Under the pieces are notes generated by a model that saw only the letters and a program-made list of their open reading frames with translations, was not told the DNA's origin and searched no databases. Source: Gongronella butleri (Eukaryota > Mucoromycota > Mucoromycetes > Mucorales > Cunninghamellaceae). Taken from it: a DNA stretch of 64,000 nt. The stretch covers positions 1 through 64,000 of the forward strand of contig JAIWZP010000020.1 of NCBI GenBank assembly GCA_025201375.1. Direction: 5' to 3'. This document shows, piece after piece, positions 1 to 64,000 of the stretch (position 1 is the stretch's first letter; each line of letters starts with the position of its first letter). A program made the position numbers and the translations under genes.

Positions 1-177
1 TGGCGGTGACCACATGAGGGGCGACCAATTCAAGCACACACAGACGCGTCGCGGGTGACTCGCAGCTTTTTTGGCTTACATTTTTGCATGAATCCCACCT
101 TTTTTGGACGCCTCCAACCCCCTCTCCCCCTTCTCATCTTTTTCTTTTTTTGTTTTCTTTGCCATTGACAACAATAG

Positions 178-321
178 GCCAGCGACCAAGACGATGCATC
201 TTCCGCGGCACCATCTCAGCCACCGTCAACTCATACGTCGCCACCCAAGCAGCAGCCGTCACCCCCATCGCCAGCGACATTGTCAGGACCATCGACAGAG
301 CCCTCATCGCCCGAGTCATAG
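178..321 (+). CDS. 3' terminal exon of an unidentified gene (partial)
   Basis: A likely last exon follows a T-rich intron ending in acaatag at 171-177. In the frame starting at 178 it reads as a Ser/Pro/Thr/Gln-rich low-complexity tail and stops at TAG 319-321. The upstream exon lies in or before bases 1-54; one frame is open there up to a possible donor at 55 (gtgact), but its phase does not fit this frame cleanly, so the join is unsettled. Function cannot be inferred. The alternative is an unrelated GC-rich open stretch. Confidence 0.35.
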   Translation, partial: ASDQDDASSAAPSQPPSTHTSPPKQQPSPPSPATLSGPSTEPSSPES

Positions 322-660
322 AAAGCACGTCTCTTTCTCGGTCCCTCTCAGCAGCATTGAAAACAGGCAAACCCAGCCGGTGTGTACTAATTTATGATAG
401 GTTTTGGCCCCTTTTTCACCGGCAAGGTCCCTCTGGTCCATCGTGATGATAGCATCACTTGTCAGGTTCCCTGTAGTTTTGAGTTTTCATTGCCAACATT
501 AAAAGAAATTGGGTATGACAAGGCATGTCAATGGGCTTTCCGTGAATTTCAGCGATTGAGGTGGCAGGATCGGAGTGCAAATGAGCTGGCTCACCAAGGC
601 AACAACAAATCGAGGCAATTGCATATTTTTTTGTCCTTCGTTTCCTTCTTTTTTTCAACT
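322..660. other. Intergenic / THOC5 upstream region
   Basis: No supported gene. An open frame from 394 runs in phase into the THOC5 start, but its translation looks non-conserved and T-rich. The stretch just before 661 is a pyrimidine-rich leader (cttctttttttcaact), typical of 5' leaders in this window. Confidence 0.4.
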
Positions 661-1703
661 ATGCCTGGTCTTCACGTTGCGCGGAAACTCCCCTCGCCCG
701 AGGGAACTATTGGCGAATTGCAGGCCATTCTTGCTGATATTGTCAAGTCTGTCGAGGTAAAATGGGCTTGGACACGCCACCACGTGAATGAAGGGCACCT
801 GGCTGCCATTCTGACACGCTGTCTTTCTCTTTTTCATGGCTAGTCATCCACATTTGAGCCCACAAACAATGAATTTACGGGCAAGATCACTGCTGTCATC
901 GCGGAGATCAACGAGCTGCACGACGTTTTAATGAATAGGCTACAAGACACCAAAGTGGACACTGCCAATTCCAAAAATACAATGGACGACAAGCAGCGCG
1001 AGCTCCAAGACGCCATTTACGAAAAACGCCATATTCTCGAAGAAATCCAAAAGTGCCGGCAGCTGAGGTAGGGTTCCCCCGCTGAACGCCATTGTGTTGT
1101 TTGAGCGCGCCGATGCTTTGATACTTTCAATGCGTCGATGCAAAGCTAAACACGTCTTCTTTTTTTTTTTTTTGTCCGTTTTGCGCGTGTAGAACCGTGT
1201 TTCAACACCTTGAATTGCTGCCCCTCGATACCTTTTTTGCCACTGCACCCGCGCATTATGCGGGACGCGACCAAACGGAGCACGCACAGATGATCAATCG
1301 CCTGTTATTTGAAAAAGAAGAGCGAGCAAGGCAAGTGACGCGCAAAAAATCCACGTTTATGCGCAAAGCAACGCGTTCTCATCCAATTTTTTTGTGATTC
1401 AGTCTGAAAGAGGAAGAAGAGAAGCTTGAAGAAGAGCGACGAAATTTGATCAAAGCAAGCAGGAAGGAGCAGGACAAGCTGGATCGATACGACAAGCTGC
1501 TGGACGATTTTGCATTGGTAAACATCGCTTTTTCTTGGCCACTATGGCTGCAAATGCTCACCTTGATGACTTTTTAGGCCACCGAACCATTGGTCGAAGC
1601 TCTGCAAAAGCACGACGAGGGTCTCCAATCCAATGCCATGGACATCGATGAGCCATCCAGCAGCATCAACGACACAGACATGATGGACACAAACCAAGGC
1701 TGA
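661..1703 (+). CDS. THOC5: THO complex subunit 5-like protein (THOC5)
   Basis: Five exons join in frame: 661-756, 844-1067, 1193-1330, 1403-1517 and 1578-1703, giving 232 aa. The centre resembles the THOC5/Fms-interacting family: a coiled-coil segment 'AIYEKRHILEEIQKC' followed by 'FQHLELLPLDTFFATAP' and 'INRLLFEKEERA', then a long charged coiled coil. The THO complex couples transcription to mRNP packaging and export in the nucleus. The protein is short compared with animal THOC5, covering only its N-terminal coiled-coil half. The third intron uses a GC donor (gcaagt at 1331). The ATG at 661 was chosen because it opens the conserved frame after a pyrimidine-rich leader; an in-frame ATG at 394 is possible. 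The last exon has an acidic DIDEP/DMMD tail. Confidence 0.72.
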
Positions 1704-2329
1704 GCTTCTTTTTTGTTAGTAAACCTGTACATAAAAATAAAACAACCCTGATTCCAATTCAACACTACTGTATTCAGAAAAGTATTTCAAATGTTACGAT
1801 ATTAAAGCATACCATATGATTTAATCATTTCGTAAAAAAAATCACGAAAGTCTCGATACGATATCATATTCGTGCAGTGAGAGTAAGATACTGTAGAGCC
1901 TGCCTTTTTCCTCCAAGGTCACGACTGTGCATTGTGGCTCAATTGGCTTTGTCCCAAAAGGGCGTTTCAATGGAATCTTACTGAAAGAAATGACTCAAAT
2001 ACTGTAACGTTGTGATTTCCATGAAAAATCGCATGGTCTCTCGACAGCCTGCGATCCGATCTGCATGAAATTTTGACCGCTTATCAATTATCATACTGTA
2101 CGTACCGTACTTCATGCGTCGATGCATGGTGGTATGATGATACTGTACCTTGATACGTTCTATAATATCCAGAGACCAGAGTTCCAGACAGACAGTGTTC
2201 GGCATTGTTGCTTTTAGCGAACAACAACGAAGAACGAACGAAGCGTACTGTAGTACTGTATGATACAGTAGTACGTACCGTACAGTAAAAGGAGAATTTA
2301 GCCCCTTGACGCCGTTTTCGAAGTTTGCC

Positions 2330-2750
2330 GGCTTGCTGTGCCTCCAGAAAATTTTTTACAGCCTACCTGCTGCCAGCCGATGATGAAATACTGTGGACCT
2401 CGTTATAACGTACTGTACTGTACGGGCAAATCCAAAAAAACTCCACATTTGTCCTATTTTGCAGTTACTGTATCCTGCCAGTTGCTTGATCAACCCCGCT
2501 CAAAAATAGCTGCATCGCATTTAGCGCAAAATTTGCCACAAAAAAGCTTAAACTCCCAAAGCGCTACGACGACCACTTTTGAAAAATTCAGGGGTCACTC
2601 AGGGGTCACACATTTCAATCTCAGAAGGTGCCAAATTTGGGATTTTTCGAACTCCGAGTGATCAATGCATCCCAAACAGGTAACTCCAACAATTTGCTAT
2701 TGGCAGACAAAATGGTACGGTAGGTCGTCGCCCCCCCAACTTTTGAAAAA
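2330..2750. repeat. Dispersed repeat, copy 1 (partner at about 20085-20510)
   Basis: Long stretches match in the same orientation at 20085-20510: 'gctgtgcctccagaaa', 'ttcaggggtcactcaggg' and 'gtgatcaatgcatcccaa' occur in the same order in both. Copy 1 also contains 'ggacctcgttataacg' at about 2396-2410, the terminal sequence of the pogo-type MITE found next to copy 2. No coding capacity is visible; likely a decayed non-autonomous transposon. Confidence 0.75.
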
Positions 2751-2994
2751 TGCCCAAAAAAGAGTGACGCATGAACGGCGATCGACTGAGAAAAATACTT
2801 ACTTTGGGCAAGATTTTTTTGCAAAAATTTAGGGTTTGACACTTCCAAATTAAGGTAGTGGATTGCATGGATTTTTTATTTTTATTTTTTACGGTACGTA
2901 TCATATTTTTTATTTTTTACTGTATTTTTTATCATATTTTGCACGTTGTTGTTGTTTTTTGTTGTGCGCTGCTACTGTAGTACGTACTGTGTTT

Positions 2995-3640
2995 TCTCAG
3001 GACTGATTGATCCGATTTGCGAAAAAACTTGGTATCATCGAAGTTTGGAGTCGAGTATTCGCTGGTCTAAATTTGGAGTCATGCGGTCAGGCTCATCGGG
3101 AGAAACACGCAAGGTATTGTTTGACGCTGGATTTTCACCAACAAACACGAATTTCGAGATTTCTCAGGAGTGAGTACAGTAATCCGATCCGCGAAAAAAA
3201 ATCAACCCTGTTGGAGAATTGCGCCTACGTACCTTCAACTGATCCAAATTTGAGACCAGATGAGGAGTAAGTTTCTGATGAAGCGCCAGTTTGAGGCGTA
3301 CATACAGTATAATAATAGGGGGTAGGATCAGCAGTATTTGGTCTCGTACTGCGGCAACTGCTGAGCGCCCCGGCGCGTGAGACACCTTAAATGAATCAGC
3401 AGCCAAACGCGGTAAAAGCGCTTGTGGTTTGAGGACATCGCGTCATGTTTTCGGCGAGTTAGCCTTCAGGGACCGTTTTGATCCTGATTTGGCCCTGATT
3501 TTATGAAAACTGCATTTTCTCAGGACTGCGTGATTAGATCTCTAGGAAAACTTGACATCGTCGGAGTTTTGTGCTCAGTATCTTCCAGCTCAAATACGTA
3601 CGTATACTGTAGGACCCGATGAACCAGATCCGGAGGATGT
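2995..3640. repeat. Diverged direct repeats beginning 'ctcaggactg'
   Basis: Three related segments start near 2996, 3165 and 3520, each opening with ctcagga(c/g)tg and continuing with 'gatccga' and 'ccagatga'-like strings. The spacings of roughly 170 and 355 bp suggest a decayed tandem unit of about 170-180 bp. No coding frame is shared. Confidence 0.5.
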
Positions 3641-3826
3641 GCCTGCGACATTAGTATATATGATGTCCAGTTGTCACGAGAAACGGGGATGGAGAACATG
3701 CATGTAATTTATTTTTGCGTAGATAGGGTAGTGTGATCGATGTACAATGCTAAATGATGAAAGAAAAAGAAAATAAAGAGGGTGGAAGAGGAGGAAGAGG
3801 ATGCAAGTGGATGCAGGTGGATCAAC

Positions 3827-3941
3827 TCATTGCGAAAGGTCCATGGGCGCGCCGGCGCCATTGCTCAGGCCCTGCTGTCCGAGCAGATACTTCATCATGT
3901 ACATGTTTGAGTCACACCTAAAAAAACAAATGAGTGAGACG

Positions 3942-3974
<33 letters not shown>

Positions 3975-5972
3975 CTGCTTACAAGGTGGCAATGTCGTCG
4001 CGGACACGCGTGATGCCTTTGTACAGGCCACGGAAGACGGCCTGGTATTCTCCACGTCGCTCTTTGAGGTAGCGGCCATGCGCAGTGAGAAGCTGGGTGA
4101 CCCAAAGGAGCTGGAATTCGAGATGGGGGCTGGATTCCATGTGTGCGGCGATGAAGACGAGCAGCTTGTCGAGATATTTTTGCGGCAATCCGCGGGCGAC
4201 GAGGGGCACGGAGTCAGGCGGGATGCCTTCAAAGACCTGGCGTGTGATGTACGCCTCATTGAGGCGGAAGGCCATGCACAGGGCCTTTAGATAATCCTGG
4301 TCGTCGTGGAGGGTGGCCAGAACGGAATCGGGGGTGATATCGACCTCGAGGTCAAAGGGGTCAAAGAGGATGGCGTCGTCCAAAGTGTAGATGAGCAAGC
4401 CGTCCGTGGTGGCGGCGGCCCAGGCATGGCCTGTGGGCGAGAATTGGACGGCCTTGGCGCGGATCTCGGGGCGGGTCTTGCGCGCGGACAGATCGCCAGA
4501 TTGGGTGCCGGGCAGCGAGCGGTCGAGGCGGTCCTCAAGGTCGGAAGCATTGTCGTCATCGTCGTCGACATCTTCCTTGTTGAAGCCAAACTCTGTCATG
4601 TGACGCGCATTGAGCTTTTCCTGGGCGCCGTCATGCGATAGATTGTGGGAGATTTGGAATTTGCGAATCAGGCTGGTGGTGTCAAGGTCGTAAAGGCAGA
4701 TGTATTTGGAATTGCCGCCACCAAGCAAGCATGCGCCATCGGCGGTGTACGTGATGGCCTGGAAAGCCTTTCCGGACGCGTTATTGTCGGCGGTGGTGCG
4801 GTCATTCATCTTGCGTCCACCAGCAATGTCCTTGCGAGCATCAATGGTCTGCATGAGCTTGGCATCCTCGGGTTGCCAGAGCGACACCTGGCCGTCGAGA
4901 GTGGCAGCAGCCACCTGGCGCGAATCAGGCCGGTACGCGACGGCAAGGACTTCGGTCTGATGCTGCAACACCTCAATGTGCTTGTTACGGCCAAATACGT
5001 CCCACAGACGCGCCGTGTGGTCCCAGCTGCCGCTCAGGAGCATCACGCCGTCCGACGAGAACGCGAGGTCGCTGATGGGACCCTCATGGCCCGCCAGCAC
5101 GTCCAGCAGTTTGCCCGTTTGCACGCTCCACACGTAAATCTCAAACGTGTCCATTGTGCCCGCGCAAACAATCTCACCGCTCGGGTCCACGGCCAATGAC
5201 GTGAATTGAACGGGATTCGGGCTCGTGAACGTACGGAAATTGCGGTAACGCACCAAGTCGAACGCGCGCACCGTGCCGTCCAGACTCGCCGAATACACCA
5301 CTTGCCCTTGCTTGGCAAACGCCACCGATTGCACGCCGCTCTTGTGCTCGCTGAACGTGACAAAGCAAAAGCCAGACGACACGTTCCACACCTTGAGCTT
5401 GCCATCGTCGCCACCCGTCACCATCGTCTGCCCATCTGGCGCGTAAGCAAGCGTGTTCATGTCGTAAAAGTGGCCTTGTTGCTTCAACACGTACGTTTCC
5501 GATTGCCATTCCCACACCAGCAATTGTCCAAGCGTGCTGCACCCAAAAGCGAGCCATTCGCCTGACGGATTGATTGAAATCGTCGAGATCTTGTGTTGCG
5601 AAATGCTAAAAAAAAAAAGAGAGGGAATGAATGCGTCAATGATCGCTCTTTTTTTTTTTTTTTTTTTTTTCTGAATGACTTTTTTTTGTTTGTACCTAAG
5701 CGAGTGAATGTTGACAAAGCTCGGGACCTCATAAAGGCCAAACACGCCATTGCTGAAGCCGACAATGGCAAGATTTCCAGGAGCGTGGAATTGGCACGAC
5801 TTGACCGTGACACCGTGGCCCTGGTGGAAATAATGCTTCTCGTGCACGCGCCATCGCACGTGGTCGATGAAATTCTCCTCCAATTCGTCTTCGTCCAGGC
5901 CGCGCACGTCAGCAAACGTCGTGTGTCGCCAATGGAACAGCGCACCGTCCTTGCTGATGGTATAGATCTGCA

Positions 5973-6006
<34 letters not shown>

Positions 6007-6918
6007 AGAGAATGAGCACACGCCATCGCTCTTTTTGCTGTCATTTGTCGATTTACATGAGCCATGTCTTTGGAAAAGTAGGCTCCGAGCACCGTGGAGC
6101 GATGGCCCGAGAGCGTCACGGGCTTAAAGTCGGGCATGGGATTCAACGAGTAGATCTTGGCGGTCATGTCCTTGGAAGACGTCAAGAAATATCTAAAAAA
6201 GACGAAAATTGAGAAAATTGTTCGGATGGGGACTATTTTTTTGGGCGTGTACCTCGAGTCGTGGCTCCAGCTCAAATGTGTGATGTCGTCAAAATGGCCG
6301 GTATAGGTGCGATGCAGGACAAAAGGCGAAAATTCGCGCGTAAAACCGGGCGCCTTCCAAACCTTGACTTCCTTGCCGTGTGTCACGGCAACATACTTGC
6401 CATTGGGACTGAACACGATGTCCTTGACCTTGCTCTTGAAATTGATGCGATGCAACACGGTTTGGCGATTGAAATTGACGAGATACGCGTATCCAGCTAA
6501 ATTTAAAAGTAAAAATGGAGCAATTGATGAGTCTACCATTCACAATTGCATCCCAAACACAAAAAAAAACGTGTCCAGATCTAGATCTACCTTCGTCGAC
6601 AGTGATCAACAGGGTCGCCTTGGGGGACAAGGCAATTCGTGCGATATCGCGACGCATTTCAAAGGGCAGCGTGTAAGACTTGTTGCTAAAAAGTGTCGTG
6701 TGAGCACGGCGCGTGGATCTAAAAGACAGGCTTACTTGACAAGGTCAAAGACAGAAACTCTGTTGCCGACGGGGCTTATGACGCAGTTGCCGTCTGGCGT
6801 GAAAACAAGGTTGCCCTTGGAGTAAACAGTGCCACAGAGGTTGGAAAACTATTTCAATGGATTAGCACGAGATACAGCAATATTTTTCGTCAGTCTTTAC
6901 GTTGAACGAGGACTTCAT
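3827..6918 (-). CDS. PWP2: Periodic tryptophan protein 2 (PWP2/UTP1), U3 snoRNP WD40 protein
   Basis: Eight exons on the minus strand (6901-6918, 6736-6848, 6591-6685, 6253-6496, 6057-6192, 5696-5967, 3983-5605, 3827-3917) join in frame to 863 aa, close to the 920 aa of known PWP2. PWP2 is a core UTP-B subunit of the small-subunit processome in the nucleolus. Diagnostic strings include 'GNLVFTPDGN', 'REFSPFVLHRTYTGH', 'SKDGALF' and 'LGQLLVWEWQSETYVLKQQ', with WD40 blades over about residues 15-640. The C-terminal Utp12 domain ends in 'NMYMMKYLL', and an acidic stretch (EDVDDDDDN) separates the two parts. The first exon is only 18 nt, and three introns carry runs of 20 or more T in the sense strand. 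It shares a 168-bp divergent promoter with the methyltransferase gene. Confidence 0.96.
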
Positions 6919-7086
6919 GACAGCGAGGAGGGGCAAAGCAAAGAAAAAAGCGAACACAATGGGCATTTTTTTCTTTTTCTTTTGTCCAATTTGGGGCTTT
7001 GCCACCCGAATTGCATCTCCGACGTCTGCCACTCCTCCACTTTTTTGCTAAATTTCTCGTTTTCCCCTTCTTTTCTTGCTTTCCCC
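6919..7086. promoter_or_regulatory. Divergent promoter of PWP2 and the methyltransferase gene
   Basis: The two start codons (6918 minus, 7087 plus) face away from each other across 168 bp rich in C/T and A/G runs, so both promoters must overlap here. No clear TATA box is visible. Confidence 0.6.
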
Positions 7087-8746
7087 ATGGCTCCTTTGCC
7101 GTATTTTCGAAAAACAAAAGTCTCGTCTTCAAAGTTGCCGCCGGGCACCTTGAACACCAAGGTGTAAGCTGTTTTTTATCGCATAGAGCGGCTGTCGAAC
7201 ACCCTGTGGGTCTCGCTCACTCTATTTTTCTTTCTTTTGTCGCTTTTAGGACGAGTGGCGGGTCAGTGGTCTCAGAAGACCAGAGCAACCACGACGACAT
7301 AGTCACCGAGGCACGGTTTCCAGAGCTTGGACAGGATTATATCGACGGCCGCCATTACAAAAAATCACCCACGGCACTACTACCCTGCGACGACGAGGAA
7401 ATTGAGCGCCTCGAGATTGCTCACATGTTGCACAAGTAAGAAAATGGGCATCTCCACCTTTTGTTTCCCAGTGGCAGTGCCTCCAACTTACTCTTTTTCC
7501 CCTCTGGCGGCTGCTCATCGATCACTCTAACTCTATTTAGATTTTTATTTGGCACGTACGTAGCACACATCGTCATTTTGTCGTATCATCCGCGCAAACC
7601 GCTCATCCATCTCTTTTTTTTATATCTGTAGGACACATCTCTCGCCCATGACTGACCAGCTAGAGCGTGGCATTCGTGTCCTGGAGATTGCGTACGTGTC
7701 TTAAAGAACAATTGAGGCGCGCCGGAACTCAATTCCATTTTTTGTTCTTTTTTTTTTTAGGTGTGGACCGGCATGGTGGTCCAAGGTATGTGCAAATTAG
7801 ACAATGAGGTGAAAAAAAGGCATGGGGACACGAGATGCTGATCCGTAGTCATTCTAGGAAATGGCAAATCTGTATCCGAACTCGGAATTCATCGGTGTGG
7901 ACGATATCATGTTCCCCATTCAGTAAGCGCGCACCTTTTTCTCCCTCGCTGCAAACGACTCACACGCCCCCCCTTTTTTTTTCTGTACGTGCTGCGCACG
8001 CTCAGGAACCCGCCATTGAATTTCCATGCCAAAAAGATCGATTATACCAAGGACCTGCCATTCCCCGACGAATCCTTTGATTTTGTCGTGCAACATGACG
8101 CTCGTTTCCAACATACCACCAGCACCTGGCGCAAGGTCATTGAAGAGGCTATCCGCGTCACCAAACCGGGTGGCTACATTGAATTTTGTACGGCAATGCG
8201 CACTTTTTTGCGCGAGCGGCCCATTTTGACCCTCTTTTTTTTTATTGTTTGTAGTGGAAGGCGGCAATGAGATGAACGACATTGGGCCCAACCTGTCCTT
8301 GTGGGTGATGCGATGTATGTCTCCTTTCACATTTGGACGCGTCGCTTGCGCTATTTTTTTTTTTTTTTTTTGCTCACTTTTATTGTTTTTTTTTCTTTCT
8401 AGTGACGGTGTCAATGCAGAGCCGCGAGCTGCAGAGCAAAGTGGGCGTGAATTTGGAGTCGATGTTTGAGCCCCATCGTGAAAAGGTGACCATCATGGAA
8501 TCTGCGCACCGGTCCGCGCCTGTCGGCTGGTTAGGGCGCGCGGGCGACTTGATGGCCGAGGTGCTGGCCCGCCTCATTGAATCCGTCAAGCCAAGGCTAT
8601 GCGAAGACTGGACAATACCCCCGGCCAAGTACGACGCGTGGACAAACGAGCTCGTGCCCGAGGGACGCGAATTTAAGAGCTGGGTCAATGTCTACTGCAT
8701 CAGCGCGAAAAAAAATGAGCCATTGCAGCCCACAGATGAAAAATAA
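7087..8746 (+). CDS. SAM-dependent methyltransferase (class I, zygomycete-type)
   Basis: Nine exons (7087-7163, 7250-7435, 7541-7555, 7632-7691, 7761-7785, 7858-7922, 8006-8187, 8255-8314, 8403-8746) join in frame to 337 aa. Motif I reads 'VLEIACGPAWWSKEMA' (about residue 108), followed by 'FIGVDDIMFP', the acidic 'LPFPDESFDFVV' and the post-motif 'RVTKPGGYIEF'. This is the expanded methyltransferase family common in Mucoromycota-like fungi; the substrate is unknown. The N-terminal 80 residues are Ser/Asp-rich and probably disordered. A 15-nt internal exon is required by phase. The stop codon overlaps a possible poly(A) signal (aataaa, 8742-8747). Motif I has 'ACGPAW' where most relatives have 'GCGPGTW', so activity is likely but not certain. 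Confidence 0.88.
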
Positions 8747-11478
8747 AGCCGTGATTATCTCTTTTTGTTCTTTTGTGTTATGCGCGGGTGGGTCATTCCA
8801 ATGCTTTAGCACGCTGTGTCACAAAATTCGCGTAAACAGATCAAATGATGCGTTAGGACAGCGAACTCGACTGTTTTCTTGGACAGATTCACTAGGAACG
8901 TCACGAGCGTGCACAGCATCAACAATTGCGACGTGTGGTTTATGTGATTCGACGCGTCAAAATGCATCTTTCCGCGAATATTTTTTTTTGGCTCGTGTTA
9001 AATTGTGTTACGCGCGTTTGGTGGTGATCATCGCCATCTACGGGTGCACACCGCCGATGTGTGTGACATAAATTAATTTCAAGTTTCTGGTGTGCGTCGT
9101 CGGTGGGTGATACTTAACCAAAAAACCGGATCTCATGTTTTTATGCATTTTTTTGCGACAAGCATCAGATCAATCTTTAATTTTATTGCATGGTGCTCGA
9201 GATCCAGCCCCATCACCTAACCAGCGGCATCTTGTTTTGGAGGCGTATCACTTCGAGCAATCTTATTGATAAGGCATAAAAATAGCAAAATACTGCTAGT
9301 CAAGATTTGCTTACGATAAAGCCATCAGATCCCTGTCTAATTTGCACTAGTTGCGCGTCATTGGCAAGGAAACCATCACAAAAAGTTTAGTCACTACACC
9401 AGCCGAACCTATCGTCGAGCAGAGCGAAAATTTTCATGAATCGGCCAAAAAGTAGGAATGAGAACGAAATTCTTGAGCAACGCGTATAAAACCCACGCCC
9501 TTGAGACGAGGCGCGCTCAAGCATACTTCGTCATCCTGTAGTTCTTTCCGATTGACGATTTGCCATTATATAATTCTACCACAACCGGTAAAACACGTTG
9601 AACCCGATTTTGCTCGGCTGCCGACTTGACAAAGCTAAAAGTCTTGCTAGCAAAAACTACTCGGCAAGCGCGTCCGCACCTACATGACCGGTTTGAGCGT
9701 GATATTTGATGCAAGATTGAGGAAATAGCACCAATTTTCTGAAAATAACTGAAAATTTCTAGTCTCTCGAATATGGCATGATGGGTCGTCGAGTTTTATG
9801 GTACTGAGGGATGCGCACTGGCAAGCGAGCCAAACGAATGGCGCGCGACCTGGTGTCAGTCACAAGCATTGAGGCGCAAAACACCCTAATCAAAATGAGC
9901 CTGGCAAGTCGTTGAAACCCAAATCCAAAAATCAGGTCTCCAGAATTCTGCCAAACTTTCACACAAGGAACGTGAAAAGGAAAAACCTCGAAAACTGCCA
10001 AAAAAGAATGAAATCAATCTGCTGGTTGACGAGCAATTCGCGATTTTAGATTTAATTTCAAACGCGATTTCCGCGAGAAAAACGCGCTCACGAAATTCCG
10101 CCGACGCGTTCATTAGCAAGAGGCACGCCACGTCTATGGAATTGATTAGAAACGGGCGCGTGAAACGCGACGTTTGACGCGGTTTGTCACGCGCCTAGTC
10201 CGTAGGCGTAACTTTGTTGCCGCGTTAATTCTGCCGAAATTCATATTTTTCAGAGATCATTGATGTTTTGATATACTAGAAGTTGCGCTCTTTCTTTTGA
10301 TATGATTTTCAAGGCGCTGTGACCAGTTGTCGTCGAGTTAGCCTTAAAGCGAAAATTGACTCTAAAATTCATTTAGCGCCAAAACTAGTCGATGGACCTC
10401 CGGTTTTTATTGCATTTCTATCAGTAAACGAGAGGCACTTACCTTGGGGTAGAATGATGCGGCGATCTGAGAACCTACAATCGCCTTTTTTCAAATCCTC
10501 GACTGCACCCCTTGGAAAACCTGTGGTTTTTGAAAATCGTCTTGCGCGCGATCTAATGCTCGCAGTGCCGCAAGGGTAGGCTCATTCGAACGAGTAAGCT
10601 TCGAAGCATCAATTCCAAGAGTGGATATCCTATAAAGTTTGAAAAGTCGGTGTAGCACGACAATAAATAGCAAAAAACTCTCTAATCATGATTTTCTAGA
10701 GAACCCTGTAATCAGTCTCTACTTTTTGCTGGACGACACACAAATAAGGCTCTAGAAATCCAAGACTTATGCAGTATGTTTTGATGCATATCGGCTCTAG
10801 CGGTGTTGATTGGGCTATAAAAACGCCAAACAAGCCCAATTCACTATTACAGGAATTTCAGCGCTATTGTTTCTGTCCAATCTAGACTAGATACTTCTCA
10901 GGTCAGTAGAGGAGCTTCATCAAGTTAGTGGCGAAATGATAATTATTATGGCATTCTTTGGACAAAAGCAAAAAAACAGCTATTTTTGATACAATTTGCA
11001 TGTCGGTCATGATGTGGCTTGCCGATTGCTATAAAATATTCTCATGGTACCGATAAGACACTTTGAGGGCCAATTTTTGTGCGCCAAAAGTCACAACTCT
11101 CTCGGTAAAACGCGGCGAAAGGTGGTGCAATGCGAAAAAATCCTCTTTTTGGGTCAGCATAGAGTGGGTGGCTTTTTGTACTGCCCAATGAATCATCTGA
11201 ATATGGTTTCAATCTCATTTTCCATTACACATGAGTATGGAATCTAGCGAGAGCATGGCGGAAAAGACGCGTGCAACAACAATCGCGAAAATAAAAGTGG
11301 GCGCAGCAGCCATGACGAAAGCGCGCGCGGGGCGCGGAGTTACAACCCAATAAAGCTATGGTTTGGGCGCTTCCGATCATCGAGTGTCCATTTTTCTGCT
11401 TCTTCTCTTCTTTGTTCTTGTTGCCTTTTCAGCCTTATACCCCGTTCCGTCCTTTTTTTCCTCTTTTATCTGATAGCA
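8747..11478. other. Non-coding, repeat-bearing intergenic region
   Basis: No supported gene over 2.7 kb. Open frames are short and have no splice structure. It contains one member of a dispersed repeat family (9870-10610). The end nearest 11478 is a C/T-rich promoter for the elongin-B-like gene. Confidence 0.6.
9870..10610 (+). repeat. Foldback-family repeat, copy A (one arm)
   Basis: Matches the left arms at 33180-33920 and 48990-49735 in order and orientation: 'ccaaatccaaaaatcagg', 'gacgagcaattcgcga', 'ttcattagcaagag', 'gacctccggtttttattgc' and 'ggctcattcgaacgag'. Only one arm is recognisable, so this looks like a solo or decayed element. Non-coding. Confidence 0.65.
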
Positions 11479-12041
11479 ATGGTGAGCCAAGAAGACTAAA
11501 GTTGCGCGGCGTGTGAGCTAACGCGGTCGCTTTGATATTAGTTCCGAGTCAGCGGCAAGTACATTCAAGTGAGACGGCAACAGCGGGTGATCTTTCTTTG
11601 CTTTGAAGCAAAAGAGACGATCTACCACCTCAAGTGCAAGCTAGTTGACGTCATGGCCACGAATCGCCCGCCAAGCGAGATCCGCCTGTTCATCGACCCC
11701 GATTGGAAGCCGGACGAGCCTGCCACAAAGCCTCTCAACGTTGCCAATCTCACTCTTCTCGCCGACGACATGACCGTGGAGCGCGCTGGCCTGGAAAATG
11801 GCATGAACGTCTATCTCACCATGTTCGACACTCAAAAAGGTAGCAAAACATGGCAAAATAGAATCAATCATCCGGCTCATCGCGCCTTTTTCTCGTTTTT
11901 GATGTATTTGCAGGCCAATGGGAGGACGTGCAAGTGAAAGAGTACGAGTCACTGGATCAAGGCATGGACGAGGATATGCCGGACGCGACAGTGGATGACG
12001 ACGATCCCAAAAAGAAGGAAAAGGGCAAGGGACGCGCCTAA
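11479..12041 (+). CDS. Elongin-B-like ubiquitin-fold protein
   Basis: Three exons (11479-11481, 11542-11839, 11914-12041) give 142 aa. The first coding exon is just the ATG; the intron gtgagc...attag follows directly. The product opens 'MFRVSGKYIQVRRQQRVIFL' and continues 'AKETIYHLK', a beta-grasp start like elongin B ('..RRxKxxIFxDAKExxTVxELK'). 'LADDMTVERAGLENGMNVYL' resembles the later ubiquitin-fold strands. Elongin B partners elongin C in cullin E3 ligases or transcription elongation complexes. The tail is acidic then basic (DDDDPKKKEKGKG). A poly(A) signal lies at 12080-12085. Alternatively it is another ubiquitin-like protein. Confidence 0.68.
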
Positions 12042-12375
12042 TATTCTATGAAAAGCTGCTATTTTCAAAATTGCTTTATAATAAAGTCCATTAGGCAGCA
12101 ACACCGCTCATTGACCATTGAATCCAAGCGGATATGCATGACTTGTGCGCAATGGAATGTGGAATTGGGGCCGTCAAAGGGCGAAAATGTGTCCTCACAT
12201 CGCGTTGCAGCCTACTTTTATGATATTTGTTTTTGATGCAATATGCCAATTGAGTGAGCAAAAAAAAAAGGGCGACGCAATTCCAGCATAAATTGGGCGC
12301 ATGGATGCCATTGAAAATGTTCTGTTTCTCCTGTTTTTCTTTCTCTTTCGTTTTATTTGCTCTTCTTTTATCAGC

Positions 12376-12653
12376 ATGTCCGGTCAGTCTAAGGATTTGT
12401 CTAGCTATATTTCCACCAAAATCTATCAGTACGAGCTGCAAACCGCTCTGTACATGTTGGAACCTTGGGAAAAGGCATTGTTTAGTAAGAAACCCGCTTT
12501 TGCTCGGCAATTCGACGCTTGACTTGCTCATCTTGTGCTGTTTTTTTTTTTTTTTGACCTTGCTCAGACACTCTCCTCCTCAGTATCCTGGCGCTTTCTT
12601 TCATGACAATGTATCAATACACGCCTGTTCTCTTCAGCAAGCTGTTGCCATAG
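12376..12653 (+). CDS. Small subunit of serine palmitoyltransferase (ssSPT-like)
   Basis: Two exons (12376-12484, 12568-12653) encode 64 aa. The signature 'YQYELQTALYMLEPWEKALF' spans the exon-1 end and is nearly diagnostic of the ssSPT family ('YYQYLLVTALYMLEPWE'); exon 2 adds 'NTLLLSILALSFMTMYQYTP', the single membrane helix. The protein activates the LCB1/LCB2 heterodimer in the ER, first step of sphingolipid synthesis, and can set acyl-CoA preference. The splice falls inside the conserved 'F|NTLLLS' stretch, which confirms it. A longer open frame from 12301 runs in another phase and is rejected. Confidence 0.93.
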
Positions 12654-13220
12654 ATTTTTTGCCATTCTTTTTTCCGCACCGACACCCACCTCAACTTCCA
12701 TCTAATATTGTCGACGTCTTGGCAATCTCTCTCACCTATTGCACTCGACTCCCTTTGCAAGGTGCTTGTTTTTGCTTGTAACACTAGTTTTTACGCATTT
12801 TTTTTCGTACCCGACTTTTTTTTTTTTTATTCCAAGTTACCCTCGTACCATTGTCTTTGGAACTCGGCGACTAGCCCTTTTGCCATCCATTTGCTACTTA
12901 CTATTATCAATAAATCGAAAAAACCATGCCTCAAGGCCCTTTTTTCTTTGTTTTTGTGTTTTGACACGCGTGGCATCAAGGCATGTGGCGTCTCTAGCAT
13001 CTCAATGGCCGTCAGTTCGACTGTAGAGGATCTGTTGCCATGGAAAAGAACATTGGATGGGTGTCTTTGTTCTTGAGAAGCAGCGGATGGCCAGGCAGCA
13101 TTTTCTTTCAATGAGGCCAACCGGCCAATGGCCGACGGCACCCGGGGTTCCTGCCAGAATTCAAAAGGGTTTCACAGCGCCGCCTGCCCCCCCTTTTTTC
13201 TCCCTATCTAAGTCTCATAG
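12654..13220. other. Intergenic region and RPS12 promoter
   Basis: No gene is supported. The sequence is T-rich with several short frames in pyrimidine tracts. The end holds a C/T-rich tract and 'tctaagtctcatag' just before a likely 5' UTR intron donor at 13221, consistent with a ribosomal-protein promoter. Confidence 0.5.
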
Positions 13221-13349
13221 GTAAGGCATCCCCCTCCCCTCAATTCATGCATCCATCCATCGATCCATGCATCCATCCCATGGCATCCATCGATTCTTCC
13301 GGCACAATACGTTTGACTCAATGACTAAACACGCTCGATTCTCTTCTAG
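13221..13349 (+). other. Probable 5' UTR intron of RPS12
   Basis: A strong donor (gtaagg at 13221) and acceptor (ctcttctag ending 13349) bracket a region of CATC/CCAT repeats. The acceptor lies 24 bp before the RPS12 ATG. Leader introns are common in ribosomal-protein genes. Confidence 0.55.
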
Positions 13350-13373
13350 TTGCTGAAACAGAACCGAAGAACC

Positions 13374-13961
13374 ATGTCTGCTGAGGAACAAGTGATCATT
13401 GCGAACGAAGAGGTCACTGTCGAGAGCGCCGCCGCCGTTTCTTCCGGTCTGACCGTTGAGGAAGCGTTGCAGGAGGTGCTCCGTCGTGCTCTTGTTCATG
13501 ATGGTCTCGCTCGCGGCTTGAGGGAGGCTGTCAAGGCGCTTGATAGGTAACCATTCGTAATAAAAGGCAAAACAATGGGCTCAATTTTACCTTTTTTTTT
13601 TTGTCCATTTTAGACGCCAAGCTCACCTTGCCGTGCTGAACGAAGGCTGCACTGAGGGTGAATACGTCAAGTTGATTGAAGCTCTTTGTGCGCAGCACAA
13701 CATCCATCTCATCAAGGTGTCGGATGGCAAGCAATTGGGCGAATGGGCCGGTCTGTGCAAGATTGACCGCGACGGCACTGCCCGTAAGGTCGTCGGCTGC
13801 TCGTGCGTCGCCGTCACCGACTTTGGTGAAGAATCCGAGGCCATGAATGTCTTGCTCGATCGTAAGTTTACACGTGGAAAGCGCACATTTGCAACATTTT
13901 TGCTCATTCTCATGCATTTTTGTTTTTTTCGACGCGTCGACGCGTAGATTTCAAAAACTGA
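13374..13961 (+). CDS. RPS12: 40S ribosomal protein eS12
   Basis: Three exons (13374-13546, 13614-13861, 13948-13961) join to 144 aa, like yeast S12. Conserved strings are '[21 protein letters not shown]', read in part, '[20 protein letters not shown]', '[20 protein letters not shown]' and '[11 protein letters not shown]'. The final exon is 14 nt and supplies the 'HFKN' end. The start is the first ATG after the leader intron, in the context accATGtc. Component of the small ribosomal subunit in the cytoplasm. Confidence 0.97.
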
Positions 13962-14741
13962 TCGCTTCTCCATGAGCTTCTGGCTATTGTGATCCATTGT
14001 CTGGCTGACCATTTCCCACGGCATACACGCAAAAGGCCACACTTTTTGCTCCCTTTCTTTCCAAATCCCTGTTTGAATGATTTGTTTTTGCACGCATGAA
14101 TAAAGCTTCAATTCAATTTGTTTGAACAATATTCAAAAGCACTGCCTCTTGTCATTGTGCGCCATTGTCGCGGCAATAGGTGTTCACAGCTGGCCCTGGG
14201 ACATCAAAAAAAGGGAAAAAAGGGAAATATTGTGATTGTTGCACGCTCGATGGTCCACCCTTTTGGATTTGCATTCCTTTTACTCTCACAAGTGATTCCT
14301 TGCATTGCCTTGGTTGATCATACAAAGCAACAGCGCCATGGGGTCACAAATGCTCAAGCGGCTGCCCTTTTTGGCTTTAATCTCGTTTTGACGCGCTCTA
14401 TTGCGACCCAATGCTCTTGGATGTTTCCAAGGAGAAGCAGGCGCGAGTATCGAAAGGAGCGGTGGACCCATTAGACACGCTTTCTCGATGTGCTTTTCTC
14501 TCTTTTAAGCATTCATCCTTTTTTTTTTTTCTCCAAACGTGTTTTTGCGCCGTCCGTGCACGATCAATTGCTCCAACGTATCTTCAATTGAGACAAAGGT
14601 AAGCATGCGGCTTGCGTCTTTTGTGTCTCTCTTTTGTGTTTTGGCCATTTTTTTCATTCAGGTAACTAAACAAGCAAGTTGTTTATTGAAAAGGGGAGGG
14701 GAGCGGTACAGAAACTATGAAACATGGTTGAAGAGGATGAT
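13962..14741. other. Convergent intergenic region between RPS12 and RPL23A
   Basis: Holds the 3' ends of both genes. A 118-codon open frame at 14118-14474 has no recognisable motif. Donor-like (gtaagc, about 14598) and acceptor-like (cattcag, about 14661) strings near 14520-14665 could mark an untranslated transcript. Nothing firmer is visible. Confidence 0.4.
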
Positions 14742-15432
14742 CTAGATGAAGCCAATGCGGTTGGCAATGTCGAGAGCGTCGGCATCAGCAGTCAAGCGGA
14801 CGTAGGCCTTCTTGGTGCCATTGGGGCGGATCAAGGTGTTGATCTTGACGGCATCGACGTCGTAGAGCTTCTTGACGGCCTGCTTGATTTGGTTCTTGTT
14901 GGCCTTGACGTCAACGAGGAAGGTCAAGGTGTTGTTATCCTCGATCTTCTTCATGGACGACTCGGTGTTCAAGGGTTGGCGGATCACGCGGTACTGGTCC
15001 ATGCGGGGCAAGTGGGGGACCGACTTGCGGGTGTACTTGGGCACACGGGCAAGCTTCAAGGTCTTGGGGGTGCGGAACGACGTGTTGGTGCGAACCTTGC
15101 GGACGGTCTTGGCGTGAACACCCTTGACGGCGGCCTTCTTGGCAGCTTGAGCTTTAGCAATGGCTAAAAAAAAAAAGAAGATAAAAAAAGAGGCACGTCA
15201 GTCTCAGTGGTTGCAGGGACAATTCGTTGACGAGGCGGGCATCATCCATCCTTTTGGGCTCGTGATCGTCGTCGTCGTAAAAAAAAAAAAAAAAAAAAGC
15301 AATACGCCCAACAGGGTCTCGTCAAGGTCGAAGAAAAAGATAAACATAGCAATGACGATCATGTAGGAGCAAGGATGGATGGATGCGCGTCGTAGAATGG
15401 ATGGATGGATGCATACCTTTGTTGGGAGACAT
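14742..15432 (-). CDS. RPL23A: 60S ribosomal protein uL23 (RPL23A / yeast L25)
   Basis: Two exons on the minus strand (15417-15432 and 14742-15163) give 145 aa. The basic N-terminal extension '[20 protein letters not shown]' is followed by '[17 protein letters not shown]' and the uL23 core '[17 protein letters not shown]' and '[14 protein letters not shown]'. The protein sits at the polypeptide exit tunnel and docks SRP. Exon 1 encodes only MSPNK plus one base. The 253-bp intron is the longest in a housekeeping gene here and carries GGAT repeats and an 18-nt homopolymer. Confidence 0.97.
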
Positions 15433-15700
15433 GACCGGTGAGTGTAGAAAGAGGAAGAAGAAAAAGGAGGGAAAGGCAAAATAGCCAAACCCTTTATTTC
15501 CCCGCCCGCAGCCCTCAAAAAGTCCGGCAAAGGTCCGGCCTGCCCAATCCGCGCTTTTTGTCACTTTACAGCCATTGAAATGGAGTTTGCTTTTTTTGCA
15601 TTTTTGCATTTTTCTAGTTTTTTTTTTTTTCATTTTTCAATTTTTATTCATGCAAAATGGAAGAATGATGGATTGGGTATTGATTGAAAAAGCAAGGAAT

Positions 15701-16453
15701 TTACTTGGATGACGCGCCTTGGAGCGATGCGGTGCTGCTACAATCGTAGGCGCGCTCAATTGGCACCCAAAGATGCGTGTATCGCGCGTCGCCTTCTGCA
15801 TCCTTGGCGGCGGCTAGGCGCTGGTGCATTTCCGTGACGAATGGCGTGATATCCTCGATTTGCAGGACATCGGCCTTGCCTGCTGTGGCTAGACGCTGGC
15901 TGGCGATGCCTCGCAGGCCCAATTGCACGGCACGGCGCCGCACACTCAGAATGCGCTCAGGCACGAGGCTCGCCGTGTAATCGGGGTCCCATTGCACTCG
16001 CACGGGGTACGCGTTTCCTGGCACGCCGTCTTTTGTTTTGAGCGCAGTGCCGAGCGCGTCGTTGCAAAGCGCGTCAAAAAAGGCGCGTGTGAGCCGGATC
16101 GCCAGCGTGTGCGTCTGGTTCGCGTCCTTGCCGCCCCATCCCGACCGGTAATTCATCCACAAGAAATTGGGCTTGATCCACGTCATGCGCGACGCCTTGT
16201 ACCCAGGCGCGCCGACAAAAGTCTGGTGTTCCGCTGCAAAAGTCGCAATGTCCTTGTTAAACGCCTGGTACACAACCACACTGTCATCATCGGCGTGTGC
16301 CAGGATCCCATGGCCAGGATTGCTGTCGTGATGAATGGAAGGCGCGATTTCCGCCTTGAGACGCACGTGCTGGCTCTCTTTTGAGAGGTACGGCTCCAAT
16401 TGCAACATGGAAGGCCTGTGGACCACGGGAGCGGGTGTCTTGTCAGCTGTCAT
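15701..16453 (-). CDS. DUF4291 family protein
   Basis: A single uninterrupted exon of 250 aa. The DUF4291 signature is clear: 'HADDDSVVVYQAFNKDIA' then 'MTWIKPNFLWMNYRSGWGGK', 'LAIRLTRAFFDAL' and a basic 'RRRAVQLGL'. The biochemical role of this family is unknown; members are found in many bacteria and scattered fungi. The ATG at 16453 (caagaaATGACAG) is preferred. An in-frame ATG at 16519 would add a T-rich, leader-like stretch. Lack of introns in an intron-dense neighbourhood is notable and could reflect transfer or retrocopying. It is divergent with the BRL1-like gene. Confidence 0.85.
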   Translation of the reverse strand: MTADKTPAPVVHRPSMLQLEPYLSKESQHVRLKAEIAPSIHHDSNPGHGILAHADDDSVVVYQAFNKDIATFAAEHQTFVGAPGYKASRMTWIKPNFLWMNYRSGWGGKDANQTHTLAIRLTRAFFDALCNDALGTALKTKDGVPGNAYPVRVQWDPDYTASLVPERILSVRRRAVQLGLRGIASQRLATAGKADVLQIEDITPFVTEMHQRLAAAKDAEGDARYTHLWVPIERAYDCSSTASLQGASSK

Positions 16454-16892
16454 TTCTTGGAAAAATAGGAATTGAGAAAGATGAGATGGAGAAAAAGTGA
16501 GATTCGAAAAGAAAGCCATTCGATTGGCGCCTTTTTAAATTGCTTTGCTCAAGCTGCGCCATGCCCTCATGTGGCGCATGTCCATTTTTGAAAAGGTCTC
16601 TTGTGCGACACGTTTGGTTTTCGAGGCTGGTTTCATTCATTTTCAAATCTCTTATGCCGCAGCTCACAAAGGATGAAAAAGAATGAGAACGCCCAAAAAA
16701 TATAACAAAAGAACGCGCTCAATGCGACGTTTTTTCCACGCGTCTCCCACCCAGAAGAACCGGAAACGTGAAACAGGCACACTTGATTCATCAAGTATCC
16801 GTGGCGCATGAATTGGGCAGTCGGCGATAGCCAGAAGCCATTTTCTCACCTTGCTCGCCCTTTTATCCCTTTTTTTTTCATGTCTTTGCCTA
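16454..16892. promoter_or_regulatory. Divergent promoter region of the DUF4291 gene and BRL1-like gene
   Basis: 439 bp separate the two start codons. No gene is visible. It contains A/T-rich tracts such as aaaaaatataac at 16695 and a long T-run shortly before the BRL1 start. Confidence 0.5.
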
Positions 16893-17884
16893 ATGTTCCA
16901 GCCAGCTCTTGGATCCAAACGTAATATACCTTGGTCTCTGGATGTAAAAATTAGGCATTGACGCGCTTGTTTTGCTTTTACAGGCTCTCATGACGACACG
17001 GAGCCGCCAAAAATGCCAACGTCGGCCGAGTTCACGTTCACGCCTATGCCCCAGCCTCATCAAAAGCTCTTTAGCTTTGGCAGCGACCCGTCGACGTGGA
17101 GTGCGGCGGTGCTGACGCGTCGTTATCAGCAGAATGCCAAGGAAGCCAAGGAGCGTGCGCGGGCGCAAGCTCACCAGACTCAATTGACACCCTCAAGCGT
17201 CCACCTGACGCCGCCGCCTCCGCCGCCCTCTGACATCGTGCCTGCCAACCTGTCGACTTATTTTTACCACCGCTCCGTGTCGTTGACCATCATGTCCTAC
17301 GTGCGTTTGATTTTCACCGTGTCGTTACTTTCAATTCTCTTTTACGTCGTCTCGCAACTCATCTGGACGCTCAAGCATGATCTCCAAGCCAAGGCCGAAG
17401 AGCACACAAGAGGTAAAATTCAATTGGACCGTTCGCGCCGTGACGCGGTGCACACACTGATTTTTCTTTTTTTTTAAAAAAAAAGACCTGGTGCATGAAA
17501 TCCGAGTGTGTGCTTACAATTACAAGGAAAATCTATGTGATCCTGGCACGCGACTGCCGGCCATGGAAGACTTGTGCCAAAAGTGGCTCGCTTGCATGAA
17601 TCAATTGCCCACGACAGTGACTAGGTAGAGCAAAAAGATTGCAAAAAGCGCGTCTCTGATCCATTGCTTGTCATTTTAGAGCCAAATTGACGGCTGAGAC
17701 GCTTGCCGAAATCGTCAATAGCTTTGTGGAGCCGATATCGTACAAGACCATGGTAAGAAAAAGTCGAAGTAAAGCCGCTCCATCTCATTTGCAATTGTAG
17801 CTCTTCTTCTCAATTTTGGTTTTTGGCACCATTCTCCTTTCCAACCTGGTAGTCCACCGCTTACCCCGCATCAATTCTCAATGA
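16893..17884 (+). CDS. BRL1: Brl1/Brr6-family nuclear envelope protein
   Basis: Five exons (16893-16920, 16984-17412, 17486-17624, 17680-17752, 17801-17884) join to 250 aa. The domain is the fungal di-sulfide-bridge Brl1/Brr6 module: a first membrane helix around 'SYVRLIFTVSLLSILFYVV', a lumenal Cys-rich stretch 'VCAYNYKENLCDPGTRLPA' and 'LCQKWLACMNQ', then 'AETLAEIVNSFVEPISYKTM' and a second helix. These proteins help form nuclear pores and keep nuclear-membrane lipid balance. The 28-nt first exon was chosen because it splices in phase to give 'MFQPALGSKRSHDD'; a start at 17013 in the same frame is the alternative. Residues around 70-90 are Pro-rich. Confidence 0.93.
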
Positions 17885-18090
17885 TGTTGCAAAGATACCC
17901 CCTCTAGCTTGTTTTAGTATTCGCGTGCGCAGCAAAATAATAAAAAAAAGACGTGAATTCATGCGCGAGACGAAATTCGGCTGAAAAGGCAGGCAGAGTC
18001 CGCCAAAGCCACCGATGCCGCCCTTATTTTTTTCCTTGTGCGAGCCTCAAACATGTCTTTTTCTTTCCTTTTCCCCCTTTGCTCATACAG

Positions 18091-18155
18091 GTACGCACAC
18101 TTTGGAGCGTCGAGCGCCCTTTTACTCATACTTTTTGTCGTTTTCTTGGTTCTAG
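18091..18155 (+). other. Probable 5' UTR intron of RPL21
   Basis: gtacgc at 18091 and the acceptor tctag ending 18155, one base before the RPL21 start codon's preceding g, bracket a T-rich 65-bp stretch. The upstream exon ends 'gctcatacag', a good donor context. Confidence 0.6.
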
Positions 18156-18156
18156 G

Positions 18157-18889
18157 ATGCCTAACTCTTTTGGTCGTACGTATCACTTTCAGCCACTCGC
18201 TCCTTGACAAGTCGCTGTGTCGCTCGTTCGCTCGATGAAATGCTCACTCTTTGTTTTTTTATCTAGTTCGTGCTCGCACTCGTCACATGTTTTCCCGCAA
18301 TTTCCGGGAGCATGGTGCTATCCCCTTGTCCACCTACCTCAAGACCTACAAGGTCGGTGACATTGTCGATATCAAGGCCAACGCCGCCGTCCAAAAGGGC
18401 ATGCCCCACAAGTTTTATCACGGGTAAAGCCAATTAGCCTGCCCAATTGATCTGCCATGCAATCAAATCATGCCATTGTCATCTCATTCTCTATTTTTTT
18501 TTTCTCTAGCCGCACTGGTGTCGTCTTCAACGTCACCAAGTCCGCTGTTGGTGTGATCATCTACAAGAAGGTCGGCAACCGCTACATGGAGAAGCGTGTC
18601 AACCTCCGCATTGAGCACGTCAAGCACTCCAAGTGCCGTCAAGAGTTCTTGGACCGCGTCAAGGAGAACGCCCAAAAGAAGAAGGACGCCAAGGCTGCCA
18701 ATGGTAAGCGTCCAATGGCCCCCAGATATCCCCCCTGCATGCAATGGCCACTCATTCTCTTTCTTTTTGATAATAGTCAAGGTCAACTTGAAGCGTGTCC
18801 CTGTTCAGCCCCGCGATGCCCGCCACGTCTCGACCGCCGGCAACGTGCCCCAGACCATCACCGCCATCCCTTACGAGACCCTCATCTAA
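18157..18889 (+). CDS. RPL21: 60S ribosomal protein eL21
   Basis: Four exons (18157-18175, 18267-18423, 18510-18703, 18777-18889) give 160 aa, the exact length of animal L21. The start '[17 protein letters not shown]' matches the eL21 opening, which fixes the 19-nt first exon; '[20 protein letters not shown]', '[17 protein letters not shown]' and 'IPYETLI' confirm the rest. Part of the large ribosomal subunit. A poly(A) signal lies at 18916-18921. Confidence 0.97.
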
Positions 18890-19157
18890 ATTCGACAATC
18901 CTCGACTATTTGGACAATAAAAGAGACGAATTGATCAAAAAAAAAATGCGCAGACCCAGGCTTTTTGTTGGAGAGAGTGAGCGACAGAGACACGAGGAGA
19001 TCGGCGTTCAGGAGACTCATTAGGATGACGCGGAAACAAAGAGAATTTGATGTGCGAAAATGATAAAAGGACGGTCCTCTGCCCTTTTTTTTTTTTTTTA
19101 CTTTCACACTTCACTTTTCACTCTGCACTCAACCCCAACCTCAATCTCATTCTCAAG

Positions 19158-19385
19158 ATGCAAATCCTCTGGCTGGCATTCTTCGTTCTCTTTTACGTGG
19201 CAAACGCGATGCCTTTGACGTCTCTGGCGACCCTGATGATGAACGAGCGTCGCGGCTGCGCCATTGACTGGGCAACCTGCACGCAGGACTTGGATTGCTG
19301 CTCGCTCAACTGCGCTCACGCCACTGCCGAGTACGACTATTGGTATTGCGGCAAGCAAAAGATGACTACCGGCGTCGGTCCCTAA
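19158..19385 (+). CDS. Secreted knottin-like cysteine-rich peptide 1
   Basis: An intronless 75-aa frame. A hydrophobic signal peptide ('ILWLAFFVLFYVANA') is followed by a spacer and six cysteines spaced C-x6-C-x5-CC-x3-C-x11-C, the inhibitor-cystine-knot pattern. The peptide at 25291 has identical spacing and shares 'WATC', 'CVHAT/CAHAT' and 'YC' positions, so the two are paralogues. Expected to be secreted; whether it is an antimicrobial, effector or structural peptide cannot be told from sequence. The start is the ATG directly before the signal peptide after a C/T-rich leader. Confidence 0.8.
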   Translation: MQILWLAFFVLFYVANAMPLTSLATLMMNERRGCAIDWATCTQDLDCCSLNCAHATAEYDYWYCGKQKMTTGVGP

Positions 19386-20084
19386 TGTCAATGCCCTTTG
19401 CGCCATTTGCTATTCACATTGGCTGCCAAACCCTCATCATGAACAGTGCACCATCATCCTTGCGTGTCTTTTTTTTTTTTGAAATAAATACATTTGCTGA
19501 TATGATGATACAATAATGAGCACCAAACTCTTCCATGTGATTCATGAAATTCGCATCATTTGTACGATCAGTCGATCACCTTTGCCGGCTTCCATGATAT
19601 CATTTCAATTCATAGCCGATCAGTTGCATTCTTCACGGCAGAGAAATAAGACAGTATCATAGAGAGACGCACTCAATCATGCACAATATGATATGATACT
19701 GTAAGGCTGCTGACGTGTGTTTTTTTTTTGGCAAGCAGCACAGATGCCCGTGAAGCGTGAACCCTTAACGTCGTCCATGTGTGACGTGGCAATTCAGTCG
19801 AGTGATTTTGCTCACTCATTTCCTCTTTTTTTTTCAAGATACACACTGTATCATATGATACAGTACTGTACTGTGAAAACACCACGCACACGCACGTCGT
19901 CTCACTTGTTACTGTAGTGATCCACTCCTCCGTTTTTTTTTTTTTTTGCCTCGGAAACGCGACGATTGTCTCAATGTTGTTGTTGCTTGCGGGTTGCACC
20001 ACCGGCGCACAAGGCAAAAGGTGCAAAAGCAAGCAAATGAAAAATAAAAGTATTTTGACCCTCAAATCAGAGTTTTTTGAACTT
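19386..20084. other. Intergenic, AT-rich with TACTGTA motifs
   Basis: No gene is seen. It holds the knottin-1 3' end (aataaa near 19482) and several TACTGTA/TACAGTA strings (19695, 19860-19872, 19910). Confidence 0.5.
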
Positions 20085-20510
20085 TACAGGCTCGCTGTGC
20101 CTCCAGAAATTTTTTTACGCTTAACTTCCCGCCGATGAAAGTTGCGTCGCAAGATGAACTACAGACCAGTGCTCGAGATGGGTCCGCCCGATTTTTTTTG
20201 AACCCGCAAAATCAAAAAACCTCAAATCTTTTGTCCTATTTTGCGTTTTTCTCGCCACCTGCTTGGCTGACCCGGATCAAAATCAGCTGCATCGGATTCA
20301 GCACGAAATTTGCATCAAAAAAGTTTAAAACGCCAAAACGCTACGACCACGTTTGAAAAATTCAGGGGTCACTCAGGGGTCACACTTTTCAATCTCAGAA
20401 AATGCCAAATTTGGGATTTTCGAACTCCGAGTGATCAATGCATCCCAAACAGGTACTCCGGCCATTTGCGATTGGCAGACAAAATGGCACGTCGTCGCTC
20501 GCCGCCCGCC
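20085..20510. repeat. Dispersed repeat, copy 2 (partner at 2330-2750)
   Basis: Direct copy of the 2330-2750 block, with the same order of conserved strings and about 85-90% similarity by eye in the best segment (20345-20455). The 3' end runs into a pogo-type MITE. Non-coding. Confidence 0.75.
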
Positions 20511-20595
20511 GCCCCCCTGCAAGTTATTTTTTAATGTATTTACAGTAGCTATTTACAGAGTATTTGCAGTAAGAAAAATGTCCAAAGAGGCGTTA

Positions 20596-20792
20596 CAGTA
20601 GGACCTCGTTATAACGAACCTCCATATAACGAATTTTTTTATATACGTAACGAAAATTTGGTGGCTTGGCCGCACTGCTATTATCCTGTGACATAAGGCG
20701 CTATAGCGAAATTTGGCTGTGAAATATATAACGAAATTGCTCAAACTCCAAAATTCTGATTTTCGTTATACTGTGTCGAGGTCCTCCTACTG
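20596..20792. mobile_element. Pogo/Tigger-type MITE with TA target-site duplication
   Basis: A 197-bp element with terminal inverted repeats: the left end starts CAGTAGGACCTCGTTATAAC, and the right end is the inverse with small indels (...cgttat...cgaggtcctcctactg). TA flanks both sides (20594-20595, 20793-20794), the Tc1/mariner-pogo target duplication. The CAGT..ACCTC..TATAACGAA terminus is typical of pogo/Tigger/Fot elements. It has no coding capacity and would need a transposase supplied elsewhere. Confidence 0.85.
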
Positions 20793-21207
20793 TAAATCAC
20801 ATCGAGCAAATCGCCGCCATCAAAGATTTTTTGTTGAAAAAGTGGAGGATTTTCTGTCTATCATCATACGAGTTTTTTTTTTTGGCCATCCATTTTATCA
20901 TAGGATTTTACAGTACCTACAGTATTTCGATGAATTTGGTCTACGTAGGGATGTATTTCAAACATGCGAGTTTGAAAGCTTGTTTGAAAAAGTTTGGTTT
21001 GCTTGACTCAAGCTCAAACATGCAAAATTTTATTTCAATCAAGCTCATCATCAACTGTTCAAGCTTTTTTTTTGGTGTTTGCAAAAAGCTTGAAAGCTTG
21101 AAAAAATAATGAAGAAGGTACAGTAGTACCTACGACAGTATTACTACTGTATTATGCTCTGAATTTTCATCATTTTGGTGGCGTGTCCTTCAATTTTTTC
21201 CACCTCA

Positions 21208-22269
21208 CATGCATAACTTTTGGACCTCCGCCCGCCAATTTAGGGGTCTGGAGCACTTGTCTTCAAGGGATGCTCCGGATGCTCCGAGCCACTTTTTGAT
21301 AAACATCCCCTACATTTGTCAAACGTCAATGGGGCCACTGTAGGCATGTAATGGTACCAATGCATGCAGCAGCAACAAGTTTGGCAATGTTGAGTGGGTA
21401 CTCCACATTTGTACGTGATCACTTACAGTGTTGAGTGGATACTCCACATTGGTGCGTGATCACGAATTTGTGAATGGACCCGCAGCAATCTTGAGCCGAT
21501 GCAGCGTTGAATAATGCCTTTTTATTGTTGCGAAAAAGCAAAAAACGAGCGATGATCTCGCGGCAGCGTTGCCATTAATTGCGTGTTAAGTGGATACTCC
21601 ACATTGGTGCGTGATCACGAATTTTTGAATGGACTCGCCGCAATTTTGAGACGGTGCCAGCGTTGAGTAATGCTTTTTATTGTTGCGAAAAAACAAAAAA
21701 CGAGCGATGTCACGGCATTGCTGCCATGGAAACACGTGTTGACGTGTTGAGTGGATACTCCACATTGGTGCGTGATCACGAATTTTTGAATGACCTGCCG
21801 CCGCAATCTTGAGCCGGTACCAGCATCGAGTAATACCTTTTTATTGTTGCGCAAAAGCAAAAAACGAGCAATGTCGCGGCAGCGCTGCCAGTTATATGAG
21901 TGTTGAGTGGGTACTCCACATTGATGCGTGATCACGAATTTTTGAATGGGCCCGGAGCAATCTTTAGTCGGTGCCAGCGTCGAGTAACGCCTTTTTATTG
22001 TTGCAAAATAGCAAAACAAGAGCAAGGGCACGTCAATGTTGCCATGTAAATGCGTGTTGACGTGTTGAGTGGATACTCCACACTGGTGCGTGATCACGAA
22101 TTTTTGAATGGACCCGCAGCAATCTTAAGCCGCTGCCAGCGTTGAGTAATGCATTTTTATTGTCACAAAAAAGCAAAATACGAGCATTGCCACGGCAATG
22201 TTGCCATGTAAATGCGTGTTGACGTGTTGAGTGGATACTCCACTTTGGTGCATGATCACGAATTTTGAA
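21208..22269 (-). repeat. Left arm of foldback element, tandem units of about 162 bp
   Basis: The outer 200 bp is unique; the rest is a tandem array. GTGATCAC recurs at 21415, 21456, 21611, 21773, 21928 and 22090, with a variant at 22252, giving spacings of 41, 155, 162, 155, 162 and 162. Each unit contains GTGATCAC, the imperfect palindrome GTGGAGTATCCAC and 'tttttattgttgc'. Confidence 0.85.
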
Positions 22270-23309
22270 ATCGCATATTATCTCTGCACAGGCTAATTAA
22301 ACTTGCTGATTTTATAGCTTTTTTATTAAAAAATGCAGGTCTGGAGAATCTAATAGTGAACCTAAAAAATGTCTGACGCGCATTTTTAAAAACTGCCTTT
22401 TTGGGACTGGATCTTTGCGATAGCCTTTTCTCAGCATCCCACAAAGAAAAGTTTATTTTTGATAACGGCTGTATTAAGAAACTTGTGCCCAATCTATCAC
22501 GTTCATGTGTCAGAGTTTGAATTGGATAAGATTTTGCTGTTTTTTATGGCCAATTCGCAAGATAATCGGAGTTTCGGAGTTTCAATATTTTTATTGGCAT
22601 AAAATAAGATCGTCGTTCAAATTTCAAATGTTTATCTTTGGTCTTTGTTGAGTAACATGTGTTTGAAATGTCTTTCGAGTGTGTGGCCTGATTTTCACGC
22701 GATTTGGACTCTAGAAAATGCCTTTTCAGATTTCCAAATTTTTTTTCTAAATTCTTTTGATGTATTACGCAAAATCCCGCAGTGCAATATAATAGTGATA
22801 TTGTTTGTCATAATGTATACATCAGAAGGCTTGATGGTCGACATCATCGTTGTAATCTGTAAATTTCGATGAAAATCATTTAGAGTGGATTCATTTTCAA
22901 GCATTAAAGCATGAAAACAACATTTTTGGGATGTTTTGCCCACATTTGTAAGCAAAAACATCAAAAAAAGTGACAGTCTATCAACTGGTTGTCGAGTAAC
23001 TGACCAAAATATGTATTATTTCATGATGCCTGGGTAGGATGAACAACTTACGTAAGCGCTCCAAAAAAGACGTATTTGGGATCTTTGATGGCATGTTTTT
23101 TATCAAAAATGCAATAAAAATGAAACGATTACTATACAGACGTTGAGAAATTGCACAATCACTGTTTTAGAAAAGAGTGCAGATTTGGTGTTAGTTGCTA
23201 TTAGCAAATAAGTAAAAACGATTTTTTTATGTTTTTACCTTGCGTTTATCAATAAAATCGTCAAAAAAATTGGAGGTTACTTAATATGATTTACAGATAA
23301 TACGATTAT
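22270..23309. other. Central loop of the foldback element
   Basis: About 1.04 kb of AT-rich single-copy DNA between the arms. The longest frames are 75-89 codons with no motif. Nothing recognisable as a gene. Confidence 0.6.
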
Positions 23310-24532
23310 TCAAAATTCGTGATCACGCACCAATGTGGAGTATCCACTCAACACTTCAACACGCATTTACATGGCAACATTGCCGTGGCAATGCTCGTAT
23401 TTTGCTTTTTTGTGACAATAAAAATGCATTATTACTCAACGCTGGCAGCGGCTCAAGATTGCTGCGGGTCCATTCAAAAATTCGTGATCACGCACCAGTG
23501 TGGAGTATCCACTCAACACGTCAACACGCATTTACATGGCAACATTGACGTGCCCTTGCTCTTGTTTTGCTATTTTGCAACAATAAAAAGGCGTTACTCG
23601 ACGCTGGCACCGACTAAAGATTGCTCCGGGCCCATTCAAAAATTCGTGATCACGCACCAGTGTGGAGTATCCACTCAACACGTCAACACGCATTTACATG
23701 GCAACATTGACGTGCCCTTGCTCTTGTTTTGCTATTTTGCAACAATAAAAAGGCGTTACTCGACGCTGGCACCGACTAAAGATTGCTCCGGGCCCATTCA
23801 AAAATTCGTGATCACGCATCAATGTGGAGTACCCACTCAACACTCATATAACTGGCAGCGCTGCCGCGACATTGCTCGTTTTTTGCTTTTGCGCAACAAT
23901 AAAAAGGTATTACTCGATGCTGGTACCGGCTCAAGATTGCGGCGGCAGGTCATTCAAAAATTCGTGATCACGCACCAATGTGGAGTATCCACTCAACACG
24001 TCAACACGTGTTTCCATGGCAGCAATGCCGTGACATCGCTCGTTTTTTGTTTTTTCGCAACAATAAAAAGCATTACTCAACGCTGGCACCGTCTCAAAAT
24101 TGCGGCGAGTCCATTCAAAAATTCGTGATCACGCACCAATGTGGAGTATCCACTTAACACGCAATTAATGGCAACGCTGCCGCGAGATCGCTCGTTTTTT
24201 GCTTTTTCGCAACAATAAAAAGGCATTATTCAACGCTGCATCGGCTCAAGATTGCTGCGGGTCCATTCACAAATTCGTGATCACGCACCAATGTGGAGTA
24301 TCCACTCAACACTGTAAGTGATCACGTACAAATGTGGAGTACCCACTCAACATTGCCAAACTTGTTGCTGCTGCATGCATTGGTACCATTACATGCCTAC
24401 AGTGGCCCCATTGACGTTTGACAAATGTAGGGGATGTTTATCAAAAAGTGGCTCGGAGCATCCGGAGCATCCCTTGAAGACAAGTGCTCCAGACCCCTAA
24501 ATTGGCGGGCGGAGGTCCAAAAGTTATGCATG
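23310..24532 (+). repeat. Right arm of foldback element, with one extra 162-bp unit
   Basis: Reverse complement of the left arm. GTGATCAC occurs at 23319, 23484, 23646, 23808, 23964, 24125, 24277 and 24318. The arm has one 162-bp unit more than the left; units starting at 23484 and 23646 appear identical, so this duplication is recent. Because units are often a multiple of three, a 269-codon frame runs through, but it is interpreted as a by-product of the repeat. Every unit carries an AATAAA-containing string (acaataaaaag). Confidence 0.85.
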
Positions 24533-25205
24533 TTCCCTGATTTTTTCTTGAGACTTTTTTGCATTTTCATTTTTCAAGCTTTCGGACAAGCTTTTTCAAT
24601 CAAGCTCGGCTTGAAGCCTGAGCTTGAAGCTTGATTTGTCCTTTACTGTATGAGGAATTTCACAGGGAGATCACAGATGTTCAGCATGGGTGATCATCAT
24701 GATGTATGTGCAAAATTATTTTCAAGCTTTTTCAAGCTTTTCAATCAAGCTCGAAAAATCCGATTTCAAACAAGCTCAAGCAGCTTTTTTTCAAACAAGC
24801 ACAAACAGTTTACGTACAGTACTGTACGTACGTACCATAGAGTGAGTTTGAATTTGTTTGAAATACATCCCTAAATTGGTCTCATTCGATAAAGAACGAG
24901 TCAACAGTTTCTTTTTTTGACACGTCAAAAGTGCCGTGGGCTCGATTTGTCCGTACGTACCTACGTAGCTGAGCCGCCACTAAATTTTTTTATAAAATAA
25001 TTTTATGAATGATGATGATGTGTTGATGTCATTTGAGATTTTCGGTAAAACGGCGATCAAACCGCGGAAAACGCGACGCGTTTCACGCTTGGCGCATGCA
25101 ACAAATAAGAGGCCACTGACAACTTTTCTGTGATCATCCGGTGCTTGTCCCTCTTGAAATTAGCCTGACAACATCTTGAAATCATGTGAGTCAGAAGCAC
25201 ACGTC

Positions 25206-25212
25206 TATAAAA
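25206..25212 (+). promoter_or_regulatory. TATA box of knottin-like peptide 2
   Basis: TATAAAA, 79 bp upstream of the ATG at 25291, in an otherwise mixed-composition promoter. Confidence 0.55.
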
Positions 25213-25290
25213 TGAGTTGCGCTCATCATGGACTCATGGTCCCATTTTTTTTTGTTTCCACTGCATTTTTTTTTTACGTCTGGTTGACCA

Positions 25291-25497
25291 ATGACCCATC
25301 GCTTGCTTTTCCTTCTGTTTCTCCTGGTTTGGTGTTTTTCTGTGGTTGGTGCGCTGCCATTGCGAAGCACCTGCGCCGTCAAATGGGCCACCTGCAAAGT
25401 GGATGAAGATTGCTGTTTTGACAACTGTGTTCATGCCACCACCGTGTACGACTTTTATTACTGCGGCGACCCAAAGAATCAATACGGCTGGGGATGA
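25291..25497 (+). CDS. Secreted knottin-like cysteine-rich peptide 2
   Basis: An intronless 68-aa frame: Leu/Phe-rich signal peptide (about residues 3-21, ending 'SVVGA'), then six cysteines spaced C-x6-C-x5-CC-x3-C-x11-C, identical to the peptide at 19158. Shared positions include 'WATC', 'DxDCC', 'NC.HAT' and 'Y.YCG'. The inhibitor-cystine-knot fold is inferred from spacing only. A TATA box lies at 25206, and aataaa near 25558. Tandem with peptide 3 at 25922. Confidence 0.82.
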   Translation: MTHRLLFLLFLLVWCFSVVGALPLRSTCAVKWATCKVDEDCCFDNCVHATTVYDFYYCGDPKNQYGWG

Positions 25498-25921
25498 CGC
25501 GCGCAGCGCTTCCAGCGTGTTTTCAAATCATATCATAGCATTTGACCTGATCGATCGAAAAATAAAAAACGCTTGCTTGTTTTTGTTACCAATGCGGCTC
25601 TGCATGTGTCATTGACGCGCAAGGCAACGTGCACCACGTTGAGCAAAGAACGGGAAGCGTGGCCACGAGACGAAATAAAAAGAGTTTCATGCAAGAGATG
25701 CATGGGAGTCATCACCCTTTTAAAATGGCGCCAGGTGACAAACGCGTAAAAAAGCCCATGGTGCCGACTCCTCGGGGTCAATGGGGCCTCGGGGACAATA
25801 ATGTGAGCACATGCGATCGGCACGGGAGGCGTGGCGGAAAAAAAAAAGTAAAATAGGAGGTGACGGCGCTCGCTTATTTTTTTCTCTTTTTTTTCTCTCT
25901 CCCCATTTTGACCCATTCACC

Positions 25922-26128
25922 ATGATCTTCAAGGCGCCCGCTGCCATTTTGCTCTGTGTGGCCACCAAGATCTTTGGCAGCAGCGCGCTGCCGTTGACTC
26001 CAGAGCCTCAGGATTGCCTCGTGCTGCGGGCCGTGTGCCTACCAAACCTACCCGGCAGCATGCCGTGCTGCTCTGGCAATTGTGTGCCCGTGGGCTCCAG
26101 CAACAACAATGAGCACGTATGCAACTAG
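25922..26128 (+). CDS. Secreted knottin-like cysteine-rich peptide 3 (diverged)
   Basis: An intronless 68-aa frame with a signal peptide (hydrophobic to about residue 22, 'SSALP') and cysteine spacing C-x6-C-x9-CC-x3-C-x12-C. The loop lengths differ from peptides 1 and 2, but the order C-C-CC-C-C is the same, as is the 'ALPL' junction after the signal. Probably an older member of the same local family. A poly(A) signal lies at 26274-26279. Confidence 0.75.
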   Translation: MIFKAPAAILLCVATKIFGSSALPLTPEPQDCLVLRAVCLPNLPGSMPCCSGNCVPVGSSNNNEHVCN

Positions 26129-26695
26129 CGCGTCTAATGTGGACGCGCCTACGTCCTCTCATCTCGCCCTGCGCTGCCAAAAATACCCAGACGGATGGTC
26201 TCGGCCACAAAATCCGCCATTAGTCCCCCAACTCTGACCCTTTTCCCATGCCTTTGCATGCGCCAGACTTGTAAATAAAGCACACGTGGACCGCCTTTTG
26301 CCTTTTGACAGCGGTCGTTGCACACGATCGTGCCTTTCCCGCCCGCCAATGGATTTTTTTTTCCAGTTTCAAGCATGATGGTAAAATTAGTAGCGTTTAA
26401 TTTCGTATCGATCTTGTTTTTTCAATGGATATGTCGTCTACGCTGAAGCGATGAATGGCGGGGTACAGTGAAGCAAGAAGAAAAGCGGGAGCGATCATCA
26501 ATTTTAGAACAACATGTCCAGCGTGCAACAGAAGCAGACTAAAGAGTAAAAAAAAAAAAAAAAAAAAGAATGAGCATCTCAATCATCGTTTTGCACGCGC
26601 ATCAGGCCCGCCTCGGCCGTCGGGCACGTGTCGTCCCAATTCGTGTTTTCTCTCTCACTATCTCTCTCTCTCTCTCTCTTTTTTTTTTTTTTTTG
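26129..26695. other. Convergent intergenic region with simple repeats
   Basis: No gene. It holds the 3' ends of knottin 3 and the CYSTM-like gene, a 19-20-nt A-run (26548-26568), a (CT)n tract at about 26650-26680 and a T-run next to the CYSTM stop. Confidence 0.5.
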
Positions 26696-27101
26696 TCACT
26701 TACGAGCTGCCAAGCTACACACGAATTGAAAAAGAAACAGAGGAAAACACGACGTGAGCATCATGCCAAGACTTTTTTTTTTAGCCGAGGAGGATTTTCT
26801 TACCAGCCCAAGCAGCAGCCATGGTCGTCGCTCTTTTGGGGTTGTTGCTGCACGTAGACGGTTTGAGGAGGAGGACTGGAAAAATTGGAATGAAAAGGAG
26901 AAAAAAAAAAGCAAGGGCGTGAATATGGTAATGATGTGACACAAAGAATAAAGGGCAAGTTGTTTACGTGGGTTGGTATTGGCCGGGAGGAGGACCATAG
27001 CCTTGAGGAGGAGGCGCGCCATAGCCTTGGGGAGGCTGGTTGTAGCCGCCGCCGGGCGGCTGGTAGTGCTGCTGTTGCTGGTTGGGAGGGTACTGGTACA
27101 T
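26696..27101 (-). CDS. Small Pro/Gln/Tyr-rich CYSTM-like protein
   Basis: Three minus-strand exons (26968-27101, 26804-26875, 26696-26714) encode 74 aa. The N-terminus is repeats of PPQGYG/PPGQYQ type, followed by 'QTVYVQQQPQK' and a Cys-rich end 'HGCCLGCLAARK'. The layout (disordered Gln/Pro/Gly/Tyr part, then CCxGCLAA) is that of CYSTM tail-anchored stress-tolerance proteins, but the usual run of further cysteines is missing and the chain ends after RK. It may be a shortened member or a lipid-modified peptide. The last exon has only six codons, so an alternative 3' end is possible. Confidence 0.7.
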
Positions 27102-28967
27102 AGTGAGGGTGGTAAAAAAGAAAAAGAGGGAGAAAGAGAGAAGAAGAAAATGGAAAATAGGGAAATCCACTTTTTTTTTTTTTTAGGGGCACTTGCGACG
27201 GGCGACGGAGCCCTCCAAATTCATTGTCCGCGGGTCGTACGCCCAGCACAAGGCGCGCCTTGATTGGCCATGTTGCTGCTTTTTCGATCAGCAAGTGCCG
27301 AGGGCCAGCTCTTGCTTTGTTTTTTGCCTTGATCTGGGCAAAAAGCCAAGGTTTCAAACGGGAGAAATGGAGACAACCTCTTTTAGACAATGGCAAGGGC
27401 TTGGATTGTCCATCAGAATGACCTTTTGGACGATCAATGGGGGTGCTTGTACACGAAGAATGGACATTTCTCATGCCAAAAAAAGGGCGGGCTGGTAAAA
27501 CGGCATGAGCCGGTCGATGCGCGCAGGGCACACAAAGCCCTTTTTTGTGACCCGAGCTTGGCACTTTTTTTTTTTTTTTTTTTTTTCAAAAAAATAAAAA
27601 AAAAAAAAAAAAAAACTCGCAATCCCCTTTTCTCCCGCTTGGGCTCGGCTGCAGCAGCTCGACATCTTGCACCCCTGTCGCTTCCTTGTCATAGGGCACT
27701 TGTTGTCAAGCCTCACTTGTCGAAACAAATGGGCAATTGGACTCGAGAAGCCACGGACAAGTGCGTGATTTGCGTACATTTTGTCAACCAAGAAACCAAG
27801 AAACTGGGTCGTTTGAGTTTTGCCTGTCCAGGTTGAGTTCAGTGTGTGGCGTTGGGAATCTGGCCAGCTGTTGGGCGAACAAAAAGGAGGTGATGGGCCA
27901 ATCTTTTCTCAAGCAAACTTCTCTCCTGAGCTGTTGATGCCAAATGCCGTCGCACACGGCGGCTTTGAATTGACGTGTTTCGTGCCAAACTTGGTGACCA
28001 GCGAGGCGTCCGATCCATTACCATTACACCCTGGCAGCCAAGACGCGGTTTCACGCGCTTTTGAGCGCGCTGCAAGACGCTCCGTCTGATCCAGCCGGTC
28101 GTGACGCGTCAACTCGACGTGGTTTCAGCGTGTCCCGTCTCGGTGCATATTGAAACAGAATGCACGGGCGCGCACGTTGTCGTTGGACAGTCGATTGTGC
28201 CTATTTGTGCGACCCACATGACGCGTGCGCGCATCCCGAGCACGCACACACACACACACACACATAAAAACACCCTTCTTGTCAACTTGTTTTTGCTCAT
28301 CCGACCTAGCAAAAAGCTCATGCACCGTCCAATTCGCTGATTTGTCGCCCGTCATGATATCATTGGCGCCTTTCTTTGGCGCGTCTCCTTTTTTTATGCA
28401 CGAGCGGATTCACCAACTATTCCAAGGCTGCTGTTCCGCCCATTCCTGCGCATCTTGCAGCGGCTTGTTTTGCTTGTAAACTCGGAATTGGCCTTTTTTT
28501 TTTTTATGTGTGTTTCTGATGGTGCACAGCAACAACAGTGGCACATGGTCACACTGGCCACAATGGGCATGCTTGTTGTTCGGGCGGCCGCGCCTCTGGG
28601 TCATTGCAGGCGGGGCCACTTTTTTTTTTTTTATGAAATTTGAAGCGAAGCGGCTCATGCATGAAATGAAAAAATCATGCATCGCACGATGCATTTCTCT
28701 CTTTGCCCCTCCTTTTTTTATATTATTATTTATTTGTGTGGAAAGCAAAGCTACAATTGCGAAGGACCTCAACGTAGCTATTGGATTGTTCAATTTGGCA
28801 ATTGCCTCTGTTTCAGGGATATGAGGAAAAAAAACAATAGGATAAGAAGTTGCCACACAACCCTAAATTTTCGTGTTGCTCAATGGCGGTCTTTTTTCAA
28901 TTGTCCCCCTTTTTCCGTGCCTTCCATCCCCTTTTTTTCTTTTTCTTTTCATTCACCTGCAGGAACG
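27102..28967. other. Long intergenic region with homopolymer hairpin and (CA)n
   Basis: No gene is firmly supported over 1.9 kb. An open frame at 27820-28089 (89 codons) and a 35-codon frame at 27730 lack motifs or splice logic. The region includes a T22/A-rich inverted homopolymer (27565-27615), a (CA)n tract (about 28242-28264) and, close to 28960, a probable 5' UTR intron acceptor (cctgcag) for the next gene. Confidence 0.45.
27565..27615. repeat. Poly-T / poly-A inverted homopolymer
   Basis: About 22 T, then c, then about 28 bases of A broken by single t. The two runs can form an almost perfect A-T hairpin. Confidence 0.8.
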
Positions 28968-29249
28968 ATGGGTTGGGTAGCGGCATTGAAGCGACAATAC
29001 GACATGCGGAACCTGGATAAGTACACGCGGCGACGCAGCGAGCAATCGTCGTTTGAGTCGCGCACAAAGGACTATTATGACTCTGTGTACACGGATGGCC
29101 ATTACAAGCACGATAAGAGCGCGGCCGCAAAGGATCGACGGCGCACGACGCTGACGACAAGGCTGTTTGGCGCCCCCGCACGATCACGCGAGACGCAATC
29201 GCTGGCAACACAGCAGCTAAAGACCTCGGAAAGTTACTCAGCGTGCTGA
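28968..29249 (+). CDS. Hypothetical basic protein, 93 aa
   Basis: A single open frame starting MGWVAALKRQY and ending 'SESYSAC'. It is rich in Arg, Lys, Tyr, Ser and Thr ('YTRRRSEQSSFESRTKDYYD', 'AKDRRRTTLTTRLFG') and has no membrane segment. The MG start would allow N-myristoylation and the near-terminal Cys could be lipidated, but neither fits a consensus well. The ATG follows a polypyrimidine tract and cctgcag acceptor, so a leader intron is likely. No family recognised. Convergent with the PPxY protein gene. Confidence 0.55.
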   Translation: MGWVAALKRQYDMRNLDKYTRRRSEQSSFESRTKDYYDSVYTDGHYKHDKSAAAKDRRRTTLTTRLFGAPARSRETQSLATQQLKTSESYSAC

Positions 29250-29727
29250 TCAACAAGGCACCACCCGTGCCACCCCCTGCCTCGACCCTCATCCACCTCA
29301 CTCCATCCATAAAATACCCACACATGACTATGCAAATGAAAGAAAATGGCCTCTGACTTGCCTCGGGTCACTTTTTTTCCTTTTCTTTGTTGACATGCGC
29401 ATGTCTGTTGATCATCGCCAATAAAAAAAATGTTTATTTGTTGATGGAAAGGGGGGCAAGTGTGAGCAGACAGAGAGAGAGAGAAAAAAAATAAAATAAA
29501 ATAGAGAGAGATGCGTGTACATGTGAACAACAAAGCTCTTAAAAATGATTTTCTGCAAAACAAAGTAGAGTGGGACGCTGGGGGGACATGAAATGGAGAC
29601 GCCGGGGGGCGCGGCATGAGAGAAAAGGATATCAATATCATATACAGAGCAAAAAAAACGACGGTATCAATGGATTTTGGGACGATTTCGGGCCCCATGG
29701 ATGTGGTGAGTGGGTCTTGCGCTTGTG
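29250..29727. other. Convergent intergenic region
   Basis: Holds the 3' ends of two small genes. It contains aataaa at 29421, a (GA)n tract at 29472-29482 and 'ataaaataaaat'. No gene seen. Confidence 0.45.
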
Positions 29728-30107
29728 TCACATGGTGGTTTCCATAGCATGAAGTTGCTGCCGCATCTGATCTGTGCCAAAATTCTCAACCTAGACCCGG
29801 CGGGTGAGCGTCAGTTCTTTTCTATTGTCATTTTTTTTTTTTCGACAAAGCCTACATTGCGTAAAATGGATGGATACAGATCCCAGGCAGGTTGATCGCG
29901 TGCTGGTGGGTTGACCGGACAAATGTTCATGCTAAAGATGCTGATGTTTCTAGGATGGCGGCGCACGGGCGGTGACGGCTGATGGACAGCGCCATTGCAA
30001 AGACGACGACTTAGGCTTGGATAAAGATCATAGCTCGGCGGTGCCGTCTTGTAATGCTGATAATACGTACGTGGCGTGGTCTCTAACGGTGGTGTGAATT
30101 CGGACAT
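29728..30107 (-). CDS. Hypothetical small protein with PPxY motif, 104 aa
   Basis: Two minus-strand exons (29856-30107 and 29728-29790) join in phase 0. Exon 1 reads 'MSEFTPPLETTPRTYYQHYK' then 'APPSYDLYPSLSRR' and 'AWDLYPSILRN'; exon 2 adds 'VENFGTDQMRQQLHAMETTM'. PPSY is a PPxY motif, the ligand of WW domains as in Rsp5-family ubiquitin ligases, and 'DLYPS' occurs twice. An unspliced reading would end in a poly-Lys stretch (EKKK), which is less convincing. No family recognised. Confidence 0.55.
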
Positions 30108-30650
30108 TGGGGGAACAGGAACGAAAAAAAGGGAGGTGGGAAGTAAAGAAAAAAAAAGTTGAAAAAAGAGAGAAACAAGGGAGGGTGGGAAACGATTTCC
30201 TTGTGCAGCGACTTGTGCGCTTTTATACCCGACGCTTGGGGCCAGGCAAGCCAAGGTGCGAGCGGCATCCACCCACTCAGGTGGTGCGTTTGCAAAAAGG
30301 ATGATAGCAGGTGACATCGCAATCTCAAACCTTGAGAAAAAAAATATCAAGGAGCATCATGGGGACTCGGAAAAGGGTCGCACCAACCCACTTTATCCAT
30401 TGAGACCAAGTCAGCATCCTGTCGCCGCTGAGCCGAATTGAAATGCGTCCCACTTCTCCTTGACCATTGAAAAAAAAGCGCGTCATCAATTTGTGAAAAA
30501 GACGAAAAGCGTCGCACAGCCATTTCAAGTCCCGCAGCGGCCATTGAATTTGTCTCAGCCGCCGCCTGCGGCAAAAAAAAAAAAAAAGGTGCACATTTTT
30601 TTCGACAAACGTTTCTTTTTTTTTTTTTCAACTTTTTACTGCTCTTTACT
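30108..30650. promoter_or_regulatory. Divergent promoter region of the PPxY protein and MEX67 genes
   Basis: 543 bp with no gene, rich in A-tracts on the left and T-tracts on the right. No clear TATA box was found. Confidence 0.4.
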
Positions 30651-32736
30651 ATGCCAGCACAAAACGAAGCGCCAAAGTCCGGCCTTGCCTCGCTGTTTGG
30701 TGGCTTTGTGCCCAAGCCAAAGGCACCTGTGGACGAGCCTGCGGCGGGATCCCAGCAGGCCGGTGGCCGTATTAAGTCCAAGCGCCGGAATCTTGCCACT
30801 CGCTCTCGTTTGGGCAACAAACAAGTGACACTTGCTGCTACAAAGAAGATCCTTGACGAAGACGCGGATATCGACATGGCCGATGCCGGCTCCAGCGCGA
30901 AAAATAAGAAGCGCAAGCCTCGACAGTAAGAAATTGCCCTGTTTTGATATCAAAATGTGGCTCACTCTTCTCTCTTTTTGCAGCAACCCCTATGGCCGCG
31001 TCAAAAAGGCCAATGCGGCGCAAGTGCCAAAGCAGCACCCTGTCCATGTCTTGGTAAAAAAAAAAGGCGATGATTCTGTTTTATGGATGTATTTGGCTCA
31101 ATTCGCGTTTTTCTTCTTTTTCTTTTCGCTTCTCTTAGATCCAAGGTTGTCCTGCGGGCAGTGAGATGGGCATGGTGCAATTCCTGCAGAGCAAGAGCAA
31201 GCGCGCGTGGACGCCGCTTGGGTGCCAGCCTGTGAGCGCGGATATGCTGCAATTGACGGTGGACGGCGATCTGACGGCGGCGGCCATTGTGCGATTGGAC
31301 GGGTACCTGTTTGGCACGAGCACACTGACGATCCGTTTGCAGCCTGCCGACGGTTCAGCGCAAGCGATCACGACGGATCAGGATGAGCAAAAATCGAAAT
31401 TGACGACCATGGACGTTTTGCGTCTGTTTCTCAAATCGCGATGGGCTGGCGATGCGGGGTACCTGAACCTCGACAATATGGCGGACGATGCGATTCTCAA
31501 AAAGCACGCTATCCGTCCGCCAGGCGACAAGGCGGCATCGGCGGTGGTGGGGCCTGCAATGATGAAGCTTGCGGGCGAGATGTTTGGCGACAAGGTTGTT
31601 TCGCTGTCTTTGGCCAATAATCGATTGCTCAACGTGCAGGCCGTGTCGACTTTGGCGCAATATCTGCCTCAATTGCAGAATTTGTCGCTGCAGCACAATC
31701 TCATCAAGGCGTACGAGGGTCTCGAAGCCATCAGTGGCACGGGCAAGCTGCTGCACCTGCGCGAGCTCGTTCTCGATGGCAATCCCTTGGTTACCAACGA
31801 ATTGAAGCAACGCGGTCACACGCGCGCCTATGTGCGCAACATCGTCAAGCGCTTCCCCACCCTCTTTTTGCTCGACGGCGCGCCAATTCAGCTCTCCGAG
31901 GACGATGTCCAGCAAATCCACAAGACGGGCAAAGTGTTGCCCCTCGACACCCACCCGTCGTACTTTGACACCCAGGATACACGCTCCATTGCCATGGATT
32001 TCCTCATCAATTACTATCAATGCTACGATTCGGCCGACCGCGCACCCCTCGCGCTGCTATACCATCCAGAAGCCACACTGTCCATGGCTAGCAGACTGCG
32101 CTTACGTGCCGACGCTCGCGTCAAGCGAAAAGAAAAGAAAAAGATCATGGATGACGGCAAAATGCAGTGGGCCACCATCAATCACAATCTCAAGCTGAAC
32201 AATCCTAGTATGTCGTTTTCGTTTTTTCTTCAGCCCTTTTTTCTCACCGGCTACTTTTTTTTTATTTCATTTTCGCAGAAAAAACGTCGTTGGGCCTTCT
32301 TCTCGGCGCTGATGCCATTCGAGACTTGCTGATTCGCCTGCCATCGACGATCCATGACTTCAGCAACACCAACGACTATGTGCTGGACGCCTATCAAACG
32401 CCTGCTGGCATGATTGTCACGCTACATGGCGAATTCAAAGAAGATGCCGCATCCGCGCCCTACTCGTACGACCGCACCTTTGTTTTGCAGCCTACACAGC
32501 CTGGCTCCACGTAAGAACAATGGCATTGCATGTGCGTCTCTTTTTTCAATATTGACGCGCCGCGCCCCCCCCTTTTTCATCTTTTTAGAGCCGCAAATGC
32601 TGGCAGCCCTGTGACAATCGTGTCAGACTCGTTGACTGTGCGTGATTATGTGGGCAATCACGGCTTCCAGATTCAAAAGAAGCAGAACTACACGAGCATT
32701 TTCATGCCGCCCCAGGCGGAGCACGTCGCCGTCTAA
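30651..32736 (+). CDS. MEX67: Mex67/NXF1-type mRNA export receptor lacking a recognisable TAP-C/UBA domain
   Basis: Five exons (30651-30925, 30984-31053, 31139-32207, 32279-32510, 32589-32736) give 597 aa. Domain order: basic N-terminus with 'KNKKRKPR'; an RNA-binding domain from about 116; leucine-rich repeats at about 265-350 ('VSLSLANNRLLNVQAV', 'LRELVLDGNPL'); an NTF2-like domain at about 390-580 ('AMDFLINYYQCYDSAD', 'TIVSDSLTVRDY'). This is the NXF plan. NXF binds mRNP, dimerises with NXT1/Mtr2 and carries mRNA through pores. After the NTF2-like domain only about 30 residues remain, with no UBA-like FG-binding fold and no downstream exon continuing the frame. Confidence 0.93.
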
Positions 32737-33179
32737 GCGACACGCCGTCTTTACAACAAACCGCATTATTATTTCCTCTTTTCGCACTATTTATGGCCCG
32801 TTTTTTTCTGAGCAGCCTTTCCCATTGAACAGAATCTCATATCCTAGCAGCATGACGAACATAGAATTAAAAAGCTACAGATCGTAAAATCGCATTAAGC
32901 TGATTTTTATGGGGTTTTAATCTAAATTCACACGATGGAACGAGCCGATGACCGCCAAATCTTGGGATCATCAAATGGTTGCCCCTGTCACCGGCTGGCT
33001 CAAATTTGGGACCGTTTGGACAAGACGTTTGCGAGAAGCATTAGGAGTCTGGCATTTTTAACAAAATTCTGTGTTCAGTTCCCCAACAAAGCATTCTGTT
33101 ACGTAAAAATGCATTCCAGCATGAAAAGGCAAGCTGAAACCTTGGTTAAGCTTCATCTTGCAGTTGTTAAAGGTCACAA
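32737..33179. other. Intergenic region downstream of MEX67
   Basis: MEX67 3' end and AT-rich sequence. No gene seen. Confidence 0.4.
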
Positions 33180-35310
33180 CGGCGCGTAATGGGCAAAACA
33201 AAAACTTAGCCTTGTCGAGCTTCCAAACCAAAATTGAAAAGTCGGGTCCTAAGAATTCCACCAAACTAGTACACAAGAGACACTGATTAGAGAAATCACA
33301 AAACAAGCTAAAAAAGAGAGAGGTCGACCTGCAGACTGACGAGCAATTCGCATTTTTGGATTTAATTTCAATAACGAATTGCACGGGAAAAACGCGTCGA
33401 TAGATATCCGCTGATGCGTCCACTAGCAAGAGTGACGCCAGGGGCATAGAATTGAATAGGACCAGGTGCATGTAGCTCAAGGCCTGACGCGCTTTATCAC
33501 GCGTCGAAAATTATATGTGATGTTTACACCGTGTCAAACCTGGCATATAATCACTTTTTTCATTGATCACAAATGTCCACAAATGCAGCAATCCATGCTC
33601 TTTCTGCTGGTCTGCGTTTTAAGTCGTTGCGATGATTCCTCGTCGAGTTCACCTTGAGCTGAAAATTTGCAGTTTTTCTCGTTTTACGCCACAACCAACC
33701 AATGAATCTTCGGTTTTTATTGCATTTTTGTCGATGAATGTGGCGGGTGTACCAAGTGATTGAAGGGCGTGGCGATGCGAGGACCTAAATTCGACTCTTT
33801 GTAGACCCTCTACTGTACCCCTTACCAAATCTGTGGTTTTTGAAAATGGTCATTGCTCGCAATCCAGTGGCCGTAGAACTCCAGTGATGGGTTCATTTGA
33901 ATGGGAAGGCTTGCAAGTTCTTGATCAATGTACAAATGTTATTTTAACTAGCGCAGCCATTGCGAGGCGACCAAAAGCTTCAAAATAACACACTTTTGTA
34001 CCCAAAACGCCACGTTTCTAGTTTACAGAAAAGCTCAAAAGATACTTTTGTGCACAATTCACGGGACCATTTGTGGTGTAAATTTCGGGGCACACTGTAT
34101 TACACGTAGGCAATCAAATCACGCTTTGATAAAACGAGAGTAACGAAAATAGCTTTTAAGCGGGGGCACTTTGGGAACCGATGACGTATTGGCAGGATCG
34201 TGTGCACCAGGATCGTGGCTCCTGAGGCCACTCCGCTTTGTCTCTAGAGCGTGTCCCATTGGCGAGTACTCTTTGGAAATCGTGAATTTCCTCTGATTAT
34301 TGATTGCTCTCGACATTCCGCTATTTGAACATCTTGAAATTTTGGCAAACACATGGGACCCACTCGCTCATCAAACGTGCTGCCTGCAACGAGGTGCCTC
34401 GTTGCAACAAAAGTCAAGTTAATCCAACAAAGGCAAAACAATTTCAGCTCGTTCCATCCTGCAAATCCTTTGCATTAATTAAGTCATTATTAAAGATCAG
34501 ATGTTGTAAAGGTCAATGAGCTCTACGCATTGATATTAATTTGGAGCAATTCGATTAGCAGCAAGCTCAGGAAAACACGCTTTATTATATTTTGATTTGT
34601 TTTACTGGCAAAAATATTATCCACATCCTTGCGCCGCTTAGCTTCAGGAGGGAAAGTTGTAGTTAACAACGCGTGCCGTGCAATGCACCATATTTCAAAT
34701 AGAGGCATTACTGGAAAAGAGGCATGGCATGCAAATAACCAATTTTATTTTACTTTTCTTGAAATAGCTTGATTTTACGTTGTGAAAGCTCTTGCTTCAT
34801 GTATAGAAGTTGACGTGTAAATCGGTCCTGTGTGGTTGACAAAATTTCACGCCGATCAAATACTGGAATTGTCCAGAAAAAAACCGTATTTTGTGAAAAA
34901 CGTGATAATCCACCATTGCTTGCCAATGGGACACGCCTTGTATACAAAACTGAGTACCTTCAGACACTGTTATGCTGACGCACGCGGGTGTGTCAAAATT
35001 TCAGCGGGTGTCAAAAAGTCCCTGCTAAAATGGCATTCACAGAATCCTCTTTTTTAGAAAACGCAATTTGGCGGCATTGGCGCAATGCAAGTGCTAGCAA
35101 AATTTATACTGCAGTTGGCCCCAATCCTTGCACACAATTGAAGCTCTTGAGCATCTGTGTAAATCAGATATTTGGCGTTTTGTGCGGAAATAGTCTAATT
35201 TGCGGGTCTTTTGGTTGCCGGTCAATAATTACACCATTTATAATGTAATTTGCACATCCATCAGGTAATTTTAAGTCTTGTAGTTCGAATGAGCACTTTT
35301 TTGAAGCTCT
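33180..35310 (+). mobile_element. Foldback-family repeat (family 2), copy B
   Basis: Collinear with the 48940-51905 element over its left arm and centre. For example 'tagcgggggca' (50 kb copy) corresponds to 'aagcgggggcac' at 34159, and 'gctaaaatggcattcacagaat' is shared in part near 35026. It is itself partly palindromic around about 34600 (34150 region inverted near 35045). The right arm stops near 35310, so this copy is truncated. No coding capacity. Confidence 0.65.
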
Positions 35311-35537
35311 GCGGTCACTGAATGGCACACAATGGACGATTTTCAAACATCGCACATTTTTCACAGGGGTCACAGGCTGCAATGCAATTTGCAACATTAA
35401 ATGGTGAATCATCTGTACGATACTGCAAATAATTTATTTTTGGTGGCGCCTTGCCAAGATTTAAATAAGAGTACACTGACATGGAGGATCGAAAAGGGCC
35501 ATTTGATTCCATGTGGAAAGGGAGGAGCAAAATTAAC
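35311..35537. other. Downstream region of the S28 peptidase gene
   Basis: Short AT-rich region between the repeat and the S28 stop codon; nothing recognised. Confidence 0.4.
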
Positions 35538-37547
35538 TCACGCGCCCTGGACCCAGCCCTTGAGCGTGGCGGCAGTGAACGACGTGAAGGTCTTGATGCT
35601 GTTTTGGTAGCCGGGGTAGTTAAAGTAGTCCTGGAAAATGAAAAAAAGGGTGTGAGCTGCTGAAAAATGTTATGAAGCGTCGAAATGCGTGTTCAAACGC
35701 GTATGTCTTACAAAGCAATGGACGCCGTGGGGCAGCGTGACAAAGTATTGCGTGGAGGAGTTGGTGCGCTTTGGTGCGTCGGGAGACGCGACGCTGAGCC
35801 ATCGCCAGGGGTCCCACTCGCCATTGACAAAGATGGTGTTTGTCAAATTGACGGACCATCCGCTGTAGGCATTGTCAATGGCGTCGATGGACGGCTGGGC
35901 GGGCGCCTGGCCCTTGAATTGCTGCTGGCACTGGTCCAGGTAGTCCTGGGTCGTGGTCAAGTTGGTCATGACGCGCTTGTTGTACCAGGGCGAGTCCGCG
36001 GGCGGCGCCACGGTCTCGTCAAAGCCAAACTCGCGGCAGGTTTGCCAGAACCACAAAGTGTCGTCAGTGTAGGGATTGTCGCTCTTCTGTTGCTTTTGCT
36101 TGGTGCTCGTGAAGCGGTGATGGTGATGCTTGTTGACTGCGCGCTGCTCAGCACTGCTGCCAATGCCGACGCCATTGCCGCCATTCTTGCTGTTCTTGCT
36201 GTTCTTTTGATTGTTGTACGATTTGTAATACTCGGCATAGTTCTGGAACTGCTCCTGGGGGTCGGTGGCGCCCTGGAAGGCCGACTTGCATGCATCCGCT
36301 ACAGGCATCGATTTAGGCGTCGTGGATTGCCATTGGAAGATCAGAATCGAAGGCACGTCTATTCCAAAAAAAAATATTATGGGGGTGAGCTTGCGATCTA
36401 GAAAAAACAATGCCTATTTAATTACCCGAGGCAAATGTCTTGTCATCGACAGACGCATCGACGCCGAATTGAGACTTGAATTGAGCCTTTTCTTGGTCAG
36501 TGGGGTTAGACGACAAGAAGCCGTCCACGGCATCGACGACGTTGTGGATAGCAGCGACACAGTCTTGCGGGCCATATTGGACAAAGGCATTGTTGTATTC
36601 GAAAAAGTTCATTTGGGCTTCCACGGGCGCCGACGACGAAACGGCGGCAAACACGAGATCCGGGTACGCCAAGCGCATCCACGCAGCGAGCATGCCGGGG
36701 TAGCTGCCTGTCAAAATAGATAAAAAAAAAGGGTGAGTCGCGGCGTCCAAACGCGTCGAAAACGCGCATTTTTTTCATTACCACCACGCGTGATCCACTT
36801 TGTCTTTGGCGCCGACAGATCTTGCGAGATGCCCGGGAGGCCATTCTTGGCTAATTGGATGAACGTAGCCATATCCGCCAAGCTCTAATGGTCATGGGAA
36901 TAAATCAGTCGCGTGTTTCTCGCATTTCTTCATCTTTTTTTTTTTTTTTTTGTACCTGATTGACGGTCAGGAACGAGTAATCAGTAGGCAAACTCTGTTA
37001 AAAAGAAAGAATGAGCAAAGAATGGTCCGCATACTTCGTTTTTTATATACCAAAGACGGGTGGCTCTCGCCATAATAGCGGTGCTCCAACAAGACCATGG
37101 CGGCATTCAGCGATTTGGCAACGGTTGCCAAGGGAGGGCCAAAGATGAAGCTCGCGTCATCTCCAGAGGCCGTGGCCTCGCCATTGGGCACCACTGCAAG
37201 GAGAAAGAGGGGGTCAGATCGACAAAAATCAAGGAAAAAAGCGCGACTCACTAATGACCGCGCCGCCTGGCTTGTAGTTGGACGCATCGATCCAGTATCG
37301 AATGTCGATTGTGTTTTTGTTGGAGGCATCATTGTGATCCAAGGGCACGGTGAAAGTGTGCGTCTGCGTATTGTCCTTTCTAAATTCGAAATTCGAAAAT
37401 CAGGGGGGAAATCAGTAAGAAATGGCGAATTGAACACGCCAAGGACGCGACATGTCTGACTTTTTCTTACCTGGACCCCGTCGGGCGTGCAGCGACCATC
37501 ATCGTGGACAAGCCCAATGACACAAGACCGATGGCAGAAAGCTTCAT
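35538..37547 (-). CDS. Secreted S28-family serine peptidase (prolyl carboxypeptidase-like)
   Basis: Eight minus-strand exons (37471-37547, 37252-37379, 37051-37193, 36956-36994, 36782-36884, 36426-36707, 35712-36358, 35538-35630) join to 503 aa, normal for S28. A signal peptide (MKLSAIGLVSLGLSTMMVAA) is present. The nucleophile motif 'GGSYPGMLAAW' is at about 163, the Asp in 'NGEWDPW' at about 438 and the His in 'LPHGVHCFD' at about 467; 'LEHRYYGESHP' and 'LPTDYSFLTVNQ' are family marks. It releases residues after proline outside the cell or in the vacuole. An Asn/Lys/Gly/His-rich insertion (NSKNSKNGGNG, KHHHHR) sits between Ser and Asp. The Ser motif is split by an intron (GG|SYPG). Confidence 0.94.
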
Positions 37548-38416
37548 GTTTGCGGAATCAAGGTTAAAAACAAAAAAGAAGTTGCGATCGTATTCCTGGG
37601 TTTTTAAACAAGTGAATTTTGCCCTGAATGTACCCCATTCATCCAAAAATATATCGGTGGTGACACCAGGCTTGTTTTTATGGCGCATCCGCCATGCTTG
37701 TCAACAAGATAAAGCAATGTGACACTTATTTTTGTCCATTCGTCCTTTGCAGCAGCTCGGCCCGTGGTCCAAGCAATCATGACAACTGAGGCAAATGCAA
37801 GGCAATTTCCTTTTTGGCAATTCTCATCCATAAAGGCAACCTGTTCCTGCAGGTTTCAGGCGACCAGCCTTGAAAGGGCTTGGTGCCCTTTTTTTTTTTT
37901 TTAATGGCCGTGGATCATCCATGAGGACGGGCCAAGATCATTGTCTATTTCGTCACAATTTACCAAGATGAGGCCAACACAAGGCCATTTTTAATTCATT
38001 TTGCTTCAGTAAGCATGTCGTGCCCCTCTTTTTTTCGGTTTTGATGATTTTTGTTGGTTCTGCATGACATTGAAGCGACTCTCGGTCTCACTTTCATCTG
38101 CATCCGGTGGTTGCCAAGGCCATTTGGAGATGGGGGGTCACCTGCGCTCCTGCTGCCATTGAAAAAAAAAAAATAATTGAGCCTTTGTTGGCAAATTGAT
38201 TTCATTTCAGGTGGCGAGGCTGCGCGCACGCCGCAGGCGCGGAGATCTCAGAGCCGTTGGCTTGGGATCCGCAATTGCTGCCCCTTTGGCTAATCGGCTA
38301 AGGCTGCACTTCCCCCACGCAAAATATAATTAGCTGCCATGCGAAAAAAAAGGGCCAGAGCCAACAAGAAAAAAAAACACAACATTTTTATTATTAGGTG
38401 ATCACGCGGTCGCATT
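37548..38416. other. Intergenic region upstream of the S28 gene
   Basis: No gene is supported. Contains mixed composition, a T14 run near 37888 and an A12 run near 38161. It includes the S28 promoter and the GPI13 3' end. Confidence 0.45.
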
Positions 38417-41125
38417 CTAAGCTAAGACGGGCGACAGCGTGTGAGCAATGAGTGTGCCTGTGACAAGGAGCGCTTGCAAAAGGAAACGAGGGGCAAAGAT
38501 TTTCCACGTCATGAGGTGACGTCGTAAAATAAGGACAAAGATGGCGGAAAGACATGTTGGCGCCGATTGCCATAAAATAAGCATGAGCATGAGCGGCCCT
38601 TTGTGTGCGGCAGGGCAGGCCGAAGCGAGGATGATGAGCCACGAAGCGAGCCACGCCACCATGTAGGCCGCCAGTGTGGCCATGGCCACCAGCGATGCGC
38701 CCGTATAATAGTGCATGTCGTCGAAACCGATGAATGCCGCTTTCCAGGGCAGCGATGGGAAAGTTGCCTGGTGGCCCGTGGTATAAAAGAGGTGATGGCC
38801 CACCAGGTGCACGAGGGCGAGTCGTACCAGCAGGTCGTTCTCATCAAAAATCAGATCGTGAAGAAAAACGGGCAAAATGAGCAACATCACTGCCCCAATG
38901 GGTTGCTGGAGCATCGCAAGCGCCGTGCACCAGAGGCAGAGAGCGGCGAACCATGGTGCAAGACCCTTCTTGCGTGGTAAAAGACCAATGGCCACGGTGC
39001 CGCCCAAACAGAGCGCGTAAACGGCACGCGGCACGTATTTGTCAAAGAGCCAATGGTGCTCGGCAGGTGCGATCAACATCGTCAATTGGAGCGTCTGGTG
39101 CGCGACGCGAGCGGCGACCAAAACGAGTGTAGATGCGTAAATCGCGACAAAAAGCGCGTGGAACGCCATGAACTGCGTTTTCCCATGAACAAAGCGCGTC
39201 AGCATCGAGCCACCCACCACACCGACCGCCGCGATGGCAGCCATGCCCACCCATTGGCCCACAAACCCTTGTGGAAGGTCCATGTACGTGCAATGCTGCA
39301 ATTGTTCTTCGCGACATTGGCCAAAAAGGCTGGAAACACGCAAAAACAGAAAAAGACAGAATGGCTTCCATAACGCACGCGCGAATTCCTGGCTGAGAAT
39401 GGATGAGCACCGCGCGAGCCTGCGCGCTGCCCACCAAGAACAGATGGTGGCGGCTGCAAAACGAGTGCCGCGATCCTCCCACACGACAAAGCTATTGGAC
39501 CCGAGCGTCGACGCCTGTACGAGACATGCAATGAGTAGGATGGAACCGTCAATGAGGTGTGCGCGACTCGCACGCGTGGCCCAAAGATATAAAGAGACAA
39601 GAAACGCGGCACCGAGCACCGCAATGCCCATGAACATGGCGAAAACGTCGAATTGTGCCCAGATTGCCTGGCAATACCGCATTGTTTCCGCCAAAAACGC
39701 GTCGTACGCTAAAAGAGCGTCTACCAGGAGCGTGTCGTCTTTTCCATCCATAGCACGTGCCAGCATCGCGTCGGCATCGACGAGGCGCTCGAACAAGAGG
39801 CGCAATTCATGGGCCGCAAAGCCTGCATGGCCATCAGCGCCATAGGCAGCCAAGTAGTCGTGGACTTGAAGCGCATTCATGCGGAACTGGAGCACCATAT
39901 GCATCAAATGGTCGTGTTGCGAGCGTGGCTGGCGCAACAAGACGTCTGGGATGAGTGCGCCAAGATTGCCAAAGGGAATGGGCACATTGAGCAGGTACGC
40001 AAGCGTCGGAACGAGGTGGATTTGCGGCACAAGCGGGTACGCGGTCGCGTCATAGTGGAGGCGCGCCGAAATGCCGGCAAGATCGATATCGAGGATCGCA
40101 GCGCGTTGTTCATAAATTCGCGCAAGAATCTGATCAAAATACGCGCGCGTCGCGTCGTCGTGGTGGCCCTCATCCAGTCGCAAAGGTTGGCCCGAATACA
40201 GTAGTAAGCCGCTCATCAATTCCTCCACACTTTCGCCGCCATGATCGCCTTCAATGGACATGCCGTGATCGCCCATGACAACAAGCAGTGTGTCATTGTC
40301 GACGTGATGCACAATGCGCTCCAAAATGGTATTCATTTCATCGAGCTTCATGGCCATGTTGGGGTGCGATGGGCCATACGTGTGTCCGCAGTGGTCCACG
40401 CCCAAAAAATGGGTAATGACGAGCTGTGGTGTGTCGTTTTCTTGTGCGGGCGGGAACGACGCGTCGAGCAGCGGCCACAGGTGATCCTGGATGCGATTGT
40501 CGACGGTATGCAGATCAAACATGCGGAAGCTGTCGCTGGCAAACGTCTGATTGGCCTGCAGCGACGCGGCAAACAAGTGTTCCCACGTGTCGTCGCCCAT
40601 AAAGTGCACAGACGGGTACTTTGCAGCGAGATGCGCGAGTAAATGGTCCTCCTCGACGGCCGTCGACGCGAAATTCGCGCCAGCGTCGATAAACGTGGGC
40701 AATGACCCCGTCATCAGACCCTTGACGCGCTGCATCGTCGTTGTCGGCGGATCCGCGCGGAATTGGAATAGCAGCGTGCGGTCTGGCGCGCTCGTGCGCA
40801 GCCGCTCAATCACAGGCAACCGCTGCCGGTAAAAATGCGCGTCTTTGCCCTTTTCGGTGCCATCGGGCGCCATAAAATCGAACCGCAGCGCGTCAATGAC
40901 CACCACCACCACGCGTCGAAAGGCGAATTCGTCGACCGCGGCCGTCTGTGGCTGCGAAACCCCCCAGTCTGACGCGTCCATCAACAGCGGAAACCGGTCC
41001 CAGGGCTCGTACGTGGCGCCACGATGGGGTAGTGATTGCCTCGTCAGCAAAAACCCTTTCAAAAACAGTGCCAGGCCGACCAAATGAACACACGTCAGAG
41101 CAAGCAACGTGAACCGAGAAACCAT
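38417..41125 (-). CDS. GPI13: GPI ethanolamine phosphate transferase 3 (GPI13/PIG-O)
   Basis: A single uninterrupted 902-aa frame. After an N-terminal membrane helix, the alkaline-phosphatase-type lumenal domain carries 'VVVVVIDALRFDF' (metal/Thr site region), 'DPPTTTMQRVKGLMTGSLP', 'FIDAGANFAS', 'FMGDDTWEHLF' and 'HFLGVDHCGHTYGP', then 'VVMGDHGM'. The C-terminal half is many membrane helices. PIG-O adds ethanolamine phosphate to the third mannose of the GPI precursor in the ER, the bridge later linked to protein. 'DPPTTTMQRVKGL' and 'DHCGHTYGP' separate it from PIG-N and PIG-G. The protein is somewhat shorter than yeast Gpi13 (about 1000 aa). Absence of introns is unusual for such a long gene here. 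Confidence 0.94.
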   Translation of the reverse strand: MVSRFTLLALTCVHLVGLALFLKGFLLTRQSLPHRGATYEPWDRFPLLMDASDWGVSQPQTAAVDEFAFRRVVVVVIDALRFDFMAPDGTEKGKDAHFYRQRLPVIERLRTSAPDRTLLFQFRADPPTTTMQRVKGLMTGSLPTFIDAGANFASTAVEEDHLLAHLAAKYPSVHFMGDDTWEHLFAASLQANQTFASDSFRMFDLHTVDNRIQDHLWPLLDASFPPAQENDTPQLVITHFLGVDHCGHTYGPSHPNMAMKLDEMNTILERIVHHVDNDTLLVVMGDHGMSIEGDHGGESVEELMSGLLLYSGQPLRLDEGHHDDATRAYFDQILARIYEQRAAILDIDLAGISARLHYDATAYPLVPQIHLVPTLAYLLNVPIPFGNLGALIPDVLLRQPRSQHDHLMHMVLQFRMNALQVHDYLAAYGADGHAGFAAHELRLLFERLVDADAMLARAMDGKDDTLLVDALLAYDAFLAETMRYCQAIWAQFDVFAMFMGIAVLGAAFLVSLYLWATRASRAHLIDGSILLIACLVQASTLGSNSFVVWEDRGTRFAAATICSWWAARRLARCSSILSQEFARALWKPFCLFLFLRVSSLFGQCREEQLQHCTYMDLPQGFVGQWVGMAAIAAVGVVGGSMLTRFVHGKTQFMAFHALFVAIYASTLVLVAARVAHQTLQLTMLIAPAEHHWLFDKYVPRAVYALCLGGTVAIGLLPRKKGLAPWFAALCLWCTALAMLQQPIGAVMLLILPVFLHDLIFDENDLLVRLALVHLVGHHLFYTTGHQATFPSLPWKAAFIGFDDMHYYTGASLVAMATLAAYMVAWLASWLIILASACPAAHKGPLMLMLILWQSAPTCLSAIFVLILRRHLMTWKIFAPRFLLQALLVTGTLIAHTLSPVLA

Positions 41126-41581
41126 GAAAGCCAGCCTAGATCAGAGTCGCATAGAAGCTAAAATGCAAAAAAAAAGACAAGATGGAAGAAGCAAAAAAAA
41201 AAAAAAAAGAGAAACTCGAGAAAAGCACATTTGCCCCTTTTGATCTTTTTGATTGTTTTGATCTCCGCAGCCGGACTATCATGTCAAAGCGCGTGGGCGG
41301 ACTGTGTATTAAACCGACCCATGGCTCAAATTTCCGTAAACCTTTTTTCCCTTTACCTCTTTTTGTTTAATTTCTTTTGTTTTTTACTTGCACAATGCCT
41401 AAAGGTCGTCGTCATCGCGGCCTCCACGCCGTATCGTATCATATTTTTACAGTATGAGGATTGGTGTGAAGCACAGGAATGGTAATTATAATCGTTGCTA
41501 CGTGCAGCTTATGAGCGCGTGCGCGCGACCAATGCCCTATGATAGCGGAGAAAGCGCGACCCACGATCGTTCAAGGATGTT
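41126..41581. other. Intergenic region with decayed duplication copy 1
   Basis: Upstream of GPI13. The segment 41270-41520 is related to 42325-42605 (see the repeat entry). It contains a broken short frame 'MPKGRRHRGLHAVSYH' from 41395. Confidence 0.5.
41270..41520 (+). repeat. Diverged duplicate, copy 1 (copy 2 at 42325-42605)
   Basis: Shared strings in order: ATGCCTAAA.GTCGTCG, 'acgccgtatcgtat', 'gtgtgaagc', 'aatg.taatta' and 'cgtgcag.ttatgagcg', with a similar T-rich tract before the ATG. Copy 1 has frame-breaking indels relative to copy 2. Confidence 0.65.
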
Positions 41582-41726
41582 ATGCGTACGAACAGAGGAC
41601 GAAGGGCGACCATGGTCTTGGCAGCAGCTGCAGGAGAGATGGCCACCCGCTGGTGCGACAAGCCATCCCACTATGCTCTCCGCGTGCAATCCATCAAGAT
41701 TGATGCATATTTCACCCTGGGTGAGT

Positions 41727-41766
<40 letters not shown>

Positions 41767-42157
41767 AGCATATGCTCACGCACATGTTCTTCAATTTAGA
41801 TTATGTCGTTTCAACCGATTTCCGGTTCTACGAGGGCTGCGACGCGTATGATCTCGAGGGCCGCGCATTGGAATCCCGAGACAAGGATATTTACGCGATG
41901 CTGAAGAGATATGGCCTTTTTCCAGCGTCGGCCGTTGTGCCGTGCACGTTCTATCACGTGAATTTGCTCAAGCAACACTTCAGCGCAAAGACGACCACGC
42001 CTGGACATTCCATGGAGGCGCTCAAGTCCGCGCAATTCCAAGATTACGCGCGCGAAAACTTGGAGAAGCACCCCACAACTCTCAACGAGGTATTTATTCT
42101 GATTTTGTCCCTGCTGAGGCTAATTTTATTCTTTTACTGGCTGCCAAGGTCGTTTGA
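41582..42157 (+). CDS. Hypothetical protein, about 145 aa
   Basis: Two long exons (41582-41720, 41800-42089) join in phase across an intron with a 32-nt A-run. A short third exon (42149-42157) would end the protein 'NEVV'. The frame reads 'MATRWCDKPSHYALRV', 'DAYFTLGDYVVSTDFRFYEG', 'ALESRDKDIYAMLKRYGLFP' and 'VPCTFYHVNLLKQHFSAK'. If the last intron is retained, the frame continues through a hydrophobic stretch to 42212. No family recognised. It lies between the two copies of a decayed duplication, so it may be a transposon passenger or a domesticated gene. The start could also be 41612. Confidence 0.45.
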
Positions 42158-42271
42158 CCACGCGTATTTTGAATGGTTTCTTGCCGATCACATGATGCGT
42201 GTTGCAAAGTGATCGTGAACTTGGCCTATGGGACAATAATCAAGAGAATAAATTAGGTTTCCTGTCTAGCA

Positions 42272-42429
42272 AAAATCACAATTATTCAAGAAATTGTTCT
42301 TGCAAAACGTGCATTGGCTGGGCGTCTAAAAGTCGGCCAGTCGACAGTCAACAAGTACATAAAAAAGTACCGCGCAGACGTCCATCTTGCTCTAAAGCGG
42401 TCCCTGGCTCAGACCTCTGTTGGGATCTT
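42272..42429 (+). pseudogene. Possible helix-turn-helix transposase remnant
   Basis: The frame from 42272 reads 'KITIIQEIVLAKRALAGRLK' and then 'VGQSTVNKYIKKYRADVHLA', a helix-turn-helix pattern (RLKVGQSTVNKYIKKY) like the N-terminal DNA-binding part of Tc1/mariner-type transposases. There is no start codon and no DDE domain nearby; the frame dissolves into a T-rich tract. It follows 'tctag', a possible acceptor. Best read as a fragment of a dead element. Confidence 0.35.
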
Positions 42430-42605
42430 TTTTCTCCTTTTTTTATTTTATTTTCTTTTGATTTTTACTTGACAATGCCTAAATGTCGTCGTGGCGGCGG
42501 CATTTACGCCGTATCGTATTTTGTGAGAAAGAGTGTGAAGCTCAAGAATGTCAATTACTCTCACCGCAACGTGCAGGTTATGAGCGATACCCGTCTTGGC
42601 TGGGT
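42325..42605 (+). repeat. Diverged duplicate, copy 2, with an intact 51-codon frame
   Basis: Partner of 41270-41520. The frame from ATG 42475 reads 'MPKCRRGGGIYAVSYFVRKS', then 'VKLKNVNYSHRNVQVMSDTR', and stops at 42628-42630. It is unbroken whereas copy 1 is broken. Function unknown; coding status is uncertain. Confidence 0.5.
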
Positions 42606-42825
42606 CCGGCTCCACTTGGGTTTTCAATAAAGCATGAGTGTCGCGATGACCCATTTATGATTTTTGACAAGGTTGATTATTTCTTCGGGGCTGCGGAAGG
42701 CAGCCTGTATGGGATGTCAAGATGATTGGGCCTTGAAAATTCGGTATTTGTCTTCTTTTCTTTTCATCTGGCATCCCCATCCTCACACAAACATTGGATT
42801 TCGTGGCTCTATGCTATATGATGAT
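42606..42825. other. Downstream region of MOD5
   Basis: Short mixed-composition region, includes a likely MOD5 3' end. No gene seen. Confidence 0.4.
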
Positions 42826-44147
42826 TTATTGACTTGGTGGTGCGCCGGCCACGGTACTGGTGTCTTTGCGTTTGAGATTTTTAACCGATTTGCGGTGCCA
42901 TCGGCTCTTTTTGTGCTGTTCCCATTCAACGTCGCCGTATAGAGTCACCTGGTCACCCTTGTCCGTCTTGCACACAGGGCACACGTGGTTCTGCCACGTC
43001 AAAATCCGGCTCTGGGTACTACAAATACAAAAAAACGCGTCAACTGCTGTCATTTCGCGTTCCTCCACTCCCTGCTGCAGAAAAATGATGACTTACTCTT
43101 CCATGATCTTGGGCGTCAGCATCTCTTTGGCCGTGTCGCTCAATGAAGATGGCTCCGGCATCGCGTCGCCGGATTGAAAAGCTGGAAAAAACGCAAAAAA
43201 GATGAGTTTCATCGTGATTACAAGCGTTGATGCTCACCTTTTGCAAGCTGGATGGCCTGGTCGCGCACATTGGTGTTCCATTGCGCCAGGTCGCCGGCGT
43301 CCAGAAGGTAGATTTTGACATCGTCGTGCTTGGTGTTGAGAATGGTGGGTAAAAGCTTGTTGCGGATCCATTGCACCTGGCGCTTGGCATACCGGCGCGT
43401 GGCGGCCATCATGCGTTCCGTGCACTCTTGCTGGATCTGCTGCAGGTTGTCGACCGGGAGGGTATTATCATTTGGCTGCTGCTCCAAAGCCGTGAAATAT
43501 GGATCAAATTCCTTGTAGCCAATGGCCTGCCACAAGCCGCGCTGATATTGCTCCTCTCCCATGCCGGGCACCGTCACCTTGCCCTGCACGACGCGCTGCC
43601 GCAGCTGTTTGATCTCGTCAAAGAGCCCCGTCTATTGACAAAAAAAAAAAAAAAGAAGAAAAGAGTGAGCGTGCAATTCGTGTCGTGTTCTTTGTATCGC
43701 ACTTGGATCATGGTCCCGACGCGGTCGTCCAGACGAGGATTGAGGTGCTGCGGATCGGCATAGAGCCAAAAGACAATGGACGAGTAGCGGGCCTGTGATC
43801 CGCCCTGTTTTTCGTGTTGTTCCTGCTGTTCCTTGATAATGTCGCTCTGGCGGCGGCCCATCTGGTAGTAAACACGCAGGCTGCGCAAGATTTTGCGTCG
43901 ATTGGACGGATGCCATTTGTTTGCCATGACGGGATCGATGTGTTTCAGGCGATCGTAAAGATCATCGGTAGTCAAAGCGTCCAGCTCAGGCATGTAGGGC
44001 TCCGGTGACGGGCTGCGCGCGTCGTTGTCGTCTTTGATCAGCGTGTTCTGGTACAAAAGCGACTGCACGTAATAATTGGTGCCGCCAACCACGACGGGCA
44101 GCTGCTGCTCCTGCACAATCGCATCAATCTGCCCAAAAAATGCAATT

Positions 44148-44183
<36 letters not shown>

Positions 44184-44534
44184 ATAAACGTGTCGCGTGC
44201 AATCGCGTCCTTACACATTTTCCGCAGTCGTCCGTGAACTCTGTCACGCGATATTCTTGCTCGGGCTCGAGAAAATCCATAAGATGATGTCGCACGCCTT
44301 GCCGCTCGTGCAATGGCATCTTGTTGGTGATGATATCGAGGCCCTTGTACACCTGCAAAGAGTGGAAAAAGAGCGGATCAGGCTGCCATAGCAACAGAAT
44401 ACAAAAAGAGCGCTTTTCTTTACCTGCATAGCGTCCGCATTGATAACTTGTCCGCCCAAGGCCTTGCAAAGCTCCACACCCAGCTGCGACTTGCCTACAC
44501 CCGTCGTGCCTATGATCGTGGCTATCTTGATCAT
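42826..44534 (-). CDS. MOD5: tRNA dimethylallyltransferase (MOD5/TRIT1)
   Basis: Six minus-strand exons (44424-44534, 44215-44352, 43703-44128, 43238-43631, 43097-43181, 42826-43018) join to 448 aa. The P-loop 'TIIGTTGVGKSQL' opens the protein, followed by 'VINADAMQVYKGLDIITNK', 'HHLMDFLEP', 'VVVGGTNYYVQSLL' and 'QAIGYKEF'. The C-terminus has the eukaryotic matrin-type zinc finger: C-x2-C in 'CPVCKTDKGDQV' with His in 'EWEQHKKSRWHRKS'. The enzyme adds dimethylallyl to A37 of tRNAs in cytosol and mitochondria. An in-frame ATG at 44585 would prefix a hydrophobic stretch (MALYACLVFLSF). It is divergent with the PPP1R37-like gene. Confidence 0.95.
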
Positions 44535-44663
44535 AAAGAAGAGGACGAAAAAAGAGAGAAAAACAAGGCAAGCATAAAGCGCCATTTGTATTTTTTGTCG
44601 CTCTTTTCTCTTTTTTTTTTTTAATTCCCCCTTCTTTCTTTTTTTCCCCTGTCTCAGCCGACT
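44535..44663. promoter_or_regulatory. Divergent promoter of MOD5 and the PPP1R37-like gene
   Basis: Only 129 bp separate the two start codons. The right half is a T/C tract ending 'gtctcagccgactATG'. No TATA box is visible. Confidence 0.55.
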
Positions 44664-45049
44664 ATGAACGACATCAAAAGTATACTAAAAGTCAATGCTG
44701 CAGCACCGGCGGCTCCGAGCAAAGCGGCAGGGTCGTCGTCGTGGCTGTCGCGCCTACAGTCAAAGCTTGTTTCTGGGGCGGACAGCGGCCCGGTGCCTCT
44801 TCGGCGGCACGACCTGAAACGAGTGACCTTTTGCGTCGACCATCTCACGACTGAGCACCCTCTCGACGAGCAGGAGCCCCCCAATCGCATTGCGGTTGCT
44901 GCGCCGCCCGCCAACGACGACACTGTCTCGCTCCTCCACTGCTATGAGCGTGCCTGCCGCTTGAGAGAGGAGCGCGCTTGGTCCCAATTCATGCGCCTGC
45001 TTCAGTCCCATTGGTATACCTCTACATTTTTACCCCTTGCACGTCCTGA

Positions 45050-45094
<45 letters not shown>

Positions 45095-46908
45095 AGTCGA
45101 TTCGATCCATTGACAGCCATCGACCTTTCCAATAATGCCATTGGACGTATGTCGATCTTTGGGCCCATTGCTGACACGCTGGTGCTCGATTTTGGCCTCA
45201 AAACGCTCGCTCTTTCCAATTGTGGCCTGGAAGACATGGTAAAAAAAAGTTCTTTTATTCTTTTTCTTTGCCTTTTACCTTATCGATACTTGTTGTTCTT
45301 GGAATGACAGGCTGTGCGCGCGTTGCTCAATAGCATCCTGATACACGACAAGGTGACTGACTTGGATCTTTCGAGCAATCCGTTCAAAACCAAGGGATTC
45401 CAATACATTGCCATCTACATTGCCGAGGTAAGCCGACAGTGGGGCGATTGAAATGGAGGCTCGCTGACCCCTCTTTTTTTTTTTGTCTCTCTTAGTCCAG
45501 GGCCCTGCGCTCATTGAACTTGTCCAAAACATCACCGGACCGCCGAGCCATCCAGTACGTGTCACGCGCCTTGTCACATACTTCGCTACAGCATCTCAAT
45601 CTCGATCAATGCGCGCTAAAAACCCATCATCTCGAGTTGCTGGCGACAGGCGTACGTCAATCGGCGGCGCTCACGTCGCTGTCGCTGCGCTTCAATCGCC
45701 TTTCCGCACAATTACACCTGCTTTTGCCCAATGCGTATCCCGACGAGGCCCTCGATGCGCCCTGGCCTGACGACAACCAAGATACCACCAGCAAGACGAC
45801 GCGCGACATCGACCATGACGGCGGCATGCCGCCCCTGTCCCTCAAAAATCAGGGATTGCAGCGCCTGGATCTTAGTGGCAATCCCATCCACCACCAATTG
45901 GGCTCCTTTTGCCAAGCCTTATACCAATGCCGCTCCTTGCAGTCCTTGTCCCTTGCCCAGTGCCAGATATACCCTCATGAATGTGCATTGATGGCCGATG
46001 TCTTGGTATGCTGCCCTTTTTGGTGAAAGAAACGCGGTGGTGCGCGCTCGCTCACATTTTTTCTCGTGTTTCTTTTTAGTATACCAATCAGCATCTGGTC
46101 AGCTTGGATCTGTCCGGCAATCCGTTGCTCGCCGGCTCGGAAGAAGGTGTAAGTTGGTCAAGGCAAAAAAAAAAAAAAGCGAAAAAAAAAGCGAAAAAAA
46201 AAAACGAAAAAAAAACACGAAACTGATGAAGGAAATCGAATAGATCCAAGCGTTAAAGACGGCGCTGTTGCGCAATGACACGCTGGAGGAGCTGAACCTG
46301 GCCGACACGGGCCTGGATGCCGAGGCTGCCATCACGCTTGCCGAAATCTTGCCGATGAATGCTGTTTTGAATCGTCTGGACCTGTCCGACAATACCGCCA
46401 TCTCAATGGCAGGCTTGCTGGCACTCGCCGTGTCCATCAAAATGAACAGCTCACTGACTTTTCTCGACATCACCATTCCTGTACGTTTGTGCCTCGCAAC
46501 ATGGCACGAACTTAGTAGATTCACGCGTATTTTTTTTTTTTTGTGTCCCTAGGCCAATGATCGCGACATGTCTGATCTCCAAAATGACATTGTCGCCGTA
46601 TGCACCACCAACATGATCCAGCGCATCGAGCAGCAACAGCAAGAGCAACAACAGCAACAGGTCCCGTCCTCCTCGACCACAAGTACATCTTCCAATATAC
46701 CAATGGATGGCACGCCCACTCAAGACACGCTCTTGGCGCCCAATGGCAAACTGACAGCCGAAACGGATCACGTAAGTCGCTTGGCGTCACCACTGCGCGA
46801 GACGCGTCGCGCCAACGCGTCAAGAATGCTCTGCTCACGTCTTTTTTTTTTTTTTATTGTTTTACGTAGCCGTCTTTTCCCCTGGACAATGTGTCCCTCG
46901 TCGAATGA
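44664..46908 (+). CDS. PPP1R37-like leucine-rich-repeat protein (PP1 regulatory subunit)
   Basis: Eight exons (44664-45013, 45097-45238, 45311-45427, 45496-46005, 46080-46148, 46244-46480, 46553-46771, 46870-46908) give 560 aa. 'LKRVTFCVDH' at residues 51-60 contains an RVxF motif, the PP1-catalytic-subunit docking site, placed as in PPP1R37/LRRC68. It is followed by 'CYERACRLREERAWSQFMRL' and RNase-inhibitor-type LRRs ('VTDLDLSSNPFKTKGFQYIA', 'LQRLDLSGNPI', 'LEELNLADTGLDAEAAITLA'). The tail is Gln-rich (EQQQQEQQQQQ). In animals the relative inhibits PP1. Intron 1 has a T-run of about 34 nt. An acidic Asp/Thr loop interrupts the LRRs near residue 290. Confidence 0.85.
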
Positions 46909-47493
46909 GCGGCCACACATCCTGTCTTTTGTATTTTTTTTTTCTCAAGCCTCCCCCTCTTACTCAATTTACCACCTCCAATTACAGCCCATTCAATACA
47001 CAATGCCTCTTCCTTTGTTTACAGACTGCCTTGGTGCACTTCAGGACGTGCGTGACAGCGAGAGTCACGGCCAAGGGCATCCAAAATAATGAAGATGGCG
47101 GTTCACTGTAAAAGAGGAAAAGCACCCCATTTCGTGTCTTTTGTGTGTCATCGCGCTGAAACAAAACTGTGCGTGCGATAAGCATCCCATTCTTTCGTGT
47201 CACTCACACAGGAGAGCCATGTGCCACAGGAAACGACGCGATGCGAGCCCATGGGAGATCAGGTCCATTGTCAATTGAACCCGTTTTTCGGGGTCTTTGT
47301 TCCTCTCTCTCTTTTTTTTTTTTTTTTTTTTTTTTTTTGAGCTGGCATTGAATTGGCGGATTTCTCGTGTTTGCATTCAGGCACATCCCATCCTCTCCTT
47401 TGCCTCTCTTGTTTGAAATCATGTGCATAGAACCCTTGCATGCCACCGAAGCATCCGCATTCCATAAAATATGACTGGGCCCCATTTTTTTCC

Positions 47494-47526
<33 letters not shown>

Positions 47527-47611
47527 GTGGTTGTTTCAGCATTCCTTATCTGGCCAAAATGGGTTAGTGTTGACCAAAAGCCACTTCGTTGCGTGGGAAT
47601 TGCTTGTTCTC
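46909..47611. other. Intergenic region with two long T-runs
   Basis: No gene. T-runs of about 28 nt at 47311-47338 and 47500-47526. Contains the PPP1R37-like 3' end and the upstream part of the ribozyme locus. Confidence 0.5.
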
Positions 47612-47620
47612 TATAAAAAG
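47612..47620 (+). promoter_or_regulatory. TATA box of the ribozyme-bearing transcript
   Basis: TATAAAAAG followed by a C/T-rich leader. A pol II start would be expected near 47640-47650, about 30-40 nt before the upstream ribozyme cleavage site at 47679/47680. Confidence 0.6.
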
Positions 47621-47679
47621 GCGGCCGATTTGTTTCTTATTTTTTCCCATCTCTTTCCTTCATTTTCTCTCTCATACAC

Positions 47680-47754
47680 GGGTGCATACGTCCAGTCACC
47701 TCCTCGTGGTTGCCCCGGAAACCGTGCCTTTGCGTGCGGGCAAAGAATTGGACG
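47680..47754 (+). ncRNA. HDV-like self-cleaving ribozyme, upstream copy (imperfect P1)
   Basis: The HDV double-pseudoknot order is present. P1 5' strand GGGTGCA (47680-47686); P2 CGTCCAGT (47689-47696) with partner ATTGGACG (47747-47754), eight pairs with one G-U; P3 ACC/GGT (47698-47700, 47708-47710) closing L3 TCCTCGT; P1 3' strand TGCCCC (47711-47716). P1.1-type GG then AAACC follows; P4 is CCGTGC...GCGTGCGG with wobbles; the J4/2 region is GGGCAAAGA with the catalytic C at 47741. P1 pairs only if one T is bulged (GGG-T-GCA with TGC-CCC), so activity may be weak or lost. L3 is closer to HDV's than that of the downstream copy. Confidence 0.65.
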
Positions 47755-47757
47755 CCC

Positions 47758-47794
47758 TCACGATGGCTTAATCGTGAAAAAGCCTTCGGGCTTT
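47758..47794 (+). ncRNA. Two hairpins immediately after the upstream ribozyme
   Basis: TCACGA (47758-47763) pairs with TCGTGA (47772-47777). Directly after it, AAAGCC-TTCG-GGCTTT (47779-47794) makes a six-pair stem with a UUCG tetraloop. Both sit between the ribozyme and a T11 run, suggesting a structured RNA rather than coding sequence. Confidence 0.55.
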
Positions 47795-48152
47795 CTTAGC
47801 CAAGCTACCTTTTTTTTTTTTGTGTATGCCGCTGTCCCCCTGCTCAGACGTTTACTCGTCTTGACCGCCCCTTCTGTCCCGGTGCCCTGCCACCAACGTC
47901 CCCCATGCTCCACTTCTCAAGAGTTGTCCTGCCCAGTCTCTCGCGTACCTGTTTGTATCGCAATGTCCCAGCCCCTCGTGCCCCAGCCGCACTGTTTAGT
48001 CTCCGCGCCTCGCCGCCGTCCCGGAATCCTTTGTTGGATTGCCGTCGTGAACCCCCCTCGATAGTACCTTGTTACTCTGTTTAGATTGCACATTCGCATT
48101 TGTTGGTTCTTTTTTTTCTGGTTTTTTTTTTCTTCGTCCTGAAAGAAAAAAA

Positions 48153-48231
48153 GGGCGTGCATAGCCAATTACCTCCACGTGGTCACGCCTGGGCAACCAG
48201 CTCGTAAAAAGAGCTGGGCTAAAGATTGGCT
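48153..48231 (+). ncRNA. HDV-like self-cleaving ribozyme, downstream copy
   Basis: All parts of the HDV fold are visible. P1 GGGCGTG (48153-48159) pairs with CACGCCT (48184-48190), seven pairs including the G1-U wobble seen in HDV. P2 AGCCAAT (48163-48169) pairs with ATTGGCT (48225-48231), seven pairs. P3 ACC/GGT (48171-48173, 48181-48183) closes L3 TCCACGT (HDV: UCCUCGCU). GGGCAAC (48191-48197) is identical to HDV at P1.1/J1.1-4. P4 is CAGCTC/GAGCTG (48198-48203, 48211-48216) with loop GTAAAAA. J4/2 GGCTAAAG places the catalytic C at 48219. Predicted cleavage is between 48152 and 48153. Length is 79 nt. Confidence 0.88.
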
Positions 48232-48235
48232 TTTC

Positions 48236-48241
48236 AATAAA
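48236..48241 (+). terminator. Poly(A) signal just after the downstream ribozyme
   Basis: AATAAA begins five bases after the last P2 nucleotide of the ribozyme. A transcript polyadenylated here would carry the ribozyme at its 3' end, so cleavage would remove the tail. Confidence 0.5.
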
Positions 48242-48939
48242 TACCTCCTTTATACCTCTTTTTATAGTTTTTGTTGTGTTTGGGTAGGCTTTGTTTATTT
48301 ATTTCGTTGACCATGTGTGCATGCGACAAGACAAAGCAAATGACCTTTAGCACGGTCTTCGCACGCTTTGTGGATTTTGTTTCATGCGTGGATTGTGTAA
48401 AAAAAAGCTTTGGCGGGTTATTGGCAGGCAGCGTGGCAGCTCGTGTGGCCTGTTGGTGATGGATCTCGGGCGCCACAAAACAAGATACCTGAGAGTGACC
48501 AGACATACGACAATCGTCCGTTTCCTAACTAACGTTTCAGGCGTGCTCGTGTCTTTTTTTTTTTTTTTTTTTTTTTTCGCGCATACCGCGGCCATATCGC
48601 AGAAGTCGGCGCGCTAATATGACACGCATTTCCACCCTCTCTTTCTGAGAAAATTACAAGCTAAAGCCTGATCGAGGACAAACAGGTGGTGGTTGACTAT
48701 TCGGCATTTTCGTAAATTCTGCCACTTCACATTAGTGCTTGCTAAATCATCACTCTTTTGGGATGAATCTTGTAACATTGGAAAGAGACACGCTCGATCT
48801 TCTTGTTTTATCTGCAGGATTACCTGTAGCTTGGTTTACGGGGAAGGTGGCATATATCATACTTTTTTTTATGAAATTGTGTTTTTCTCTTTGGAACTCG
48901 TCAGCTAGGTATTGCAGCACCCCGAAAAGCATCGCGACG
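48242..48939. other. Intergenic region
   Basis: No gene. A T23 run at about 48555-48577. A 130-codon frame from 48739 enters the foldback element and has no motif. Confidence 0.5.
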
Positions 48940-51905
48940 TCAAGTGTCGAGGCACCAAAACCGGGTAGGCCTCGCTTTTGCATCTGTCACAAAGCGTTGG
49001 AACGCGACACACGCAAATCAAAAATTTCGTCGTGGCCAACCCCAAATCCAAAATCGAAAAATTCGGTCCTCAGAATTGCGCCAAACTTGCACACAAGATG
49101 CATCGCATGGAGAAACCACGGAAAAGGCTAAAAAAGAATAAAATCGATCTGCTGGTTCAGGAGCAATTCATGATTTTGTGCAAAAATTCAATGGCGAATT
49201 GCAGTGGAAAAACGCATCCATAAAGCCGCGCCGGCGCGTCCACTAGCAAGAGAGACACCAAATGTTGGATTCGATGAGGAACAGGCGCGTGTGACGTGAA
49301 GTTTGATGCGATTTACTACGCGTCGAAAATTATATATGGTTTTGAATCCGTGTCCAAAGTGCCACAGGTCACTTTTTTCACAGTTCACCAATGTTCCATA
49401 CGCAGCAAGCCACTCTCTTTCCGATGATGTCTGTTTCATCAAGATACAGGCACTTTTCATCGAGATCATCTTGAGCTGAAAATAAGACCTAAATTCTATT
49501 TTGCGCCACAACTGGCCAATGGACCCCCGGTTTTTATTTGATTTCCGGCGGTGACCGAGGAGCGCTTACCATGGGGTTAAATGACGTGGCAATCCGACGA
49601 CTTTAATGTTAGCATTTTCAAATCCTTGACTGTACCTCAGGCGATTTTGGTGATTTTCAATTTGCGTGATTGCGCGCCATCCGATGATCGCCATGGCGCG
49701 CGAGTGGGCTCATTTGAACGAGAAGACATACAAGAAGTCGATTAACGTGTAAATACTCTATAGTAATAAGGCAGAAATTGACAAGCAACCAGAGTACTAG
49801 CAATCAGGTTTTTTCTACACAAAACGTCAAGTTTCTGCTTTACGACGACGCCTGAAACCTACATTTGTGCGCAAAGATGGGGACCAGCTACTGCATGAAT
49901 TTAGCAGGCACTTGTATTGCACCAATGCGGTCAAATCGCGCTTTCTAAAAAAGAGAATTCTGAGAATGCCATTTTAGCGGGGGCATTTTGAAAACCGGCA
50001 GAACTTTGACTTGCCCACGTGCGCACGCATCAGAGTTCCTGAATGAGCTCAGTTTAGTCATCGTGGCGTGTTCAGTTGGCAAGTATTCGCTACTTATTGT
50101 GATTTTCACTAAAGATGGTGTGTTCTAGATAGTTCCACTATTTGATCAGCTTGAAACTTTGTTAACCTCGAGAGAACGATTCGCGCTTCAACTTGGTAGC
50201 CTGGAGCACAGGGTTCCAATGCAGGACAAATCAAGTTAATCAAAGAAAAACAAAATAATAACTGGTCGTTACAAGTTGCGCGTCCTTTGCCACTGCAACA
50301 GCGCTTCGCTTGCATATTACCATTTGTTCAAGTCAGCACGCTCTATACATTGATTCCAATTTTAATAAATTTGTCTAGCAGCAGCCTTAGGAAAATGCGT
50401 TTTGCTGTTTTTTAATTTGTAGGGTTTATAAAACTATTCTTCCACGCCATTGTATCGCTTTGCTGTCAGCGGTATTCTTGTAGCTGATGGCACGTGCTGT
50501 GTCGAACACCTGCTTTCAAATAAATATGTTTATAAAAAAGAAGCACAAATCGCAGAAGATTGAAGTAATTTTACTTTTCTTGGAGTAGCTTGCTTGTTTA
50601 GCTTTGTATCCCCTTGCTTCAGGTAGCAAAGTGGAAGCGCGAGTCAGTCCCTTGTGGTTATCAAAATTTCTAGCTGCTTAAAAAGTAGAAATGTTGAGAA
50701 CACGTCGTATTTAGTGAAAATCAAGACATTCAGCATTTTTTCACCAGTGGTATGCGCGCTCATGGCAAAACTGAGTGCATTCAGGTACCATGATGCTGAT
50801 GCACACGTCCATGTCAAAGGTTTGCAGATGTTCAAAAACCCCCCTGCTAAAATGGCATTCACAGAATTCGCTTTTTTAAAAAAAGCGATTTGATCACATT
50901 GAAACAATGCAAGTGCTTGCGAAATTCATACAGCAGATGGTCCCCATCGTTGCGCACAATTACAACCCTCGGGCGTCTCAGTAAGTCAGAAACGAGACAT
51001 TTTTTGTAGAAAAATGCCTGGTAGTTAGTATTTTGGTCGCCTGTCAATTTTTTCACTATTACTATGAAGTATTTGCACATTAATCACAGTATTCCATGTC
51101 TCCTCGTTCAAATGGGCCCACCCGCGCGCCACTGCAATCATTTGAAGGCGCGCAATCACGTAAATCAAAAAACGCCAAAATCGCCTGGGGTACAGACGAG
51201 GATTTGAAAATGCCAAAAATAAAGTCCTCAGATTGCCTCGCCATTTAACCCCATGGTGAATATTCCTGGTTCACTGCTGGAAATCAAATAAAAACCGAGG
51301 GTCTATTATTGGTAAGTTACTATGTAAAATGAGATTTGGGCCTTTTTTTGAGCTCAAGGTGATCTCGACCAAAGGTGCCTGTATCTTGATGAAACTTATA
51401 TCATCAGAAAGAGTGTGGCTCGCTACGTATATAGACATTGATGATCGGTGAAAAAAGTGAATTGCAGCACTCTGGATGCGGATTCAAAATCATATATAAT
51501 TTTCGACGGGTGATAAACCGCGTCAAACGTCGTTACACGCGCCTGTTCCTAATGGAATCCAGCGCCTGGCTTCTCTCTTGCCTGTGGACGCGTAGGCGCG
51601 ACTTTATGGACGCGTTTTTGCTATGCAATTCACCTTTGTAATTTCACACAAATTCACGAATTGCTTGTCAACCAGCAGATCGATATCATTCTTTTTTAGC
51701 CTTTTCCGTGGTTTCTCCATGCGATGCGTCTTGTGTGTGAGTTTGGCGCAATTCTGAGGACCGATTTTTTCGGTTTTGGATTTGAGAGCAGGCCACGATG
51801 AATTTTTGTTTTTTGTGTTGCGCGCCTTGGCGACTTGCGGCAGATTGCCAGTTAGGCCCACCAGGTGTTTTTGGCTCCCCAATTCACTGAGACAGTGGTT
51901 TGGCG
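48940..51905. mobile_element. Foldback palindrome element (family 2), copy C, about 3 kb
   Basis: The whole segment is an imperfect palindrome centred near 50420. The outer pair 'attgcgccaaact' (49074) is inverted at about 51740-51755; 'ccatggggttaaatg' (49570) is inverted at 51241-51255; 'gaatgccattttagcgggggc' (49965 region, read in part) is inverted near 50846-50868; 'cgcgcttcaacttggtagcc' (about 50188) is inverted near 50620-50645. Arms are about 1.45 kb, with roughly 80-85% identity by eye. No frame longer than 92 codons exists. Copies A (9870) and B (33180) are related. Confidence 0.75.
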
Positions 51906-52238
51906 ACGAAAAGATTAGTGAAGGGTACTTCGAATCTCGAAAAATAACGCGTCAAACGGTAAAATCGTCATTGCGCGCCGTGTATGCGTCCGAGAGAGAC
52001 ATGCAATGGCTCAAAAGAAGGATCGGTCGATTCTCTCGTGATTAGGGCTAGACGGCCACATGGATTTGTAAAGGTGGATCTGCATGAAAACGAGCCAAAA
52101 AGTGATTAATGGTTGACAACAGAGTTGAAACCCCGATTGAAAAGGAGGGGATAAGGCTGCCGCCGAACAATAAAATTGCGCGCTTTTCTTTGTTCTTTTT
52201 ATTATCTTTTTTCTTTGATTGTGCACCTGTCACTGGCC
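51906..52238. other. Promoter region of the proline-rich protein gene
   Basis: No gene. The last 60 bp are T-rich (ctttgttctttttattatctttt) before the ATG at 52239. Confidence 0.4.
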
Positions 52239-54384
52239 ATGGACGACGAAGAGCGGCGAAAGTTTGATCACTTGCTGATGTGGTTGAGCATGGAGACGTC
52301 CATGAGGTAGGTAGCGAGAGAAAGAGAGAGCCGGCTCGCGCAGAAAGGCCGGGATCTGACAACATGGTGTATTGCTTTTTCTTTGCTTAGCGACGATGAC
52401 CTGTTTTTCAAAGCTGACACGCCCGAGAATGCGCCAAAGTTCCCCGAGCGGCGGCGGCGTGCGCTCAAGGCGCGGCACGCGCGCGTCATGGAGCGGCTTG
52501 TGCGTCACCAGGCTCTGGAATTACGCGGTCTTCACAAGCAGATTGCGCAGGCGATTGACCTGGCGCAGTGGCCACAGGAAAACGAGCCATTGCGGCAGCT
52601 GGTGACGGGCAAGGCGTATGTGGATGCCAATTTTGAGGTGATCCGGTGCATTCTGGGCGGCATTCCACTGCCACCCGAGCTCAATGGGGGTCGGCCTGAG
52701 GAAAAGCAAGCACGCGAAGCCAAAGAACAAGCCAAAAATGTCGACAAACTCAAACGGATGCAATACAAGGCGATCATGGAGGTAAGAAAAAAAAAAGGCA
52801 CCCTTTGGGGGGGGGAAGCGAGGATTGGTCATTGATCTCTTTTATTATTTTTTTTTTTGAAATTAGGAAAAAGCACAAGCTTCGTTCCAACAGCTATTTA
52901 TCAAGCAGCGTGAGCAGCGGACGATTTTACGGCTTTATCAATCAGAAGAGTTTGCGTCGGATGTGGCCCCACGATCCAAGATAGTGGCGACACCTGTACC
53001 GCGTGCGCCACAGATCGATGTCCGCGGGTCGACACGGCCGCCACCAGCAGCAGTAACAGCAGCAGCACACGTGCCGCGCGCCGCGCCATTGACTGCACAT
53101 CCGCCGACGGCGCCCGCAGCCATGACGGGCGGCGCGTTCCATCATCAATACCCGGTGCAGGCACCCATAGGGCACGCCAATCCACCCGAGACGGCCACAG
53201 CGTCGTTCCGCCCGCTCCACCACACGGACGCGTCACGCGATCCGCGTCGCCAGCATCAGCCGCGTCCTCCAGCACCAGCACCACCCCCTGCACAAGCACC
53301 ACCTCCTGTACCACCTCCTGTACCAGCACCACCACTTGCACCAGCAGCACCACCACTTGCACCAGCAGCACCACTTGTACCAGCACCACCAGTACCACCA
53401 GCACCGCCGGCACCACCGGCACAGCCATTGCCGCCACAGCAACCACCGATGCCCGCAATGGCGCCTCCACCTTCATTACCAACCCCTCAACCGCTTCAGA
53501 CACACGCGTCAACCTCCTCTTCCGCTACGGAACACGTGCATATCGCGTCACCCGCCAGGTCTCCTATAGCGTCGCCCGTGCAATCGACAAAACCCATTGT
53601 GTTTGCACCCATTAGCGACAGTGCCATTGCCGCCGTCAAGGCCACATCGCCCACGGCGCCCGACAAGGACAATGCCTCGATGCTCATGTCACTCACGGAG
53701 AAATTGAAGCGATCGCTGGCCGACGACAATATGGATCAAGTGGCAGAGTGCGTGAAAATGATCAGCCAGCTTCACGACGACGCCAATGCCACATCAGTTG
53801 CCGACGAACCAATTAACGCGGACGCCTTGCCACCGCGCAAAAAGAAGCGCGGCGGTAAGAGAGTTAATCGCAGTCGACGTGGACGCGCACGGTCGCCATC
53901 GCCGCTTGAAACACCGCACAACTATGGCCCTGCACGTACCGTGTTTCATCCTGCAAATTCGTCATCGTCAGCACCCAGGGCGTTGCCATCAAGAGGCAGC
54001 AGACGCAAATTGCGCTCAGAAAAAGCGCCTGAACTGTTTAAAAAGCACATGATCAATGCTGGCAGGCTCGATGTGCGACCGGCTACTGCCAATGCACCGC
54101 CACATCTCATCTGTTACTTTCCCCGCACCGACAGCTACCGTGCCGAGGAAATTGATCTTGGTCCGATCGAATTGTATATCAAAGCTGTCGATTTAAACCC
54201 AACCGAGCGCGTTTGGATGGAAGATGGCACGTATGTCGAAATGGGCGCCGAGCAGTCGCACATGCCCATCCTCCTGTACTACTCGCCTCAGCTAGAGCGC
54301 CTCTACCCCGCCGCGCCAGACAAATTGAAGGTCGGATCGTCCACCGGCATCCGCAACCTCTTGATTGCCAACCGCTTCATCTGA
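52239..54384 (+). CDS. Large proline-rich protein with basic nuclear-type motif, unknown function
   Basis: Three exons (52239-52306, 52391-52781, 52867-54384) give 658 aa. The N-terminal 150 residues are charged and helical ('MDDEERRKFDHLLMWLSMET', 'PERRRRALKARHARVMERLV', 'CILGGIPLPPELNGG'). Residues about 260-345 are a Pro/Ala repeat (APPPAQAPPPVPPP type). A basic cluster 'RKKKRGGKRVNRSRRGRAR' near 480 looks like a nuclear localisation signal. The C-terminal 130 residues seem folded: 'LFKKHMINAGRLDVRP', 'LICYFPRTDSYRAEEIDLGP', 'MPILLYYSP' and 'SSTGIRNLLIANRFI'. No known family was recognised. A nuclear scaffold or chromatin role is possible but is only inference. Confidence 0.82.
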
Positions 54385-54511
54385 TACCCGGATGGATCGA
54401 CTAATAAAATGGCATTTTTACTTGTTTTTCTTTTTGTGTGTGTGGGGTGGCAGCGATCGACCATCCACTAAGAAAGCAATGGCTGACGACGAGCCGTGTT
54501 TGTGTTTGTGT

Positions 54512-54548
<37 letters not shown>

Positions 54549-54661
54549 GAAGAGAGCCATTGACGGCCGATTGACATCATGAGAAATACGGCATTGTGCG
54601 TGGGGGGGGGTATCAGGGAGCACGCTGGATGATCTCTCCTCGACGCGAATTGCAAAAGAAA
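54385..54661. other. Convergent intergenic region with long T-run
   Basis: Contains the 3' end of the proline-rich gene (taataaaatgg near 54400) and a T33-34 run at about 54511-54544. No gene. Confidence 0.5.
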
Positions 54662-54892
54662 TCAGCCAACCCCCGTGTCGCATGGCTTGTCAATGATGGT
54701 GCAAACAGCATTCTTTTCAAGTTGTGACCAGAAAAGGTTGCCCCGCATTGAGCCCATGGTCGCACATGACGCGATGTCACTGACAGAAAATAAGAGGTGC
54801 ACACATTTGTCCTTCACATGGCCCTTGCCGCTCGCAAATTGAAAGCCAGACCAGGCACAAATCACAAATATTGCCAGAACCCGTGATTCCAT
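54662..54892 (-). CDS. Putative small secreted protein, 76 aa
   Basis: A single minus-strand frame starting MESRVLAIFVICAWSGFQFA, a convincing signal peptide with cleavage near 'FASG'. The mature part of about 54 residues has four cysteines ('DKCVHLL', 'ASCATMG', 'NAVCTII', 'KPCDTG') and no membrane segment. The Cys spacing is unlike the knottin-like peptides, so it is not part of that family. The frame extends upstream to 55000, but the ATG at 54892 is the one in front of the signal sequence. No intron, no family recognised. Confidence 0.5.
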   Translation of the reverse strand: MESRVLAIFVICAWSGFQFASGKGHVKDKCVHLLFSVSDIASCATMGSMRGNLFWSQLEKNAVCTIIDKPCDTGVG

Positions 54893-56304
54893 GGCGCGCA
54901 AAATCACACGGGCAGCCTTTGGCAATGGTACACAGGAAGCGCGATGCGGTGTGTCGCGGTCAAAATATGCAAAAACGCGCAAAAACAACAAAAAAAGCAC
55001 TGATCACGGCAGAATCCTCCCATAAACGGCCCAACTGCATCTCGGATGGAAGATTCAAACCACGAGATTGTGCAACCTTGATTCACGAAATAAGGTTGCG
55101 AGAAAGATGCCTCTCCTTTTGTCGCTTCCGTGCCCTGACCAAAAGAGGAATATCAGTCTAACGCGTGATTGGTGGATATTTCTCCCACCCAACATCCCAG
55201 GCATGTGAATCCATCATTGCCCTTTTGCCCTGGGTCACCAATGAAGGAGCCCCGGCGAGAATTATCAGCCAATCTTGGGCAAAGGAAGCATCGCGGCTGC
55301 AAATTGATTATCAGAGTGACACACAGCCCACACAATGCACATGCTTGTCCTGTCTCTCTGTCCAGAAAAATAGTCGCTACTTTCAATGGCGCCCTTTTGT
55401 GATTCACACACACGTCGCTTGACAAGGCCATGTTTGGGCAAAATGACCTCCAGATAATCCCATCAGGTGTCTTTTTAAAAGGGCCATGAAAGGGCCGTGT
55501 TGCGCCGCTACGGCTACGATCACGGATTGAAAAAGAGTGCAAACAAAAAGGCAAGTGTGTCTTTAGTTTTTGCGTGATGCAATGTTTGGAACCCAAAAAA
55601 AAAAGGAGCCAAGAATAAAAAAAAAAGAGGGTGTTGCTTATGGCATCGCATTCCATCTCATCAGGCATGCCCTTTCCGAAGCTATCCGATGGGGGCAGAC
55701 AGACTTGCATGATTAGAGTTCAACAAGAGTGGGAGCATCCTTTGGCCCCAATTCCAGCTGATAAGCGACAAAAGTGGAGTAACATCGGAAGAAGACCATG
55801 GCGGCCTGTCATTGGTGGATTGGATCTTTCGATCCATCGTATCTGAAAGATTTGAACCAGGTTGGCCGCGCCAGCGGGGAGGGGAAGAGGCGCGATGTGC
55901 ATGGCCAGTGGGTATATTTCTCTCATTTTTCCATTTCTTCCACTTTTTTTGCCAATCGTTTGTCGCTTGTCGCGTGTCACTGCGCTTGCCCTGGGCCATT
56001 CATGAGCAACAAGGAAAGAATGTTGATCGCTTTGCTTGTCTCACCATGGAAATTGGCGCTCGTAAATGGATGCCATTTTGCATAAAATGTGCTTTTGCAG
56101 GCTTTACGACGTCATTCTCCGTCCTCCAAACTCTCTTTTTTGTTTTTGGCGAAATGTAAGAGGTCAAGGCCCACCGAAAATGATCCCTTTCCTATTTGAG
56201 CGGGGGGCTGTCACAGGCTCGGAAGGGCGTGGAATGGCCCTTTTTGTGCGTGTGTCATCCAAACGGCCCCGCCAAAAAGTTGCAACTCCTCTCCCTGCCT
56301 TTTT

Positions 56305-56315
56305 GATAAGATAAC
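56305..56315. promoter_or_regulatory. Paired GATA motifs in the GLT1 promoter
   Basis: GATAAGATAAC joins a GATAAG and a GATAA core. Two further GATAAG sites are at about 55760 and at 56696-56701. Fungal GATA factors bind this core in nitrogen-regulated promoters, which fits an ammonium-assimilation gene. The link is inferred. Confidence 0.45.
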
Positions 56316-56718
56316 GGGTTGCGATCAAACCGCCTCAGTGGAATTATTCCTTTGCAAAAAGGGCCAACGATGTCCCCAAAAGAAAAAAAAACAAGATCAG
56401 AACCCATCCAAGCCAATACCCGCTTTTGCCACGATCGTGTTCTGTCTCTCTCTTTGTTTTTTATCCTTTTCTCGCTTCCTTTTGTCGCGTCCCTTTTTTT
56501 CGTTTACAAAGAAAAAAAATGACACGATTGGGCCCGTACACCTGGATTGGGAAAAGGGTAAGAGGGGCGGGGGGAGGGCAATTGCATGTGACCAAGCATT
56601 TTTCTTCAAGCATGGTGATTTCGATGCACAGGGCAGATGGAAGCTCATTGGCTAGAGACAATAGGACTCGCGCGCGTGATTGGTGTTTGCCCTTAGATAA
56701 GACTCCCATTGATCGAGA

Positions 56719-56726
56719 TATAAAAG
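56719..56726 (+). promoter_or_regulatory. TATA box of GLT1
   Basis: TATAAAAG, 175 bp before the ATG, followed by a long C/T-rich leader. Confidence 0.6.
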
Positions 56727-56900
56727 ATACTCGCTTGATGGCATCAGGCCACTCTTTTTTTTTTTTCTTCTTCTTTTCCTCGCTCCACTCCCCCACTCTC
56801 TTCTCGCTAAATTATACATACTTTTTTTTTCTCATAAGCTCGGAAACCAATTCGATATCCCCCTTTCTTTATTATCTGTACATAACGACTGATTGATTAT

Positions 56901-59900
56901 ATGACCGTTGAAAACAAATCGTGGGCTGAAGCCATCCCTGCTGCTCAGGGTCTTTACAACCCTGAATTGGAGAAGGATGCCTGTGGTGTCGGCTTTATGG
57001 TGAACGTGAAGGGCAAGCGCTCCCATAAGATCTTGAGTGATGCCAGTGACATTGTAAGTAGCCATTGGCCTTTTTTTTTGAGAGCAATTGGGCAGACCCT
57101 GAGGTCAAATGGGATCCATTGCGGGGCGCGTTTGTGTGGCGCTTGGATGCGAAAAGAGCGCAATTGGAAGCTTTTGAAGCAAAAAGAGGGACATTTTCGA
57201 GGCGATCTCATGTGTTTTTGTCTATTTTTCTTTTCTCATAGCTCTGCAACATGACTCATCGTGGTGCCAGTGGTGCGGATATTCGTGATGGCGATGGCGC
57301 TGGCGTCATGACCGGTATCCCGCATCAATTCTTTGTCAATGAGACGAGCCGTGATCTTGGCATCCAATTGCCCGAGGAAGGCCACTATGCCGTTGGCAAT
57401 CTGTTTATGAAGGGTGACGAGGCGTCGCTGCAAGAAAGCAAGCAAGTCTTTGAGGAAATGGCTACGTCGCTGCAATTGAACGTGCTTGGCTGGCGTGTCG
57501 TGCCCGTGGACTCGACCATCATCGGCCCTGCCGCCAAGTCCAAGGAGCCTGCGATTCTGCAGCCCTTTGTCGTGCTCGCGGACCAATCGTCGGCCTTTGA
57601 CGAGCAATACTTTGAGCGTCAATTGTACGTTTTGCGCAAGCATGCCACGCACACGCTCACGATGAAGAAGTGGTTCTATGTGTGCTCGCTCTCCAACAAG
57701 AACATTGTCTACAAGGGTCAATTGACCCCCAAGCAGGTGTACAAGTACTTCCACGACTTGAACAATGTGCAATACACCACCCATTTCGCCTTGGTCCACT
57801 CGCGTTTCTCCACCAACACCTTCCCCTCTTGGGATCGTGCGCAGCCCATGCGCTGGTGCGCCCACAATGGTAAGAAAAAAAAAGAAAGAAAAAGAAAAGT
57901 CCGACATTCTGTTTTTGGCGCGCGTCTCACTTACCCCTTTTTTTTTTCTTTCTTTTTTTTCTCAACAGGTGAAATCAACACGCTCCGTGGCAACAAGAAC
58001 TGGATGCGCTCCCGTGAGGGTGTGATGAAGTCGGACAAGTTTGGTGACGAGCTTGACTTGCTTTACCCCATCATTGAAGAGGGCGGCTCTGATTCTGCTG
58101 CTTTTGACAATGTGTTGGAGCTATTGGTGGTCAACGGTGTGTTGACGCTGCCCGAGGCGATCATGATGATGATTCCCGCTGCTTGGCAAAACAACGACAG
58201 CCTGTCGCCCGAGATGAAGGCCTTTTACCAATGGGCTGGCTCGCTCATGGAGCCTTGGGATGGCCCTGCGCTCTTTACTTTCTCCGATGGCCGCTGGATT
58301 GGTGCCAATTTGGATCGCAATGGCCTGCGCCCTTGCCGTTACTACCTGACCAACGACGACATCATGATCTGCGCGTCCGAGGTGGGTACCGTCTATGTGG
58401 ATCCCGAGACCATTGTTGAAAAGGGCCGCCTCCAGCCCGGTCGCATGCTCTTGGTCGACACTGTCGAGGGCAAGATTGTCGACGATGTCCAACTCAAGAA
58501 GGAGACCGCATCCAAGCGCTCGTTTGTCGAATGGATCCAACGTCAAAAGATCCATCTCAAGGATGTCGTTGCCGCGCACGCCGCCACTTTCCAAACCCAG
58601 CTGGACGCTACTCCTGTCAATGAAGATCCTCGTCTCCGTGCGTTTGGCTACTCGCTTGAGCAGCTGAACTTGATCATGCTGCCATTGGCCGGCTCTGGCA
58701 AGGAACCTCTTGGCTCCATGGGCAATGACGCTGCTTTGGCCTGTTTGTCCGAGGAACCCCGCCTCATCTATGAATACTTCCGCCAATTGTTCGCCCAGGT
58801 GACCAATCCTCCCATTGACCCCATTCGTGAGGAGGTTGTCATGTCGCTCGAGTGCTATGTCGGCCCTGAAGGCAACATTTTGGAAATTGACGAGACTCAA
58901 GCGCACAAGCTCACGCTTCCTTCGCCCATCCTGTCCCTCGAGGAATTGGCCGCCATCAAGAACATGACCACGGTCCACCCCGATTGGAAGGTCGCCACCA
59001 TTGATATCACCTTTGCCAAGACTGATGGCGTCCAAGGCTATGTCCAGGCTCTCGAACGCATCTGTGCCGAGGTGTCCAAGGCCATTGACGAAGGTTTCAA
59101 GGTCGTCGTGCTCTCTGACCGCGCTGTGTCCGCTGATCGCGTCGCTGTGTCGTCGCTCATTGCCTGTGGTGGCGTCCACCACCATTTGGTCCGCAACAAG
59201 TTGCGTTCGCGCATTGCTCTCATGGTTGAAACCGCTGAGGCTCGCGAAGTCCACCATTTCTGTGTCTTGCTCGGCTATGGTGCCGATGCCATCAACCCTT
59301 ACTTGGCCATGGAGACCATGCTCAAGCTCAAGCGTCAAAATGCGATCCCCGATGCGTCGCTGACGGCCGATAAGCTTATCTACAATTACAAAAAGGGTAT
59401 CGACAATGGTCTTTTCAAGGTCATGTCCAAGATGGGTATCAGCACGCTCGCCTCTTACAAGGGTGCCCAGATCTTTGAAGCCCTCGGTGTTGATGACACC
59501 GTCATTTCCCGCTGTTTCTCCGGCACCGCGTCCCGCATCAAGGGCGCCACCTTTGACATCTTTGCCCACGACGCTCTCACGCTCCACGAGCATGCTTTCC
59601 CCACGCGCAATGCCGTCATGCCCGCCACTTTGCCCGAATCTGGTGAATACCATTGGCGCCACGGCGGTATCGCCCACATGAACGAGCCCGCCACTGTCGC
59701 CAACCTCCAGGATGCCGTCCGCACCAAGAACCAGTCCGCCTATGACGCCTACTCGCACCACTCGCACGAGGCCATCAAGAAGTGTACCCTCCGCGGCATG
59801 CTCGACTTTGACTTTGAAAAGGCCAAGCCCATCCCCATCGAGCAAGTCGAGTCCTGGGAAAACATTGTCAAGCGCTTTGCCACTGGTGCCATGTCGTACG

Positions 59901-62900
59901 TGAAAAAGAAAAAAAAAAGAAAAAATTGGGAAAAAAAACCATCAAAAACTCACGATTCCATCTATATTTTAGGTACGGCTCCATCTCGTGGGAGGCCCAC
60001 TCGTCGCTCGCCATTGCCCTCAACAAGATTGGCGGCAAGAGCAACACGGGTGAAGGTGGTGAGAAGCCTGCGCGCTCTGTGCCCCTCGAAAATGGCGATT
60101 CCATGCGCTCGGCTATCAAGCAAGTGGCCTCTGGTCGCTTTGGTGTGACGTCGTTCTACCTGTCTGACTCTGACGAGTTGCAAATCAAGATGGCGCAGGG
60201 TGCCAAGCCCGGTGAGGGTGGTGAATTGGCCGGTAACAAGGTCAATGAGGAGATTGCCTCGACGCGCAAGACCACGCCCGGCATTGGTCTCATTTCGCCC
60301 CCTCCTCACCACGATATCTACTCCATTGAGGATCTCAAGCAGCTGATTTACGATCTCAAGTGCGCCAACCCTCGCGCGCGCATCTCTGTCAAGCTCGTTT
60401 CCGAGGTTGGCGTTGGTATTGTCGCTTCGGGTGTGGCCAAGGCTCGCGCCGATCACATTCTCATCTCTGGCCACGACGGTGGCACTGGTGCCTCGCGCTG
60501 GACCGGTATCAAGTACGCCGGTTTGCCCTGGGAATTGGGTCTCGCTGAAACGCACCAGACGCTCGTGCTCAACGATCTCCGTGGCCGCGTCACTGTCCAG
60601 ACCGATGGTCAAATCAAGACTGGTCGCGATGTTGCGCTTGCCTGTTTGCTTGGTGCCGAAGAGTGGGGCTTTGCCACCACGCCTTTGATTGCGCTCGGCT
60701 GTACCATGATGCGCAAGTGTCACTTGGTAAGAAAAGAAAAAGAAAAAGAAAAAAAAAGACGCGTCCAAAACGTTGGCTTGATTTTTTTCTCATCTTTTTT
60801 TTTTTTCTCGTTCAATTTCAATTTTAGAACACGTGTCCCGTCGGTGTGGCCACGCAAGATCCTGAATTGCGCAAAAAGTTCCAAGGCTCGCCTGAGCACG
60901 TTGTCAACTTCTTCTACTATGTTGCTGAGGAATTGCGTAGCTACATGGCCAAGCTTGGCTTCCGCACGATCAACGAGATGGTCGGTCATGCTGAATTGCT
61001 CAAGGTGAACGAGTCGCTTCGCACTTTCAAGACGGCCAACTTGGACTTGTCGCCCATCCTCACGCCTGCGTCGTCGCTGCGCCCTGGTGTTGCCAGCCGC
61101 TGCGTGTCCAAGCAGATGCACAACTTGCACTTGCGTCTGGACAACTATTTGATCGACGAGGCCGAGCCTGCGCTCACGGACAAGGAACCCGTCACCATTG
61201 AGGCCAATGTTGTCAACACGGACCGCGCCCTCGGCACCACGCTGTCGTACCACGTGTCCAAGCGCCACGGCGAGCAAGGTCTGCCCGACGAGAGCATCCA
61301 CATCAAGCTCAAGGGCTCCGCTGGTCAATCGCTCGGTGCTTTCCTTGCCCCTGGTATCTTCATCGAGCTGGAGGGTGATGCCAACGATTACGTCGGCAAG
61401 GGTCTGTCGGGCGGCAAGCTTGCCATCTACCCACCCAAGAACGCCTCGTTCAAGTCCGAGGAAAACGTCATTGGTGGCAACGTGTGTCTCTTTGGCGCCA
61501 CGTCTGGCCGTGCCTTCTTCCGTGGTATTGTCGCCGAGCGTTATGCTACTCGTAACTCGGGTGCCTACTCTGTCTGCGAAGGCGTTGGTGACCACGGCTG
61601 TGAGTACATGACCGGTGGTCGTGCCGTCATCTTGGGCAGCACTGGCCGCAATTTCGCCGCGGGTATGTCCGGTGGTATTGCCTACGTGCTTGATCTCAAG
61701 GGCGACTTCAAGCAAAAGGTCAACATGGAGATGGTTCAACTCGAGACCGTCAACGATGACGAATTCGTCGCCGAATTGCGCGGCCTCATCGAGGACCACA
61801 AGCATTACACTGGCTCCGAGATTGCCGCCGAGGTGCTTGCCCACTTCAACGAATACCTGCCCAAGTTCGTCATGGTGTTCCCCACCGAGTACAAGGAGCT
61901 GCTGATGGCCCAGCGTGCCGCTGCCGCCGCGCCTGCCGTTGTCGAGGAGGAGAAGCCCTGCGCCCAGGAGCACAAGAAGAACGAGCCCCAGGTCGACGAT
62001 TTGGAGGACAGCGTCATGGACGAGGCCACCATCCTTGAGCGCCGCAAGAAGCTCGACAAGGTCCGTGGTTTCATGAAGTACAAGCGCCGCACCGATGGCT
62101 ACCGCAATGCCAAGCGTCGTGTCCGCGATTGGGATGAGATCAACAACCGCCTCACCCGCTCCCAGCTCCACGAGCAGGCCGCGCGCTGTATGGACTGCGG
62201 TATTCCCTTCTGTCAATCCGACTCGACCGGTTGCCCCATCGGTAACATCATTCCCAAGTGGAACGAGCTCGTCTTCAAGGACAACTGGAAGGAGGCCCTC
62301 GATCGCCTCACCATGACCAACAATTTCCCTGAATTCACCGGTCGTGGTAAGTCTATAGAAAAGGAAAAAAAATGAAAAAGAAAAAAAAAGACCCAAGTCT
62401 CATTTTTTTTTCTCTTTTTTTCTTCTAGTCTGCCCCGCTCCTTGCGAAAACAGCTGTACTCTTGGCATCAGCGAGCCCCCCGTCGCCATCAAGAGCATTG
62501 AGGCTGCCATCATCGACAAGGGCTTTGACGAGGGCTGGATCGTGCCCAAGCCTCCTGCCGTCCGCACTGGCAAGCGCGTCGCCGTCATTGGCGGTGGCCC
62601 CGCTGGTCTTGCCTGTGCCGACCAATTGAACAAGGCTGGCCATCAAGTCGTCGTGTATGACCGTAACGACCGCATTGGTGGTCTGTTGATGTATGGTATC
62701 CCCAACATGAAACTCGACAAGAAGATTCTGCAGCGCCGTCTCGACTTGCTCGCCGCCGAAGGCATCACGTTTGTGCCCAACTCGCACGTCGGTGTCAATG
62801 TCGATGCTCGTGACCTCCGCAAGGACAACGACGCCATTGTCGTCGCCACTGGTGCCACCTGGCCCCGCGACCTCAACATCCCCGGCCGCCGCGAGGCCAA

Positions 62901-63657
62901 GTCGGGCGTCCACTTCGCCATGGAGTTCTTGCAGGCCAACACAAAGTCGCTCTTGGACTCGCAGCTCAAGGATGGCCAATACCTGAGCGCCAAGGACAAG
63001 AACGTCATTGTCATTGGTGGCGGTGACACCGGTAACGATTGTATTGCCACGTCGCTGCGCCACGGCTGCAAGAGCGTCGTCAACTTTGAGCTGTTGCCTC
63101 AACCTCCCGAGGAGCGTGCCAACGACAACCCCTGGCCCCAATTCGCCCGTGTGTACAAGGTCGACTATGGCCACGCCGAGGTCCAAGCTCACTTTGGCAA
63201 GGATCCCCGTGAATACTGCATCATGTCCAAGTCCTTTGAGGTCAATGGCGAAGGCCAGGTCACCGGCATCAACACTGTCCGTGTCGAGTGGACCAAGGTC
63301 GATGGCAAGTGGAACATGAAGGAGATTGAAGGCTCCGAGCAACTCTTCGAGGCCGATCTCGTCCTCTTGTCCATGGGTTTCTTGGGCCCCGAGAACAATG
63401 TCATCAAGCAGCTCGAGCTCACGCAAGACGCCCGCACCAACATTGCCACCACCAACAAGACAAACTATGCCACCCACGTCCCCGGCGTCTTTGCCGCCGG
63501 TGATTGCCGCCGCGGTCAAAGTTTGATCGTCTGGGGTATCCGTGAGGGCCGCGAATGTGCCATTGAAGTCGATGTCCATCTCGCCGGCTCCTCCGCCCTC
63601 CCCGTCTCCGGTGGTATCTGGAAGCGCAGTGTCGCCCAGCCCATCAAGTCAAACTAG
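56901..63657 (+). CDS. GLT1: Glutamate synthase (NADH-type, fused large and small subunits)
   Basis: Six exons (56901-57053, 57242-57869, 57969-59895, 59973-60726, 60828-62346, 62429-63657) give 2069 aa, matching fungal GOGAT. It makes two glutamates from glutamine and 2-oxoglutarate with NADH. '[10 protein letters not shown]' holds the catalytic Cys of the type-2 amidotransferase (about residue 30; a short propeptide precedes it). '[20 protein letters not shown]' with '[11 protein letters not shown]' and '[13 protein letters not shown]' mark the FMN synthase domain. '[15 protein letters not shown]' holds the 3Fe-4S cysteines. '[20 protein letters not shown]' is the GXGXG domain. '[11 protein letters not shown]' and '[13 protein letters not shown]' belong to the small-subunit FAD/NADH part. 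The splice in 'AMS|YGS' is fixed by this conserved motif. Confidence 0.98.
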
Positions 63658-64000
63658 ATCACCTTTTTTTTTTCTCGCTCTTCCCTTTTTTTTTCTCTTT
63701 TTACCCCCCATCCCATTCGCCATGTATCAATTCCATTGTATGCTTTAGAACATTCTCTTTGTATAAATAAAAAAAATCAGTCGTTTAATTTGTCATTCAC
63801 GTCCCTTCACTTCCCAATGGCTGCCAATGCGCGCATTTTTTTTATTTTTACGTGTGAATCGCCTGGAAACGTTGCCAGATGCGCGTCTTTGGTTCATACA
63901 CTACTTGGCGCGTCCGAGGAACCTATAATGATCTAGCGAGACCAATTCATTCAACAAAACACGTTGAAATAGGCAAATTACGCGTAAAAACACATTTTTG
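63658..64000. other. GLT1 3' region
   Basis: T-rich sequence, then a poly(A) signal AATAAA at 63766-63771. Nothing else is recognisable to the end of the window. Confidence 0.6.

Follow-up and report, generated by a model that had tools for sequence, protein, structure and literature searches.

A predicted HDV-like ribozyme beside a poly(A)-signal-like motif, and its relatives in the genome of Gongronella butleri

Sequence and structure of the ribozyme

Positions 48153..48231 (+ strand) of this mould chromosome stretch are predicted, very probably, to encode a self-cutting RNA of the hepatitis delta virus (HDV) type. The element, here called rz2, lies in the 64,000-nt stretch of DNA analysed (the window) and is of an alpha type with a GGGCAAC core. 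Sequence, structure and covariation among paralogues, together with matches to Rfam and to a family model, support rz2 as a genuine HDV-like ribozyme and back the HDV-ribozyme fold that a first-pass annotation had seen in this fungal genome. Judged by its class, rz2 would most probably cut its own transcript at A48152|G48153, and its likely role would be self-cleavage that sets the RNA end of a noncoding transcript. Taken as a whole, the combination of a ribozyme, cleavage of the class type and a 3'-end role is the best explanation, and we consider it probable. The site is a further member of the known HDV-like class, in an unusual genomic setting.

The helices follow the nested double pseudoknot order P1, P2, P3, P4, all on the + strand. 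P1 (GGGCGTG 48153-48159 / CACGCCT 48184-48190) has 7 bp, the first a G-U pair. P2, the pseudoknot, also has 7 bp (AGCCAAT 48163-48169 / ATTGGCT 48225-48231), and its alternative register GCCAATT/GATTGGC pairs equally well. P3 (ACC 48171-48173 / GGT 48181-48183) encloses L3 TCCACGT (48174-48180); J1/4 GGGCAAC (48191-48197) leads to P4, of 6 bp (CAGCTC 48198-48203 / GAGCTG 48211-48216), and J4/2 GGCTAAAG (48217-48224), ahead of P2', carries C48219, the equivalent of C75. The letters bear out the first-pass annotation in each of these helices, in the G-U end of P1 and in the three strings. Its 'five helices' hold for the four that it named; P1.1 is the fifth helix of HDV-like ribozymes, and the fifth here would be P1.1, for which rz2 has suitable letters, CC within L3 and GG within J1/4. 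The lowest-energy fold of rz2 retains P1 and P4 and replaces P3 by another hairpin (z -1.89).

A significant hit to the Rfam HDV-like families had been expected, and the lack of one above threshold had been named as grounds for rejection. At gathering cut-offs, Rfam gave no match in the window, which formally speaks for rejection, and a model built from the genome itself speaks the other way: R1, made from 16 paralogues with the window sequence excluded, scored the held-out rz2 at 52.9 bits (E 5.7e-9). An E-value search of 401 bases (48000-48400) gave RF00094 (HDV_ribozyme) as the best Rfam match to rz2, at 38.7 bits (E 3e-4) for a cut-off of 50 bits; RF02682 (HDV-F-prausnitzii) scored 25.3 bits against a cut-off of 44 and RF01787 (drz-agam-1) 18.4 bits against 37. 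Because 38.7 bits lies below 50, rz2 is filed under the wider class and not as a member of RF00094. Other Rfam matches (SdsR, SraC, wcaG and so on), also below their cut-offs, were judged to be chance.

Helices alone are weak proof of rz2, because a structure-only descriptor is also matched by chance: in 48 dinucleotide shuffles, both strands, it averaged 0.17 starts per shuffled window, with a maximum of 2. In the real window the same descriptor picks out rz2 and, at 52807-52809, a single low-complexity place. No structure-only match in the 48 shuffles contained GGGCAAC or GGCTAAAG, and the core strings, together with the family, turn the evidence for rz2 into strong evidence. A pattern of L3, GGGCAAC and GGCTAA occurs five times in the 33-Mb genome and never in the reversed control; a similar ribozyme pattern had no exact match in the viral contigs or in the prokaryote genome contigs searched. 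That chance is very unlikely, as the first-pass annotation held, is true once core strings, held-out model and family covariation are counted, and does not follow from the helices by themselves. A chance resemblance would account for the shuffled-window starts, but the R1 score, the shuffle matches devoid of core strings and the family covariation reduce its probability to a practically negligible level.

With the Rfam HDV families, rz2 agrees in the order of its helices, in its L3 and J1/4 strings and in the catalytic C of J4/2; HDV itself has a longer P4. Fungi are already known to carry HDV-like ribozymes: the main text of Li & Breaker 2017 (PMC5640933) mentions 11 fungal HDV-class examples counted before and reports 230 HDV-class representatives in 26 fungal species, with two tested for cleavage. 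The fungal variants described there have a C-G cleavage-site pair, where rz2 has G-U; a loop E replacing part of P4, where P4 of rz2 is by eye plain, with 6 bp and a 7-nt loop; and an extra P2-P3 nucleotide, which in rz2 is T48170 in one register and absent from the other (PMC5640933). Read from its letters, rz2 appears closer to the classical consensus than to these variants. The string 'mucor' has no occurrence in that main text (PMC5640933). Among the open-access matches listed, there is no report of HDV-like ribozymes in Mucorales, which is not proof of absence in print; as listed, the narrower Mucorales/HDV-like matches concern CRISPR tools and industrial strain development.

A dispersed family of ribozymes

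The genome assembly searched comprises 32,997,837 bases in 110 contigs. For a GPI ethanolamine-phosphate transferase encoded in the window, the nearest relative is from Hesseltinella (54% identity across the full query), followed by those from Chlamydoabsidia and Absidia; we take all three genera to be Mucorales. With E <= 10, RF00094 marks at least 28 alpha-type sites, of which the highest-scoring reaches 42.1 bits and none passes the cut-off; the number is a lower bound, as 86 of 718 candidates were scored, and the weakest sites have individually poor E-values. R1 finds each of the 28 with an E-value no higher than 0.00033 (22 loci, 177,922 bases). The core pattern has 22 genome sites and none in the reversed control. 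One of the 22, C28:104498, is new; this site (C28:104498-104526, - strand) has an alpha core with a 3-base insertion and is a pattern match only. Five further ribozymes, called beta, have GGAAAC replacing GGGCAAC; they score 42.9-45.9 bits with R1 at other loci, and each is located on the same strand as an alpha copy, 668-719 nt downstream of it. The total is about 35 HDV-like sites: 28 found with RF00094, one by core pattern and six with the GGAAAC core, the sixth being a second motif in the window, rz1.

Covariation was counted in 33 ribozymes (28 alpha, five beta; rz1 not in the set), which amount to 17 distinct helix sets. With helix registers picked in favour of pairing, 284 of 289 P1-P3 cells are paired; 2000 partner shuffles of these cells averaged 256.5 paired and never exceeded 266. 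Both sides have changed in 11 of the 17 P1-P3 pairs, and the catalytic C of J4/2 is kept in 33/33 members. An earlier set of 18 hand-picked sequences (17 of 24 alignment rows, with seven near-repeat rows excluded, plus one beta; again excluding rz1) gave 301/306 paired cells and likewise 11/17 changed pairs, and is superseded by the 33-sequence count.

By our own grouping of flanks, the loci fall into groups A (contigs C57/C37), C (C36/C80/C93), D (C21/C34) and E (C83/C64), and a group B that holds most C1 and C48 sites, C98 and, through short matches, C69 and C45. The singletons include the window ribozyme. Group B shows outward-facing ribozyme pairs at both ends of palindromic DNA and tandem units of ~112 bp. 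Its palindromic loci are L020 3391-5516, L019 2658-5334 and L017 2293-7093, and the order in L019 is beta-alpha-palindrome-alpha-beta. Within groups A and C the copies are 92-99% identical between roughly -550 and +450 around the ribozyme and mostly 70-89% identical beyond; across the twelve alignments listed, 32 of the 414 indels have a length divisible by three. Given this identity profile and these indels, the loci of groups A and C are noncoding with a conserved core. A ribozyme core of ~1 kb is more conserved than its homologous flanks (e.g. L015/L018 and L033/L026), as if selection or conversion acted on the whole of it.

The best documented genomic role of HDV-like ribozymes, in the accounts cited, is the processing of retrotransposon 5' ends (PMC4035085, PMC7761336), and rz2 might be such a ribozyme, or its remnant, freeing the RNA of a non-LTR element from a co-transcript. 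The R2 and L1Tc/ingi ribozymes are also HDV-like and, as described there, also sit in dispersed repeats, as do many copies here; they stand at the 5' end of RT-related elements, none of which lies near the rz2 family (PMC4035085, PMC7761336). None of 58 RVT_1 matches falls within 15 kb of any site, allowing that broken pieces may escape, and the nearest is ~19 kb from a ribozyme, on C34. For four of the groups (A, C, D and E), shared DNA reaches 1-2 kb upstream of the ribozyme, whereas a ribozyme at a 5' end would have it just downstream. Since no RT match lies within 15 kb, support for an R2/L1Tc-type role is weak, and this origin is very unlikely for rz2.

The poly(A) signal and a candidate role at the 3' end

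A poly(A)-signal-like AATAAA (48236..48241, + strand) begins 5 nt past the last base of rz2 and is the sole + strand AATAAA within 47001-48600. The association recurs in the family: AATAAA starts no more than 40 nt downstream of 23 of the 28 alpha ribozymes, compared with 112 of 3562 control stretches, each 46 nt long, from the same loci, and by eye is found in the flanks of all five family betas. These counts do not stand for 28 independent events, because many copies are paralogues. It is missing from five alphas: C24:382753, C83, C51, C24:201713 and C64.

The association with AATAAA suggests trimming just before the poly(A) signal. With less assurance, ribozyme and AATAAA may form a module, a repeated 3'-end device of noncoding transcripts. 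The window transcript may begin near a TATA box (47612), cross a diverged motif at 47680 and extend to a point past 48241. By analogy with the class, in the + strand RNA the 2'-OH of A48152 would attack the phosphate preceding G48153, C48219 serving as the general acid and Mg2+ taking part, to leave a 2',3'-cyclic phosphate on the upstream product and a 5'-OH on the ribozyme. Placed just before the poly(A) signal, such a cut might part the body of the RNA from its tail.

As the source cited describes them, most genomic HDV-like ribozymes outside retrotransposons are without known role (PMC10879173). Here some 35 sites, mostly followed by AATAAA and with no RT match within 15 kb, point to a testable one: the cutting of noncoding transcripts before the poly(A) tail. 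In the open-access literature as searched, the only work found to combine an HDV-like ribozyme with a polyadenylation signal was R2-based transgene insertion. Phage theta ribozymes, as described in the cited source, are HDV-like too and make an RNA 3' end beside tRNAs; they are bacteriophage-borne, minimal and tRNA-linked, unlike rz2 (PMC10879173). A tRNA search of the window, run with bacterial settings, found no tRNA gene.

In 22 of the 28 alphas, the pairing predicted for the 45 nt ahead of the ribozyme stops 0-3 nt before the cut. A stabilising upstream hairpin is a suggestion only. As a conserved 3'-end stabiliser it was rejected: over 34 sites (28 alpha, five beta and rz1), its mean z is -0.70, against -0.10 to -0.67 at 150-400 nt away.

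A second motif, the 473-nt interval and the surroundings

The first-pass annotation contained neither the genome-wide family nor the adjoining poly(A) signal, nor rz1, a diverged HDV-like motif with a GGAAAC core (47680..47753, + strand). Its start lies 473 nt upstream of rz2 on the same strand, downstream of a TATAAAA (47612..47618, + strand) that might be the promoter of the unit. This is one of 10 TATAAAA on the + strand of the window; TATAAA was not found at a constant place in the other ribozyme loci. R1 scores 47680-47752 at 24.5 bits (E 0.0027), and the nearest Rfam model is RF02682 (20.0 bits, E 0.11, cut-off 44). A pattern for the GGAAAC core has six matches in the genome, namely the five family betas and rz1, and none in the control. 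P1 of rz1 has 6 bp with a bulged U and P2 has 7 bp with one G-U; the C75 equivalent is C47741. Because P1 is bulged and the fold weak (z +0.86, weaker than the shuffle mean), rz1 may be inactive, and from its letters its activity appears doubtful. No AATAAA lies near it within 47001-48600.

Retrozymes carry their ribozymes in direct repeats and have a circular RNA intermediate. As presented in the cited sources, they are noncoding repeats of a few hundred nt bounded by self-cleaving ribozymes, as the rz1-rz2 interval is (PMC7761336, PMC4918200). They use hammerheads (PMC7761336); the window has two HDV-type motifs that differ from each other, and one of them is probably degenerate. If both motifs cut, a segment of 473 nt (47680..48152, + strand) with a low coding score would be released, and a host ligase may circularise it. 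The two motifs share a strand, and five family loci likewise pair an alpha with a beta on one strand, 668-719 nt apart; with 28 alphas in the genome, the chance of finding any one beta no more than 720 nt from a same-strand alpha is roughly estimated at ~6e-4. The order in the window, beta then alpha, is nevertheless the reverse of that in the five loci, themselves mutual paralogues. The motifs differ in core and helices and are not direct repeats of each other, and the interval is single copy in the genome. With the bulged P1, the fold z of rz1 and its lack of a nearby AATAAA, a retrozyme-like unit is quite unlikely. Unlikely as well, to a slightly lesser degree, is a wider proposal for this mould: dispersed noncoding RNA genes whose ends HDV-like ribozymes, each coupled with a poly(A) signal, would make, the two ribozymes of the TATA-to-AATAAA unit in the window freeing a 473-nt RNA with 5'-OH and 2',3'-cyclic phosphate, closable by a tRNA-type ligase.

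The intergenic, single-copy position of rz2 and its degenerate neighbour would also fit a relic, a ribozyme that was active in the past and is no longer transcribed. Against this, its core letters and every P1-P4 pair are intact despite wide divergence from the paralogues, and we regard a relic as distinctly improbable. For self-cleavage at the 3' end, the preferred reading, the two-motif unit is a ready test case.

A 59-codon ATG frame within the interval (47905-48081) was rejected as coding: its codon score is -0.21, near the intergenic -0.28 (sd 0.19), versus 0.51 (sd 0.24) for window genes. No Pfam domain was found in the enclosing frame 47800-48081. By eye, the product of the 59-codon frame resembles a mitochondrial signal.

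Upstream, the neighbour of rz2 has LRR frames, and an open frame there ends at 47089; in frames from 52311 on, no Pfam domain was found at E 0.1. Given these neighbours, a place for rz2 in a UTR or intron of a conserved gene was rejected. Downstream lies a large inverted repeat (49015-50256 and 50568-51812) with arms 78.7% identical. Its outer ~716 bp are a dispersed repeat with at least 41 genome matches, both window arms included; as this repeat is differently placed relative to the ribozyme in other loci, the inverted repeat was discarded as an element of rz2's own. Many long poly-T tracts occur between genes and inside open frames (e.g. 47314-47337 and 47500-47526), and those of the window are perhaps intronic.
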